64,000 bases of DNA, from assembly GCA_947472995.1 (NCBI GenBank), contig CANJBO010000005.1, positions 1 to 64,000 of the forward strand. Reading direction: 5' to 3'. The notes beneath the pieces are model-generated. The model made no database searches, was not told the origin of the DNA, and worked only from the letters and a program-made list of their open reading frames with translations. Positions 1 to 64,000 of this stretch are shown here, in pieces (positions within the stretch are counted from its first letter, which is position 1; every line of letters starts with the position of its first letter). The translations under genes and the position numbers were made by a program. Source of the stretch: Chloroflexota bacterium (GTDB lineage Bacteria; Chloroflexota; Dehalococcoidia; UBA2979).

Positions 1-1
1 C

Positions 2-1156
2 AAGGAGATCGGCGAGCTCATCGGCGAGGTGATGGAGCAGGCCGGCAAGGACGGCGTCATCACCGTCGAGGAGTCGAAGGGCATCCAGACCGAGATCGAG
101 TACGTCGAGGGCATGGCCTTCGACCGCGGCTACATCTCCGCCTACTTCGTCACCAACCCGGAGCGCATGGAGGCCGTCCTCGAAGACCCGTACATCTTCG
201 TCACGGACCGCAAGCTCTCCTCGGTCAACGACATCCTGCCGTGGCTTGAGAAGCAGCTCACGGTGTCGAAGAACCTCGTCATCATCGCGGAGGACGTGGA
301 CGGCGAGGCGCTCGCCACGCTCGCGGTGAACAAGCTGCGCGGCACCGTGAACGTGGTCGCCGTGAAGGCCCCGGGCTTCGGCGACCGCCGCAAGGAGAAC
401 CTGGGCGACATCGCCGCCATCACCGGCGCCGAGCTGATCAGCCAGGAGCTCAACCGCTCGCTGGAGTCCGCCACGATGGAGGACTTCGGCCGCGCCCGTC
501 GCGTCGTCGTCGGCAAGGAAGAGACGACGATCATCGAGGGCAAGGGCACCAAGAAGGCCGTCGAGGAGCGCGTGAAGATGATTCGCGCGCAGCTCAACAA
601 CGCGACGTCCGACTGGGACAAGGAGAAGCTCCAGGAGCGCCTGGGCAAGCTCGCCGGTTCCGTCGCGATCGTGAAGGTCGGCGCGCCGACCGAGGTCGAG
701 CTCACCGAGAAGAAGCACCGCGTGGAGGACGCCCTGTCCGCCACGCGCGCCGCGGTCGAGGAGGGCATGGTCCCGGGTGGTGGCGTCGCGTTCCTGAACG
801 CGCTCCCCGTCCTCGACAAGCTCGAGCTCGAGAACGCCGACGAGATGACGGGTGTCCGCATCCTCCGCCGCGCGCTGGAGGAGCCGCTGCGCCGCATCGC
901 GGCGAACGCGGGCCAGGACGGCTCGGTCATCGTGCAGAAGGTGCGCAGCCTGAAGCGCGGCCAGGGTTACGACGCTGCGGCCGACACCTACGGCGACATG
1001 GTGCAGCTCGGCATCATCGACCCGGCGAAGGTGACGAAGGCGGCGCTGGAGAACGCGGTTTCGATCGCCGGCATGGTCCTCACGACCAACGTGCTGGTGA
1101 CGGACATCCCGGAGGGCGCGACGGCGGCGGCCCCCTCCATGGGAGACATGTACTAG
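2..1156 (+). CDS. groL: Chaperonin GroEL (Hsp60), 5'-truncated by window edge
   Basis: Frame is open from base 2 ([27 protein letters not shown]...); GroEL motifs [45 protein letters not shown]. Confidence 0.98.
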
Positions 1157-1181
1157 CCGATACGGTTCGTACCGATCGAAC

Positions 1182-1211
1182 GGAACGGGGTCGCGCGAGC
1201 GGCCCCGTTCC
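1182..1211 (+). terminator. Hairpin terminator downstream of groEL
   Basis: GGAACGGGG ... CCCCGTTCC inverted repeat 26 nt after the groEL stop codon. Confidence 0.6.
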
Positions 1212-1260
1212 TCGTTCCGGGCTATCCTCGAACCGTCGTGGCGCACAGAAGAGAGACGGC

Positions 1261-1725
1261 GTGGCTGACGTAGGCATGTTCGGTGACAACGGCCCGAGCC
1301 TCGATCGCGAGTCGATCGACGAGGCGGTGCGCGAGGCGGACGTGCTGGTGATCGGCTTCGACTTCACCGCCGACCGACTGCTCATCGACCTGCGCGACGA
1401 CCCTCGAGGTCACACGCCGCCGATCGTCGAGATGGTGGAGCCGCTCGCCGACGCCGACGAGCGCCTGATCTGGCTCAGCGGCCGGCGCCCCGGGCTGCGC
1501 TCGCCGGAGCAGCTGCTGTTCTTCGTATGGCCGCACTCCGTCGCGTACCTCGAAGCCTCGCCGTTGCTCACCGGCGCGGTCGAGCGCATCCGCCGCGAGC
1601 AGGGCGTCGATGTGCACGAGATGATCGCGGACGCTGTGCAGGACCTGCACAGCCGCGAGCGCCGCGACCTGATCACGGCAGTCCGTGGCGGCGAGGGCTT
1701 CGAGACGCTCTGGAGCCGCCGGTAG
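1261..1725 (+). CDS. Conserved hypothetical protein, 154 aa (GTG start)
   Basis: Intact ORF between groEL and an nth-like gene; no recognised domain. Confidence 0.65.
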   Translation: MADVGMFGDNGPSLDRESIDEAVREADVLVIGFDFTADRLLIDLRDDPRGHTPPIVEMVEPLADADERLIWLSGRRPGLRSPEQLLFFVWPHSVAYLEASPLLTGAVERIRREQGVDVHEMIADAVQDLHSRERRDLITAVRGGEGFETLWSRR

Positions 1726-1740
1726 TTCGGACGGGGAGGC

Positions 1741-1830
1741 TCACCCCTGCCCTCTCCCATAGATGGAAGAGGGCTCCGAACCGTTCTGACCCCCTCTCCC
1801 ATCTAATGGGAGAGGGTTGGGGTGAGGGCC
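1741..1830. repeat. Dispersed two-hairpin palindromic repeat (CTCACCCC...CTCTCCC / GGGAGAGGG...GGGGTGAG)
   Basis: Inverted CTCTCCC/GGGAGAG arms and TTCTGA spacer; related copies at 15686, 21893-22095, 26791, 40591, 50408, 56835. Confidence 0.8.
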
Positions 1831-1856
1831 TCTGCCACCCGCGCTACGATCGCTCC

Positions 1857-2549
1857 ATGCCCACGCGCACGAAGACTCCCCGCCCCAGCGCGCCGCGCGA
1901 TCTCTGGTCGCCGAGCGAGCTGATCGCGATCCTCGACGAGACGTATGGGCGCGCGCCGCAGCAGGCGTCGAACGCGCCGGTGTTCGAGCTGGTGCTCACG
2001 TTGCTCTCGCAGCACACCTCCGACCGCAACTCGGGGCAGGCGATGCACCGGCTCGTCGAGCGCTTCCCGACGTGGGACGCGGTCCTCGACGCCCCGGTGA
2101 GCGAGGTGGAGGACGCGATCCGTCCGGGCGGCCTCGCGCCGACGAAGTCGAAGCGGTTGCACGCACTGCTGGCCGAGGTGCAGGCGCGCCGCCCGGACTG
2201 GGACCTCGAGTTCCTGCGCGCGATGCCGCTCGAGGACGCCAAGCAGTGGCTGACGTCGATCAACGGCGTCGGACCGAAGACCGCCGCGTGCGTGCTGCTG
2301 TTCGCGCTCGAACGTCCCGCGCTGCCGGTGGACACGCACGTCGAGCGCGTGTCGAAGCGCCTCGGCCTCGCGCCGCTGAAGATGCCCGCGGACCGTGCGC
2401 ACGTCGCGCTGGAGGCGATGCTCGCACCGGACGAGGTGTACGCGTTCCACGTCGACCTGATCCAGCACGGCCGCCGCACCTGCCACGCCCGCGGCCCGCG
2501 CTGCGAGGCCTGCCCGCTGGAGTCGCGCTGCCCGAAGGTCGGGGTGTAA
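1857..2549 (+). CDS. Endonuclease III-like HhH-GPD DNA glycosylase with [4Fe-4S] motif
   Basis: HhH region LTSINGVGPKTAACVLLF, DTHVERVSKRLGL, and C-x6-C-x2-C-x5-C (CHARGPRCEACPLESRC). Confidence 0.9.
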   Translation: MPTRTKTPRPSAPRDLWSPSELIAILDETYGRAPQQASNAPVFELVLTLLSQHTSDRNSGQAMHRLVERFPTWDAVLDAPVSEVEDAIRPGGLAPTKSKRLHALLAEVQARRPDWDLEFLRAMPLEDAKQWLTSINGVGPKTAACVLLFALERPALPVDTHVERVSKRLGLAPLKMPADRAHVALEAMLAPDEVYAFHVDLIQHGRRTCHARGPRCEACPLESRCPKVGV

Positions 2550-2617
2550 CGAGTCACGTTGTTCAGCAATGCGGGGCGGCCCACCCCTGCCCCTCCCGGC
2601 GCGGGAGGGGATACAAC

Positions 2618-2640
2618 TTGAGGGGGCTTCGCCCCCTCAA
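2618..2640. terminator. Bidirectional hairpin between convergent genes
   Basis: Perfect TTGAGGGGGC-TTC-GCCCCCTCAA between the + nth-like gene and the - GNAT gene. Confidence 0.75.
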
Positions 2641-2671
2641 ACTCCCTAACGACAGCGACAGACGAAGAGCG

Positions 2672-3202
2672 CTAGCAGACTTCGTCGTTGAAGGTGGCGA
2701 GCATGGTCTGCATCTGCGTGAGGGTGCGCCACTCGCCGAACTTGTAACCGGCCTCGCGCTCCTCGCCCGTGACCTCGAAGCCGAGGGCGCGGTGGAGCTC
2801 GATGCTGGCCTCGTTCGTGGCCTCGATGCGCGCGATCACGGCGTGCACCATGTAGCTACGCGCCTCGACCAGCAGCGCCTCGAGGAGCGCGCGACCGATG
2901 CCCTGCCGCTGGTGGTCCGGCGCGACGTAGACGGTGTCCTCGCGCGTGAAGCGGTAGCCGCCGCGCGTCTTGTAGAACGACAGGTCGGCGAAGCCGACCA
3001 CCGCGCCGTCCACCTCGGCGACCAGTGCCGCGGCACCCGCCATGCGGTGCTGGTTGAACCACTCGAGGCGCTGCTCGTCGGTCCACGGGACGGTGTCCCA
3101 CGTCGCGACGCCGTCCGTGACTTCGCGGTTGTAGATCGCGTTGATCGCGGGCAGGTCGGCCTCGGCGGCCGCGCGGATCGTGGCGGTGGTCGTGGTCGTC
3201 AT
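2672..3202 (-). CDS. GNAT N-acetyltransferase, phosphinothricin acetyltransferase-like
   Basis: AAEADLPAINAIYNREV, YVAPDHQRQGIGRALLEALL, NEASIELHRALGFE. Confidence 0.85.
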   Translation of the reverse strand: MTTTTTATIRAAAEADLPAINAIYNREVTDGVATWDTVPWTDEQRLEWFNQHRMAGAAALVAEVDGAVVGFADLSFYKTRGGYRFTREDTVYVAPDHQRQGIGRALLEALLVEARSYMVHAVIARIEATNEASIELHRALGFEVTGEEREAGYKFGEWRTLTQMQTMLATFNDEVC

Positions 3203-3424
3203 GCGCGAAAGTATGCCACGGCAGCCTTCGTGCCCACAGGGGGCGGGCCGGATATACTCGGCGTCTCCGAAGAAGGGGACCGCAATGAGGCTCAGAATGA
3301 GGCTGTCGCACACTCGCCGCGCCCGTTCGATCCTGGCGTCCCGTCGCCGCCGCCCGTCGGCGGCACACCCCACCCGCGTCCTCGACGCCCTCCCACGCGC
3401 CCAGTCCTGCTAGCGGAGTCCCAC

Positions 3425-4663
3425 ATGACGGCAGCCGACCAGCCCACCACCATCGAATGGATCGAGGGGGGTGGCGTCACGACGCCGCGCGGCTTCATCG
3501 CCGGCGGCACCTACGCCAACATCAAGACCTACGGCGAGGCGCCCCGCATGGACGTCGGCCTGCTCGCGGCGATCGGCCCGTGCACCGTCGCCGGCGTGTT
3601 CACGCGCAACCAGGTCGTCGGCGAACCGGTGACGTGGGACCGTCGCGTGCTGGCCGCGGGCCGGCCGATGCGCGGCCTCGTCGTGAACTCCGGCAACGCC
3701 AACACCGTGACCGGCGACCAGGGCACGCGCGACTGCGAGCGCATGGCCGCAATCGCCGCCGAGGTCCTCGGCGTGCCGGCGGAGGAGATCCTTGTCGCGT
3801 CGACGGGCGTCATCGGCCGGCAGATGCCAATGGACAAGCTCGAGAGCGGCATCCGCGCGATCACCCTGACCGAGGACGGCGGCTACCACTTCACGCGCGC
3901 GATCATGACGACCGACACGCGCGAGAAGTCCTGCGCCGTGCGCGTCGAGGCGGACGGCCTCACGTACGTCGTCGGTGGCTGCGCGAAGGGCTCCGGGATG
4001 ATCCACCCGGACATGGGCACGATGTTCGCGTTCATCACCACGGACGCCCCCGCCGACCGCGCGTGGCTCGACGCCACGCTGCGCGAGGTGGCCGACCGCA
4101 CATTCAACATGGTCGACGTCGACATGGACACCTCGACCAGCGACACCGCGCTGGTGCTCGCCAGCGGCGCCGCGGGCGGCGCCACGATCGACGCCGCGCA
4201 CCCCGCGGCGCACGCGCTCCTCGACGCGATCGAGGCGGTGGCGACGCGCCTCGCGCGCGCGATCGCCGGCGACGGCGAGGGCGCGACCGCGCTCCTCGAG
4301 GTCATCGCGGAGGGCGCAGCCTCGCTCGATGACGCGCGGCTGGTGGCGCGCACGATCTCCTCGTCGCCGCTGATCAAGACGATGATCACGGGGCGCGACC
4401 CGAACTGGGGGCGCGTGATGATGGCGGCTGGCCGCTCCGGCGCGATCTTCGACCAGCGCGCGGCCAGCGTCTGGGTCGGCGAGCACTGCGTCCTCGACCA
4501 CGGGCAGCCGACGAGCGTCGACCTCGCGCAGGTGTCGGCCGCGATGGCGGGCGAGGAGGTCGCGCTGCGCATCCACCTCGGCGCGGGCTCCGCGATCGCG
4601 ACGGCGTGGGGCTGCAACCTGACCAACGAGTACGTGAGCATCAACGCGGACTACACGACCTAG
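3425..4663 (+). CDS. argJ: Bifunctional glutamate N-acetyltransferase/amino-acid acetyltransferase ArgJ
   Basis: NSGNANTVTGDQG, STGVIGRQMPMDKL, KGSGMIHPDMGTMFAFITTDA, GRDPNWGRVMMAAGRSG. Confidence 0.97.
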   Translation: MTAADQPTTIEWIEGGGVTTPRGFIAGGTYANIKTYGEAPRMDVGLLAAIGPCTVAGVFTRNQVVGEPVTWDRRVLAAGRPMRGLVVNSGNANTVTGDQGTRDCERMAAIAAEVLGVPAEEILVASTGVIGRQMPMDKLESGIRAITLTEDGGYHFTRAIMTTDTREKSCAVRVEADGLTYVVGGCAKGSGMIHPDMGTMFAFITTDAPADRAWLDATLREVADRTFNMVDVDMDTSTSDTALVLASGAAGGATIDAAHPAAHALLDAIEAVATRLARAIAGDGEGATALLEVIAEGAASLDDARLVARTISSSPLIKTMITGRDPNWGRVMMAAGRSGAIFDQRAASVWVGEHCVLDHGQPTSVDLAQVSAAMAGEEVALRIHLGAGSAIATAWGCNLTNEYVSINADYTT

Positions 4664-4693
4664 CGACACGACCAGCGGAGTGAGCGGACGACG

Positions 4694-5485
4694 ATGAACG
4701 AATCAATGACCGTGCCCGCGACCGTCGTGAAGATCGGCGGCTCCACGCTCGGCGCGCAGGACACCTCGCTCCAGGACATCGTCGAGCTGCACCGCGACGG
4801 CCTGCGGCCCGTCGTGGTGCACGGCGGCGGCGCGATGATCAGCGACTGGCTGAAGCGCCTCGAGATCGAGTCGCACTTCGTCGATGGGCTGCGCTCGACC
4901 AGCGCGCCGGCGATGGAGGTGGTGCTCGGCGTGCTGCGCGGCGTGGTGAACACGCAGCTCGTGGGCGAGATCATCGCGCTCGGCGGGCGTGCGGTGGGCC
5001 TGAGCGGCGTCGACGGCGCGATGGTGCAGGCGGAGCAGTACGACGACCGCCTCGGCCTCGTCGGGCGCATCACCGGCGCGCAGGCGGACCTGCTGCTGTC
5101 GCTCCTGGACGCCGGCGTGATCCCCGTCATCGCCCCGATCGCCCTCGAGATGTCTCCGTCCGGCGCGTCCCAGCCCCTGAACATCAACGCCGACACGATG
5201 GCCGGCGAGATCGCGCGCGCCCTCGGCGCGGCGCAGCTGATCTTCCTCACCGACGTCGACGGCCTCCTCGACGACACGGGCGCGGTGGTCGAGGACCTCG
5301 ACGCGGGCCGCGCCGAGGCGCTGCGCGCGGCGGGCGTCCTCTCGGGGGGTATGATCCCGAAGATCGACGCGTGCTTCCGCGCTGCGGAGGTGGGCGTGGG
5401 CTCGTTCATCGCGAACGGCACACAGCCTCATACGGTCCGCCGGCTCGTCTCCGGTGAGCGAATCGGGACGAGAATCGAGGCCTGA
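4694..5485 (+). CDS. argB: Acetylglutamate kinase
   Basis: VVKIGGSTL, VVVHGGGAMISDWL, NINADTMAGEIARALGA, LTDVDGLLDD, GGMIPKIDACFRA. Confidence 0.95.
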   Translation: MNESMTVPATVVKIGGSTLGAQDTSLQDIVELHRDGLRPVVVHGGGAMISDWLKRLEIESHFVDGLRSTSAPAMEVVLGVLRGVVNTQLVGEIIALGGRAVGLSGVDGAMVQAEQYDDRLGLVGRITGAQADLLLSLLDAGVIPVIAPIALEMSPSGASQPLNINADTMAGEIARALGAAQLIFLTDVDGLLDDTGAVVEDLDAGRAEALRAAGVLSGGMIPKIDACFRAAEVGVGSFIANGTQPHTVRRLVSGERIGTRIEA

Positions 5486-8349
5486 TGGGGTTCTTTGACG
5501 ATCGAGGCAACCTGGGGCCGCCCCCGGAGCCCTTCCGCTTCGGCACGACCAGCCGCCAGCCGGGCTCGTTCCGCTGGCTCGGGCTCGCCGCCCTGGCGCT
5601 CGCCGGCTACCTCGCCATCAGCGTCCTCAAGGCGATCTTCGTCGACGTGCTCTGGTTCGGGTCCGTCGGCTTCTCCGGGGTCTACCAGACCGAACTGACG
5701 GCGCGGGTGCTGCTGTTTGTGATCGGCGCCCTCATCGCGGTCGCCGTGCTCGGCGGCAACATCCTCCTCGCGCGGCGCTTCGCGCCCGTCGGCGACGAGG
5801 AGTCGTTCCTCGAGGACATCGACCCGGATGCGATCCGGCGCATGGTCGGGGTGCTGCTGGTCGCGGGCACGCTCTTCCTCGGCGTGATCTTCGGCTCGGT
5901 CGCCGCGGGCGGCTGGGAGTCGATCCTCACGTGGCTCAACGCGCAGCCGTTCGGCCGCACCGACGCCCAGTTCGGCAACGACCTCTCGCTCTACATCTTC
6001 ACGCTGCCGGCGCTGCACTTCATCCAGGAGTGGGCTCTGAGCCTCCTCGTCATCTCGACGATCGCCTCGGGCGCGGTGTACGCGCTGTCGATCTCGCTCC
6101 AGCGGTTCGAGCTGCAGATCAACCAGCGGATGCGTATCCACCTGTCGATGCTCGTCGCGGCGATCTTCCTCGCGATCGCGGCCAGCACGGCGCTGAGCCT
6201 CTTCGACATCGTCGGGAGCAGCGGCGGCATCGTGCACGGCGCGACGTACACCGATGTGAACGCGCGGCTGCCCGTGCGCTACATCATGATCGCGCTGGCG
6301 CTGTTCGCCTCGGTCGCCACGGCCGCGAACCCGTTCCTCTCGGCGCAGGGGTTCCGCGCGCCGTTGTTCGCGATCGGGCTGTGGAGCTTCGCCGGCCTCG
6401 CGGGCGGTCTCGTCTACCCGCAGATCGTGCAGTCGGTCACCGTGGAGCCGAACGAGCGCCTCCGCGAGGCGCCGTACATCGAGCGCAACATCGCGGCGAC
6501 GCGGTACGCGTACGGCCTCGACCAGATCGTGGAAACACCGTTCCCGGCCGAGCAGTCGGTGAAGCAGAGCGACCTGGACGCGAACCCGGAGACGCTGGCG
6601 AACATCCGGCTGCTGGACCCGATCCCGCTACGCGACACGTTCAACCAGATCCAGGCGATCCGCCAGTTCTACCTCTTCGACGACGTCGATGTGGCGCGCT
6701 ACACGTTCGGTGGGCGCACGCAGCAGGTGATGTCGGCGCCGCGCGAGATCGACATCACGCGCGCGCAGGGCGCGAACTGGACGCGCGAGCGCCTCCAGCT
6801 CACGCACGGCTACGGCGCCGTCGTCGCCCCGGTGAACGAGGTGGCCGCGGAGGGCCTGCCGAAGCTCCTCACCTACGACATTCCGCCGAAGAGCGACGTG
6901 ATCCCGATCTCCGAGACCGGGGCGCGCGTCTACTTCGGCGAGCGCACGAACCAGTACGTGATCGTGAACTCCAGCGAGCCGGAGTTCGACTACCCGCTCG
7001 GCACCGGCAACGCCTCCACGACCTACGCCGAGGACCGCGGTATCCGGCTCAACTCGTTCATCCGGCGCGCGCTGCTCGCATGGGAGCTGGGCGACGCGAA
7101 CCTGATGATCTCGGGCCAGATCACCGGCGACTCGCGGCTGCTGATGAACCGGCAGATCAAGCAGCGCGTGCAGAAGATCGCGCCGTTCCTCGTGCTGGAC
7201 TCCGACCCGTACGCGGTCGTCATCGACGGTCGCCTGCTGTGGATGCAGTCCGCGTACACCACCTCGACGCGCTTCCCGTACGCACAGCCGGCAGACGCGC
7301 TGGGCGGCGTGAACTACGTGCGGAACAGCGTGCAGATCACGATCGACGCGCAGACCGGCGACATGCACTTCTACCAGATCGACACGCAGGACCCGGTGCT
7401 CGCCACGTGGAGCCGGATCTTCCCCGGCCTGTTCGAGCCCAACGACGCGATCCCGCCCGCGGTGCGCGCGCACCTGCGCTACCCGCTGGACCTGTTCAAG
7501 ATCCAGTCGCAGCTCTACCTCCGCTACCACATCACCGATCCGAGCGTGTTCTTCATCGGCGAGGACGTGTGGAACATCCCGTCCGAGACGAAGGAAGGCA
7601 AAGAGCGCCTGATCGAGCCCTACTACGTGACGATGGCGCTGCCCGAGCAGCAGGCCGCGCCCGGCAAGGTCGAGTTCGTCCTGATCATGCCGTTCACGCC
7701 GCGCAGCCGGCAGAACACCGTCGCGTGGCTCGCAGGCCGCTCGGACGGCGCGAACTTCGGCAAGCTGCGCGCCTACCGCTTCCCGACGGAAGACCTGGTC
7801 TACGGCCCCGCGCAGATCGAGGCGCGCATCGACCAGAACCCGCAGATCTCGCAGCAGATCACGCTGTGGAACCAGTCGGGCTCGTCCGTGCTGCGCGGCA
7901 ACCTGCTGATGATCCCCGTCGGCACGTCGTTCCTGTTCATCGAGCCGATCTACCTGCAGTCGGAGAACTCGAAGCTGCCCGAGCTCGTGCGCGTGGTGGT
8001 CGCCAACGGCAACCAGATCGCGATGGAGAGCACGTTCCCCCACGCGCTGGACGTGGTGATGGGCAAGCGCCCCTCCTCGCTCGGCAGTGGGCCGCAGCCG
8101 CTCCCCGGCACCACACCCGGCGCGACGACACCGGCAGCGACGCCGACCCCGGCCACGACGACGCCGGCGATCACGCCCGGCACGCTCGACGAGCTGTTGC
8201 GGCAGGCGCAGCAGTCCTCGAACGCGACGCAGCAGGAGCTGGACCGGCTGCGCGCGATCCTCGAGGCGATCCAGAAGCAGTTGCAGAGCCAGACACCGCC
8301 GTCAGGCAGCCCGATGGGCACGCCGGCGGCGACGCAGACGCCGCGCTAG
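5485..8349 (+). CDS. UPF0182 (COG1615) family membrane protein
   Basis: Multiple N-terminal TM helices; YVYGLD/PYIERNIAATRYAYGLD and YTTSTRFPYAQPADALGGVNYVRNSVQITIDAQTGDMHFYQID; Pro/Thr-rich C-terminus. Overlaps argB by 1 bp (TGATG). Confidence 0.92.
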   Translation: MGFFDDRGNLGPPPEPFRFGTTSRQPGSFRWLGLAALALAGYLAISVLKAIFVDVLWFGSVGFSGVYQTELTARVLLFVIGALIAVAVLGGNILLARRFAPVGDEESFLEDIDPDAIRRMVGVLLVAGTLFLGVIFGSVAAGGWESILTWLNAQPFGRTDAQFGNDLSLYIFTLPALHFIQEWALSLLVISTIASGAVYALSISLQRFELQINQRMRIHLSMLVAAIFLAIAASTALSLFDIVGSSGGIVHGATYTDVNARLPVRYIMIALALFASVATAANPFLSAQGFRAPLFAIGLWSFAGLAGGLVYPQIVQSVTVEPNERLREAPYIERNIAATRYAYGLDQIVETPFPAEQSVKQSDLDANPETLANIRLLDPIPLRDTFNQIQAIRQFYLFDDVDVARYTFGGRTQQVMSAPREIDITRAQGANWTRERLQLTHGYGAVVAPVNEVAAEGLPKLLTYDIPPKSDVIPISETGARVYFGERTNQYVIVNSSEPEFDYPLGTGNASTTYAEDRGIRLNSFIRRALLAWELGDANLMISGQITGDSRLLMNRQIKQRVQKIAPFLVLDSDPYAVVIDGRLLWMQSAYTTSTRFPYAQPADALGGVNYVRNSVQITIDAQTGDMHFYQIDTQDPVLATWSRIFPGLFEPNDAIPPAVRAHLRYPLDLFKIQSQLYLRYHITDPSVFFIGEDVWNIPSETKEGKERLIEPYYVTMALPEQQAAPGKVEFVLIMPFTPRSRQNTVAWLAGRSDGANFGKLRAYRFPTEDLVYGPAQIEARIDQNPQISQQITLWNQSGSSVLRGNLLMIPVGTSFLFIEPIYLQSENSKLPELVRVVVANGNQIAMESTFPHALDVVMGKRPSSLGSGPQPLPGTTPGATTPAATPTPATTTPAITPGTLDELLRQAQQSSNATQQELDRLRAILEAIQKQLQSQTPPSGSPMGTPAATQTPR

Positions 8350-8369
8350 AGCGGCAGCAGGAGGACCCC

Positions 8370-9560
8370 GTGGGCGACATCCCGGCGCGCGAAGCCACCG
8401 TGCACATGAACACCGGCCGACGCCAGCCGTTGACGCTGGTCCGTGGGCAGGGCACGCGCGTGTGGGACGACGAGGGGAAATCGTACCTCGACTTCATCGC
8501 CGGCATCGCCGTCGTCTCGCTCGGCCACGCCAACCCCGGCCTCGCCGAGGTGATCGCGAAGCAGGCGAGCACGCTGCTGCAGGTGTCGAACCTGTTCTAC
8601 ACGGAGCCGCAGATCGAGCTCGCCGAGCTCCTGGTGCAGCACTCCGCGCTCGACCGCGTGTTCTTCTGCAACTCCGGCGCCGAGGCCAACGAGGGCGCGA
8701 TCAAGCTCGCCCGCAAGTGGGGCATCCTGAACCGCAACGGCGCCTACGAGATCATCGCGACGCACAACGGCTTCCACGGCCGCACGCTCGGCAGCGTCGC
8801 CGCCACCGGCACGCCGCGCTACCGCGACCCGTTCGGCCCGATGATCCCCGGCTTCGTCTTCGTCGACTACGACGACGTCGAGGCGATCAAGGCCGCGACC
8901 ACCCCGCAGACCGCGGCCGTGCTCCTCGAGCCGATCCAGGGCGAAGGCGGCGTGAACGTGCCGGCCCCCGATTACCTGCGCCGCGTGCGCGACTGGTGCG
9001 ACGAGCAGGGCATCCTGCTCATCCTGGACGAGGTGCAGACGGGCACCGGCCGCACCGGGACGCTGTGGGCGTACGAGCAGGCGGGCATCGAGCCGGACAT
9101 CATGACGCTGGCGAAGGGCCTCGGTGGCGGCGTGCCGATCGGCGCGGTGCTGTCGAAGGAAGCGTGCTCCGTCTTCGAGCCGGGCGACCACGGGTCCACC
9201 TACAGCGGCAATCCGCTGGTGACCGCCGCCGGGAAATACGTGATCCAGCAATTGACCGAGGGCGGCGTACTGGAGAACGTGCAGGAGCGCAGCGGGCAGC
9301 TGGAGCAGCGGCTCGCGGGCCTCGAGGATCGTTCGCCGCTCGTCTCGGGGCAGCGGGGCGCGGGGCTGTTGCGCGCGCTCGTGCTGACCTCGGACATCGC
9401 GGCCGAGGTCGCGACCAAGGCGATGGGACGCGGGCTGCTGGTGAACCCGGTGCGCCCCAACGTGGTGCGCTTCATGCCCCCTCTGACCGTCACGGCCGCC
9501 GAGATCGACGAGGCCGTGGACATCATCGACGCCGTGCTCACGGAAGTGGCGGCCGGCTAG
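8370..9560 (+). CDS. argD: Acetylornithine/succinyldiaminopimelate aminotransferase
   Basis: NSGAEANEGAIKLARKWG, GFHGRTLGSVAATG, ILDEVQTGTGRTGTLWAYEQ, LAKGLGGGVPIGAV; GTG start. Confidence 0.95.
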   Translation: MGDIPAREATVHMNTGRRQPLTLVRGQGTRVWDDEGKSYLDFIAGIAVVSLGHANPGLAEVIAKQASTLLQVSNLFYTEPQIELAELLVQHSALDRVFFCNSGAEANEGAIKLARKWGILNRNGAYEIIATHNGFHGRTLGSVAATGTPRYRDPFGPMIPGFVFVDYDDVEAIKAATTPQTAAVLLEPIQGEGGVNVPAPDYLRRVRDWCDEQGILLILDEVQTGTGRTGTLWAYEQAGIEPDIMTLAKGLGGGVPIGAVLSKEACSVFEPGDHGSTYSGNPLVTAAGKYVIQQLTEGGVLENVQERSGQLEQRLAGLEDRSPLVSGQRGAGLLRALVLTSDIAAEVATKAMGRGLLVNPVRPNVVRFMPPLTVTAAEIDEAVDIIDAVLTEVAAG

Positions 9561-9593
9561 CCCGGCAGGGCAGGAACGCAGGAAAGGCGCGGC

Positions 9594-12239
9594 GTGCCAG
9601 GGCCCCTCGGTCGCCTCTCCGTGCAGATTGCCCTCGGGCCGGTGCTGGTCATCGCGCTGGTGGGTGCGGCTGTCCTCTGGCGCGTGGACGCCGACCTGCA
9701 GACACAGGCCGAGGCGCGCTTCGCCGACCGCATCACGCGTGCCTCCGCACAACTCGACGACCGGCTGAAGAACGACGCAGAACTGCGCATCGTCAACGCG
9801 AGGCTGCTCGCGAGCCAGCCCGCGTTCGTCGCCGCGCTCGAGAAGAACGATCCGAGCGAGATCACCCAGATCGCGACCACGTTCATGGCGCGCTCGCGGC
9901 TGCCGCACTCCGGCGCGAGCGGCATCCGCGTCTACACCCCGGCGGGCACGCTGATGCTGCGCGCCGAGGCGCCCGGCAACCTGGGCCAGCGCACGCCACC
10001 GGCGGACGTACTGGCCGCGCTGAAGAGCGGCACGCCCGAGGGACAGGTGCGCCTGGACGAGACGCTCGGGCTGGCGGTGTCGGGGATCGCGCCGGTGACC
10101 TCGAACGGCAGGGTGCTGGGCGCCGTCGAGTCGATCTCGGCGCTGGACCGCACCTTCGCGCGCGACGCCGCCGCGCTCGTGAACTCCGATGTCGCCGTGA
10201 TCGCCGGCGGGCGGCTGGCGGCGAACTCCGACGAGGACATGAGCTTCGACCCCGCGCGCCTGAGCGCCTCGACGCGTGCGAACGCGACCGCGGAGCCGAC
10301 GCACCTGCGGATCGGCGCGGAGGACTTCCTGTCGCAGTTCGTCGCCTACCAGGACGACGCGGGCAACGCCATCGGCGAGGTGTTCGTCGGGATCGAGCAC
10401 CAGCGCATCCAGGCCACCATCGACGAGACGCGCGGCTCGATCGTCCGCACCGTGCTGGTCGCGACGATGCTCGCCGCCGTCGCCGCGTGGCTGTTCGGCT
10501 GGTACACGATGCGCCGCATGCAACCGCTGGTCGAGGCGGCCAGTCGCCTGCGCCAGAACGACCTGGAGAGCCCGGTCCCGTCCGGTGGGCCGGCGGAGCT
10601 GCGCCAGATCGGCGACGCGATGGAAGAGATGCGCGTCGCCGTGCGCCAGAGCCGCGACGCGCTCCAGAGCGCCAACCGTGACCTCGCCGACCGCGTGTTC
10701 ACCTCGGACGCCAGCCTGTCCGAGGTGACGCAGGACCTCGACGTGATGCAGGCCGTCGTCTCCCAGCTCGCGGGCGAGAGCGCCGGCGGGCTGGCCGGCG
10801 TCACCGAGGAGCTCGTCCGCCTCGAGTGGGTCGACAGCGCGTTCATCGCGCTGGCGACCGAGACGGGGGAGCTCTCGACGGCGGCGACCGCCGGGATGCT
10901 GCCGGAGGCGGCGGCGGCCGTCCTCAACTACGTGCACGCGCACCTGATGGAGAACAGCGATGTGCCGTTCGTCATCGAGGATGCCCTCGCGGACGTCGAG
11001 GCCAACCGGCTGGCCGCGTGGTTCATCGGCGGGCTCGCGGTGATCCCGATGAGCACGCCCGACGGCATCGCCGGGATCCTCTGCGTCACCTCCAGCGGCT
11101 ACCTCTCCCTCACGCCGCAGCGGCGCGAGGTGCTGCGCGCGATCTCCCGCGAGGTCACCGGCACGCTCGAACGCTCCGAGCTGGCCGACGAGGTCGAGGA
11201 GAACCGGCGTGTCGCGGAGGCCGTGCTGCGCGAGATGGCGGACGGGGTGATCGTGGTGGACTCGCACAACGTCTGCCAGATCTGCAACCCGGCCGCCGCG
11301 CGCCTGCTGGGCCTGTCGCGCGCGCAGATCATCGGCCGCCACGCCGACGAGTGGATGCCCGTCGCCGACTCGACATTCGACGCGCTGCGCCAGCGCACGC
11401 TGGACGGGACGCGCCCGGCGAGCACCCCGCTGCTGATCGAGACGGCCGGCGTGAAGATCGCGATCACCGCCGGCCCGTTCGCCGACCCGAACCCCGCGCG
11501 CTCCGGCGTGATCCTCCTGCTGCGCGACCTCTCCGCCGAGGCCGAGGCGGAGCGCGTGAAGCGCGACTTCGTGTCGATGGTCGGCCACGAGCTGCGCACA
11601 CCGCTCACGCTGATCCGCACCACCATCGACATGCTGCACGGCCACGACGCCGGCGAGCTGAACTCGACGCAGCAGCGCATCGTCGAGGTGCTGATGCAGA
11701 ACTCGGACCGGCTGATGTCGCTGATCAGCGACCTGCTGGACATGTCCGCGCTGGACTCCGGGCGCATGCAGATCGCCCCCAGCTCGAACGACCTCGTCGA
11801 GATCGTGAACGTCGCGACGCGCTCCGCCCGCAGCGCGGCGCTGGAGCACGACCACGCGCTGTCGGTCGTCGCCCCCGGCGAGCCCGTGCAGGTGTGGGCC
11901 GACGCGGCGCGCATCGGCCAGGTGCTGGCGAACCTGCTGTCGAACGCGATCAAGTACACGCCGCCCGGCGGGGAGATCGAGGTGCGCGTGGAGGGGACCG
12001 CGCCGTTCGCCTCGGTCTCGGTCACGGACACCGGCATCGGCATCCAGCCGGAGGAGCAGGGCGGCCTGTTCGAGAAGTTCTACCGCACCAGCTCCGGCCG
12101 GCGCACGACCGGCGGCACCGGCCTCGGCCTCGCCATCGCGCGCTCGATCGTGGACCTGCACGGCGGCACGATCCGCTGCGAGTCGGACGGGCAGACGGGC
12201 ACCACGTTCACCTTCACCCTACCGCGCCGCCCGCTATGA
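9594..12239 (+). CDS. Membrane sensor histidine kinase (extracytoplasmic sensor, HAMP, GAF-like, PAS, HisKA, HATPase)
   Basis: FVSMVGHELRTPLTLIRT (H-box), NLLSNAIKYTPPGG (N-box), TDTGIGI, GGTGLGLAIARSIVDLHGG; two TM segments. Confidence 0.93.
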   Translation: MPGPLGRLSVQIALGPVLVIALVGAAVLWRVDADLQTQAEARFADRITRASAQLDDRLKNDAELRIVNARLLASQPAFVAALEKNDPSEITQIATTFMARSRLPHSGASGIRVYTPAGTLMLRAEAPGNLGQRTPPADVLAALKSGTPEGQVRLDETLGLAVSGIAPVTSNGRVLGAVESISALDRTFARDAAALVNSDVAVIAGGRLAANSDEDMSFDPARLSASTRANATAEPTHLRIGAEDFLSQFVAYQDDAGNAIGEVFVGIEHQRIQATIDETRGSIVRTVLVATMLAAVAAWLFGWYTMRRMQPLVEAASRLRQNDLESPVPSGGPAELRQIGDAMEEMRVAVRQSRDALQSANRDLADRVFTSDASLSEVTQDLDVMQAVVSQLAGESAGGLAGVTEELVRLEWVDSAFIALATETGELSTAATAGMLPEAAAAVLNYVHAHLMENSDVPFVIEDALADVEANRLAAWFIGGLAVIPMSTPDGIAGILCVTSSGYLSLTPQRREVLRAISREVTGTLERSELADEVEENRRVAEAVLREMADGVIVVDSHNVCQICNPAAARLLGLSRAQIIGRHADEWMPVADSTFDALRQRTLDGTRPASTPLLIETAGVKIAITAGPFADPNPARSGVILLLRDLSAEAEAERVKRDFVSMVGHELRTPLTLIRTTIDMLHGHDAGELNSTQQRIVEVLMQNSDRLMSLISDLLDMSALDSGRMQIAPSSNDLVEIVNVATRSARSAALEHDHALSVVAPGEPVQVWADAARIGQVLANLLSNAIKYTPPGGEIEVRVEGTAPFASVSVTDTGIGIQPEEQGGLFEKFYRTSSGRRTTGGTGLGLAIARSIVDLHGGTIRCESDGQTGTTFTFTLPRRPL

Positions 12240-12287
12240 TCGGCTAGCCCACCGGGCACCCCATCCCGACCAGCCTCGGAGTCTCCT

Positions 12288-13526
12288 ATGGCCGAAAAGA
12301 TCGTGCTCGCCTACTCCGGGGGACTCGACACGTCCGTCGCCGCGCACTGGCTGCGCGTCGAGCGCGGCTACGACGTCCACTGCCTGACGGTCGACCTCGG
12401 CAACCTCGGCGACGTCGAGGGCGCCCGCCGCCGCGGCGTGGAGGCCGGCGCGATCGAGGTGGACGTGGTGGACGCGAAGGACGACTTCCTCCGGTACTTC
12501 GTCTTCCCCGCGCTGGGCGCGAACGTGGTGTACGAGGGCCGCTACCCGCTGGCGACCGCCCTCGGCCGGCCGTTGATCGCGAAGCTGCTCGTCGACAAGG
12601 CGCGCGCCATCGGCGCGACCGCCGTCGCGCACGGGTGCACGGGCAAGGGCAACGACCAGGTGCGCCTCGACGTCGGCGTGCAGACGCTCGCGCCCGACCT
12701 GACGATCGTTGGCACCACGCGCGAGCACTCGATCTCGCGCGACGAGGCGCTCGTGTACGCGGCGAAGCACAACATCTCCGTGCGCCAGACCGTCGCCTCG
12801 CCGTACTCGACCGACGAGAACCTGTGGGGCCGCTCCGTCGAGGCCGGCATCCTCGAGGACCCGTGGCACCAGCCGCCGGAGGACGTCTACGAGTGGACGA
12901 AGCCGCTCGACCAGACCCCGGCACAGCCGGCGGTCGTCGAGATCCGCTTCGAAAAGGGGTACCCCGTCGCCCTCGACGGCGTCGCGATGAGCCCGGTCGA
13001 GCTGGTGACGCGCCTGTCCGAGCTCGGCGGCACACACGGCATCGGCCGCATCGACATGGTCGAGAACCGCCTGGTCGGTATCAAGTCGCGCGAGATCTAC
13101 GAGTCCCCCGCCGCCGTCATCCTGCTCGAAGCGCACCGCATCCTGGAGGAGCTGACGCTGGCGAAGCAGCAGGTGCGCTTCAAGAACATCGTCGCGCAGG
13201 AGTACGCGGACCTGATCTACAACGGCCAGTGGTTCACCGCGCACCACCGCGACCTCGCGCAGTACGTGGCCTCCACCCAGCGCCACGTCACCGGCGACGT
13301 GAAGATGCGTCTGTGGCACGGCACCGTGATGACGGTCGGCCGCCGCGCCGACCGCAGCCTCTACAGCGAGGCGCTGGCCACCTATAACAAGGCTGGCGAC
13401 CTCTTCGACCAGTCGCACGCGCAGGGCTTCATCAAGCTGCACGGCCTCCAGGCCAGCGTGCAGGCGCAGCGCCAGATGCTCACGGAGCCCGGCGACCTGC
13501 TCCGCCTCGCCGCGCCCAACGAGTAG
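12288..13526 (+). CDS. argG: Argininosuccinate synthase
   Basis: KIVLAYSGGLDTSV, VAHGCTGKGNDQVR, ENLWGRSVEAGILEDPW. Confidence 0.97.
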   Translation: MAEKIVLAYSGGLDTSVAAHWLRVERGYDVHCLTVDLGNLGDVEGARRRGVEAGAIEVDVVDAKDDFLRYFVFPALGANVVYEGRYPLATALGRPLIAKLLVDKARAIGATAVAHGCTGKGNDQVRLDVGVQTLAPDLTIVGTTREHSISRDEALVYAAKHNISVRQTVASPYSTDENLWGRSVEAGILEDPWHQPPEDVYEWTKPLDQTPAQPAVVEIRFEKGYPVALDGVAMSPVELVTRLSELGGTHGIGRIDMVENRLVGIKSREIYESPAAVILLEAHRILEELTLAKQQVRFKNIVAQEYADLIYNGQWFTAHHRDLAQYVASTQRHVTGDVKMRLWHGTVMTVGRRADRSLYSEALATYNKAGDLFDQSHAQGFIKLHGLQASVQAQRQMLTEPGDLLRLAAPNE

Positions 13527-13572
13527 GGCGCGCCCCGTCGCAGCCAACCGCTCGCTCGTGTAGCCTCGGCGC

Positions 13573-14994
13573 ATGACGCAGCAGCAGGACGGCAGCGCGA
13601 GCGGCGGGTCGAGCAAGCTCTGGGGCGGCCGCTTCAGCGGCGAGACCAACGAGCTGGTCGAGCGTTTCAACGCGTCCATCGACTTCGACCGGCGCCTCTA
13701 CCGCGAGGACATCGCGGGGTCGATCGCGCACGCGCACATGCTGGCCGCGCAGGGCATCATCTCCGCCGAGGACTCCGCGGCGATCGAGCGCGGCCTCCTC
13801 GCGATCCGCGACGACATCGACGCCGGCACGTTCGAGTTCCGCCTCGACCGCGAGGACATCCACCTGAACATCGAGGCGGCGCTGACGGAGCGCATCGGCG
13901 ACCCCGGCCGCCGCCTGCACACCGCACGCTCGCGCAACGACCAGGTCGCGACGGACGTCCGCCTGTTCACGCGCGCCGCCTGCGACGAGACGATCGACGC
14001 GCTCCAGGCGCTGCGCGGCGTGCTCATCGACGTCGCCGACGCGCAGCCCTCGACGGTCATCCCCGGCTACACGCACCTCCAGCGCGCGCAGCCGATCCTG
14101 CTCGCGCACCACCTGCTGGCGTACGAGGCGATGTTCGCGCGCGACACAGAGCGGTTCGTGCAGGCACGAGCCCGCGCGAACGTGCTGCCGCTCGGCTCGG
14201 GTGCGCTCGCGGGCGTGACGTACCCCATCGACCGTGCCGCCGTCGCGCAGGAGCTCGGCTTCGCCGCGATCAGCGAGAACTCGCTCGACGCGGTGTCCGA
14301 CCGCGACTTCGTCGTCGACTACCACTCCGCGACCGCCCTCACGATGGTGCACATCTCCCGCATGGCCGAGGAGATCATCCTCTGGTCGACGGCGGAGTTC
14401 GGGTTCGCGCGCCTCGCGGACGCGTTCTCGACCGGGTCGAGCATCATGCCGCAGAAGAAGAACCCGGACGTCGCCGAGCTGGGTCGAGGCAAGAGCGCGC
14501 GCGCCATCGGCAACCTCGTGCAGGCGCTGACGCTGCTCAAGGGGCAGCCGCTCGCGTACAACAAGGACAACCAGGAGGACAAGGAGTCGCTGTTCGACAG
14601 CGTCGACACGGTCCTCGTCACGCTGCGCGTGTTCGCGGCGATGCTCCCCACGATCACCTTCGACGGCCCGCGCGGCGCCGAGGCGGCCGTCGCGAACTTC
14701 GCGCTCGCCACCGACCTCGCAGACTACCTCGCGAAGAAGGGCGTGCCCTTCCGCGACGCGCACGAGGCGGTCGGCGCGCTGGTCGCCCGCTGCGAGCGCG
14801 AGGGCCGCACGTTCAGCGAACTGACGCTCGAGGAGTTCCGCGCCGCCCACCCCGCGTTCGACGAGGACGCGATGCGCATCGACCTCGTCGCCTCGCTCGC
14901 CGCGCGTGACATCCCCGGCGGCACCGCCCCGCGCGCCGTCGCGCAGGCCCGCGCCGCCGCGCGCGCCCGGCTGGCCGCCGAGCGCGGCTGGTGA
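13573..14994 (+). CDS. argH: Argininosuccinate lyase
   Basis: LWGGRFSGETNELVERFNASI, TARSRNDQVATD, GYTHLQRAQP, GSSIMPQKKNPDVAEL. Confidence 0.97.
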   Translation: MTQQQDGSASGGSSKLWGGRFSGETNELVERFNASIDFDRRLYREDIAGSIAHAHMLAAQGIISAEDSAAIERGLLAIRDDIDAGTFEFRLDREDIHLNIEAALTERIGDPGRRLHTARSRNDQVATDVRLFTRAACDETIDALQALRGVLIDVADAQPSTVIPGYTHLQRAQPILLAHHLLAYEAMFARDTERFVQARARANVLPLGSGALAGVTYPIDRAAVAQELGFAAISENSLDAVSDRDFVVDYHSATALTMVHISRMAEEIILWSTAEFGFARLADAFSTGSSIMPQKKNPDVAELGRGKSARAIGNLVQALTLLKGQPLAYNKDNQEDKESLFDSVDTVLVTLRVFAAMLPTITFDGPRGAEAAVANFALATDLADYLAKKGVPFRDAHEAVGALVARCEREGRTFSELTLEEFRAAHPAFDEDAMRIDLVASLAARDIPGGTAPRAVAQARAAARARLAAERGW

Positions 14995-15680
14995 TCCCCG
15001 TCGAGGCACGCCTCGCACAGATCGCACCGTCGATCCTGACCGCCGACTTCGGGCACCTCGCGCAGCAGATCCGGGACGCCGACGCCGGCGGCGCCGACCT
15101 GTGGCACCTCGACGTGATGGACGGGCACTTCGTGCCGCCGCTGTCGTTCGGCAAGGAAGTGATCGCCGCCGTGCGCGCCGCCTCCCCGCGCTTCCTGGAG
15201 GCGCACCTGATGGTGGCGCGCCCTGGCGAGCAGTTCGCCCACATGGCGCACGCGGGCGCGCAGCGCCTCGTGTTCCACTACGAGGCGGCCGGCAGCGCCG
15301 AGGCGGCACGCGACCTCGCGCGGCAGGCGCACGACCTCGGCTGCGAGGCCGGCATCGCCATCAACCCGGAGACCCCGATCGAGGCGCTCTACCCGCTGCT
15401 CGACACCCTCGACGAGGTGCTCGTGATGCTGATCCGCCCGGGCTGGGGCGGCCAGCAGGCGGACCTCGACCTGCTGTCGAAGGTGCGCGCGCTCTCCGCG
15501 CGACTCGCCGCCGAGGGCATCGCCATGCCGATCAACATCGATGGCGGCGTGAAGGCCCACAACGCCCGCGCCTGCGCCGAGGCCGGCGCGACGATCCTCG
15601 TCGCCGGCTCGGCCGTGTTCAACGCGGACCAGACGCCCGCCGACGCGCTCGCCGAGCTACACGACGCGCTGGCGCGCTAA
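14991..15680 (+). CDS. rpe: Ribulose-phosphate 3-epimerase
   Basis: IAPSILTADFGHL, LWHLDVMDGHFVPPLSFG, HLMVARP, DGGVKAHNA; GTGA overlap with argH. Confidence 0.93.
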   Translation: MIPVEARLAQIAPSILTADFGHLAQQIRDADAGGADLWHLDVMDGHFVPPLSFGKEVIAAVRAASPRFLEAHLMVARPGEQFAHMAHAGAQRLVFHYEAAGSAEAARDLARQAHDLGCEAGIAINPETPIEALYPLLDTLDEVLVMLIRPGWGGQQADLDLLSKVRALSARLAAEGIAMPINIDGGVKAHNARACAEAGATILVAGSAVFNADQTPADALAELHDALAR

Positions 15681-15685
15681 GACCG

Positions 15686-15770
15686 CCCTCACCCTGCCCT
15701 CTCCCCGAACGGGGAGAGGGTTCTGACGTCTCTGACTCCCTCCCCCTTCACGGGGAGGGCTGAGGTGGGG
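15686..15770. repeat. Dispersed two-hairpin palindromic repeat
   Basis: CCCTCACCCTGCCCTCTCCCCGAACGGGGAGAGGGTTCTGACG...CTCCCTCCCCCTTCACGGGGAGGGCTGAGGTGGGG. Confidence 0.8.
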
Positions 15771-15831
15771 ACTCCCTCGACGTGCGGAGCGTTCGAAGGT
15801 GCAGCGTCGTGCCTCGACGACGCGAGCGGGC

Positions 15832-16077
15832 TCAGGCGCGAGCGTCTTCGTCGTCCTGCGCGAATCCAGCTTCGATCGCCGCGAGCGTGGAACGCACCAC
15901 CGTCTCGACGAACGCCACTCGATGGCGGCGGCGCTCCTCGACGTCCACGTACATCGTCGCGTTGTCGTAGATCCCCTCGTCGGTCATCACTCCCAGCACG
16001 ACGCGGACGATCTCGTCGCGGTGCGTCTCGAAGTAGTAGTGGAGATCGCCGATCGTGAGGAACGAGTGGTCAGCCAT
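15832..16077 (-). CDS. Conserved hypothetical protein, 81 aa
   Basis: MADHSFLTIGDLHYYFETHRDEIVRVVLGVMTDEG...; intact small ORF. Confidence 0.6.
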   Translation of the reverse strand: MADHSFLTIGDLHYYFETHRDEIVRVVLGVMTDEGIYDNATMYVDVEERRRHRVAFVETVVRSTLAAIEAGFAQDDEDARA

Positions 16078-16146
16078 GATTAAAGCGTAGCAACGAGCGT
16101 CGTGTTCGGCGATGCGATGACGCGCGCACCATCGCAAAGCGGACAC

Positions 16147-16175
16147 AGGAACGCCCCGGCGTGCGGGGCGTTCCT
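16147..16175 (-). terminator. Hairpin terminator for the MaoC-like gene
   Basis: AGGAACGCCCCG-N5-CGGGGCGTTCCT. Confidence 0.7.
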
Positions 16176-16208
16176 GGCGCTACTGCGTGCCTCGACGAGG
16201 CGCGCGAG

Positions 16209-16838
16209 CTAGCGCTCGATCTCGCTGTCTTCCTTGCGGACGAAGCGGTAGCCGCCCTGCGTGGCGCGGGCGACGAGCTGGCCGTACTGGTTGAAGTAGC
16301 TGGTGTCGAAGCCCACGAACGCGCCGATGCCCACGCGCGTCTCGCGCGGGGTGACGTGGCGCAGCGTGTAGCCCATCGTCGTCAGCCGGTCGCCGAGGCA
16401 GACGGGCTCGAAGAACTCGATCGTCATGTCGGTGAAGAAGCCGGCGTTCGTCGGCGGCGTCGGCGGGCCACCCGCGGACGGCTGCCGGTTCGCCAGCTGC
16501 GACTGCCAGTCCATCTCCTTGTCGAGCGGGAAACGCGTCGCCTCGCCCGGGCGCCAGTTGCCGCCGTACGTCGGGACTTCCTTCACCATCGCCCACGGCA
16601 CCACCTGGCTGCGGTAGCCGGCCATGCGCGCGACTTCCTCGTCCCAGTACAGGAGGTTGCCGATCTCGGCCGGCTCGCAGTAGCGCGAGATCATGACCTT
16701 GCTGACGCGCTCGTCGGCGACCATGATGATGCCGCCCGAGTAGTCCTCGCCGATGTGCTTCGCGGTGTCTTCCCACGTGATGTTCGGGTCGCCACGCATC
16801 GGGCGCCCCGCCGGGGCCTCGGTCTCTTCGGTTGTCAT
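16209..16838 (-). CDS. MaoC-like / FAS1-type N-terminal hot-dog dehydratase domain protein
   Basis: GGIIMVADERVSKVMISRYCEPAEIGNLLYWD, DMTIEFFEPVCLGDRLTTMGYTLRHVTPRETRVG. Confidence 0.7.
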   Translation of the reverse strand: MTTEETEAPAGRPMRGDPNITWEDTAKHIGEDYSGGIIMVADERVSKVMISRYCEPAEIGNLLYWDEEVARMAGYRSQVVPWAMVKEVPTYGGNWRPGEATRFPLDKEMDWQSQLANRQPSAGGPPTPPTNAGFFTDMTIEFFEPVCLGDRLTTMGYTLRHVTPRETRVGIGAFVGFDTSYFNQYGQLVARATQGGYRFVRKEDSEIER

Positions 16839-16946
16839 GTGCTCCTCCTTCGCGTCCGGGCGCGTCGACGCGCCCATCCCATGGGACGTTCGTGTTGTAC
16901 CAGAACTGAGCGCGGGTGTGGAGCCCTCCGGCCGCGAGTCGCCGGG

Positions 16947-16981
16947 CACAGCAACGCCCCGGCGTGCGGGGCGTTGCTGTG
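16947..16981 (-). terminator. Hairpin terminator for rpmB
   Basis: CACAGCAACGCCCCG ... CGGGGCGTTGCTGTG perfect 15-bp arms. Confidence 0.8.
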
Positions 16982-17011
16982 CTGCGTCGTGCCTCGGACG
17001 AGGCGCGCGGG

Positions 17012-17266
17012 CTAGGCCTTCGTGGCGACCTTCGGGAACGGGCTGCCGGCGGCCTGCGTGTGCTTGGCCTCCGTGCGGATGCAGCGCGTGCAGACGTTCA
17101 GGCGCTGCCACTTGCCGTCCAGGAACATCCGCTTCGACTGGACGTTCGGCTTGAAGGGGCGGTTGGTCTTGGGCGCGCGGCGCTCCCACTGACCACCGTG
17201 CTGGAACTGGATGCTCCGGCCGAACACGGTTCGCTTGTCGCAGACGTCGCACTTACCTGAGGCCAT
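17012..17266 (-). CDS. rpmB: 50S ribosomal protein L28 (four-Cys form)
   Basis: MASGKCDVCDKRTVFG...RPFKPNVQSKRMFLDGKWQRLNVCTRCIRTEAK. Confidence 0.92.
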   Translation of the reverse strand: MASGKCDVCDKRTVFGRSIQFQHGGQWERRAPKTNRPFKPNVQSKRMFLDGKWQRLNVCTRCIRTEAKHTQAAGSPFPKVATKA

Positions 17267-17470
17267 CGCGGTTCCCAACACTTGTGCTATATGTCGTGTC
17301 GCCCCGAGGATCGCCCACCGCGGGGATCAGGGGGCCGCTCGTCACGAGCGCGTCCGAACAGACTAGCAGCGCCGGTTGTGTATCGTCTACGAAGCCACCC
17401 GGACGCCGCGCAGGCGCGCCGGGCCTCGAGGATACGACTCACCCGGATGATCAGTTCGAGCGAGCCCAGC

Positions 17471-19075
17471 ATGACCGCCCCCCCGCCCGTCCTCGCCGCC
17501 GTCACGCTCCGCGCCGCCTTCGAGGTGGCCGAGCGCTGGCTGGCCGCCAACCGCGAGGCGATCAACGCGATCAACGTCTACCCCGTCCCCGACGGCGACA
17601 CCGGCACGAACATGCTGCTCACCTGGCGCGCCGCGCTGAAGGCCGGCGAGGGCGTCCCGGACCAGGCCGCCGGCCCGTACCTCGGCGCGCTGGCGCACGG
17701 GTCGCTGCTCGGTGCGCGCGGGAACAGCGGCGTCATCCTGTCGCAGATGCTGGCAGGCATCGCCGAGGCATGCCGGGGCGCGGGCACCCTCGACGGGCCG
17801 CACTTCGCGCGCGCGCTCGTCGCCGCCGCCGACCACGCCTACGCCGCGATCTCCCAGCCCGTCGAGGGCACGATGCTCACCGTGATGCGCGACGCGGCGC
17901 GGGCCGGGGCGCGCGACGACCTCGCCGACCCGGCCGACGTCCTGCGCGCCGCCGTCACCGAGGCCCACGCAAGCGTGGCGCGCACTCCGGACCTGCTGCC
18001 ACGCCTGCGCGACGCGGGCGTCGTGGACTCGGGTGGGCAGGGCATCGCGATCATCCTCGAAGGCGTGCTGCACGGCGTGACCGGTGAGCCGCTGCCCGAC
18101 GCCCCGACGCAGCTCGCCGCCCCGGCGGACCTCGGCGGCGTCGCGCACGAGGGGCACGGCTACTGCACCGAGTTCGTGCTGACGGGCACCGCGATCGACC
18201 GCAAGGACCTCGAGGCTGCGCTGATCGAGGCGGGCGGGGAGTCGGTGCTGGTCGTCGGGGACAGCGAGACGGTGCACGTGCACGTCCACCTGGACGACCC
18301 GGGACCGGGCATCTCGGCCGGGGCGGCGCGCGGGGCGCTGGCGTCGGTGAAGGTCGAGAACATGCAGGCGCAGCACGACGAGTGGCGCGCGGGCGTCGCG
18401 GCGTCCGAGGGGCCGCTGCCCGCGATCGGCCTCGTCGTCGTCGCGCGCGGCGAGGGGCTCGTCGCCGCGTTCCGCGACCTCGGCGCGACGCGCGTCCTCG
18501 ACGGCGGCGAGACCGGCAAGGCGAGCACGGGCGAGTTGATCGAGGCGGCCCGGGGCGCCGGCCGCGACCACGCGTTCCTGCTGCCGAACGACAAGGATGT
18601 GCTGATGGCCGCCGAGCGCGCGGTCGCGGAGCAGCCCGGCTTCCTCACGCTGATCCCGACGTGCTCGATCGCCGCCGGCCTCGCCGCCGCGATCGCGTAC
18701 CTGCCCGAGGGCGACCACGCCGCGATCGCCGACGCGATGCTGGAGGCCGCCGCCGCCGTCCGCAGCGTCGAGGTCTCGCGCTCCGTGCGCACCGCCGTCG
18801 TCGACGGCGTCGACGTGCGCGAGGGCGACGCGATCGCCCTCGTCGACGGCCGCATGGCCGCCGCCGCCGGTACGCTGGAGAACGCGCTGCTCGCCGGCCT
18901 CGAGGCGGCGGGCGCGGCCGACGCGGAGCTCGTGACGCTGTACCTCGGCATCGGTGCGGAGTCGGACGCCGGCGAGCGCGCCGCCGCCCTCATCGCCGCG
19001 CGCTTCCCCTCCGTCGAGGTCGAGGTGATCGAGGGCGGCCAGCCGCACTACCCCTACCTCGCCGGCGTGGAGTAA
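17471..19075 (+). CDS. DAK2/YloV-type fatty acid kinase FakA-like
   Basis: INVYPVPDGDTGTNMLLTWRAAL, GSLLGARGNSGVILSQMLAGIAEA, LLPNDKDVLMAAERAV. Confidence 0.9.
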   Translation: MTAPPPVLAAVTLRAAFEVAERWLAANREAINAINVYPVPDGDTGTNMLLTWRAALKAGEGVPDQAAGPYLGALAHGSLLGARGNSGVILSQMLAGIAEACRGAGTLDGPHFARALVAAADHAYAAISQPVEGTMLTVMRDAARAGARDDLADPADVLRAAVTEAHASVARTPDLLPRLRDAGVVDSGGQGIAIILEGVLHGVTGEPLPDAPTQLAAPADLGGVAHEGHGYCTEFVLTGTAIDRKDLEAALIEAGGESVLVVGDSETVHVHVHLDDPGPGISAGAARGALASVKVENMQAQHDEWRAGVAASEGPLPAIGLVVVARGEGLVAAFRDLGATRVLDGGETGKASTGELIEAARGAGRDHAFLLPNDKDVLMAAERAVAEQPGFLTLIPTCSIAAGLAAAIAYLPEGDHAAIADAMLEAAAAVRSVEVSRSVRTAVVDGVDVREGDAIALVDGRMAAAAGTLENALLAGLEAAGAADAELVTLYLGIGAESDAGERAAALIAARFPSVEVEVIEGGQPHYPYLAGVE

Positions 19076-19159
19076 GCCAGACGCGGCGCTCCGCGACCTC
19101 CCGGAGCGCGGGCCGGGTATCCCGGCCTGCGCGCGCGGAAGCACGCTATCATCCCGGCC

Positions 19160-20044
19160 ATGACACTCCGCATCGTGACCGACTCCACCTGCGACCTGCC
19201 CCGCGACGCCATCCAGGCGCTCGGGATCACCGTCGTCCCGCTCTCCATCCTGTTCGGCGACGAGGAGCTCCTCGACGGCGTCGACATCCAGGCGGAGCAG
19301 TTCTTCCGCCGCCTCGAGCGCGACCCGCACATGCCGACCACGGCGCAGCCCTCCCCGGCCCTGTTCGCGCACGCCTACCAGCGGCTGATCGAGGAGGGCG
19401 CGACCGAGATCCTGTCGATCCACCTCGCGCAGCAGCTGAGCGGCACCCTCGAGTCCGCGCGGCAGGGCGCACAGCGTCTGCGCGAGGAGACCGGCACCGA
19501 TGTGCGCATCGAGTTCGTGGACTCCGCGACCGTATCGCTCGGCCTCGGCGTGGGGGTGATGGAGGCTGCGAAGCTCGCGCGCTCGGGGGCGACGCTGGAC
19601 GAGGCACGCCTGCTCGCGCAGGACATGTTCCGGCGCACGCACATCTTCGTGACGCTCGACACGCTCGAGTACCTGCGACGAGGCGGACGCATGTCGCGCG
19701 GTCAGGAGTGGATCGGCACGCTGCTGAAGGTGAAGCCGATCCTCTCCATCCAGCACGGCGAGGTGCTCCCCGTAGGCCGCGTCCGCACACGCCAGCGCGC
19801 GATCGAGGACGTGATCGCCCGCTGCGCCGACCTGCGCCCGGTGGAGCACCTGTTCGTGCTGCACAGCACGACACCCGAGGAGGCGAACTACGCACGCGAC
19901 CGCCTCGCCGCTCTGGAGTCGGAGGCGCCGATCACGATCGGCCGCGTCACCCCGGTCGTCGGCGTGCACGGCGGGCCGGGCATCCTCGGCGTGGGCGTGG
20001 TGACGGCGCCGGACGGCCAGTCGAGGACGCTCGCGGCGAAGTAG
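19160..20044 (+). CDS. DegV family fatty-acid-binding protein (FakB-like)
   Basis: IVTDSTCDLPRDAIQALGITVVPLSI, PTTAQPSPALF, LSGTLESARQGAQ, TPVVGVHGGPGILGVGVV. Confidence 0.93.
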   Translation: MTLRIVTDSTCDLPRDAIQALGITVVPLSILFGDEELLDGVDIQAEQFFRRLERDPHMPTTAQPSPALFAHAYQRLIEEGATEILSIHLAQQLSGTLESARQGAQRLREETGTDVRIEFVDSATVSLGLGVGVMEAAKLARSGATLDEARLLAQDMFRRTHIFVTLDTLEYLRRGGRMSRGQEWIGTLLKVKPILSIQHGEVLPVGRVRTRQRAIEDVIARCADLRPVEHLFVLHSTTPEEANYARDRLAALESEAPITIGRVTPVVGVHGGPGILGVGVVTAPDGQSRTLAAK

Positions 20045-20135
20045 CCGCCGGGAGACACGCTTCGCCACCGAGGCCGGCTTCGCCCACGACGGCAGCGCGC
20101 GTATCCTGAAGTCCTCCCCCCACCCGAGGATCGCG

Positions 20136-22982
20136 ATGGCCGCCGACCTGTGGCGTCTCCGTGCCGTGCTGGAACGCGAGCTCGAGGCTGGCGCGACGGA
20201 CGAGCTCGTCCAGGGCGGCCTCGACGCCATGCTCGCGCGCGAGGCGGACGGCGAGCCCGAGGGCGCGCCGCTGCGCCGCATGCTCGCCGCGCTCCCGATC
20301 GCCGGCTACGTCGCGATGGACGTCGAGGAGCGCGTGACGTGGCTGCGCCGCGCGATCGCGACGATCCGCCGCGAGACGACGCTCGCCGACCAGCTGGAGC
20401 CGCCGCCGCCCGCGATCGGCCCGGTGCCCACGCGCCCGGCGAGCAAGACGCGCGCCTCGAAGGCCGCGAAAGCACCGAGGCCGCGCGCGCCTCGTGCGGC
20501 CGGCGCCGAGGGCGACGGCGCGAGCGCGGCGACCGCCGGGATGACGCCCATGCAACGTGCCGTGCATCGAGCGCCCCCCGGTGCGGCGGCGCTCGACGTG
20601 CCGATCGAGCATGCCGGGACGGGGCTGCGCGGTGCGACGTTCGCGCGGCTGGAGCACCTCGGCATCCGCACCGTGGGCGATGCGCTGCGCTTCTACCCGT
20701 ACCGCCACCACGACTTCACGCGCACGGTGCCGATCAGCGCGCTGAAAGTCGGCGTGGAGCAGACCGTCCGAGGCACGATCGACCGCGCGCGCGAGGTGCG
20801 CATGGGCCGCGGCGGCAAGATGCGCGCGACGGAGGCGGTGCTGACCGACGACCTCGGCGCGAGGATCACGGCGACGTGGTTCAACCAGCCGTACATCGCG
20901 CGCGCGCTGCCGGTCGGCTCGCTCGTCGCGTTCGCCGGGAAGGTGACGGCGTATCGCGGCCACCTCGCGTTTCAGAACCCCGAGTACGAGCGCCTCGACG
21001 GGCCGAACGCGGGAGCGCACACGGGGCGCTTCGTTCCGGTGTATTCGCTGACGCAGGGCCTGCCGCAGCGCACGCTCCGCTCGATGATCGCGGCGCTCCT
21101 CGAGGCGTTCGGCGACCGCATCGCGGACCCCGTGCCCGCGGACATCCGCGTGCGCAACGGCCTGATGGGACTCGTCGAGGCGACACGGCAAATCCACTAC
21201 CCCGACAGCGACGAGCAGCTGCAGGAGGCGCGCCGTCGCCTCGCGTTCGACGAGCTGCTCGCGATCCAGATCGGCGTGGTGTCGAGGAAGCGCGAGTGGC
21301 AGGCGCATGGCAACGCGCCGATCGTCATCGACCACGCGGCGGCGGACGCGTTCCTCGATACGCTGCCGTTCACGTTGACGCGCGCGCAGGGGCAGGCGCT
21401 GCACGACATCCGCTTGGACATCGCGCGCAACGTGCCGATGTCGCGGCTCCTCGAAGGCGACGTGGGCTCCGGCAAGACCGTCGTCGCGCTCGCCGCGATG
21501 CTGTCGATGATCTCCGCCGGCTACCAGGCGGTGATGATGGCCCCGACCGAGGTCCTCGCGGAGCAGCACTACCGAACGCTCTGTCGGATGCTCTCCGGCG
21601 AGAGCGAGCCGCCGCTACACGGGATGGTGAATGTCCCCGGCCTGCCGCTGCCCGTGCGCATCGTGCTGCTCACCGGCTCGACGAGGGCGAAGGAGCGGCG
21701 CGCGGCGCTGGAGGCGCTGAAGTTCGGCGGCGCGCAGCTCGCCGTCGGCACGCACGCGCTGATCCAGGAGGGCGTCGAATACGCGCGCCTCGGCCTCGCC
21801 GTCGTGGACGAGCAGCACCGCTTCGGCGTGATGCAGCGCGGCGCCCTGCGCCGCAAGGGCCTCGAGGGCGGGAGTAGCGTCGAGGAGAGCCCCCCCACCC
21901 CGACCCTCCCCCGCGAGGGCGTCGGGGGTGAGATCGGAGCGGGAGAGACAGCGCCTCTCTTCCCTCCCCCTCTCTCCGCTTCTGTCCCCTCCGCTTCTGT
22001 CCCCTCCGCTTCTGTCCCCTCCGCTTCTGTCCCCTCCGCTTCTGTCCCCTCCGCTTCTGTCCCCTCCCCCCTCGCGGGGGAGGGTGAGGGTGGGGGCTCC
22101 GGTCCCGGTTCCGCCCCCGCCTCCCGCGCGATCTCCCCTCACCTGCTGGTGATGAGCGCCACGCCGATCCCGCGCTCGCTCGCGCTGACGGCGTACGGCG
22201 ACCTCGACCTCACGATCATCGACGAGCTGCCGCCGGGGCGGACGCCGATCGTGACGAAGTGGCTGTCGCCGATCCAGCGGCGCGAGGCCTTCGCGACGAT
22301 GCGCGCGGAGATCGAGGCGGGCCGGCAGGCGTTCGTGATCTGCCCGCTCGTCGAGGGCTCCGACACCGTGGAGTCACGCGCGGCGACCGAGGAGTTCGAG
22401 CGCCTGAAGACGGAGGAGTTCCCCGACCTGGGCGAGCGCGGGCGCATCATCATGCTCCACGGCCGCATGGGCGCGCGTCAGAAGGACGAGGTGATGCGCG
22501 CGTTCGCGAACCACGAGGCGGACATCCTGGTGTCGACGGCGGTCGTCGAGGTGGGCATCGACGTGCCGAACGCGACGGTGATGGCGATCGAGGGCGCGGA
22601 CCGCTTCGGCCTCGCGCAGCTGCACCAGTTCCGCGGGCGGGTCGGCCGCGGCGAGCATGCCTCGACGTGCTTCCTGCTCGCCGACGACCCCACCCCCGAC
22701 GCCGAGGAGCGCCTGTCCGTCATGGAGCGCACGCTCGACGGCTTCGAGCTGGCCGAGGCCGACCTGCAGCTCCGAGGCCCCGGCGACCTGTTCGGCACCA
22801 CGCAGTCCGGCGTCGCGTCACTCCGCGTCGCCAGCCTCCTCGACGCCCCGCTCATCGCCGCCGCCCGACGCGAAGCCGAGACGCTCCTCGACGCCGACCC
22901 CGACCTCGTGCGCCTCGACCACCAGCCGCTGAAAGCGGCGATCGCTAGCCGCACGGCGAGCGTCGTGGCGGAGATGCATTAG
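20136..22982 (+). CDS. recG: ATP-dependent DNA helicase RecG with an in-frame repeat insertion
   Basis: LLEGDVGSGKTVVALAAML, MAPTEVLAEQHY, VVDEQHRFGVMQR, VMSATPIPRSLALTAYGDL, FRGRVGRG; about 89 aa extra between DEQH and SAT motifs. Confidence 0.96.
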   Translation: MAADLWRLRAVLERELEAGATDELVQGGLDAMLAREADGEPEGAPLRRMLAALPIAGYVAMDVEERVTWLRRAIATIRRETTLADQLEPPPPAIGPVPTRPASKTRASKAAKAPRPRAPRAAGAEGDGASAATAGMTPMQRAVHRAPPGAAALDVPIEHAGTGLRGATFARLEHLGIRTVGDALRFYPYRHHDFTRTVPISALKVGVEQTVRGTIDRAREVRMGRGGKMRATEAVLTDDLGARITATWFNQPYIARALPVGSLVAFAGKVTAYRGHLAFQNPEYERLDGPNAGAHTGRFVPVYSLTQGLPQRTLRSMIAALLEAFGDRIADPVPADIRVRNGLMGLVEATRQIHYPDSDEQLQEARRRLAFDELLAIQIGVVSRKREWQAHGNAPIVIDHAAADAFLDTLPFTLTRAQGQALHDIRLDIARNVPMSRLLEGDVGSGKTVVALAAMLSMISAGYQAVMMAPTEVLAEQHYRTLCRMLSGESEPPLHGMVNVPGLPLPVRIVLLTGSTRAKERRAALEALKFGGAQLAVGTHALIQEGVEYARLGLAVVDEQHRFGVMQRGALRRKGLEGGSSVEESPPTPTLPREGVGGEIGAGETAPLFPPPLSASVPSASVPSASVPSASVPSASVPSASVPSPLAGEGEGGGSGPGSAPASRAISPHLLVMSATPIPRSLALTAYGDLDLTIIDELPPGRTPIVTKWLSPIQRREAFATMRAEIEAGRQAFVICPLVEGSDTVESRAATEEFERLKTEEFPDLGERGRIIMLHGRMGARQKDEVMRAFANHEADILVSTAVVEVGIDVPNATVMAIEGADRFGLAQLHQFRGRVGRGEHASTCFLLADDPTPDAEERLSVMERTLDGFELAEADLQLRGPGDLFGTTQSGVASLRVASLLDAPLIAAARREAETLLDADPDLVRLDHQPLKAAIASRTASVVAEMH
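21893..22095. repeat. Inverted-repeat-bounded cassette within recG
   Basis: Left CCCCACCCCGACCCTCCCCCGCGAGGG (21893-21919) is nearly the reverse complement of right CCCTCGCGGGGGAGGGTGAGGGTGGGG (about 22068-22095). Confidence 0.9.
21975..22064 (+). repeat. Six exact tandem copies of TCCGCTTCTGTCCCC (encoding SASVP)
   Basis: Direct reading of 21975-22064. Confidence 0.97.
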
Positions 22983-23045
22983 GGTCGGCTCGCCGGCAGT
23001 GATATACATCGTCCGGCCGTGCGAGGCAGGAGCGGAGTAGCCCCA

Positions 23046-23906
23046 GTGACCAGCGAACGTCAGCAGCAACTCATCGAGCGCCTGCTTCTCGAGGCTGAAC
23101 AAGCCGTGCTGGTCGGCGACTGGACGACTGTTTCGACACGCTGCACGTCAATTCTCGCATTGCAGCCGGAGCACCCCGAGGGAACTGAACTGCTCCAGGC
23201 AGCCGCACGCGCTACCAAGACGACGAACAAACAGGGCGGATCACCCGCCGATCCCAGAATCGCTATTCCAGAACTCATCGACGCCGAAACAGCGCTTGAT
23301 GCTGGCGACTCCCAATCCGCGTGGGAACTCGCGGATCAAGTGCTCGCGGCCGACAAAAGCAATATGGCTGCCTTGTTGATCGCCGCCGAGGCTGAACTCA
23401 TCGAGCAAGAGTTCGAGTCTGCCGCGACCTATCTCGACACCGCATTGGCGATCGAACCCGAGAACATCGATGCCCTGCTGATGAGAGCCGAAGTCGCAGG
23501 CAGACAGGGCGACGACGGACGGGTTCGAGCCCTTGCTCGGTCGGTGCTCCGGATCTCTCCGAAGAACGACGACGCACAACTTTTGCTGAACCAATCGGAC
23601 GTCCGCGACGTAGATAACCAACAGTCGCGCCGAGACCGTCTCGAGCAGCTCAACGACGCCATAGCCCAGCGAACCCTGCGTGGATGGACGCTGGTCGACC
23701 GGAACGATTCCGACGTCACTGCGACGCTGTCGCTACCGCCAAAACGAGTGAACCACGTTCTCCATCTTCTGCTCTCGATCGTGACCTTCAGCGTATGGCT
23801 CATCGTTTGGTTCATGCTTTCGATGTTCCAGCGCCCGGAGAAGCGAGTCCTGATCTCAATCGATCGATACGGCCAACTCAGCGAGAGGCAAGTCTCAGTC
23901 CGATAG
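23046..23906 (+). CDS. TPR-like protein with C-terminal membrane segment (VNHVLHLLLSIVTFSVWLIVWF)
   Basis: TPR-like helical repeats (AALLIAAEAELIEQEFESAATYLDTALAIEPENIDALLMRAEVAGRQG); GTG start; noticeably lower GC than neighbours. Confidence 0.7.
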   Translation: MTSERQQQLIERLLLEAEQAVLVGDWTTVSTRCTSILALQPEHPEGTELLQAAARATKTTNKQGGSPADPRIAIPELIDAETALDAGDSQSAWELADQVLAADKSNMAALLIAAEAELIEQEFESAATYLDTALAIEPENIDALLMRAEVAGRQGDDGRVRALARSVLRISPKNDDAQLLLNQSDVRDVDNQQSRRDRLEQLNDAIAQRTLRGWTLVDRNDSDVTATLSLPPKRVNHVLHLLLSIVTFSVWLIVWFMLSMFQRPEKRVLISIDRYGQLSERQVSVR

Positions 23907-23980
23907 CCGTCTCGGGAAGTCATTGCACGACCCGTCCGCGGACTCGTGCAGCCTCCACTCCAACGCGCGATAGTGGATGG

Positions 23981-24397
23981 ATGCTGACGCGCGTGCGGCG
24001 GAATGTTCGACGGTTCGGGTGGGGGCAGTGGCTGCTCACCGGGGTCTTCGTGCTCGCGCTCGTGATCACGGGGCTGTTCGCGGTGCGGGCCACCCAGCGC
24101 GCGATCTACTGGCGGCTGCACCAGGACGAGCCGATCGAGCGCTGGATGACCGTCAACTACGTCGCGCGCTCGTACAACGTGCCGCCGTGGGTCCTGTGGC
24201 AGTCGCTCGGCCTCGAGGAGCCCCCGCCGACGCCGCGCCGTGACCGCCGCCCGCTGAGCGAGGTCGCGGCCGGCCGCGGCATCCCGTTCGAGCAGCTGAA
24301 GGCCACGTTCCTCAAGGCGATCACCGACGTCCGCCCGCCAAACCCGCCGCCGGGGCCTCCGCCCGCACCGCCCAAGAGCGATCGGCCAGCCCCCTGA
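23981..24397 (+). CDS. Hypothetical single-pass membrane protein with Pro-rich C-terminus
   Basis: WLLTGVFVLALVITGLFAV TM helix, then YVARSYNVPPWVLWQSLGL. Confidence 0.65.
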   Translation: MLTRVRRNVRRFGWGQWLLTGVFVLALVITGLFAVRATQRAIYWRLHQDEPIERWMTVNYVARSYNVPPWVLWQSLGLEEPPPTPRRDRRPLSEVAAGRGIPFEQLKATFLKAITDVRPPNPPPGPPPAPPKSDRPAP

Positions 24398-25017
24398 GCG
24401 ACCTCGTCTTCGCGTGGTTCGCGGACTACGGGCTCGCGGCGGCCTTCGCGATCCTGCTGGTCGCCGCCCTCGGCGCGCCGGTGCCCGGCACGCTGTTCCT
24501 GCTGGCGATGGGCTCCTTCGTCCGCGAGGGCGACGTGGAGCTGCGCGACGTGCTGCTGCTGTCGCTGACGGCGGTCGTCCTGGGCGACCAGCTGGGCTAC
24601 CTGATCGGGCGCATCGCCGGGCGGCGCGCCGTGAACGCCTTCTCACGCCGCTTCGAGGGCGGCAACGCCATCCGCCGCGCCGAGGCGTTCACGACGCGCT
24701 GGGGCGCGCCCGGCATCTTCTTCAGCCGCTGGCTCGTCACCGCGCTGGGCCCGTGGGTGAACCTGAGCAGCGGCGTCACCGAGTACACGTGGCCGCGGTT
24801 CCTGTTCTGGGACATCCTGGGCGAGATGGTGTGGGTGGGGCTCTACGTAGGCCTCGGAATGCTGTTCTCCGACCGCGTGCAGGAGCTCGCCGACCTCCTC
24901 GGCAGCGTGGGGTGGCTGCTGCTGGCGCTGATCGTCGTGGGCTTCACCGGCTGGGAGCTGGTGCGCCACCTCCACCACGAGGAGGCCCCCGTCGAGGAGC
25001 GCCCCGTCGAGGCGTGA
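24394..25017 (+). CDS. DedA/SNARE-associated family membrane protein (probable non-canonical CTG start)
   Basis: GLAAAFAILLVAALGAPVPGTLFLLAMGSF, GDQLGYLIGRIAGRRAV, RWGAPGIFFSRWLVTALGPWVNLSSG. ORF caller starts at GTG 24481, which removes the first helix. Confidence 0.8.
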   Translation: MSDLVFAWFADYGLAAAFAILLVAALGAPVPGTLFLLAMGSFVREGDVELRDVLLLSLTAVVLGDQLGYLIGRIAGRRAVNAFSRRFEGGNAIRRAEAFTTRWGAPGIFFSRWLVTALGPWVNLSSGVTEYTWPRFLFWDILGEMVWVGLYVGLGMLFSDRVQELADLLGSVGWLLLALIVVGFTGWELVRHLHHEEAPVEERPVEA

Positions 25018-25067
25018 GCCTCCTCGGACGCTGCTCCAAGCGAGGCGCCACGGTACACTGGCCCCTC

Positions 25068-26786
<1,719 letters not shown>

Positions 26787-26790
26787 CCCG

Positions 26791-26850
26791 GCCCTCTCCG
26801 CACTCCGGCCCCCTCTCCCCTTGCGGGAGAGGGCTGGGGGAGGGGTTCCC
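26791..26850. repeat. Dispersed palindromic repeat (single-hairpin form)
   Basis: GGCCCCCTCTCCCCTTGCGGGAGAGGGCTGGGGGAGGGG. Confidence 0.7.
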
Positions 26851-26884
26851 CGCGCACCGCGCCTCACATGAGAGGAACCGTCCG

Positions 26885-27904
26885 ATGACGACCGAAGCAG
26901 CAGGCTCGCGCAAGCGCATCCTCACCGGCGTCCGTCCCACCGGCTCGCTGCACCTCGGCCACTACGTGGGCGCGCTCGAGAACTGGATCCGCCTGCAGCG
27001 CGAGTACGAGTGCTTCTTCCTGATCGCGGACTACCAGGTCTCCGACCACGCCGACGACATCGCCGCCGTGAAGGGCAACGTGATCGAGGTCGCGACGGAC
27101 TGGCTCGCGGTCGGCCTCGATCCGCAGGGCTCGCACTTCCAGATCGAGTCGCTCGTGCCGCAGCACGCCGAGCTGACGACGTGGCTGTCGTGGTGGGTGC
27201 CGATGGGCATGCTCCAGCGCAACCCCACGCTGAAGGCGGAGATGGGCAACCTCGCCGATGGCGAGTCGATGCCGGTCGCCTTCTTCAACTACCCGATGAT
27301 GCAGGCCGCGAACATCCTGATGCCGCGCGCGCACCTCGTCCCCGTCGGCGAGGACCAGCTGCCGCACATCGAGCTGACGAGGGAGATCGCGCGTCGCTTC
27401 AACCGCATCTTCAACACCGACCTGTTCCCGGAGCCCGAGGCGCTGATCGGCCGCGTCCCGCGCCTCGTCGGCATCGATGGCAACGCGAAGATGTCGAAGT
27501 CGCTGAACAACACGATCAACCTGAAGGACGACGCCGCCACCGTGAACACGAAGGTGCGATCGATGTACACCGACCCGACGCGCCTGCGCGCCACCGACCC
27601 CGGCCACGTCGAGGGCAACCCAGTCTTCATGTACCATGATGCGTTCAACCCAGATGTCGAGGAGGTCAACGACCTAAAGGAACGCTACGTCCTCGGCAAG
27701 GTCGGCGACGTCGAGGTGAAGACGAAGCTCGCCGCCGCGCTCAACACGTTCCTCGACCCGATCCGCGAGCGCCGCGCCTACTACGAGTCCCACCCGCGAG
27801 AGGTCCTCGACGCCCTCGCCGCCGGCACGGAGCACACGCGCACCGTCGCCGCCGAGACGATGCGCATGGTCCGCGACGCGATGGGGCTCAACTACCTGTC
27901 GTAG
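26885..27904 (+). CDS. trpS: Tryptophanyl-tRNA synthetase
   Basis: ILTGVRPTGSLHLGHYVGAL, FNYPMMQAANILMPRAHLVPVGEDQLPHIELTREIARRFN, AKMSKSLNNTI. Confidence 0.97.
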   Translation: MTTEAAGSRKRILTGVRPTGSLHLGHYVGALENWIRLQREYECFFLIADYQVSDHADDIAAVKGNVIEVATDWLAVGLDPQGSHFQIESLVPQHAELTTWLSWWVPMGMLQRNPTLKAEMGNLADGESMPVAFFNYPMMQAANILMPRAHLVPVGEDQLPHIELTREIARRFNRIFNTDLFPEPEALIGRVPRLVGIDGNAKMSKSLNNTINLKDDAATVNTKVRSMYTDPTRLRATDPGHVEGNPVFMYHDAFNPDVEEVNDLKERYVLGKVGDVEVKTKLAAALNTFLDPIRERRAYYESHPREVLDALAAGTEHTRTVAAETMRMVRDAMGLNYLS

Positions 27905-27945
27905 CGCGCATCCACGCGCCCGCGCTCGGCGTATCATCCACGCCG

Positions 27946-29328
27946 ATGAACCGCGTACGCCTCGTCCCACTGTCGCTCGCGCTAGCCGGAGCGCTGCTGT
28001 TCGGTGCTTGCACGAGCGAGACGAATCAGCCCAGCGCAAGCGCGCCAACAGCTCCGACTGAAACACCGATACCGACGGCGTCCGTGCTGGGCGCGGCGAC
28101 GATGGCAGCGCCGACAGCTACCCCGACACCAAAACCCCAATGGGGATACGTGCAGGTGTTCGATGTGAGCACCGGCCAACAGGTTCGAACTCTCGCGCCG
28201 GCCTATCCATCGGGAGCACCTGCCGGATCCGTTGGATATGCCGGAACAGCGCGAGACGCTCGAGGCATGTGGGTGCGAACTGCTGTTGCGCTTGAATTGC
28301 AGACGTTCGATGGGCGGGTCGTCGATCGACTACTCGGCGACTGGTGGCCCGCTGGGGAGAGTCCTGACCAACAGACGCGCTACGTGTTCACGACAGACTC
28401 GTGCCGGACCGGCTCATGCGACCTGTGGGCCTGGAGCACAGGCGAACCCGCTCAGCGAGTGCAGGACGGCTTTGGGCGCTCGTTTTCCCCCAACGGGTTG
28501 TTTGTCAGTTACGTAAATCCAGGATCGAACGCCGTCGCGCTTCCTGAACTATGGGTCGCCGATACCACAACCTGGACACCGCGGCTCGTGGGCATCATTC
28601 GTCCTTGCCAGTGCGATGTCGGCTTCCCTGAGGGTTGGTCACCGGACGGCAGATATCTCGCGTTCATCGACTTCGCCCCCGGGGCACGAGCGTCATATTT
28701 GTATGACTCCGCGAACGGATCGACGCGACGTCTCGATGGGCAGTTCGGTGGTTGGAGTCCGACCGGGACTTCGCTCCTCGTCCGACGGGGTGATTCGATC
28801 TTGCTCCAGCAGAGCAGCACCGGACGCGAACAGGCGCTCGCAGTAAACAAGGGGTTTGCCCGGTTCATCAGCCCGTTCGAGGTACTCATCCGACCGACTG
28901 ATTTCTGGGCGAACGGATTCCGCGAGGAACTCCTCGACCTACGTACGATGGCGACCCGCTCGTGGAATGTCACGAATGTCCGTGACATCCGGTTCTCCCC
29001 GGACGCGCTTGTACGTCTCGGAGATCGGCTGCTGCTATCGAACGCCAACACCGACACCTGTCGCGGCACGGTGATGTTCGACAACGCCTTTCAAGAAATC
29101 CGGTGCCTGCCCGATAACGAATCGTGGTGGTCGCCCGATGGGCGCGCGATCGCAACTGTCCGAGGGGCCTTCTGTCTTGGGCCGAGTTCCTTGATGCCAG
29201 TCTCTGTTACCTCGCTGGACGACGGATCAAGGCGATTGCTTGGCGAGATTCTGGCAACCAGCCTCGACCTTACTTGGAGCCATGACAGCCGCTACCTGGC
29301 TGTGAAAGTCACCGGCTGCGGCCAGTAA
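27946..29328 (+). CDS. Secreted lipoprotein with WD40/TolB-like beta-propeller repeats
   Basis: Signal peptide with lipobox LFGAC; WSPDGRYLAFIDF, GWSPTGTSLLV, WSPDGRAIATV, WSHDSRYLAVKV; Ala/Thr/Pro linker. Confidence 0.8.
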   Translation: MNRVRLVPLSLALAGALLFGACTSETNQPSASAPTAPTETPIPTASVLGAATMAAPTATPTPKPQWGYVQVFDVSTGQQVRTLAPAYPSGAPAGSVGYAGTARDARGMWVRTAVALELQTFDGRVVDRLLGDWWPAGESPDQQTRYVFTTDSCRTGSCDLWAWSTGEPAQRVQDGFGRSFSPNGLFVSYVNPGSNAVALPELWVADTTTWTPRLVGIIRPCQCDVGFPEGWSPDGRYLAFIDFAPGARASYLYDSANGSTRRLDGQFGGWSPTGTSLLVRRGDSILLQQSSTGREQALAVNKGFARFISPFEVLIRPTDFWANGFREELLDLRTMATRSWNVTNVRDIRFSPDALVRLGDRLLLSNANTDTCRGTVMFDNAFQEIRCLPDNESWWSPDGRAIATVRGAFCLGPSSLMPVSVTSLDDGSRRLLGEILATSLDLTWSHDSRYLAVKVTGCGQ

Positions 29329-29343
29329 TTCAGCACATCAACA

Positions 29344-29371
29344 AACAGGCCGCCCTCTCGGGCGGCCTGTT
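29344..29371. terminator. Bidirectional terminator between convergent genes
   Basis: AACAGGCCGCCC-TCTC-GGGCGGCCTGTT perfect 12-bp arms. Confidence 0.85.
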
Positions 29372-29403
29372 CGATCTGCGAGCGGGGCCTCGAGGCCCTC
29401 GGA

Positions 29404-30564
29404 CTAGCTACGCGCGGAGCGCGGGATGTAGTCCTTCGGGGGCGGGTTGCCGACGTAGATCTGGGCGGGACGGAAGAGGCGGTTGCCCGACTCCCACTGC
29501 TCCTTCATGTTCGCCATCCAGCCGAGGGTGCGGCTGGCCGCGAAGATCGGCGTGAAGATGTCGGTCGGGATGCCGACCGCCGCGAACACGCAGCCCGAGA
29601 ACAGGTCCACGTTCGGGAACAGGCCGCGGTGGCCCAGGCGCTCGGTCGCGACGTCCTCGACGGTCAGGGCGATCGAGTAGAGCTCCGAAACGCGCGAGCC
29701 GGACTCGATGACCTCGGACGCGAGGGACTGGATGACCTTCGAGCGCGGGTCCTTCACGTGGTAGACGCGGTGGCCGAAGCCGGGGATGCGGAAGTGGTCC
29801 TCCAGCATCTTCTCGATCTTCGCCTTCGCACCCTCCGGCGCGCCCATCGTCTCGAAGAGGCGCAGCGACTGCTCGTTCGCCCCACCGTGGGCCGGGCCCG
29901 ACAGCGCGCCGATGGCCGAGGACAGCACCGCCTCCGGCTCCGCCTTCGTCGAGGCGACCACGCGCGACGTGAACGTCGAGGCGTTCCCGGCGGAGTGGTC
30001 GGCCTGCAGGATGAGCAGCGCGTTCATCACGCGCAGGTGCAGCGCGGACGGCTTCTGGCCGGTGATCATCCGGAGGATCATCTCCGCGTGCGACTCCTCG
30101 GGCTTCGGGGGGTCGTACGGGCGGTCCTGGAAGGCCTGCGCCAGCGCGCCGACGAGGTGGCCCATCTTGGCGATCGCGGCCATGCCGCGGTCCTCCACGG
30201 TCGCCATCTTCGGCTCGAAGTCGTTGTCCATCGGTCCCAGGGTCGCGGCGGCGGCCTGGAGCGCGAACATCGGGTGGGTCATCTTCGCCGTCATGCGGAC
30301 GACTTCGATCTGCTGCGGCGTCAGGCCGCGCTTCGCCTTCAGCTCAGCGTCGACGGCCGCGATGCGCGACGCGCCCGGCAGCTCGCCGTCGTAGAGGAGC
30401 GCGACGATCTCCTCGAACGTGTTCTCCGGCCCCGTGATGTCCTCGATCGAGTAGCCCCGGTACGAAAGACGGCCCGCCTGGCCCTCGACGAGGGAGAGCG
30501 AGGATTCACCGATCGGGACTCCTTCGAGGCCCGGGCTGAAGGACGGCGGCGTGCTGGTTGTCAT
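29404..30564 (-). CDS. gltA: Citrate synthase
   Basis: GLEGVPIGESSLSLVEGQAGRLSYRGYSIEDI, LSGPAHGGANE, PGFGHRVYHVKDPRS, NVDLFSGCVFAAVGIPTDIFTPIFAASRTLGWMANMKEQ. Confidence 0.95.
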   Translation of the reverse strand: MTTSTPPSFSPGLEGVPIGESSLSLVEGQAGRLSYRGYSIEDITGPENTFEEIVALLYDGELPGASRIAAVDAELKAKRGLTPQQIEVVRMTAKMTHPMFALQAAAATLGPMDNDFEPKMATVEDRGMAAIAKMGHLVGALAQAFQDRPYDPPKPEESHAEMILRMITGQKPSALHLRVMNALLILQADHSAGNASTFTSRVVASTKAEPEAVLSSAIGALSGPAHGGANEQSLRLFETMGAPEGAKAKIEKMLEDHFRIPGFGHRVYHVKDPRSKVIQSLASEVIESGSRVSELYSIALTVEDVATERLGHRGLFPNVDLFSGCVFAAVGIPTDIFTPIFAASRTLGWMANMKEQWESGNRLFRPAQIYVGNPPPKDYIPRSARS

Positions 30565-30792
30565 AGACCCACTCCTGCTTTCCCGCGGCATCCGGACACT
30601 GCCGCCCCGCGGGGCTCCCTGGGTTTCATCACGTGCGTGGAGGCGAGGCTGCCGGCTGCGGAACTCGCGCACGGGGCCGTGAATCGCTCGGCAGCATAGC
30701 ACCGGGCGGAACCTCGCGGGTACGGCCGGGTTAAGGCCGGTCGAGGCACGCCGCTCCGGCCTCGCTCCCGATCAACGAGCGTTATCGCAGAC

Positions 30793-32268
30793 CTACCCGA
30801 GCGGGGGCGGCGTCCGGCGGTGCCAGTCCGTGACCTGCTCGTAGGCGTGCGAGGCGCCCAGCAGCGTCGATTCCTCGAACGGGCGGCCGATGAGCTGCAT
30901 CCCGACCGGCAGGCCCTGCGAGAGGCCGCAGGGGAGGCTCAGCGCGGGGTTCCCGGCGATGTTCACCGGGATCGTGTAGAGGTCGTTCAGGTACATCGCG
31001 TACGGGTCGTCCACCTTCTCGCCGAGGCGGAACGCAACGGAGGGGCTCGTCGGCGTGAGGATCACGTCGTTCGTGGCGAGAGCCGCCTCGAACTCCCGCT
31101 TGATCAGCGTGCGGACCTTCTGGGCCTTCAGGTAGTACGCGTCGTAGTAGCCGGCGGAGAGCGCGTAGGTGCCGAGCATGATGCGGCGCTTCACCTCCGC
31201 GCCGAAGCCGCGGCCGCGCGTCTGCGCCATCTCGTCCTCGACGCTGCGGCCGTCGGTGACGGAGAAGCCGTACTTCACACCGTCGTAGCGGGCGAGGTTC
31301 GCGGAGGCCTCGGACGGGGCGATCAGGTAGTACACCGGGAGCGCCGCCGAGGCCGCCGGGAGCGCGACGCTGCGGTCGATGATCGCGCCGTGCGCCTGGA
31401 GGTCGGCGATCGCCTGCTCGATGGCCGCGCGGACGTCGTCGTCGAGGCCGTCGCCGAAGAACGCCTCGGGGACGCCCACGCGCAGGCCGTCGAGGCCGCG
31501 CCCGAAGCGCTCGGTGTAGTCCGGCACGGCGACCGGCGCGCTCGTCGAGTCCATCGGGTCGAGGCCGGCGATCGCGCCCAGCAGATGCGCGGCGTCCTCG
31601 GCGTCACGGGCGAACGGGCCGACCTGCTCCAGCGAGGAGGCGAACGCGACGACGCCGAAGCGCGAGACGCGGCCGTAGGTGGGCTTCAGTCCGACGATGC
31701 CACAGAGCGCGGCGGGCTGGCGGATCGAGCCGCCCGTGTCCGTGCCCAGCGACAGCGGGACGCCCCTCGACGCCACGGTCGCGGCCGAGCCGCCCGAGGA
31801 GCCCCCCGGCACGCGGTCGAGGTCCCACGGGTTGTGCGTCGGCCCGAACGCGGAGTGCTCCGTCGAGGAGCCCATCGCGAACTCGTCGAGGTTCGTCTTG
31901 CCGACGATCACGGCGCCGGCGTCCTTCAGCCGCTGCACGACCGTGCAATCGATGATCGGCACGAAGCCCTCGAGCATCTTCGAGGCGGCGGTGGTCTGGA
32001 TCCCCTGCGTCGAGAGCAGGTCCTTCACGGCCACCGGCACGCCCGTCAGCGGGCCGGCGTCCCCGGCGGCGAGGCGCGCGTCCGCCGCGTCCGCCTCGGC
32101 GAGCGCGAGGTCGTCGGTGAACGTGATGTAGGCGTTCAGCGCGCCGTCCTGCGCGTGGATGCGGGCCAGGGTCGCCTCGGTCAGCGCGCGGGAGGTGTAC
32201 GTACCCGCACGCAGGTGCGCGGCGTGCTCGTGGGCGGTCAGGTCGAGGTGGGAGGCGTCGAGGGGCAT
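30793..32268 (-). CDS. gatA: Aspartyl/glutamyl-tRNA amidotransferase subunit A
   Basis: GVPVAVKDLLSTQGI, GSSTEHSAFGPTHNPWDLDRVPGGSSGGSAATVASRGVPLSLGTDTGGSIRQPAALCGIVGLKPTYGRVSRFG. Confidence 0.97.
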   Translation of the reverse strand: MPLDASHLDLTAHEHAAHLRAGTYTSRALTEATLARIHAQDGALNAYITFTDDLALAEADAADARLAAGDAGPLTGVPVAVKDLLSTQGIQTTAASKMLEGFVPIIDCTVVQRLKDAGAVIVGKTNLDEFAMGSSTEHSAFGPTHNPWDLDRVPGGSSGGSAATVASRGVPLSLGTDTGGSIRQPAALCGIVGLKPTYGRVSRFGVVAFASSLEQVGPFARDAEDAAHLLGAIAGLDPMDSTSAPVAVPDYTERFGRGLDGLRVGVPEAFFGDGLDDDVRAAIEQAIADLQAHGAIIDRSVALPAASAALPVYYLIAPSEASANLARYDGVKYGFSVTDGRSVEDEMAQTRGRGFGAEVKRRIMLGTYALSAGYYDAYYLKAQKVRTLIKREFEAALATNDVILTPTSPSVAFRLGEKVDDPYAMYLNDLYTIPVNIAGNPALSLPCGLSQGLPVGMQLIGRPFEESTLLGASHAYEQVTDWHRRTPPPLG

Positions 32269-32276
32269 GGGCGGGC

Positions 32277-32564
32277 CTAGTCGAGCACGCCGCGGACGCG
32301 GAAGTAGCCGTCCTCGCGCCGGGGTGCGTTGAGCAGCACCTGCTCGAGGGGCTGGGAGGGACGCGTCACGTCGGCGCGTTCGACGTTGTGGAGGTCGAAC
32401 GACTGCGCGGTGGGCGGGACGTCGCTCGTGTCGATGTCGTTCAGCACCTGGAAGTGCCCGAGGATCGTCGAGAGCTCCCCGCCGAGGCGGTCGACCTCGG
32501 CGTCGGTCAGCGCCACGCGCGCGAGCTTCGCGATGTATCGCACCTCGTCGGCGGTCAGGGCCAT
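32277..32564 (-). CDS. gatC: Aspartyl/glutamyl-tRNA amidotransferase subunit C
   Basis: LTADEVRYIAKLARVALTDAEVDRLGGELSTILGHFQVLNDIDTSDVPPTAQSFDLHNVERADV. Confidence 0.93.
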   Translation of the reverse strand: MALTADEVRYIAKLARVALTDAEVDRLGGELSTILGHFQVLNDIDTSDVPPTAQSFDLHNVERADVTRPSQPLEQVLLNAPRREDGYFRVRGVLD

Positions 32565-32723
32565 GCGGCGCTCCTCGGGAATGGCTCCCACGGTTCGGGG
32601 TGGACGATGAACCTGTCATGATGCGAGCGTATTCTAAAAGGCGCCTACCCACCGGGCCAGCGGTCATTCCATCGGCGTGTCATCGGTGCCCACCCCGCAC
32701 CCCGTCGATCGGCAGGAGTAGCG

Positions 32724-33572
32724 ATGTCCGACTCGCCTTCGAGCATGCCCGCGCCCTCGACTTCCACGACCGCGACCGCGCTGCCCCCGGTGGGCGAGCC
32801 GGACGCGGCGCGGCTCGGCAACCCGTCGTTCGTCTGGCGCTACGGGCAGGAGCGCCGCCTCGCGCTCATCGAGCGGTACATCTCGCTGCACGACCGGCGC
32901 GTCCTCGACCTCGGGTGCGGCGTCGGCGAGTACGTGCGCGCGTTCGCGCGGCGCGGCGCGCAGGCGCTGGGCACCGACATCGCCGTCGACCGCCTCGTCG
33001 AGGCGCGCCAGCGCGTGGAGACGACCGCGACGCGCGGGGTGCAGGGCTTCCTGGCCGCCGCGGGCGAGTCGCTGCCCTTCACGGACGGTGCGTTCGACCT
33101 CGTCGTGCTGAACGAGGTGATCGAGCACGTGCAGGACGACCGCGCCACGCTGCGCGAGGTCGCGCGCGTGCTGCGGCCCGGCGGGACGTGCATCCTCTAC
33201 GCGCCGAACCGGCTGTACCCGTTCGAGACGCACGGCATCTACTGGCGCGGACGCTACGTCTTCGGGAACATCCCGTTCGTGAACTGGCTCCCCGACATCT
33301 TGCGCGACCGCCTCGTCCCCCACGCGCGCGCCTACCGCCACGGCGACTGGCACCGGCTGGTCGCCGGCAGCACGCTGCGCGTCGTCGACCACGGCTACGT
33401 GTACCCCGGCTTCGACAACATCGAGGCGCGCTCCCGCCCGCTGGCGAACGCAATCCGCCGCTTCTGCTACTGGGCGGAGGGCAACGCGCTCCAGCGCTTC
33501 GGCCTGTCACACCTCGTCGTCCTGCGGCGCGAGGACACCGCTCCGCCCACCACGCGCCCCGGGGGGCATTGA
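32724..33572 (+). CDS. SAM-dependent class I methyltransferase
   Basis: VLDLGCGVGEYVRAFARRGAQALGTDI, FDLVVLNEVIEHVQDDRATLREVARVLRPGGTCILYAPN. Confidence 0.9.
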   Translation: MSDSPSSMPAPSTSTTATALPPVGEPDAARLGNPSFVWRYGQERRLALIERYISLHDRRVLDLGCGVGEYVRAFARRGAQALGTDIAVDRLVEARQRVETTATRGVQGFLAAAGESLPFTDGAFDLVVLNEVIEHVQDDRATLREVARVLRPGGTCILYAPNRLYPFETHGIYWRGRYVFGNIPFVNWLPDILRDRLVPHARAYRHGDWHRLVAGSTLRVVDHGYVYPGFDNIEARSRPLANAIRRFCYWAEGNALQRFGLSHLVVLRREDTAPPTTRPGGH

Positions 33573-36500
33573 TGGGCGTGTCGCGCAGCGGCGTCGTGCG
33601 CCGCCGCATTCGCCGCCGGCTGGGCGGGCTCGGCGGTGGTGCGATCGCGGGGGGGCGCGCCGCGCTCGGGCTGCGCGTGCTGGTGGTGATGCTCGCGATC
33701 GGCGGCATCCTCGGCGTGAGCGGCATGGGCGTCGCCGCCGTGACCTACACCTCGGCAATGAGCGACGTCGTCCCGCCGGAGCAGCTGCTCGCGCGCTACT
33801 CGCGCGGCGGCGCCCGAATCTATGACCGCCACGGCGCGCTGATGTACGAGTTCGTCGACGAGCTCAGCGGCCTGCGCCGCCCGGTGAAGATCAACGAGGT
33901 CTCGCCGTGGCTCACGAAGGCGACAATCTCCGTCGAGGACCCCGACTTCGAGGAAAACGTCGGCGTGAACTTCCGCGGCCTGTTCCGCGCCGCGTTCGAG
34001 AACTTCACGCCCTTCGGCGGCGGCGGGCTCCTCGACGGCTCCGGGGGCTCCTCGATCACGCAGCAGCTCGCGAAGAACGTCTACATCCCGCGCGAGGAGC
34101 GGGCGGAGCGCTCGCCGCTGCGCAAGATCAAAGAGACCGCGATCGCGATCGAGCTCACCAACAAGTACTCCAAGGACCAGATCCTCGAGTGGTACGTGAA
34201 CACGATCTCGTACGGCGGCTTGTACGTCGGCATCGAGGCGGCATCCGAGGGCTACTTCGGCAAGAAGGCGAGCGATCTGACGCTGCCGGAGGCGGCGCTG
34301 CTCGCCGGGATCCCGCAGTCGCCCGCACGCTACGACCCGTTCGCGTCCTCGAACATCGGCGAGGACGGCCAGCTGATCAAGGACGGCTTCGCGAAGTGGC
34401 GGCAGGGCGAGGTGCTCAACCTGATGGTCCGCCGAGGCGCGATCACGCAGGCCGAGGCGGACGCCGCACTGGTCGCCCCGCTCGCCTTCAAGGTCGACCG
34501 CTTCGAGATCGAGGCGCCGCACTTCGTCCTCGGACGGATCGCGGAGGAGCTGCGCAAGCGCTTCGGCGAGACGGCGCTGCGCGACCAGGGGCTCGAGGTC
34601 ACGACGACGCTCGACCTCACGCTCCAGCACAACGCGGAGGAGACGATCCGCAAGACGCTGACCGACTTCGGTGACCGCGCCGGCGCGCACAACGGCGCGG
34701 TGGTCGCCGTCGATCCGAAGACCGGACAGATCCTGACATACGTCGGCAGCCGCGACTACTTCGACGGCAAGATCGAGGGCCGCAACGACAACGTCGTCGC
34801 GCGCAACTCGCCGGGCTCGACGCTCAAGCCGTTCACGTACATGACGGCGTTCATGAACGGCTGGGGCACCGGCACCGCGCTGATGGACACGCCCGTCACC
34901 GTCGGCGACCCCTCGACAGGCGGGGCGTTCACGCCCACCGACCCGATCAGCGGGTTCCTCGGCCCCGTGACGGCGGAGAAGTCGCTCGGCAACTCGCTGA
35001 ACATCGGCGCCGTGCGCACGATCCTCTCGGCCGGCGTCGAGAACACGATCGCGACGCTGAAGAAGGTCGGCTACACCACGTTCGACAACCCCGGCGGCTA
35101 CGGCCCCGCGCTGACCACCGGCGGCGCCGAGATCACGCTCCTCGACCAGTCGGTCGGGTACATGGTGCTCGCGAACAACGGGCTGATGCGCGGGCAGGAG
35201 CTCGTCTACACGGAACGCAAGGACAACGCCACGCGCACCCTCGAGCCGATCGCGCTGCTGAAGGTCGTCGATGGCGACCGCAAGGTGCTCTACGAGTTCA
35301 AGCAACCCGTCGAGCGCCGCGTCGTCCCCGCCGAGTACGCCTACCTCGTCACCTCGATCCTCTCGAACGGCGAGAACAGCTGCATCACCTACGGCGTCTG
35401 CAACGCGCTCGGCCTGCCGAACGGGTACCCCTCCGCCGCGAAGACCGGCACCAGCGCGCCGTTCGATGACCTCCGCTACATCGGCGAGACGTGGACGATG
35501 GGCTACACGCCGGAGCTGGTCGCGGGCGTCTGGGCCGGCAACGCGAACAACGCGCCGATCGTCAGCATCGACTCGACGACGGTCTCGCTGCGCTCGTGGA
35601 AGCTGATCATGAGCGACGCGATCGCCGCGCTGAAGCTGCCGTCGACCTCGTTCACGCGTCCCAACGGCGTGGTCGCGAAGGAGGTCTGCTGGCCCTCCGG
35701 CCGGCTGCCCACCGAGCACTGTCCGCAGATGAACCGCTACACGAGCCTGTACGCCTCCGAACAGATCTCCAGCGACCCGAAGCAGCTCGAGCGGATCAGC
35801 GACACGTGGTGGCAGAAGATCGCGATCGACACGCGCACCGGGCTGCGCGCCGGCAAGGACACGCCCGCGAGCTTCGTGTCGGATCAGGTGCGCCTCGTCT
35901 TCCCGCCGGACGAGATCGGCGGCTGGGGCATGCGCGACTGGGCGCTGAACGCGGGCGTGCTGTCGCTGCTCGCGCCGGGCGACGGGGCGCAGGAGGGCAA
36001 CCTGCCCGCGCTGATCACGAGCCCCACCGCGGCCTCCACGATCTCCGGGCGCGTGACGGTCATCGGCCGCGCGGACTCCCCCGACCTGACGGGTTACACG
36101 CTCGAGTGGGGACGAGGCGCCAACCCCTCGTCGTGGGCGCAGATCACGCGCTCCTCCGGCCGCACCGCCGGCGGGACGCTGGGCACGTGGGACGTCGGGA
36201 ACCTGGCGAACGGGCCGTACACGCTCCGCCTGCGCCTGGACGACGCGAAGCTCGGGACGCGCGTCTACGCGGTGCCGGTGATCATCGGCGGCGGCAGCGG
36301 CGCGGACAACGCCCCGGTGCTCATCGTGACCGCCCCCACCGAGGGCGCCGCGGTCTCCGGCCGCGTGGACTTCACCGGCATCGCGACCTCCGCGCGCTTC
36401 ACGCAGGTGCGCGCCCAGTTCGGCGCGGGCCTCGGCGCCTCGGCGTTCGAGCCGATGGACAACAAGGCGACGCCCGTCCTGAACTCGACGCTCGCGTCGT

Positions 36501-36682
36501 GGGACACGACGAACGTGAAGGACGGCGCCTACACCGTCCGCATCACGCTGGTCGACGCGGTCTTCGGTGAGACGACGACCGAGATGATCGTCGTCGTGCG
36601 GAACAAGGGCGCGGTGGCGACCGCGACACCGACGCCGAGGCCCACCGGAACGGCGACCCCGACGCCCGCCACGCCCCGCTAG
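33572..36682 (+). CDS. Class A penicillin-binding protein (PBP1A-like) with two C-terminal Ig-like modules
   Basis: SVEDPDFEENVGVNFRGL, GGSSITQQLAKNVYI (GT51); SPGSTLKPFTYMTAF (SxxK), KTGTSAPFDD (KTG). Confidence 0.95.
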   Translation: MGVSRSGVVRRRIRRRLGGLGGGAIAGGRAALGLRVLVVMLAIGGILGVSGMGVAAVTYTSAMSDVVPPEQLLARYSRGGARIYDRHGALMYEFVDELSGLRRPVKINEVSPWLTKATISVEDPDFEENVGVNFRGLFRAAFENFTPFGGGGLLDGSGGSSITQQLAKNVYIPREERAERSPLRKIKETAIAIELTNKYSKDQILEWYVNTISYGGLYVGIEAASEGYFGKKASDLTLPEAALLAGIPQSPARYDPFASSNIGEDGQLIKDGFAKWRQGEVLNLMVRRGAITQAEADAALVAPLAFKVDRFEIEAPHFVLGRIAEELRKRFGETALRDQGLEVTTTLDLTLQHNAEETIRKTLTDFGDRAGAHNGAVVAVDPKTGQILTYVGSRDYFDGKIEGRNDNVVARNSPGSTLKPFTYMTAFMNGWGTGTALMDTPVTVGDPSTGGAFTPTDPISGFLGPVTAEKSLGNSLNIGAVRTILSAGVENTIATLKKVGYTTFDNPGGYGPALTTGGAEITLLDQSVGYMVLANNGLMRGQELVYTERKDNATRTLEPIALLKVVDGDRKVLYEFKQPVERRVVPAEYAYLVTSILSNGENSCITYGVCNALGLPNGYPSAAKTGTSAPFDDLRYIGETWTMGYTPELVAGVWAGNANNAPIVSIDSTTVSLRSWKLIMSDAIAALKLPSTSFTRPNGVVAKEVCWPSGRLPTEHCPQMNRYTSLYASEQISSDPKQLERISDTWWQKIAIDTRTGLRAGKDTPASFVSDQVRLVFPPDEIGGWGMRDWALNAGVLSLLAPGDGAQEGNLPALITSPTAASTISGRVTVIGRADSPDLTGYTLEWGRGANPSSWAQITRSSGRTAGGTLGTWDVGNLANGPYTLRLRLDDAKLGTRVYAVPVIIGGGSGADNAPVLIVTAPTEGAAVSGRVDFTGIATSARFTQVRAQFGAGLGASAFEPMDNKATPVLNSTLASWDTTNVKDGAYTVRITLVDAVFGETTTEMIVVVRNKGAVATATPTPRPTGTATPTPATPR

Positions 36683-37851
36683 CCCGCGCGCAGCCGGTCG
36701 AGGAGCGCCACGACCTCCCGCCGTGACGTGACCGCCCGGATCGCCTCGAGGAATGTCGCGAGCGATCCGCTGCGCTCGCGCACCTCGCGGAGCTGCGCGC
36801 CGAGCGGGTCGGTGGCATCGGGCCGCGCGGCGTAGCTGCCGTACCACGCGAAGTACGCCTGGTTGATGCGCCGGATGCGGTAGCCGCCGTCCCACAGCTG
36901 CTGCCGCACCGCCTCCATGCGCGCCTCGGCGGCCTCGACCTGCCCGGCCGCGAGCATGCCGTCCACCTCGCGCCGCAGGTCGCGCAGCACCGCGTTCACG
37001 TCGACGCGCGGCGGCGACGGGGTCCCGCTGGGCGTGGGTGTGGGCGCGGGCGTCGAGGCAGCACCCGCCGCCGGCGTGGCCCAGCGCGCGACGACGTCGG
37101 CGGCGATCTCCGCGCCGACAATGTCCGCGACGGTCTCGTTGATCGCCACCGCGTCGCGCGACCCGAAGTACGCGCGGCCGAGGGGATAGAACGTTAGGTA
37201 GTGATGCGTCCACTCGTGCGCGGCGGTGGCGACGGTATCCTCGTACCGCTCGTTGCTGCTGACGATCGCGGGGTAGGCCGCGACGCCGCCCGCGCCGACG
37301 ACGAGCGACGAGCGGTCGGGGTGCGCCGCCTCGTCGGCACGCTCGACCTCGACCGCCTCGGCGGCGGTGAGGTCGGGGCGCAGCAGCGCGGTACTCGACC
37401 GCTCGATGCGCGCGCGCGGCGACTGCACGAGGACGCGCGGCGGCTGCGTCAGCTCCACGTTCACCGGCGGGAAGACGCTGCCCGGCACCGGCACCGCGCC
37501 GTGCAGCCCGCGCGCGCGCACGGCGGCGTCGATGCGGCCGTTCAGCGCCGCCTCGACCGTGTTCTCGAGGCGACGACGATCGGCGCTGTCGGCGGGCGCG
37601 GCGAAGTAGCGCGCGACGGCGTCGTCCGCCGCCGGGTCGTCGCGGAACGGCGCGCCGAGGCGGTAGAGCCACTTCCCGGCGACCGTGTCGCGCTCCCACC
37701 GCACGAGGTCAAAGCGATCGCCGACGCGCCGGTCGCCCACGAGCGCCGCCGCCAGCACCAGCAGCGCACCCGCCCCGGCGGCCGCCAGCACGATCGCGGC
37801 GCGCCGCGCGCATCCCGTGCTGCCTCGAGGTTCCGCCATCGCACGCTCCAT
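36679..37851 (-). CDS. Membrane-anchored HExxH protein (putative zinc metallopeptidase)
   Basis: N-terminal TM; TAAHEWTHHYLTFYPLG...AINETVADIVGAE. Confidence 0.65.
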   Translation of the reverse strand: MERAMAEPRGSTGCARRAAIVLAAAGAGALLVLAAALVGDRRVGDRFDLVRWERDTVAGKWLYRLGAPFRDDPAADDAVARYFAAPADSADRRRLENTVEAALNGRIDAAVRARGLHGAVPVPGSVFPPVNVELTQPPRVLVQSPRARIERSSTALLRPDLTAAEAVEVERADEAAHPDRSSLVVGAGGVAAYPAIVSSNERYEDTVATAAHEWTHHYLTFYPLGRAYFGSRDAVAINETVADIVGAEIAADVVARWATPAAGAASTPAPTPTPSGTPSPPRVDVNAVLRDLRREVDGMLAAGQVEAAEARMEAVRQQLWDGGYRIRRINQAYFAWYGSYAARPDATDPLGAQLREVRERSGSLATFLEAIRAVTSRREVVALLDRLRAG

Positions 37852-37935
37852 CACGGCCCCACCGGGCGTCCGCGATATGATCGACCAGCCGGCCGTCCAC
37901 GACAGTCGAGCCACGCGTGATCGAAGGGTGAGGAC

Positions 37936-38499
37936 ATGGTCGCAGATGTGCCCACCCCGCTCGCGATCCTCGACGCCCCCGCTGCGCCGGGGCTGCTCGT
38001 CCCGCGGCGCGAGCGCTTCCTCGCCGCAGCCGCCGACCTCGCGTCCGCCCTCCCGATGATCACCATCGCCGTCGGCGTCGCCGCCGCGTGGCTGCTCGTC
38101 CGCACCGGAGCGGGCCGCGAGGATGCGCGCGGCCTCGACGCCGCCATCGCGCTCGCCGTCGTCGGCGCAGTGCCCCCGGCGTGGCTCGCGCGGCTCGCGC
38201 TCGGCCTCCTCGACCAGCACGCGACGCCTGGCCAGCACGCCCGCGGCCTGCGCGTCGAGGCGACACGGACGCGCGCCGTCCTCGTGCGGCTCGCGCTGCA
38301 CCCGTTCGGCGCGGTCGGCTGGGCGTGGCTCGCCGGCATCGCCGCGCTCGCGCAGTCGATGGCGCTCGCGGGCGTGCTGGGCGCGGTCGCCGCGCTCGTC
38401 CTGGTGGCAGGCGGGGTGTCGCTCGCGATGATCCTCGTCGCGCCGGGTGCGCCGACGCTGCACGACCGCCTCGCCGGGACCCGACTGGTGCGCGCGTGA
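37936..38499 (+). CDS. RDD-like membrane protein
   Basis: Several TM helices; C-terminal APTLHDRLAGTRLVR resembles the RDD-family signature. Confidence 0.6.
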   Translation: MVADVPTPLAILDAPAAPGLLVPRRERFLAAAADLASALPMITIAVGVAAAWLLVRTGAGREDARGLDAAIALAVVGAVPPAWLARLALGLLDQHATPGQHARGLRVEATRTRAVLVRLALHPFGAVGWAWLAGIAALAQSMALAGVLGAVAALVLVAGGVSLAMILVAPGAPTLHDRLAGTRLVRA

Positions 38500-39407
38500 G
38501 GCCGTTCGACCCGCGCGCCCCCCTGCCCACCCCGCCCGCCCCCGTGTTCACCGGGCGCGAGGCGTACGACGTGCCGATGCCCGTGCGCCCGGCGCGGCGC
38601 AATGGCCCGCGCAGCCGCGCCCGCCGCGCGATCGCAGCGTTCGCGGTCGTCGTCGGCCTCTGGCTGCTGGCGCTCGCCGCCTCGCAGGCGACGAGCGAGA
38701 CCGTCGCCGTGCCGTTCCTCGGACGCACCGTCTCCGTCCTCGGCGGCGTGCCCGCGCTGCTCCAGCTGCGCGAGCAGCAGGTGCGCGAGGCGGCGAGCAA
38801 GCCGGGTGCGGACATCCGCACCGCCGTCCCCGGCTTCCCCGTGCAGGGCGTCACCCTCCCGCGCGACCTCGCGCAGACCGGCAGCCTCGATGACTGGCAC
38901 GTCTCGCTGATGCGCGACGCCGGGGCCGCCGCCTACGAGCGCGGCCCGGCCGTGTTCACGCGCGACGGCGTCGCCACCAGCGCTGGCCTCTTCTCGACGT
39001 CGCAGTGGGTGCGCACGGTGATGAGCCTCGAGTCGTCCAGCACGCACTTCGTCGCGTGGGCGATCGCGTGGGGCCTCGGCGTGACGTCGATGGCGCTCGC
39101 AGGGCTCGTGTTCCTCTCCACGGACGGCGCGCGGCGCTTCGTCGCGATCGGTCTCGGCCTGATCGGGGGCGCGCTGATCGCCGCGCTCGGCGGGCTGCTC
39201 GGGCTGCTGCTCTCGTGGGTGCTGGGGATCGGCGACGACAGCCCGTTCGTGAGCGAGGTCGGCGCGCTCATCGCCACGGTCGCGTGGACGCCGCTGCACG
39301 ACGCCGGGTGGGCCGCCGCCGCCGGCTTCGCGATCGCCGCGCCCGCCGCGATCACCGCCGCGCTCCTCGCGCGCATCGAGGATCGCGAGACGCGCGCACA
39401 GGCCTAG
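38496..39407 (+). CDS. Predicted multi-pass membrane protein, function unknown
   Basis: GTGA overlap with upstream gene; multiple hydrophobic helices. Confidence 0.65.
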   Translation: MRPFDPRAPLPTPPAPVFTGREAYDVPMPVRPARRNGPRSRARRAIAAFAVVVGLWLLALAASQATSETVAVPFLGRTVSVLGGVPALLQLREQQVREAASKPGADIRTAVPGFPVQGVTLPRDLAQTGSLDDWHVSLMRDAGAAAYERGPAVFTRDGVATSAGLFSTSQWVRTVMSLESSSTHFVAWAIAWGLGVTSMALAGLVFLSTDGARRFVAIGLGLIGGALIAALGGLLGLLLSWVLGIGDDSPFVSEVGALIATVAWTPLHDAGWAAAAGFAIAAPAAITAALLARIEDRETRAQA

Positions 39408-39637
39408 CGCTCGTCCTCGACGTCCGCCTCGTGCTCCCACGCGTCGAGGAGCGCCCACGGGTCGCAGCCGATCGCCGCGAGCTGCCGCCCGAACATGTCG
39501 CGCTGGTGTGCCGCCGTCTGCCGGTCAGCCGCCTCGAACCGCCCGTCCTCGTCGGCCGCCACCGCGTGGTAGCGGTGCCACTCCGCGAACAGCGCGCGGC
39601 ACTCGTCGTCATGCTCGTGCGGCGCGGGGGTCGTCAT
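39404..39637 (-). CDS. Small hypothetical acidic/His-rich protein
   Basis: MTTPAPHEHDDECRALFAEWHRYHAVAADEDGRFEAADRQTAAHQRDMFG; ORF only. Confidence 0.5.
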   Translation of the reverse strand: MTTPAPHEHDDECRALFAEWHRYHAVAADEDGRFEAADRQTAAHQRDMFGRQLAAIGCDPWALLDAWEHEADVEDER

Positions 39638-39726
39638 GGCGGGCTCCTCGATGGCTGGCGACGAGTGTATCGGCGGCGGGCCGCGGTACACTCGGGCCGC
39701 ATCGAACGACGAGAACGGGGGACGAC

Positions 39727-39951
39727 GTGGGACTCAAGGAGCTCGAGGCGCTGAAGCAGATCATCGAGGCCGAGATCGCGAAGGGCCGCGACAACCACGT
39801 GCAGGGCACCTGGCACATCCACTTCGAGAAGCGCGGCGAGGCGCCGATCTTCTCCTTCAACAAGTGCGAGTCCGAGGTCTACTGCGAGGAGCGTCCGACC
39901 GTCTTCGCCGTCGACGGCGAGCTGGTGGACGCGGGCGGGCCGCTCTTCTAG
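39727..39951 (+). CDS. Small conserved hypothetical protein, 74 aa (GTG start)
   Basis: VGLKELEALKQIIEAEIAKGRDNHVQGTWHIHFEKRGEAPIFSFNKCESEVYCEERPTVFAVDG. Confidence 0.55.
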   Translation: MGLKELEALKQIIEAEIAKGRDNHVQGTWHIHFEKRGEAPIFSFNKCESEVYCEERPTVFAVDGELVDAGGPLF

Positions 39952-40029
39952 CGCGCCCGCGCACCCTCGCACGGCACGCGGTGTAGTCTCCCCGGGTTCC
40001 GGACGTTCCGGAGCGAGGGGAGACGACCA

Positions 40030-40446
40030 ATGCTCAGCATTCACCACTACAACGTCGCCGTGCACGACCTCGACGAGGCGGTCGCGGACTACACCAGCCG
40101 CTTCGGCATGGCGATCATCGGCGAGCGTGCGCACAACGCGCTCGGCAACTTCGACTACCAGGCGCTGGGCTTCGGCGACCAGGTGATCACGCGCCTCATC
40201 ACGCCGTCGTCCGAGGAGAGCCCGGTCGCGCGGCTGATGAAGGAGCGCTCGAACGCGCTGAACCCGCACGGCGAGGGCTTCTACATGGTGGCCTTCGACT
40301 GCGACGACGTCGCCGCCTTCTGCGATCAGGTCGAGGCGACCGGCGGTCGCGTCCAGCGCGCCCCCAGCGGCACGAACGCGTGGGTCCACCCCACCTCGTC
40401 CCACTTCGTGTTCATGGAGGTCGTGCAGCGCACGCCGTCGGCGTAG
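40030..40446 (+). CDS. VOC (glyoxalase/epimerase-like) family protein
   Basis: IHHYNVAVHDLDEAVADYTSRFGM...GFYMVAFDCDDVAAFCDQVEATGGRV...HPTSSHFVFMEVVQ. Confidence 0.8.
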   Translation: MLSIHHYNVAVHDLDEAVADYTSRFGMAIIGERAHNALGNFDYQALGFGDQVITRLITPSSEESPVARLMKERSNALNPHGEGFYMVAFDCDDVAAFCDQVEATGGRVQRAPSGTNAWVHPTSSHFVFMEVVQRTPSA

Positions 40447-40590
40447 CGGCTTCGCCGTGGCGTGACCGTTCGAGGACTGCGCGGGGTTCGAGGTACCAGC
40501 CGGGCGGCCCATCCCCCTGCGACCAAACCACGGATCCAGCCCCACGGATCGCATGAGACCGTCGACACCTCGAGGTGACGCGACGCGCTC

Positions 40591-40635
40591 CGGCCCCCTC
40601 CCCCTCGACGGGGGAGGGCTGGGGTGGGGGTGGGC
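40591..40635. repeat. Dispersed palindromic repeat (single-hairpin form)
   Basis: CGGCCCCCTCCCCCTCGACGGGGGAGGGCTGGGGTGGGGG. Confidence 0.7.
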
Positions 40636-40684
40636 TTCGGGCACAGCGTGCCGAACGCGTCCGAGGAGGGCCGGAGTGCTTCCG

Positions 40685-41599
40685 CTACTCGGCAGCGACC
40701 TCGAGTGCCTGCGCGCGCGCGGCGCTCTCCTGCTCCCCCGCGTGGTACGAGGAGCGCACCAGCGGCCCGGACTCGATGTGCGAGAAGCCGAGATCGACGC
40801 CGAACTGCTTCAGGTGGGCGAACTCGTCCGGGTGGACGAAGCGCGCGACGGGCAGGTGCTTCGGCGTCGGCCGCAGGTACTGGCCGATGGTGACGAGGTC
40901 CACGTGGTGCGCGCGCAGGTCGCGCAGCACGTCCTCGACCTCCTCGATCGTCTCGCCGAGGCCGACCATGATGCCGGTCTTCGTCGGCATCTCCGGGGCG
41001 AACTCCTTCACGCGCGCCAGCAGCTGCAGCGTGCGCTGGTAGTCGCCCTTGAAGCGCGCCGTCGGGTAGAGGCGCGGCACCGTCTCCGTGTTGTGGTTCA
41101 GGACGGCCGGGCCGGCCTCGATCACCGTGCGGAGCGGCTCCGGGTCGCCGCGGAAGTCGGGGATGAGCACCTCGACGCGACACTCGGGGCGCAGGTGGTG
41201 GATGGCGCGGATGCAGCGCGCGAAGATCTCGGCGCCGCCGTCCGGCACGTCGTCACGGTTCACCGAGGTGATGACGGCGTAGTCGAGGCCGAGCGTGTCC
41301 ACGGTCTGCGCGAGGCGCACCGGCTCCAGCAGGTCCAGCGCGCCCGGCTTGCCGGACGTCACGGCGCAGTACCCGCAGGCCCGCGTGCACGTGTCGCCCA
41401 GGATCATGAACGTCGCGGTGCCGGAGTTGAAGCACTCGCCGATGTTCGGGCAGTGCGCCTCCTCGCAGACCGTGTGGAGGCGCTCCTCGCGGAGCAGGTT
41501 CTTGATGTGCTCGTAGCGCTGGCCGCCGGGGAACGGCGCCTTGAACCACGGCGGCTTCGGGTCGTTGTGCGGCGTCGACGGGGTCGTGGTCGTGGTCAC
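40685..41599 (-). CDS. lipA: Lipoyl synthase
   Basis: CEEAHCPNIGECFNSGTATFMILGDTCTRACGYCAV (both Fe-S motifs), NHNTETVPRLYPTAR; GTG start. Confidence 0.97.
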   Translation of the reverse strand: MTTTTTPSTPHNDPKPPWFKAPFPGGQRYEHIKNLLREERLHTVCEEAHCPNIGECFNSGTATFMILGDTCTRACGYCAVTSGKPGALDLLEPVRLAQTVDTLGLDYAVITSVNRDDVPDGGAEIFARCIRAIHHLRPECRVEVLIPDFRGDPEPLRTVIEAGPAVLNHNTETVPRLYPTARFKGDYQRTLQLLARVKEFAPEMPTKTGIMVGLGETIEEVEDVLRDLRAHHVDLVTIGQYLRPTPKHLPVARFVHPDEFAHLKQFGVDLGFSHIESGPLVRSSYHAGEQESAARAQALEVAAE

Positions 41600-42378
41600 G
41601 CGGGCACCTCTGCTCTCGCCTCGGACTCTACCGCACCGAACAGCGTGGGGGTCGTCGCGCAGGCGACCGCTACGAGGCGCGCGTCGAAGCGGCGCTCGAA
41701 CGCGCGCATCATCGCCTTGCGCGCCTCGGCGACGCGCACCGGCCGCCCCAGCACGCGCGCCATCGAGGTGACGCCGGCATCCTCGAGGCCGCACGGGACG
41801 ATCGCGTCGAACCACGCGAGGTCCGGCGCGACGTTGAGCGCGACCCCGTGCAGCGAGACCCCGCCCTGCACGCGGATGCCGATCGCCGCGATCTTGTCGT
41901 TCCCCACCCACACCCCGCGCCGCCCTTCGACGAGGGCGGCCTCGATGCCGAACGCGGCCAGCGTGTCGAGGAGCATCCCCTCCAGCGCGGCGAGGTACTC
42001 GGCGGCGCCCATCTCGCGCCGGCGGAGGTCGAGGATCGGGTACCCGACCAGCTGGCCCGGACCGTGCCACGTGATGTCCCCGCCCCGGTCGGTGTCGACG
42101 AGGGGCGCCGGGAGCGACTCGACCGGCCCGCGCAGCGTCGCTCGGCCGCCGCGGGCGCCCATCGTGTAGACCGGGGCGTGCTCGATGAGCGCGACCGCCT
42201 CGGTCGCCACGCCGGCACCGTCCGAGGTGCGCGCCGCGCGCAGGGCGTCGGCGGTGGCGTACTGCCAGGCGCGGGCCGCCTCGTAGTCCACGTCCGCGGC
42301 GCTCAGGACGTGCACCGTCTCGCGTGCGGCCGGGGCCGCGCCCGCCGAAGCGTCGAGGGTGGAGTCGTCGATGCGCAT
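41596..42378 (-). CDS. lipB: Octanoyltransferase
   Basis: IEHAPVYTMGARG, VDTDRGGDITWHGPGQLVGYPILDL, KIAAIGIRVQGGVSLHGVALNVAPDLAWFDAIVPCGL. Confidence 0.96.
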   Translation of the reverse strand: MRIDDSTLDASAGAAPAARETVHVLSAADVDYEAARAWQYATADALRAARTSDGAGVATEAVALIEHAPVYTMGARGGRATLRGPVESLPAPLVDTDRGGDITWHGPGQLVGYPILDLRRREMGAAEYLAALEGMLLDTLAAFGIEAALVEGRRGVWVGNDKIAAIGIRVQGGVSLHGVALNVAPDLAWFDAIVPCGLEDAGVTSMARVLGRPVRVAEARKAMMRAFERRFDARLVAVACATTPTLFGAVESEARAEVPA

Positions 42379-42537
42379 GACCCGAGTTTAACGCGGCGGG
42401 GGTAGCGTTCTCCGGGATGCCCGGTCCGGCCGGGGCGAGCCTCGACGCATCGGGGTTCTCCCCTGCTCGGGACTACACACGGTGGGTTACGCTGGGAACG
42501 CGACGCCCATACACTGCCGTGAAATGGAGTAAGCCGC

Positions 42538-45237
42538 TTGACCCGCGACGTAGCTGAGCCAGACTCCCCCGAGCTCCCCGACTGGGTCGACACCCAGGAG
42601 TGGGTGGACTCTCTGCGCGACGTGGTGAACACGCGCGGCCACGCCCGCGCCAGCCGCCTGCTCCAGGAGCTCCAGATCGAGGCCCAGCGCACCGGCGTCC
42701 CGCTGCCGGTGACCTCGCGTACTCCTTATGTAAACACGATCCCCCTCGAGCACGAGGCGCCGTTCCCCGGCGACCACGCGCTGGAGCGGCGCATCAAGAG
42801 CATCGTCCGCTGGAACGCGATGGCGATGGTGACCGAGGCGAACGGCAAGTCGTCGGGCATCGGCGGGCACATCTCCACGTTTGCCTCGGCGGCGACGCTC
42901 TACGAGATCGGCTTCAACCACTTCTTCCGCGGCTACGACCACCCGTCCGGCCCCGACCTGATCTACTTCCAGGGCCACGCCTCTCCCGGCATGTACGCGC
43001 GCGCGTACATGGAGGGCCGCCTCACCCCGCGCGAGCTGCACAACTTCCGTCGAGAGTTCGCGGACGGCGGCGGGCTGAGCTCCTATCCGCACCCCCGCCT
43101 GATGCCCGACTTCTGGCAGTTCCCGACGGTCTCGATGGGCCTCGGCCCGCTCACGGCGATCTACCAGGCGCGCTTCATGCGCTACATGGAGGCGCGCGGG
43201 CTGAAGCCCGTGAACGACCAGAAGGTGTGGGCGTTCCTCGGCGACGGGGAGACGGACGAGCCGGAGTCGCTCGGCTCAATCTCCCTCGCGGCGCGCGAGG
43301 GCCTCGACAACCTGGTCTTCGTCGTGAACTGCAACCTCCAGCGCCTCGACGGGCCGGTGCGTGGCAACGGGCAGATCATCCAGGAGCTGGAGGCCGTGTT
43401 CCGCGGCGTCGGCTGGAACGTGATCAAGGTGCTGTGGGGCTCCGACTGGGACCCCCTGCTCGCCCAGGACCACGACGGCCTCCTCGCACGGCGCATGGGC
43501 GAGGTGGTCGACGGCGAGTACCAGAAGTACACCGTCGCCGGCGGCGCCTACATCCGCGAGCACTTCTGGGGCGTGGATGAGCGCCTGAAGCGCATGGTCG
43601 CGGACAAGACGGACGACCAGCTCTGGGCGATGCGCCTCGGCGGGCACGACCCGCTGAAGGTGTACGCCGCGTTCAACGCCGCGACCAAGCACCGCGGCGG
43701 GCCGACGGTAATCCTCGCCCGCACCATCAAGGGCTACGGGCTGGGCGAGGCCGGCGAGGGCCGCAACATCACGCACCAGCAGAAGCACCTCAACGAGAGC
43801 GAGTTGATGGGCTTCCGCGACCGCTTCCAGATCCCCCTCTCCGACGAGGAGGTGATCGGCGCGCCGCTGTACCGCCCCGCGCCCGACAGCGCGGAGATGG
43901 CGTACATGAAGGAACGCCGCCGCGTCCTCGGCGGGCCGCAGCCGGAGCGCCGCGTCCGCAACACGCCGATCACCGCGCCCAACGAGGACCTCTTCAAGGA
44001 GTTCTACGCCGGCAGCGGCGACCGCGAGGCCTCGACCACGATGGTGTTCGTGCGCATGCTCGCCGCGCTGATGCGCGAGCCGGAGCAGGGCAAGCGCATC
44101 GTCCCGATCATCCCGGACGAGGCGCGCACCTTCGGCATGGAGACGTTCTTCCGCGAGTTCGGCATCCACTCCACGAAGGGCCAGGTCTACGACCCGGTCG
44201 ACCGCGAGAGCCTCCTCTACTACAAGGAGACGCTGGACGGCCAGGTCATCGAGGAAGGCATCACCGAGGCGGGCTCGTTCTCCTCGTTCCTCGCGGCGGG
44301 GACCTCGAACGCGACGTATGGCTCGACGACGATCCCGTTCTTCATCTTCTACTCGATGTTCGGGATGCAGCGCGTCGGCGACCTCGTGTGGGCCGCGGCG
44401 GACGCGCGCGCTCGAGGCTTCCTGATCGGCGGCACCGCCGGCCGCACGACGCTGAACGGCGAGGGCCTCCAGCACGCCGACGGCCACAGCCACGTGCTGG
44501 CCTCGGTCGTGCCCGCGCTCCGCTCGTACGACCCGGCGTACGCGTACGAGATCGCGGAGCTGCTGCGCGACGGCATCAAGCGCATGTACGTCGACCTCGA
44601 AGACTGCATGTACTACATCACCGTCGGCAACGAGAACTACGCGCAGCCGCCGATGCCCGAGGGCGACGGCGTGCGCGAGGGCATCGTGAAGGGCATGTAC
44701 AAGTTCCGCTCCGTGACGCCCGAGGGCGCCTCGGACAGCGCGCCGCGCGTGCACCTGCTGGGCAGCGGCTCGATCCTCAACGAGGCGGTCGAGGCGCAGC
44801 GCATCCTGGCGGCGGACTACGGCGTCGCCTCCGACGTGTGGTCGGTCACCTCCTACACCGAGCTGCGCCGCGACGCGATCGACGTCGACCGCTGGAACGG
44901 CCTGCACCCCGGCGAGGAGCAGCGCGTGCCCTACGTCACGCAGATGCTCGGCAACGCGAAGCCGATCATCGCCGCCTCGGACTACATGAAGTCGCTGCCC
45001 GACGCGATCGCGAAGTGGGTCGACGCCTCGTTCACCTCGCTCGGCACGGACGGCTTCGGCCGCAGCGCCTCGCGCGAGGAGCTGCGCGACTTCTTCGAGG
45101 TGGACGCGAAGCACATCGCGTTCGCGGCGATCTCGACGCTGGTGCGCGAGGAGCAGCTCCCGGTGAGCGTCGCGCAGCGCGCGATCGAGCAACTGGGCAT
45201 CGAGACCGAGCGGCCGAACCCGGCCACCACTGTGTAG
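42538..45237 (+). CDS. aceE: Pyruvate dehydrogenase E1 component, homodimeric type (TTG start)
   Basis: GHISTFASAATLYEIGFNHFFRG, FLGDGETDEPESLGSISLAAREGLDNLVFVVNCNLQRLDGPVRGNGQIIQELE, TAGRTTLNGEGLQHADGHSH. Confidence 0.96.
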   Translation: MTRDVAEPDSPELPDWVDTQEWVDSLRDVVNTRGHARASRLLQELQIEAQRTGVPLPVTSRTPYVNTIPLEHEAPFPGDHALERRIKSIVRWNAMAMVTEANGKSSGIGGHISTFASAATLYEIGFNHFFRGYDHPSGPDLIYFQGHASPGMYARAYMEGRLTPRELHNFRREFADGGGLSSYPHPRLMPDFWQFPTVSMGLGPLTAIYQARFMRYMEARGLKPVNDQKVWAFLGDGETDEPESLGSISLAAREGLDNLVFVVNCNLQRLDGPVRGNGQIIQELEAVFRGVGWNVIKVLWGSDWDPLLAQDHDGLLARRMGEVVDGEYQKYTVAGGAYIREHFWGVDERLKRMVADKTDDQLWAMRLGGHDPLKVYAAFNAATKHRGGPTVILARTIKGYGLGEAGEGRNITHQQKHLNESELMGFRDRFQIPLSDEEVIGAPLYRPAPDSAEMAYMKERRRVLGGPQPERRVRNTPITAPNEDLFKEFYAGSGDREASTTMVFVRMLAALMREPEQGKRIVPIIPDEARTFGMETFFREFGIHSTKGQVYDPVDRESLLYYKETLDGQVIEEGITEAGSFSSFLAAGTSNATYGSTTIPFFIFYSMFGMQRVGDLVWAAADARARGFLIGGTAGRTTLNGEGLQHADGHSHVLASVVPALRSYDPAYAYEIAELLRDGIKRMYVDLEDCMYYITVGNENYAQPPMPEGDGVREGIVKGMYKFRSVTPEGASDSAPRVHLLGSGSILNEAVEAQRILAADYGVASDVWSVTSYTELRRDAIDVDRWNGLHPGEEQRVPYVTQMLGNAKPIIAASDYMKSLPDAIAKWVDASFTSLGTDGFGRSASREELRDFFEVDAKHIAFAAISTLVREEQLPVSVAQRAIEQLGIETERPNPATTV

Positions 45238-45305
45238 CATGGGCGTGCCGGGCGGACGCCCCTCGGCGTCACCCGATCCACGCCCGCTCTAGGAGCAGTC
45301 GCACG

Positions 45306-46730
45306 ATGGCGGATTTCGCGCTTCCCAACCTCGGCGAGAACATCAGCGAGGCCGACGTCCTGAAGATCCTTGTCGCCGAGGGCGACATGATCGCGGTCGA
45401 CCAGCCCCTGCTCGAGATCGAGACCGAGAAGGCGACGCTGGACGTCCCGTCGGAACTCGCCGGGCGCGTCACCAAGATCCACGTCGCCGCCGGCCAGGTG
45501 GTGAAGCCCGGCCAGGTGCTGATCACCGTCGAGAGCGGCGGCGCCCCCGCGGCCTCGGCGCCCGCGCCCGCCGCAGCCGCGCCTGCCCCCGCCGAGGCAC
45601 CCGCCCCCGCTGCTGCTCCGGCCGCGGCCCCGGCACCCGCACCCGCGGCCGAGGCGCCCGCGGCAGAGACCGCGCCCGCACCGGCCGCCCCTGCTGCGCC
45701 ATCCGCCCCTGCTGCGCCGGCGCCGCCCGCACCGCCCGCGCCGAGCCTCGGTCGCGAGCCCTCGATCGGGACGGGGGGCAACGCCACGACGCCGCCGCCC
45801 GCCGACACCCCCGTGTTCGCCGCACCCTCGACGCGCCACTTCGCGCGCGAGATCGGCGTCGACCTGCGCGGCCTCACCGGCACCGGCCCGCACGGCCGCA
45901 TCACCGAGGACGACGTGAAGCGCTACGCGCGCGAGCAGACGTCGCGCCCGATCATCGTGCAGATGCCCGCCGAGGCATCGGCCGGGGCCACAGCCGATCG
46001 CCCTCCCCTCCCCGACTTCACGCAGTGGGGCGAGGTGACGCGCGAGCCACTGTCGCGGCTGCGGCGCACCGTGGTCCGCAACATGGCGCAATCGTGGTCC
46101 GAGATCCCCCACGTGCACCTCTACCACCACGCCGACATCACGGAGATGGAGGAGCTGCGCCAGCGGTACAAGGACCGCGCGCGCGCCGCGGGCGGCAACC
46201 TCACGATCTCGGTGATGATCCTGAAGGTCGTCGCCGCCGCGCTGCGCGCCCACCCGCGCATGAACGCGAGCCTCGACCTCGAGACCAACGAGCTGATCTA
46301 CAAGAAGTACATCCACCTCGGCGTCGCCGTGGACACGGAGCGCGGGCTCGTCGTGCCGAAGATCGAGCACGTCGACCAGAAGAACATCATCGACCTGTCG
46401 GTGGAGTTGAACGAGCTCGCCACGCGCGCGCGCAGCAACGAGCTGACGATCGACGAGCAGCGCGGCTCCTCGTTCACGCTGACCAATCTCGGCAGCCTCG
46501 GCACCGGGTACTTCGACCCGATCATCAACTGGCCGGAGATCGCGATCCTCGGCCTCGGCCGCGCGGAGCAGGTCCCGGTTTGGGACAACGGCGAGTGGAA
46601 GCCGCAGCTGCGCATGCCGCTCTCGCTGGGCATGGACCACCGCGTCGTGGACGGCGCCGACGGCGCGCGCTTCATGTCGTGGATCGTCGATGCGATCAAG
46701 GACCCGATGATCATGGCGCTGGAGGGCTAA
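45306..46730 (+). CDS. aceF: Dihydrolipoamide acetyltransferase (E2)
   Basis: Lipoyl domain ETEKATLDVPSE, Ala/Pro linker, E3-binding ARHFAREIGVDLRGLTGTGPHGRITEDDV, catalytic SLGMDHRVVDGADGARFM. Confidence 0.95.
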   Translation: MADFALPNLGENISEADVLKILVAEGDMIAVDQPLLEIETEKATLDVPSELAGRVTKIHVAAGQVVKPGQVLITVESGGAPAASAPAPAAAAPAPAEAPAPAAAPAAAPAPAPAAEAPAAETAPAPAAPAAPSAPAAPAPPAPPAPSLGREPSIGTGGNATTPPPADTPVFAAPSTRHFAREIGVDLRGLTGTGPHGRITEDDVKRYAREQTSRPIIVQMPAEASAGATADRPPLPDFTQWGEVTREPLSRLRRTVVRNMAQSWSEIPHVHLYHHADITEMEELRQRYKDRARAAGGNLTISVMILKVVAAALRAHPRMNASLDLETNELIYKKYIHLGVAVDTERGLVVPKIEHVDQKNIIDLSVELNELATRARSNELTIDEQRGSSFTLTNLGSLGTGYFDPIINWPEIAILGLGRAEQVPVWDNGEWKPQLRMPLSLGMDHRVVDGADGARFMSWIVDAIKDPMIMALEG

Positions 46731-46731
46731 C

Positions 46732-48180
46732 GTGACGACACCTCCTGCGACGCCTGCTTCCACTGACGCACCGCTGCGCGTCGCGATCCTCGGCGCCGGG
46801 CCGGGCGGCTACCCTGCCGCGTTCCTCGCCGCCGAGAAGGGCCTCGACGTCACGCTGATCGACATCGAGCAGAACCCCGGCGGCGTCTGCCTGTACCGCG
46901 GCTGCATCCCCAGCAAGGCGCTCCTCCACGTCGCGAACGTGGTGAACGAGGCGCACGAGGCCATCGAGCTGGGCGTGACGTTCGGCGAGCCGCAGATCGA
47001 CGTGGACCGCGTCCGCATCTGGAAGGACGACGTGGTCGCCAAGCTCACGGGCGGCCTCGGACAGCTCAGCCGCGCGCGCCACGTGAAGTACGTGCGCGGT
47101 CGCGGGCGCTTCTCCGGCCCGAACTCGATCCGCGTCTCGAACGACGGCGAGCTGAGCGAGGTCAACTTCGACTACGCGATCATCGCGACCGGCTCGACGC
47201 CCGCGATCCCGGGCCCGCTGCGCATCGAGTCCGACCGCGTGTGGGACTCCACCGCCGCGCTCGAGCTGCGCGAGGTGCCCGACACGCTGCTGATCATCGG
47301 CGGCGGCTACATCGGCCTCGAGATGGCCAGCGTGTACGCCGCGCTCGGCTCGCAGGTGACCGTCGTCGAGATGACCGGGAGCCTGCTTCCCGGCGTCGAC
47401 GCCGACCTCGTGCAGGCGCTGGAGCGGCGCATCAAGCCGAAGCTCGCGGAGCTGCTGCTCAACACCACCGTCGCCTCGATCGCGGACGACGAGTCGGGCG
47501 GCGTCGCCGTGGAGCTGACGGCCGTCGACAAGCACGAGACGCGCCGCTTCGACCGCGTGCTGATCGCCGTCGGCCGCCGGCCCAACACCGGCGACCTCGG
47601 TCTGGAACAGACAAAGGTCACGCTGAACACGCGCGGCTTCATCGAGACCGACCACCAGCGCCGCAGCGGCGAGCCCTCGATCTTCGCGATCGGCGACGTC
47701 GCCGGTGAGCCGATGCTCGCGCACAAGGCCACGCACGAGGGCCGCGTCGCGATCGAGACGATCGCCGGCGAGCCCGCCGCGTGGGAGCCCGCCGCGATCC
47801 CCGCCGTCGTGTTCACCGACCCGGAGATCGCGTGGTGCGGCCTGACGGAGAACGAGGCCCGCACGCGGGGCATCGACGTCGAGGTGACGAAGTACCCGTG
47901 GACCGCCTCCGGCCGCGCGCTGACGATGGCGCGCTCCGACGGCTTCACGAAGCTGATCATCGAGCCGCGCACGGAGCGCATCCTCGGCATGGCGGTCGTC
48001 GGCCACGGCGCCGGCGAGTTGATCGCCGAGGGCGTCCTGGCCGTCGAGATGGGCGCCTGCGTCGAGGACCTCCAGCGCTCGATCCACCCCCACCCGACGC
48101 TGACCGAGACGGTGATGGAGTCGGCCGAGACGTTCTACAACACCAGCCCGCACTACATCGCGCGCCGTCGCCGCTCGTAG
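46732..48180 (+). CDS. lpdA: Dihydrolipoamide dehydrogenase (E3)
   Basis: ILGAGPGGYPAAFLAAEKG, NPGGVCLYRGCIPSKALLH, AIGDVAGEPMLAHKATHEG, HPHPTLTETV. Confidence 0.96.
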   Translation: MTTPPATPASTDAPLRVAILGAGPGGYPAAFLAAEKGLDVTLIDIEQNPGGVCLYRGCIPSKALLHVANVVNEAHEAIELGVTFGEPQIDVDRVRIWKDDVVAKLTGGLGQLSRARHVKYVRGRGRFSGPNSIRVSNDGELSEVNFDYAIIATGSTPAIPGPLRIESDRVWDSTAALELREVPDTLLIIGGGYIGLEMASVYAALGSQVTVVEMTGSLLPGVDADLVQALERRIKPKLAELLLNTTVASIADDESGGVAVELTAVDKHETRRFDRVLIAVGRRPNTGDLGLEQTKVTLNTRGFIETDHQRRSGEPSIFAIGDVAGEPMLAHKATHEGRVAIETIAGEPAAWEPAAIPAVVFTDPEIAWCGLTENEARTRGIDVEVTKYPWTASGRALTMARSDGFTKLIIEPRTERILGMAVVGHGAGELIAEGVLAVEMGACVEDLQRSIHPHPTLTETVMESAETFYNTSPHYIARRRRS

Positions 48181-48309
48181 CGGACCGGAATTCCCCGTCC
48201 GCGGCGGGTGCCGCGTCCGAATTGCCGGGCGGCGCTAGAGCCCCCCACCTTCACGGCGTAGACTGCGACGACGGGCGCTGAGGGCGCCCGCTGTCGTGGA
48301 GGGGCCGCC

Positions 48310-49479
<1,170 letters not shown>

Positions 49480-49544
49480 CCCTCGACGCTGCACGTACCG
49501 AGACGGCGCGGGTGACCGCGCCGTCTTCGTGTCCGCGGCCTCGC

Positions 49545-49575
49545 TTGACCCTCACGTAGCGTCAGGCCGTACGTT
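49545..49575 (+). promoter_or_regulatory. MerR-type promoter/operator of the tipA-like gene
   Basis: TTGACC - 19 nt - TACGTT; the spacer overlaps dyad CCTCACG-TAG-CGTCAGG. Confidence 0.75.
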
Positions 49576-49595
49576 CGATCTCGCTGGAGGGCGAG

Positions 49596-50396
49596 ATGGA
49601 ACGTCGCATGCGTGGCACATCGAACGGCACGTCGGAGACGTACAGCATCGGCGAGGTGGCCCGGATGGCCGGCGTCACCACGCGCGCGCTGCACCACTAC
49701 GACGAGATCGCGCTGCTCCGGCCCTCGACGCGGACGGCGGCGGGCTACCGCCGCTACACGCGGGCCGACCTGCTGCGGCTGCAGCGCATCAGGCTGTACC
49801 GCGCGCTGGACTTCGGGCTGGAGGACGTGCGCGCGCTCCTCGACGCCCCGGACGAGGAGCTGCGCGCGGCGCTCGTCAGCCAGCGCGCCTCGCTGCTCCA
49901 CCGCCTCGAGGAGACGCAGTCGCTGGTCGCGATCATCGACCGCGTCCTCGACACCCCGACAGACACGCACAGGGAAGGTGCACACATGGTCGCCGAAGAG
50001 ATGTTCAAGGACTTTCGCAACGAGGAGTTCGAGAAGGAGGCGGAGGAGCGCTGGGGCGGTACCGACGCGTGGAAGGAGTCCAAGCGCCGCGTCGCCTCGT
50101 ACAGCCTCGACGACTGGAAGGTGATGGCCGTCGAGGCGAAGGCGATCAACGACGCGCTCCTCGCGCACATGCAGGCGGGTCACCTCGCCTCGTCGCCCGA
50201 GGTCGCCGCCGTCGCCGAGGAGCACCGGCAGCACATCAGCCGGTGGTTCTACGACTGCAGCACCGACGTACACGTCGGCCTCGCCGACATGTACGTCGCC
50301 GACCCGCGCTTCGCAGCGAGCTACGACACGCAGGCCCCCGGCTTCGCCGCGTACGTCTCCGAGGCAATCCGCGCCAACGCGGAGCATGCGAGATAG
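49596..50396 (+). CDS. tipA: MerR-family regulator with C-terminal TipAS domain (TipAL-like)
   Basis: YSIGEVARMAGVTTRALHHYDEIALLRPSTRTAAGYRRYTRADLLRLQRI; TipAS-like RWFYDCSTDVHVGLADMYVADPRFAASYDTQAPGFAAYV. Confidence 0.92.
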   Translation: MERRMRGTSNGTSETYSIGEVARMAGVTTRALHHYDEIALLRPSTRTAAGYRRYTRADLLRLQRIRLYRALDFGLEDVRALLDAPDEELRAALVSQRASLLHRLEETQSLVAIIDRVLDTPTDTHREGAHMVAEEMFKDFRNEEFEKEAEERWGGTDAWKESKRRVASYSLDDWKVMAVEAKAINDALLAHMQAGHLASSPEVAAVAEEHRQHISRWFYDCSTDVHVGLADMYVADPRFAASYDTQAPGFAAYVSEAIRANAEHAR

Positions 50397-50407
50397 TTCA
50401 GCCGGGA

Positions 50408-50520
50408 GGCCCTCACCCCAGCCCTCTCCCACCAGTGGGAGAGGGTTCTGAAGTTCACGAGACAAGTTCTGAACTTCTGGCCCCCTCTCCCATTCCTGGG
50501 AGAGGGCTGGGGTGAGGGCC
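50408..50520. repeat. Dispersed two-hairpin palindromic repeat (best-preserved copy)
   Basis: Outer arms GGCCCTCACCCCAGCCCTCTCCCA ... TGGGAGAGGGCTGGGGTGAGGGCC are perfect inverted copies. Confidence 0.9.
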
Positions 50521-50588
50521 TCCCATCCGGACGCAAAGACGGCGCGGTCGCCCGCGCCGTCCTCGTGTCTTCGTAGCCCTCGAGGGCG

Positions 50589-51644
50589 CTAGCTGGCGGG
50601 GACCGGGACGCGCTCGGCGGCCTCGGTGAGGAGCGCCTCGGTCTCGTCCCAGCCGATGCAGGCGTCGGTGATCGACACGCCGTACTGGAGCGCGGAGAGG
50701 TCCTTGCCCAGCGGCTGGCTGCCCGGGAAGAGGTGGCTCTCCAGCATCAGGCCGACGATGCCGTTGTTGCCCGCAGCGCGCTGCGCGATGACGTCGCGGA
50801 ACGCGATCTGCTGGTTGTTGTGGTTCTTCTGCGAGTTGGCGTGGCTGCAGTCGACCAGCAAGTGCTCCGGCAGACCGGCCTTCTGGAGCAGCCCCTGCGC
50901 CGAGCGCACGCTGGCGTCGTCGTAGTTCGGGCCGGTCGTGCCGCCGCGCAGCATGATGTGGCCGTCCGCGTTGCCCGTCGTGTGCACAATGCTCGCGAGG
51001 CCGCTGCCATCGATGCCGAGGAACGCGTGCGGCGAGCGCGCGGCGATCATCGCGGCGACCGCGATGTCGATGTCGCCCGTCGTGCCGTTCTTGAAGCCGA
51101 CCGGCATGCTCAGCCCGCTCGCCATCTCGCGGTGCGTCTGGCTCTCCGTTGTGCGGGCGCCGATCGCCGCCCACGAGATCAGCCCCGCGAGGTACTGCGG
51201 GACGATCGGGTCGAGGAACTCGGTGCAGGCCGCGAGGCCCATCTCGTTCACCTGCAGCAGGAGCCGGCGCGCGGTGCGCAGCCCTTCCTGGATGTCGAAC
51301 GTGCCGTCGAGGTGCGGGTCGTTCAGCCAGCCCTTCCAGCCGACCGTCGTGCGCGGCTTCTCGAAGTACACGCGCATGACGATGACGAGGCGGCCCTCCA
51401 TCTCCTTCGCGAGCTTCGCGAGGCGTCCCGCGTACTCGAGCGAAGACTGCTCGTCGTGGATGGAGCAGGGACCGACGAGCATCAGCATGCGCGGGTCGTT
51501 CCCGTGCAGGATGTCGCGGATCGCCTTGCGGTTCTTGATCACCGTGTCGATGGCAGCCTGGGACAGCGGGATCTCGCGATCCAGCTCGTCCGGCGACATC
51601 AGGGGGGTTGTTTCTGCCACGTTCACGTCTGAAGTAGAGCGCAT
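50589..51644 (-). CDS. 3-deoxy-7-phosphoheptulonate (DAHP) synthase, class I
   Basis: MLVGPCSIHDEQSSLEYA, VYFEKPRTTVGWKGWLNDPHLDGTFDIQEGLR, GFKNGTTGD, VDCSHANSQKNHNNQ, GVSITDACIGWDET. Confidence 0.96.
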   Translation of the reverse strand: MRSTSDVNVAETTPLMSPDELDREIPLSQAAIDTVIKNRKAIRDILHGNDPRMLMLVGPCSIHDEQSSLEYAGRLAKLAKEMEGRLVIVMRVYFEKPRTTVGWKGWLNDPHLDGTFDIQEGLRTARRLLLQVNEMGLAACTEFLDPIVPQYLAGLISWAAIGARTTESQTHREMASGLSMPVGFKNGTTGDIDIAVAAMIAARSPHAFLGIDGSGLASIVHTTGNADGHIMLRGGTTGPNYDDASVRSAQGLLQKAGLPEHLLVDCSHANSQKNHNNQQIAFRDVIAQRAAGNNGIVGLMLESHLFPGSQPLGKDLSALQYGVSITDACIGWDETEALLTEAAERVPVPAS

Positions 51645-51693
51645 GGGGAGTCGCCCTCCGGGGTGCTGCCGCCTCGGCGGCCGGGGTGGTGCT

Positions 51694-51722
51694 GAGAGCC
51701 TCGTTATTGTAACGAGGCTCTC
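51694..51722. promoter_or_regulatory. Perfect 13-bp palindrome upstream of DAHP synthase
   Basis: GAGAGCCTCGTTA-TTG-TAACGAGGCTCTC; on the coding strand the centre reads TACAAT. Confidence 0.6.
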
Positions 51723-51779
51723 GCCAACATATGTCATGCGAGGGTAAACGCGCCATCCCCGAGGGAGACGGGCCTGCGG

Positions 51780-52187
51780 CTAGGTCGGGTTCGACTCGCA
51801 CTGGGTATACGTGTCGGTGCCGCCCTGCCCCTGGCAGATGTCGGTGCCCTGCTGGCCTCGCAGGTCGTCCGCGGCCGCGCCGCCGATGAGGCAGTCGTTG
51901 CCGTTGCCCGCATCGATCCGGGTGGCGTTGCTGCGTCCCAGCAGCAGCTCCGAGGCGGCCGTACCCGACAGCGTGCCGCTGGCCGGCGCGACGAGGACAT
52001 TGGTGAGCGTCGCGCGGTTCGAGCACATCGTCGCGGTCACCAGCACCGAAGCCGAGATCGTCGAGGTCGCGATGTCGAGCTTCGCCGGTGTCGCCATCGT
52101 CAGGTTCGCCGTGTGCGCCGTCGAGGTCACGCCGAAGGCGGCCGCGAACAGCAGCCCCATCACGGCGCCGATGCGGAGCGCCATCAT
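51780..52187 (-). CDS. Small secreted protein with hemolysin-type (RTX-like) repeats
   Basis: Signal peptide MMALRIGAVMGLLFAAAFGVTSTAHTA; RIDAGNGNDCLIGGAAADDLRGQQGTDICQGQGGTDTY. Confidence 0.75.
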   Translation of the reverse strand: MMALRIGAVMGLLFAAAFGVTSTAHTANLTMATPAKLDIATSTISASVLVTATMCSNRATLTNVLVAPASGTLSGTAASELLLGRSNATRIDAGNGNDCLIGGAAADDLRGQQGTDICQGQGGTDTYTQCESNPT

Positions 52188-53092
52188 GCGGTCACCGGCT
52201 TTCGTACCGGCGCGACGGCGTAGAGGTAGGTGATGCCCGGCTCGACGAGCAGGTACTGGTCGCCCACGGCGAGCTTGCAGTGCAGAATCGAGCCCTGCGT
52301 GCGGCGCGCCATGCGCGCGAGCTCCTCGAACTCCGCAACGCCGACGAGCTGGCCGCCGAAGTCGATCGCGGCAGCGTCGGTCCGCACCAGGAGGTCGGCG
52401 TAGCGGGCCTCGATCATCGCGGCCTCGCCGGCGCGCTCGGTCATGCGCGTCGCGACGCTCATCGTCACCAGCCCGCCGATCGAGACGAGCACGAACGACA
52501 GCGAGGCGAACCGCATCCACCCGTAGGAGATGCTGAACGGCAGCAGCGGCACCTTCACGGACCACGGCTCGCGGATCGTCGTCGAGACCGTGCCGCCCTG
52601 CTGCTGCTTCAGCTCCTCGGGCTGGTTCACCGCGAACTGGTACTGGTCGAACGCGAAGACGACATCCTTGCGGTAGTCCATGTTGACGCCCTGGCCGGAC
52701 ACGCGGGCGCTGCCGACCACCGTCTGCTTCAGGTTGATGCGGTACTGCGCGAACGTCACGCCGGCCGCCGTCTCCATCTGGCGGATCATCTCGCGCACGT
52801 CGCGCAGCGAGAGCGACCCGATCGTCTTCGTGTTCGGGCCGGAGAGCCGCGTCTCCGGGACGACGCTGAGCGTGCGCTTCCAGCCGTTGGCGCCCGAGAT
52901 CTCGGCGTCGAGGCGCACCGTGCCGGTGACGTCGGAGATGAGCGCCATCGGCATCGCGCCCTCGACGTCGTAGTTGAACGTGAAGTCGACGCGATCGGCG
53001 AGCGCGGTGAAGACCGGGTCGCCCGTCGTCGCGAGCGGGGTGTCGTAGACGCCGGGTGCGGAACGAAGCCGTCGAGGGTCAGGAGGAGGCAT
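52184..53092 (-). CDS. DUF5305-like membrane protein, apparently N-terminally truncated
   Basis: Extracytoplasmic region (FTFNYDVEG...DYRKDVVFAFDQYQFAVN), TM helix FASLSFVLVSIGGLVTMSV, cytoplasmic EARYADLLVRTD...VGVAEFEELARMARRTQGSILH...YLYAV; no N-terminal TM or signal. 4-bp overlap with 51780..52187. Confidence 0.55.
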   Translation of the reverse strand: MPPPDPRRLRSAPGVYDTPLATTGDPVFTALADRVDFTFNYDVEGAMPMALISDVTGTVRLDAEISGANGWKRTLSVVPETRLSGPNTKTIGSLSLRDVREMIRQMETAAGVTFAQYRINLKQTVVGSARVSGQGVNMDYRKDVVFAFDQYQFAVNQPEELKQQQGGTVSTTIREPWSVKVPLLPFSISYGWMRFASLSFVLVSIGGLVTMSVATRMTERAGEAAMIEARYADLLVRTDAAAIDFGGQLVGVAEFEELARMARRTQGSILHCKLAVGDQYLLVEPGITYLYAVAPVRKPVTA

Positions 53093-53862
53093 TTCACGCT
53101 GCCGCCCGCCTTGATGAACTCCGCCGTCGGGGTTTCCACGCACCGGTACCCGCGCGAGCGAAGCGCGGCGACGGTCGCGTCACAGCCGGTGTTCAGCACC
53201 ACGGTCTCCCCGACGAGCAGCGCGTTGCAGGCGAAGCGGAGCGCGTCGGCTTCGGGTACCTCGATCAGGTCGGGCACGGCAGCGCGCAGCGTCGCCACGG
53301 CGGCCGGGCTGAACGCGCCGGGCACGTAGGCGGCGAGGCCCGCCGCGATCGGGAAGAAGCACGTGTCGAGGTGGTAGAAGCGCGGGGCGACCAGCTCCAG
53401 CCGCACGAGCGGCTCGCCGAGCACGCCCTCGAGGGCGTCGAGTGCGGCCGGGTCGGTGCGGAAGCCGTGGGCAGCGAAGACGTGGCCGGCGCCGGAGAGC
53501 ACGTCGCCCTCGCCCTCCCAGCGCGCGGACTCCGGGAGTCGCACGACCTCGTACCCGCGCTCCGCGAACCAGCGTTCGAAGCGGGCGGCCTCCGGCTGGC
53601 GCTCCGCGAACCGGAAGTTCGAGACGACGAAGCGCCGTCCGAGGACGACGCCGGCGTTCGCGGTGAACACCATGTCCGGCACGTCCTCGCCCGGCTCCAC
53701 GAGTTCCACCCGCACGCCGAGCCGCACCAGCACGTCACGCAGCACGGCCCATTGCGCGCGCGCCTCGTCTGTGCGGACGGCGTCGGCGCGGTGCATCCAC
53801 GGGTTGATCTCGTAGGCGATGCGGTAGTGCGCGGGCTCGCACATCAGGACGTGCTCGCTCAC
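52786..53862 (-). CDS. DDAH/arginine deiminase-superfamily amidinotransferase with abnormal C-terminal read-on
   Basis: DMVFTANAGVVLGRRFVVSNFRFAERQPE, EGEGDVLSGAGHVFAAHGFRTD, RFYHLDTCFFPI, FIKAGGSVKCLLLTLD (catalytic Cys). Residues after LTLDGF look non-homologous. GTG start with GAGGAGG upstream. Confidence 0.85.
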   Translation of the reverse strand: MSEHVLMCEPAHYRIAYEINPWMHRADAVRTDEARAQWAVLRDVLVRLGVRVELVEPGEDVPDMVFTANAGVVLGRRFVVSNFRFAERQPEAARFERWFAERGYEVVRLPESARWEGEGDVLSGAGHVFAAHGFRTDPAALDALEGVLGEPLVRLELVAPRFYHLDTCFFPIAAGLAAYVPGAFSPAAVATLRAAVPDLIEVPEADALRFACNALLVGETVVLNTGCDATVAALRSRGYRCVETPTAEFIKAGGSVKCLLLTLDGFVPHPASTTPRSRRRATRSSPRSPIASTSRSTTTSRARCRWRSSPTSPARCASTPRSRAPTAGSARSASSRRRGSPARTRRRSGRSRCATCAR

Positions 53863-53988
53863 GGGACCTCCTCGCGCGCTGCTCCACCAGCATGGCACGT
53901 CGTCGCACGAGGGCGCGTCGGTACGCGGCCCGCGCGCTACCGTGCGAGGTGGCGCGCGCGGGGTACGCGCACGCCCCGGAGGTGCGCG

Positions 53989-54861
53989 ATGCAGGTCGGT
54001 CTCGTCGGACTCGGACGGATGGGCGGGCGGATCCGCGACCGCCTCGTGCGCGGCGGCCACGAGGTGGTCGGCTACGACGACGACCGCGCGATCGCGGACG
54101 TCGCGTCGCTGGAGGCGCTCGTGGATCGCCTCGTCGCCCCGCGCGTCGTGTGGGTGATGGTGCCGTCGGGTGCGGCGACGGACGGCGTGTTCGCGACGCT
54201 CGCAAGCCTCGTCGAGCCGGGCGATCTGCTGATCGACGGCGGCAACAGCGACTTCCGCGACTCCACCGCCCGCGCGAGCGCGCTGGCCGCACAGGGCATC
54301 GCGTTCCTGGACCTCGGCGTGTCGGGTGGAGTGTACGGCGGGGCCAACGGGTTCTGCGTGATGGGCGGCGGCGCCGCCGAGGACTACGCGCGCATCACCC
54401 CGCTCCTCGACGTCCTCGCCGCGCCGGGCGGGCACGCGCACGTCGGGACCCCGGGCGCCGGTCACTACACGAAGATGTGCCACAACGCGATCGAGTACGC
54501 GCTGATGGAGGCCTACGGCGAGGGCTTCGACCTCCTGCGCCACTTCGACGCCCCGATCGACGCGCACCGCGTCGCGGAGCTGTGGAACCACGGCAGCGTG
54601 ATCCGCTCGTGGCTGCTGGAGCTGACCGGACAGGCGCTCGCGAAGAACGCCGGCCTCGAGGGCATCGCACCGTACGTGGAGGACTCGGGCGAGGGACGCT
54701 GGGCGATCCGCGAGGCCGTCGAGCGCGGCGTGCCGCTGACCGGCATCGCGCAGTCGCTGTTCCGGCGCTTCGAGTCGCGCGACGCCGACGCCTACTCGCT
54801 GCGGCTGATCGCCGCGCTCCGCGACGAGTTCGGCCAGCACGGGACGCGCCCCACGACATAG
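53989..54861 (+). CDS. gnd: 6-phosphogluconate dehydrogenase, YqeC/Gnd short type
   Basis: VGLVGLGRMGGRIRDRLVRGGHEVVGYD, DGGNSDFRDS, FLDLGVSGGVYGGANGFCVMGGG, GHYTKMCHNAIEYALMEAYGEGF. Confidence 0.94.
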   Translation: MQVGLVGLGRMGGRIRDRLVRGGHEVVGYDDDRAIADVASLEALVDRLVAPRVVWVMVPSGAATDGVFATLASLVEPGDLLIDGGNSDFRDSTARASALAAQGIAFLDLGVSGGVYGGANGFCVMGGGAAEDYARITPLLDVLAAPGGHAHVGTPGAGHYTKMCHNAIEYALMEAYGEGFDLLRHFDAPIDAHRVAELWNHGSVIRSWLLELTGQALAKNAGLEGIAPYVEDSGEGRWAIREAVERGVPLTGIAQSLFRRFESRDADAYSLRLIAALRDEFGQHGTRPTT

Positions 54862-54876
54862 CCCTCGGCGGGTGCG

Positions 54877-55698
54877 TTACGGCGCGAGCAGGCCCGGCTC
54901 CGGCGCGCCGCCGGGGTACTCGAAGACCACGTCCTCGTTCACGCGCAGCAGCGAGTCGTCCTTGTCCGGGTATTCCTCCCGCGCGAGGAGATCGCGGATC
55001 ACGTTCATGCGCGCGCGGTGCTTGCGGTCGGCACGCACGATGGTCCACGGCGCGGCGGCGGTGTGCGTCGCCGCCAGCATCTCGTCCCGCGCGCGGGTGT
55101 AGTCGTCCCACCGCTGCTGCGCGACCGCGTCGAGCGGGCTGGTCTTCCACTGCTTCAGCGGGTCGCGCTCGCGATCCGCCAGCCGTTCCGCCTGCTCTTC
55201 CTTCGACACGTCGAGGTAGTACTTGAACAGGTGGAGGCCGGAGCGCACCAGCATCTCCTCGAACGCCGGGACGGAGTCGACGAACTCCTTGAGCTGCTCC
55301 GGCGTGCAGAAGCCCATGACGCGCTCGACGCCGGCGCGGTTGTACCAGCTGCGGTTGAACAGCACGACCTCGCCCGCCGCGGGCAGGTGGCGCACCCAGC
55401 GCTGGAAGTACCAGCGTGTCTTGTCGAGGTCGCTGGGCGCCGGCAACGCGACCACGCGCGCCTCGCGCGGGCTCAGGTGCTCCAGCAGGCGCTTGATCGT
55501 GCCGTCCTTCCCGGCGGCGTCACGCCCCTCTAGGATCACGAGCAGCCGCCCGCCGGAGGCGATCAGGTGCCGCTGGAGCTTCACCAGCTCGACCTGCAGC
55601 GGGAGCAGCTCGCAGACCTCGTCGACGTCCTTGCGGGCGTCTTCCTGGAGTTCCGCCACCGTTCTGGTCGTCTTCTTCGTCGCGGCGTGCTCGCTCAT
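54877..55698 (-). CDS. ppk2: Polyphosphate kinase 2
   Basis: LLVILEGRDAAGKDGTIKRLLEHLSPREARVVALPAPSDLDKTRWYFQRWVRHLPAAGEVVLFNRSWYNRAGVERVMGF. Confidence 0.95.
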   Translation of the reverse strand: MSEHAATKKTTRTVAELQEDARKDVDEVCELLPLQVELVKLQRHLIASGGRLLVILEGRDAAGKDGTIKRLLEHLSPREARVVALPAPSDLDKTRWYFQRWVRHLPAAGEVVLFNRSWYNRAGVERVMGFCTPEQLKEFVDSVPAFEEMLVRSGLHLFKYYLDVSKEEQAERLADRERDPLKQWKTSPLDAVAQQRWDDYTRARDEMLAATHTAAAPWTIVRADRKHRARMNVIRDLLAREEYPDKDDSLLRVNEDVVFEYPGGAPEPGLLAP

Positions 55699-55768
55699 CG
55701 CTCCTCCTGCATGCGACTCATCGTACGCGGCGCTCGCACCGCACCGCGCGACCGTCCCGCTCGCTAGC

Positions 55769-56778
55769 ATGAGACGCATGACGCCCGCGATCCGCTAGGC
55801 GACCGCCCACGACGGCACAAGCATCGCGCTCACGGTGCTGGGCGAAGGCGTCCCGTTGCTGTTCATGCCGCCCGTCCCCTTCGGCCACGTCGAGGCGATG
55901 TGGGACCAGCCCGGCCAGCGCGAGTGGTTCGAGCGCCTCGCGCGCGGCGCGCAGGTGGCGGTCTACGACGCGCGCGGCACCGGCCTGTCCGACCGCACCC
56001 GCCCCGACTTCAGCCTCGAGGTGATGACCGCCGACCTTGAGGCGGTCGTGGAGCGCCTCGGCTGGTCGGACTTCGCGCTCTGCGGGTTCTTCAACGCGGG
56101 GGCGCCGGCGATCGCCTACGCCGCGAGCCACCCGGAGCGCGTGACCGACCTCGTGCTGTGGGGCGGCTTCTCGCGTGGCGCCGACATCTACCCGCTCGCG
56201 CTCGTCGAGGATCCGCGGCTCGCGGAGATGTACTGGGAGATGATCCTGGACACCGCCGTGCGCACGTGGACGGCCGCGACCGGCGACGAGGTGCGCAAGA
56301 CCGCCGACTACTTCCGCGCGTGCGTGGTGCCGGAGGCCGCGCTGCGCGCGGTGGTCGCCGCGCGCGGCTACGACGTCTCCTCGCTGCTATCGCTGGTGCG
56401 CGCGCGGACGCTGGTCCTGCAGCGCCGCGACGCCTCCTCGACGCGCGCCGAGATCGCCCGGCAGCTCGCCTCCGGCATCCCGAACGCGGAGCTGCAGATG
56501 CTCCCCGGCGAGGCCGCCTCCCCCTTCTCCGGTGACGTCGCAGCGGGAGTCGCGGCGATCGAGGCGTTCCTCGGCATCGCGCCAGCCGGCCCCGTCCCGC
56601 GCGGCGACCTCGAGGGCGCTGGCGAGGCGCTCACCGGGCGCGAGACGGAGGTGCTGCGGCTGGTCGCGCACGGCCGCGCCAACAAGGAGAGCGCCACCTG
56701 ACGAACCTCTACCCGAAGATCGGCTGTCGCAGCCGCACGGAGGCCGCCGCCTTCGCGCTCACGCACGGACTCGCATAG
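55769..56778 (+). pseudogene. Alpha/beta hydrolase with C-terminal LuxR HTH, disrupted by a nonsense codon and a frameshifting HTH deletion
   Basis: MRRMTPAIR*ATAHDGTSIALTVLGEGVPLLFMPPVPFGHVEAMWD in one frame; LTGRETEVLRLVAHGRANKE then stop; HLTNLYPKIGCRSRTEAAAFALTHGLA* in another frame. Confidence 0.8.
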
Positions 56779-56834
56779 ACCACGCGCGCCGGCGCGGGTC
56801 GAGGCATCAACAGCAGTCTGCGAACGTCGTGCGC

Positions 56835-56874
56835 TCTCACCCCCCGCCCTCTCCCACTTCGTGGGCGAGGGGGC
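56835..56874. repeat. Degenerate dispersed palindromic repeat
   Basis: CTCTCACCCCCCGCCCTCTCCCACTTCGTGGGCGAGGGGG. Confidence 0.6.
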
Positions 56875-57021
56875 CGAAGGCATCCTCGAGGACCCGGGTT
56901 TCCGCCATGCCGCGAGGCGCGCGCCTGCGTGGTTCCCGCGACGCGGCGCACCCGCACCACTCGTACGCTGGTCTCAGTTCCGCCGGGCAGCCAGCCCGAT
57001 GAACTGACGAGGAGGCACGAG

Positions 57022-57945
57022 ATGCGCGTCGCGATCACCGGTGGGACGGGATACCTCGGCTCGATGCTGCTGCAGCGGCTGCGGGGCGAGGGGCACGACG
57101 CCTTTGCCGTGCGCCGCGGCCCCGCCAGCGACCCTCGCTCGATGTGGGACCCCGCGGCCGGCTGGGTGCGCCCCGGCACGTTCGAGGGCGTGGACGCGGT
57201 GGTCTTCCTCTCGGGCACCTCGATCGGGGCGGCGCGCTGGACGGCGAAGCGACGTGCGGCACTCCGCGAGGCGCGCATCGGCTCGACGCGCGTGCTGGTC
57301 GAGCACCTGCGGACGCTGCCGGCCCCGCCGCGCACGCTGCTCACCGCCTCCGCCGTCGGCTTCTACGGCGACACCGGCGACCACGAGGTGCGCGAGGGCG
57401 CGCCGCAGGGCGCGGGCTTCCTCGCCACCCTCGTCGGCGACTGGGAGCGCGAGGGCGACCGCGCGCAGGAGTTCGGGATGCGCGTCGTCCACGCCCGCTT
57501 CGCCCCCTCGCTGGCACGCAACAGCGAGGTGATCGAGAAGCTGCTGCTGCCGTTCCAGCTCGGCCTCGGCGGGCGGATCGGCAGCGGACGGCAGTGGTTC
57601 TCCTGGGTCGCCTCGGAGGACGCGATCGCGGCGATGACGTTCCTGCTGGCGCACGACTCGATCGAGGGCGCGGTGAACATCGTCGCGCCGGGCGCGGTGC
57701 GCAACGCCGACTTCACGCGCGCCCTCGGCCGCGCGCTGCACCGGCCGACGGTGTTCCCGATCCCGGCGTTCGCGCTGCGTGCGCTGTTCGGCCGGGGCAT
57801 CGCGGACGAGATGCTGCTGATCAGCCAGCGCGCCTACCCCGCGCGCCTCCTCGACGCCGGCTTCCGGTTCACCTACCCGACGATCGACGAGGCGCTCGCC
57901 GCGAGCTTCAGCCCCGCCGGCACGCCCTCGATGACCGCCGCGTAG
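57022..57945 (+). CDS. TIGR01777-family NAD-dependent epimerase/dehydratase-like protein
   Basis: VAITGGTGYLGSMLLQRLRGEGH, LSGTSIGAARWTAKRRAALREARIGSTRVLVEHL, SAVGFYGDTGD, NIVAPGAVRNADFTRALGRALHRP. Confidence 0.92.
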   Translation: MRVAITGGTGYLGSMLLQRLRGEGHDAFAVRRGPASDPRSMWDPAAGWVRPGTFEGVDAVVFLSGTSIGAARWTAKRRAALREARIGSTRVLVEHLRTLPAPPRTLLTASAVGFYGDTGDHEVREGAPQGAGFLATLVGDWEREGDRAQEFGMRVVHARFAPSLARNSEVIEKLLLPFQLGLGGRIGSGRQWFSWVASEDAIAAMTFLLAHDSIEGAVNIVAPGAVRNADFTRALGRALHRPTVFPIPAFALRALFGRGIADEMLLISQRAYPARLLDAGFRFTYPTIDEALAASFSPAGTPSMTAA

Positions 57946-57970
57946 CCTCGCGCGTCACGGCACGACACGA

Positions 57971-57996
57971 AGAAGCCCGCCTGGCGGCGGGCTTCT
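57971..57996. terminator. Bidirectional hairpin terminator
   Basis: AGAAGCCCGCC-TGGC-GGCGGGCTTCT between convergent genes. Confidence 0.8.
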
Positions 57997-58022
57997 GTGC
58001 GTTCGAGGCAGCGGTGCCGAGG

Positions 58023-58499
58023 CTACTGCGCGTTGCCCTCGAGGACCTCGCGCACCTCGTGCGCGTGGCCGTCGGCGGTGACCTGCGGCCAGACGCGGCG
58101 CAGCTTGCCGTCCGGGCCGATGAGGAACGTCGAGCGGATCATGCCGACCGACTTCTCGCCGCGGATCTCGCGCTCGCCCCACGCGCCGTAGGCCGTCGAG
58201 ACGGCCGCATCGTCGTCGACCAGCAGCGGGAACGGCAGCTCGTGGTTGTCGCGGAACTTGCGGTGCGACTCCGCGTCGTCACGCGAGACGCCGAGGACGA
58301 CCGCGCCGGCCGCCTCCAGCGCGGAGTGCTCGTCGCGGAACTGGCAGGCCTCCGTTGTGCAGCCGGGCGTCTCGTCGCGCGGGTAGAAGTAGAGCACCAC
58401 GTTCTTGCCGGCGTAATCGCCCAGCTGGTGCTGCTGCCCGTCCTGGTCCACGAGCGAGAACTCGGGTGCCGGCTGTCCCGCCTGGAGTGTCGTAGCCAT
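58023..58499 (-). CDS. bcp: Thioredoxin-dependent peroxiredoxin (BCP/PrxQ)
   Basis: VVLYFYPRDETPGCTTEACQFRDEHSALEAAGAVVLGVSRDD. Confidence 0.96.
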   Translation of the reverse strand: MATTLQAGQPAPEFSLVDQDGQQHQLGDYAGKNVVLYFYPRDETPGCTTEACQFRDEHSALEAAGAVVLGVSRDDAESHRKFRDNHELPFPLLVDDDAAVSTAYGAWGEREIRGEKSVGMIRSTFLIGPDGKLRRVWPQVTADGHAHEVREVLEGNAQ

Positions 58500-58624
58500 C
58501 TGTTCCCCCTCGCACGCGCCGTTCGTCAGTCGATGTATAGCAGGTCGGCAGGTCGAGGCGGAACCGCAACGCCCCGGGCGCCGGGTGCGACCACCTCGAC
58601 GGGTGTCGCGGCATAGCCTGAGTA

Positions 58625-58716
58625 CGCGCCGCCCTCGACGCCGCCGCAGCGCCAGGTTTTTCCACTTTCCCTGAAGCGCCGCGGCTGAAGTGGAACCGGC
58701 CGTCGAGGGCGGCGCG
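58625..58716. other. Long intergenic two-part hairpin
   Basis: CGCGCCGCCCTCGACG (58625-58640) pairs with CGTCGAGGGCGGCGCG (58701-58716); inner TTCCACTT pairs with AAGTGGAA. Confidence 0.7.
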
Positions 58717-58880
58717 CACCTCCCACCCATCTCGCCAGCTCGACTCGACGCAGAGCCTGCCGCCCCGACTGGGAGGCGGCTGCAACGATTGGCACGCTCG
58801 TGTGAGAGCAACGCGGCGGCAACACCGGGATGCTCCGTGCATGAGGCGCGCAGGTCGTCTCGCTGGATTGGAGCATCAAC

Positions 58881-59042
58881 GTGACGACGATTCTCATCAT
58901 CATCCTGCTCCTGCTGCTGCTCGGCGGTGGCGGTGGGCTCGGCTACTCGCGGTACGGCGGTGCGGGCCTCGGCGGCGTGCTCGGCCTCGTGCTCGTGATC
59001 GTGCTGGTGCTGTGGCTGGTGGGCGCACTCGGCGTCCGATAG
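58881..59042 (+). CDS. DUF3309-like small hydrophobic protein, 53 aa (GTG start)
   Basis: VTTILIIILLLLLLGGGGGLGYSRYGGAGLGGVLGLVLVIVLVLWLVGALGVR; too short for the ORF track. Confidence 0.65.
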   Translation: MTTILIIILLLLLLGGGGGLGYSRYGGAGLGGVLGLVLVIVLVLWLVGALGVR

Positions 59043-59062
59043 GCGCCGCAGCCCTCGATGAC

Positions 59063-59096
59063 ACACGACCGATCGGCGCTCGCCGGTCGGTCGTGT
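59063..59096. terminator. Hairpin terminator between convergent genes
   Basis: ACACGACCGATCGGCG...CGCCGGTCGGTCGTGT. Confidence 0.75.
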
Positions 59097-59100
59097 CGTG

Positions 59101-59793
59101 CTATTCGAGGCCGTAGACCATCGCGTGCATCTCCCAGTAGTGGTTCACTTTCGCCACCACGGTCACGACGCTCTTCACCTGGTCCTTGACCGTGAACGAC
59201 GGGCTCGCCGGCACCAGCAGGCGCCCCTCGTCGTCGAGGCGCGCCTCGACGTTCTCGAGGACGACGCACGCGCACATCCACGCCGCCTGCTTCGACGACT
59301 TGCACGAGATCGCGAGCCAGCCCGGCAGGTCGGAGAGCTCGGAGAACAGCCCGGTCGTCAGGAAGATGCCGCGGCGGATCTCGTTGATCGGGTCGATGCC
59401 GCCGGTCTCCTCGACGCGCGGGATCTCCGCGATCGCGCGCACGGCGCTGTCCTCGCCGCGGTGCGGCGGGCCGCCGAAGAAGGCCAGCTCGCAGAAGGAC
59501 TCCCACATCGCGGCCCAGTTCGGGCGGCCCTCGGCGTCGTAGGTCATGTCGGCGGCGGCCATGCCCTGCGTCTGCGCGCGGATGGGGCGCAGCGTCTCGA
59601 CGGGGGTGTCGCCGGTCATCGGCTCGACGGCCTCGCGTGCGAGCGCGGCCAGCTCCGGGCGCGTCCAGATGAACTCGACGGGCTCGCCCAGGTACGCGGC
59701 GAACGTCCCGCCGAGGTCGCGCAGCTCCTTCGCGCGCTCCCACTCCAGCGTGTTCGACGCCACGATCCGCACGCGCACCGGCTCGTTGGTCAT
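59101..59793 (-). CDS. Uncharacterised conserved protein, 230 aa
   Basis: Intact ORF; WLAISCKSSKQAAWMCACVVLENVEARLDDEGRLLVPASPSFTVKDQVKSVVTVVAKVNHYWEMH looks conserved; no family assigned. Confidence 0.7.
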   Translation of the reverse strand: MTNEPVRVRIVASNTLEWERAKELRDLGGTFAAYLGEPVEFIWTRPELAALAREAVEPMTGDTPVETLRPIRAQTQGMAAADMTYDAEGRPNWAAMWESFCELAFFGGPPHRGEDSAVRAIAEIPRVEETGGIDPINEIRRGIFLTTGLFSELSDLPGWLAISCKSSKQAAWMCACVVLENVEARLDDEGRLLVPASPSFTVKDQVKSVVTVVAKVNHYWEMHAMVYGLE

Positions 59794-59842
59794 GTGGTCG
59801 TCCCCATCGCCGTCGCTTGAAATCACCTGCGGCTGTGCCACG

Positions 59843-60844
59843 ATGATGCGGCAGCAGACAGGCCCACCGCAATTGCCGATCTACCCCTTCCGTTGCGAGT
59901 CGTGCTCCGCTGAGTTCGAGGTGAACCGCCCGGTCGCCGCCGAGATGGACCCGCTCTCCTGCCCGATGTGCAGCGGCGTGGCCCGCCGCGCGGCCACGAT
60001 GACCGAGCGTCCCGCCCAGCAGAGCGCGTGGTTTCACTCCGGCCACTCGCACGACGACTGGTCCGGCGGGCACGCGCACTCCGAGGGCGAGGCGGAGTGG
60101 GACGACATCCTGCAGGAGCTCCAGCAGCGTGTCGGCACGTGGCTCGACCAGGTGCAGGCCGCGGGCGTCCGCGGGGCCGACCAGTTCTCCGCCCTCGTCG
60201 GCCCCGCCATCGAGATCTACGCGAGCTATGCGAGCGTCCTCGATGTGCAGGGACGCCGCGTACCGCTCGGTGGCAACCCGTACGCGACCGATCCGTTCGA
60301 CCGCGGCTACCTCGCGTACGTGTGGGAGGCGCTGGGCCGCGCGGCGATCGAGCGGCTGCTGCGCGTTGCGGACCCGCCGGCGCGCGGCGGCACCGCCGAC
60401 TCGCTGGAGCCGGACCTGCTGCTGACGGTGCTCTTCCGCCTGTGGACGGCGAACCCGGACGGCCAGCCCGAGGCGCCCGACGCGGTACCGATGCTGCCCG
60501 CGGACGTGGTGCGCTGCTTCGGCGAGCCGATGGGCATCGACCTGGGGGCGATGGAGGGGCGCGTCTTCGCGTCCGCCGGCAGCGTCGTCCGTCTGCTGCC
60601 CGTGCAGGAGCGCGCCCCCCAGCTCCTCGACGATCCGCGCGAGGATGCGACGCCGCTCGACCGCGTGCACACGGCGATGCTGCTGAAGGCGCTCGGGCGC
60701 GACGACGAGCTGGCCGCGCTCGTGCAGGCCGAGGAGGCACGCGGGCCGGGGTTCCGCCGCGCTGCCGCCGCGCTGTTCGCCGCTTACCCGCGTGAGAGCG
60801 ACGAGCGCATGCTGCTCGAGGCCGTGCGCCTCGTCGCGGTCTAG
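59843..60844 (+). CDS. FmdB-type zinc-ribbon protein fused to a domain resembling the C-terminal tail of DUF1156 methylases
   Basis: IYPFRCESCSAEFEV...LSCPMCSGVARR (CxxC...CxxC); FSALVGPAIEIYASYASVLDVQGRRVPL...YLAYVWEALGRAAIERLL...LEPDLLLTVLFRLWT. Confidence 0.7.
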   Translation: MMRQQTGPPQLPIYPFRCESCSAEFEVNRPVAAEMDPLSCPMCSGVARRAATMTERPAQQSAWFHSGHSHDDWSGGHAHSEGEAEWDDILQELQQRVGTWLDQVQAAGVRGADQFSALVGPAIEIYASYASVLDVQGRRVPLGGNPYATDPFDRGYLAYVWEALGRAAIERLLRVADPPARGGTADSLEPDLLLTVLFRLWTANPDGQPEAPDAVPMLPADVVRCFGEPMGIDLGAMEGRVFASAGSVVRLLPVQERAPQLLDDPREDATPLDRVHTAMLLKALGRDDELAALVQAEEARGPGFRRAAAALFAAYPRESDERMLLEAVRLVAV

Positions 60845-61368
60845 CGCGCCTGCCCTGCGGAGGAGGCGAGCGCGGCGATCCCGGCCGCCTCCAGCCGGTA
60901 CGGCAGCCATTCCTGCTGCTGCGTGAAGCCGAGCGCGGCGTAGAACCCGCGCGCCGGGTTCCAGTCCAGCACCGCGAGATCGATGCGCGCCGCCCCGCGT
61001 GCCCGCGCCACGCCCGCGAGCGCCGCGACGAGGGCGCGGCCGGCGCCGGTGCCGCGCGCATCCTCCACGACGAAGATGTCCTCGACGTACAGGCCGGCGC
61101 GGCCCTCCCACGTGGAGTAGTTGGGGAAGAACAGCGCGAACCCCACGGGGCGGGTGCCCTCGGCGGTCGGGTGCTCCGCGATCAGGCACTCGAACGCCGG
61201 CTGCGCGCCGAAGCCGTCGCGCCGCACGTCGTCCTCGGTGAGCCGGACCTGCTCCAGCGGCTCGTGCTCGAACGCAGCGAGGCCCCGCACGAACTCGACG
61301 ATCGTCGAGGCATCCTCGGGCGTGGCGGGGCGGACGGTGGTGGGAGGCGGGGCGGGCGATTCAGGCAT
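60841..61368 (-). CDS. GNAT N-acetyltransferase
   Basis: VRPATPEDASTIVEFVRGLAAFEHE, LYVEDIFVVEDARGTGAGRALVAALA, VLDWNPARGFYAALGF. Confidence 0.88.
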   Translation of the reverse strand: MPESPAPPPTTVRPATPEDASTIVEFVRGLAAFEHEPLEQVRLTEDDVRRDGFGAQPAFECLIAEHPTAEGTRPVGFALFFPNYSTWEGRAGLYVEDIFVVEDARGTGAGRALVAALAGVARARGAARIDLAVLDWNPARGFYAALGFTQQQEWLPYRLEAAGIAALASSAGQAR

Positions 61369-61470
61369 CGGCCGATGGTACCGTAGGCACTTCGAAGATC
61401 GGCCCGAGGCGGACTACCCCCGGCCACGCATACCCCGGCCTCCACGGCCACCTCGACGGAATGGATCGCG

Positions 61471-63531
61471 ATGAACCGGCTCGCCCACGAGACCAGCCCC
61501 TACCTCCGACAGCACGCGGACAACCCGGTGGACTGGTACCCGTGGGGCGACGAGGCGCTGACGAAGGCACGCGAGGAGCAGAAGCCGATCCTGCTCTCGA
61601 TCGGCTACTCCACCTGCCACTGGTGCCACGTCATGGCGCACGAGTCGTTCGAGGACCCCGAGATCGCCGCGCAGATGAACGCCTCGTTCGTCAGCATCAA
61701 GGTCGACCGCGAAGAGCGCCCCGACATCGACTCCGTCTACATGACGTTCACGCAGGCGCTCACCGGGCAGGGCGGCTGGCCGATGACGGTCTTCCTGACG
61801 CCCGACCTCGAGCCGTTCTACGCGGGCACGTACTTCCCGCCGACCGACCAGCACGGCCGTCCGGGCTTCCCGCGGCTCCTCGCGAGCATCGAGCAGGCGT
61901 GGCGCGACCAGCGCGAGCAGGTGGTGCAGTCCGCCGCGACGATCACGGAGCGCATCCGCACGGCGTCCGACAGCATGGCGGTGCGCGGCGGCACGATCAG
62001 CGCGGTCGCCCTCGGCACCGCGTTCGATGCGCTCCGCAACTCGTTCGACGCCGTCAACGGCGGCTTCGGCGGCGCGCCGAAGTTCCCCACGGCAACGACG
62101 TTCGAGTTCCTGCTCTGGTACCACGCCGGCGTGTCGGGCGACGACGCACCGCCCAGCGCGCTCGACATCGTCACGACCACGCTGACGCGCATGGCGCACG
62201 GCGGTATCTACGACCACCTCGGCGGCGGCTTCGCGCGCTACTCGGTCGACGCGCAATGGCTCGTCCCGCACTTCGAGAAGATGCTCTACGACAACGCGCA
62301 GCTCGCGCGCGTCTACCTCCACGCGTGGCAGCTCACCGACGACCCGCTCTACGAGCGCATCGCGCGCGAGACGCTCGACTACCTGTTGCGCGAGATGCGC
62401 GACGACGCCGGCGGCATCTACGCCGCGCAGGACGCCGACAGCGAGGGCATCGAGGGCAAGTTCTTCGTGTGGACGGTCGAGGAGATCGACGCCGCGCTGG
62501 GCACCGACGAAGGCGCGCTCTTCCGCGCGGTGTTCGCGGTCACGCCGGAGGGGAACTTCCGCGACCCGCACCACCCCGACCTCGTCGGGCGCAACGTGCT
62601 CAGCCGCCCGCGCCCGCTCGAGGAGATCGCCGCGGAGCGCGGCATCGACCTCGTCGAGCTGACCGCGCGCGTGCAGGAGCTGACCACGCGCATGTTCGAG
62701 GTGCGCGAGCAGCGCGTGCACCCGTCGCGCGACGACAAGGTGATCGCGTCGTGGAACGGCCTCGCGCTGTCCGCGTTCGCGGAGGCGGCGCGCATCCTCG
62801 ACGACGCGCGCTACCGCGAGGCGGCTGCGGGCATCGCGGGCTTCCTGCGCGAGCGGATGTGGGACGGATCGCGCCTGCTGCACGTGTACGCCGGCGGCGC
62901 CGCGAAGGTGGACGGCCAGCTGGACGACTACGCGAACGTTGGCCTCGGCGCGATCGACCTGTACCGCACCACGGGCGACCTCGACCTGCTCGCGTGGGCG
63001 GCGCAGCTGCTCGAGGCGGCGATCGAGCGCTTCCACGACGACGAGGCGGGGGGCTTCTTCGAGTCGCCGAGCGACGGCGAGGAGCTGATCCTGCGCCCCA
63101 AGCCGTTCTTCGACGTACCGACCCCCAGCGGCAACGGTTCGATCGCGCTGCTGGCGCTGTGGCTCGGCCGCTACTTCGGCCGGCCCGAATGGGAGGCGCT
63201 GGGCACCGAGGTGATCGCGCTCGTCTCGCACCACCTCGAGCGCGCCCCGTCCGGCTTCGGCGCGACGTTGCAGACGCTACTGCTGGCCGTCTCCCCGCAC
63301 CTCGAGGTCGCGATCGTGGGCGATCCCGCCGCCCGCGCGCCGTTCGAGCGCGAGATGGCGCGGCACTTCATGCCGACGGCGCTGCTGGCGCCTGCGGCCA
63401 ATGGTGGTAGTCTCCCGATTCTTGCCGGTCGCGACATCGCGACGGGCGCGGTCGCCTACGTCTGCGAGAACATGACGTGCGATCTGCCGGCGGTGGATGT
63501 GGAGACGTTCCGTGACCAACTCCTCGGCTAA
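61471..63531 (+). CDS. DUF255/YyaL thioredoxin-fold protein with six-hairpin glycosidase-like domain
   Basis: [98 protein letters not shown]. Confidence 0.95.
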
Positions 63532-64000
63532 CCCCTCGACCGACGAGGGCACAGACGCCGACGCTCAGGCCCACCGACTGCCCGCGTGGGCGCCGTTCCT
63601 CCTGCCAGACTTCCGGCTGTACTGGGTCGGGTCGCTCGCCGCGGTGTTCACCAACCAGCTCGTGGTTCTGATCACCGGTGTCTGGCTGTTCCAGGCGACC
63701 GGCTCCGCGACGCAGCTCGGCGCGATCGGCCTCGTGCAGCTGCTGGTGCAGATCCCCGCGATCCTGTGGGGTGGCACGCTGGCGGACGAGATCGACCGCA
63801 AGCGCCTGATGGCACTGACGCAGGGCATCACCGCCACTGTGCTCGGTGTCCTCGCCCTGCTCGCGGTCACGAACAGCCTGGCGCCGTGGCACATCTACGC
63901 GTCGATCGCAGTGATGAGCATGAGCACGGTCCTCGGGCAGCCCGCACGACAGGCGCTGAACGCTGCCGTCGTGCCGAGGACCCACCTGATGCACGCCGTC
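63512..64000 (+). CDS. MFS transporter, 3'-truncated by window edge (GTG start, overlaps upstream gene)
   Basis: Frame open to window end: [72 protein letters not shown]. Confidence 0.85.

Follow-up and report, generated by a model that had tools for sequence, protein, structure and literature searches.

The recG gene in the 64,000-nt stretch of DNA analysed here (the window) raises the question of how a helicase gene came to carry a palindromic, tandemly repeated segment in its coding frame, and whether the protein tolerates it. The window lies in a MAG (G000; 1.78 Mb, 55 contigs, 73% complete) whose nearest named relatives were MAGs carrying the label Dehalococcoidia or Chloroflexi; several of these came from lakes, which suggests a freshwater origin of the bacterium. 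We compared it within a genus set of six genomes (G000, G012, G013, G014, G015 and G016) and a wider family set of 44 genomes, all of them MAGs and several incomplete. The recG open reading frame (positions 20136 to 22982, plus strand) was a single uninterrupted frame encoding 948 amino acids, in agreement with an earlier note on this DNA, which had suggested an insertion without frame breakage. Pfam domains (PF17191, PF00270, PF00271 and PF19833, corresponding to wedge, DEAD, Helicase_C and RecG_dom3_C) and alignment to the solved RecG structures 1gm5 and 9wm0 identified the product as RecG, and its helicase motifs were intact. About 80 to 90 extra residues, rich in proline, serine and glycine, were located between motif II (DEQHRFGVMQR) and motif III (LLVMSATPIP). 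We consider it highly probable that a REP/REPIN-like mobile palindrome inserted in frame into recG and is tolerated as a disordered loop, and that a 15-nt inner segment of it then expanded.

Alignment with the empty orthologs of G015 and G016 placed the inserted segment at approximately 21885 to 22128 (plus strand), slightly narrower than the 21865 to 22131 of the earlier note. The segment contains a left palindromic unit (21892 to 21927, plus strand) with its tail outward, reading SPPTPTLPREG; six perfect tandem copies of TCCGCTTCTGTCCCC (21975 to 22064, plus strand), reading SASVP six times; and a right palindromic unit in inverted orientation (22061 to 22096, minus strand), reading PSPLAGEGEGGG on the plus strand. 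The near-perfect inverted ends and six exact copies that had been described from the letters alone were both confirmed: 25 of 27 bases at the inverted ends (21893 to 21919 and 22069 to 22095) matched when counted after reverse-complementing, and TRF reported 6.3 copies of 15 bp with a 100% match (21974 to 22067). The single-strand fold of the insert beat 200 of 200 shuffles (z = -3.0). Canonical G-quadruplex motifs (e.g., GGGGGAGGGTGAGGGTGGGGG) were present on both insert strands, at 22076 to 22096 (plus) and, on the strand opposite the left unit, around 21890 to 21912; one of them falls in the recG sense strand.

The ends of the insert proved to belong to a family of dispersed, mostly intergenic palindromes, as had been proposed from their likeness to intergenic repeats in the window. 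The half-sites of the insert matched about 25 dispersed places in G000 (E down to 1.7e-15), and the right end of the insert showed 94% identity over 50 nt to a dispersed unit elsewhere in that genome. In four congeneric MAGs, 119 distinct units were read, mostly in intergenic positions. The profile of 118 units defined a 36-nt unit with sharp boundaries, composed of CCCCCACCCCAACCCTCCCCC, a 5-nt loop and GGGGGAGGGG; the consensus starts with CCCCCACCCC and finishes with GGGGGAGGGGG. An 81-nt query gave 41 matches in G013, 25 in G014, 24 in G000, 10 in G015 and none in G012 or G016, and a second query gave one weak match in G016. Some units stood alone and others formed dimers. Among 23 close pairs, 12 were inverted with tails outward, and the spacers of such dimers were mostly 10 to 85 nt. 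The copies in the window other than that of RecG lay outside called genes, typically just past a gene end and often between convergent genes. These were intergenic dimers at 1745 to 1828 (same superfamily, CTCTCCC subtype) and 15692 to 15771, single units at 26799 to 26846 (just downstream of an argS-like ORF) and 40595 to 40630 (minus strand), and a tail-out dimer between convergent genes at 50410 to 50518. The stem was paired in 94.9% of cells, but covariation only equalled that of composition-matched shuffles, so the hairpin is not proven to be a selected structure.

Some copies in G013 (L168, L181 and L185) stood head to tail and were duplicated along with flanking non-element sequence, which suggests that they arose by tandem duplication in place and not by new insertion. 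In a distant phylum, Azospirillum replicons (NZ_CP022366.1 and others) gave matches of 42 to 50 nt to the unit at about 86 to 88%; these are probably convergent GC-rich palindromes. Plasmid carriage of the element was rejected, as these replicon matches were the only ones found and no vector was among them.

We measured the linker between motifs II and III in about 100 RecG homologues. It was 9 aa in most of them, compared to 99 aa in G000 by the same measure, and ranged from 9 to 29 aa in the remainder of the family. In Acidobacteriota (Sulfotelmatobacter and relatives; L072, L073, L074 and L114), the same measure gave linkers of 35 to 43 aa with unrelated sequence. Isolate Yes70-31, an unrelated bacterium, had a 15-bp array of its own in this loop of RecG (L071:3525-3669), 4.9 copies of GAGACTTGTCTCGTT, a small palindrome unrelated to the G000 unit. 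Within the genus, the linkers were 21 aa (G016), 23 aa (G015), 54 aa (G012), 84 aa (G014), 99 aa (G000) and 101 aa (G013). Only those of G000, G014 and G013 contained palindromes, with alignable flanks, and the site was empty at the same position in G015 and G016, confirming a clean insertion relative to close relatives.

A tree of RecG, PheT and MidA grouped G014 and G015 as sisters (100% bootstrap) with G000 next to the pair, and recG codons alone paired G014 with G015 again. Since G014 carries the insert and its sister G015 is empty, the insert was most simply gained and then lost. The RecG spacers of G000 and G014 aligned end to end, with a score of 53 versus a shuffle maximum of 24. This homology along the spacer makes a single insertion before the lineages split, followed by loss in G015, the simplest history, although transfer between the G000 and G014 lineages may be an alternative. 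The insert in G013 looks independent, as its spacer resembles other G013 copies by inspection. The right unit of this G013 insert (L164) was seemingly interrupted at its loop by a small palindrome, CCCGGCCGGGTATCCCGGCC, with the frame kept. An assembly or binning artefact is suggested by the nature of G000, a 73% complete MAG in 55 contigs, and by the position of some element copies at contig ends. It is nevertheless very improbable: G014, which was binned separately, has a homologous yet different insert at this site, and G013 has an apparently independent one.

Could ordinary low-complexity drift of the linker, through slippage in a GC-rich gene, have produced the segment without a mobile element? 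The length of the RecG loop varies widely, and the 54-aa linker of G012 arose partly by local duplication and is free of palindromes. However, the right end of the insert is 94% identical over 50 nt to a dispersed unit, both ends match many such units, and congeners with zero or one weak copy genome-wide have RecG free of palindromes. Slippage drift is thus refuted for the palindromic ends and probably does account for the growth of the 15-nt array and for the G012 linker; as an explanation of the whole insert we give it hardly any weight. The motif II to III loop is a permissive, repeat-prone hotspot across lineages, in which palindromes were gained at least twice and other bacteria carry unrelated repeats, so the earlier view that RecG normally has only a short linker here is true of most RecG proteins and not of all, some linkers being longer.

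Reverse-complementing the 15-nt unit of the array, TCCGCTTCTGTCCCC, gives GGGGACAGAAGCGGA, the sequence found next to the inner palindrome edge in other copies of the element, e.g., on contig C8 of G000. There were six perfect copies in the G000 RecG (a count of perfect repeats that is open to miscount in short-read assembly), about two in the G014 RecG and 3.5 degenerate copies in the G014 MidA. No further tandem pair of the unit (two copies within three mismatches) was found in the 44 family genomes. The identity of the unit with the inner flank of the element, the fewer copies in G014 and the lack of any other tandem pair indicate that the array is a recent outgrowth of the element itself, lengthened in steps of five codons. 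Because 15 nt equals five codons, the frame holds; the earlier expectation that copy-number change would be neutral to the frame was borne out between the homologous inserts (about two copies versus six), and between these species the array behaves as a coding minisatellite (VNTR).

Other genes also carried the cassette in frame, as a search of further ORFs revealed. A coding-potential scan, with confirmation against orthologs, gave a gene-wide tally that is a minimum. A MidA-family methyltransferase (PF02636) of G014 contained a 57-aa in-frame dimer insert, and G000 MidA had a shortened insert at the same site, which was empty in G012, G013, G015 and G016. PheT of G013 contained two in-frame inserts that were absent from the four other species in which the gene was found. 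The inserts in MidA (G014 and G000) and PheT (G013) encode the same peptides as the RecG insert. An additional in-frame unit (KSPPTPTLPRGGG) was located in the N-terminal linker of G013 RecG, roughly at the position of the other disordered segment of the window's RecG (residues 88 to 126). About five of six insertion events used the frames SPPTPTLPREG and PSPLAGEGEG, a pattern that is suggestive only. In a MidA-family gene of G013 (G013:C14:8655-9257), the match contained one TAG.

In the AlphaFold model, RecG residues 580 to 659, which comprise the insert and its flanks, had pLDDT below 50 and no secondary structure, whereas the helix (567 to 577) and strand (669 to 674) beside the loop were intact and the helicase core was well predicted. 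Modelling the loop, as had been proposed, thus returned a disordered segment on an intact core, and the insert apparently gives the protein a floppy loop and does not break it. The dN/dS of recG was 0.08 between G014 and G015 and 0.15 between G000 and G015, and the gene is under purifying selection. Predicted disorder with an intact core, together with purifying selection, favours a tolerated and probably neutral loop. The insert could instead be selected, with the disordered Pro/Ser loop modulating RecG through partner binding or fork targeting and the array serving as a tuning or contingency repeat. Its placement in a loop of the helicase core, the frame kept through array changes and the unrelated 15-nt arrays that another bacterium carries in this loop of its RecG are in keeping with such a role. 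However, the insert is missing in the sister G015 and in G016, where the rest of RecG is under the same purifying selection; the same peptides occur in the unrelated MidA and PheT; and the sequence tracks the DNA element rather than the protein, in a loop predicted to be disordered. We therefore regard selection for the insert as improbable.

A tolerated mobile palindrome suggests the following sequence of events. The 36-nt unit, often as two units arranged tails-out around a short spacer, would enter recG at the loop between the helix that follows motif II and the strand of motif III. The units are nearly pure C and then G and hence almost stop-free in every frame (each frame is open in 86 to 117 of the 118 copies). 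Provided that its length suits the frame, an insertion would then simply be translated, giving a tolerated Pro/Gly/Ser-rich disordered loop. The 15-nt segment at the inner edge of one unit would then expand in tandem from about two to six copies, probably by slippage beside the hairpin. The element itself presumably spread by transposition.

We searched for the machinery involved. Y1_Tnp (the RAYT family) was absent from all six genus genomes and from all element-rich family genomes, with MAG incompleteness as a caveat; family RAYT genes were found only in G003, G020, G032 and G033, all of which lack element copies. RAYT was rejected as the mobiliser, being anti-correlated with the element across G000, the genus and the family. 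A longer autonomous element between two outward copies 1.3 kb apart on contig C6 of G000 was also rejected, as the interval contains tsaD and no transposase. Target-site duplications were not detected above control in 12 dimers, no GTAG/CGTC tag was found at the unit ends or in the adjacent flanks (118-unit consensus), and no autonomous transposon matching the element was found. A palindrome family that spreads without RAYT by undescribed machinery and repeatedly enters coding genes, including DNA-repair and translation genes, mostly in the same frames, is conceivable, though we hold the idea only tentatively and rather doubt it.

Comparison with known systems pointed to several precedents. 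Rickettsia palindromic elements (RPE-1 and others; Ogata et al. 2000, 2002) as summarised in two papers (PMC10969869, PMC3733652), lie in frame in protein genes and are about 150 bp long (PMC10969869). Like the Chloroflexota element, they are described there as dispersed palindromes in frame in unrelated protein genes, with the extra peptide tolerated, and the same element was indeed in frame in RecG, MidA and PheT. The Chloroflexota element differs from RPEs in its GC-rich 36-nt unit, present singly or as a dimer of about 70 to 205 bp, and in the growth of its internal 15-nt array. The likeness to RPEs drawn in the earlier note therefore stands for behaviour, the two being set side by side by description, and extends no further. 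Intragenic REPs of the GTAG/CGTC superfamilies (Di Nocera et al. 2013), for which PMC3733652 emphasises DNA repair and tRNA synthetase genes, are likewise palindromes of 20 to 40 bp. They occur singly or as inverted dimers, for the most part close to the 3' ends of genes and in some cases within genes, and the RecG and PheT hosts fit that list of genes. However, the Chloroflexota unit ends lack the tag, and recG is unmentioned in the main text of that paper. In REPINs (Bertels and Rainey 2011), a short spacer separates two inverted palindromes that can together fold into one hairpin, and the doublets appear as the moving unit (PMC3116915); the inverted dimers with a short spacer share this architecture. 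REPINs accompany RAYT transposases (PMC3116915), whereas the element-rich Chloroflexota genomes lack RAYT. Bacterial MITEs are also short and non-autonomous, with terminal inverted repeats and an ability to fuse with ORFs (PMC10969869), but the Chloroflexota element lacks target-site duplications and a matching autonomous transposon. RPEs are the precedent in function and intragenic REPs the closest one in structure, and REPINs match in dimer architecture. Because it lacks both the GTAG/CGTC tag and RAYT, we did not file the element as a member of the REP or REPIN/RAYT systems.

Our search turned up no open-access paper that links recG with palindromic repeats and Chloroflexi. Palindromic DNA is known to colonise proteins in frame in Rickettsia and in the case of tagged REPs, but the open-access papers searched contained no such report for this lineage or for RecG. 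The element is a real REP/REPIN-like family that enters proteins and, as far as the searched literature shows, a new one. The genus is a natural experiment: among its closely related species, sites of the same element are full, half-deleted or empty in orthologous genes, one of them the essential-type pheT. This makes it directly testable how proteins tolerate selfish DNA and how a coding minisatellite arises from the edge of an element.
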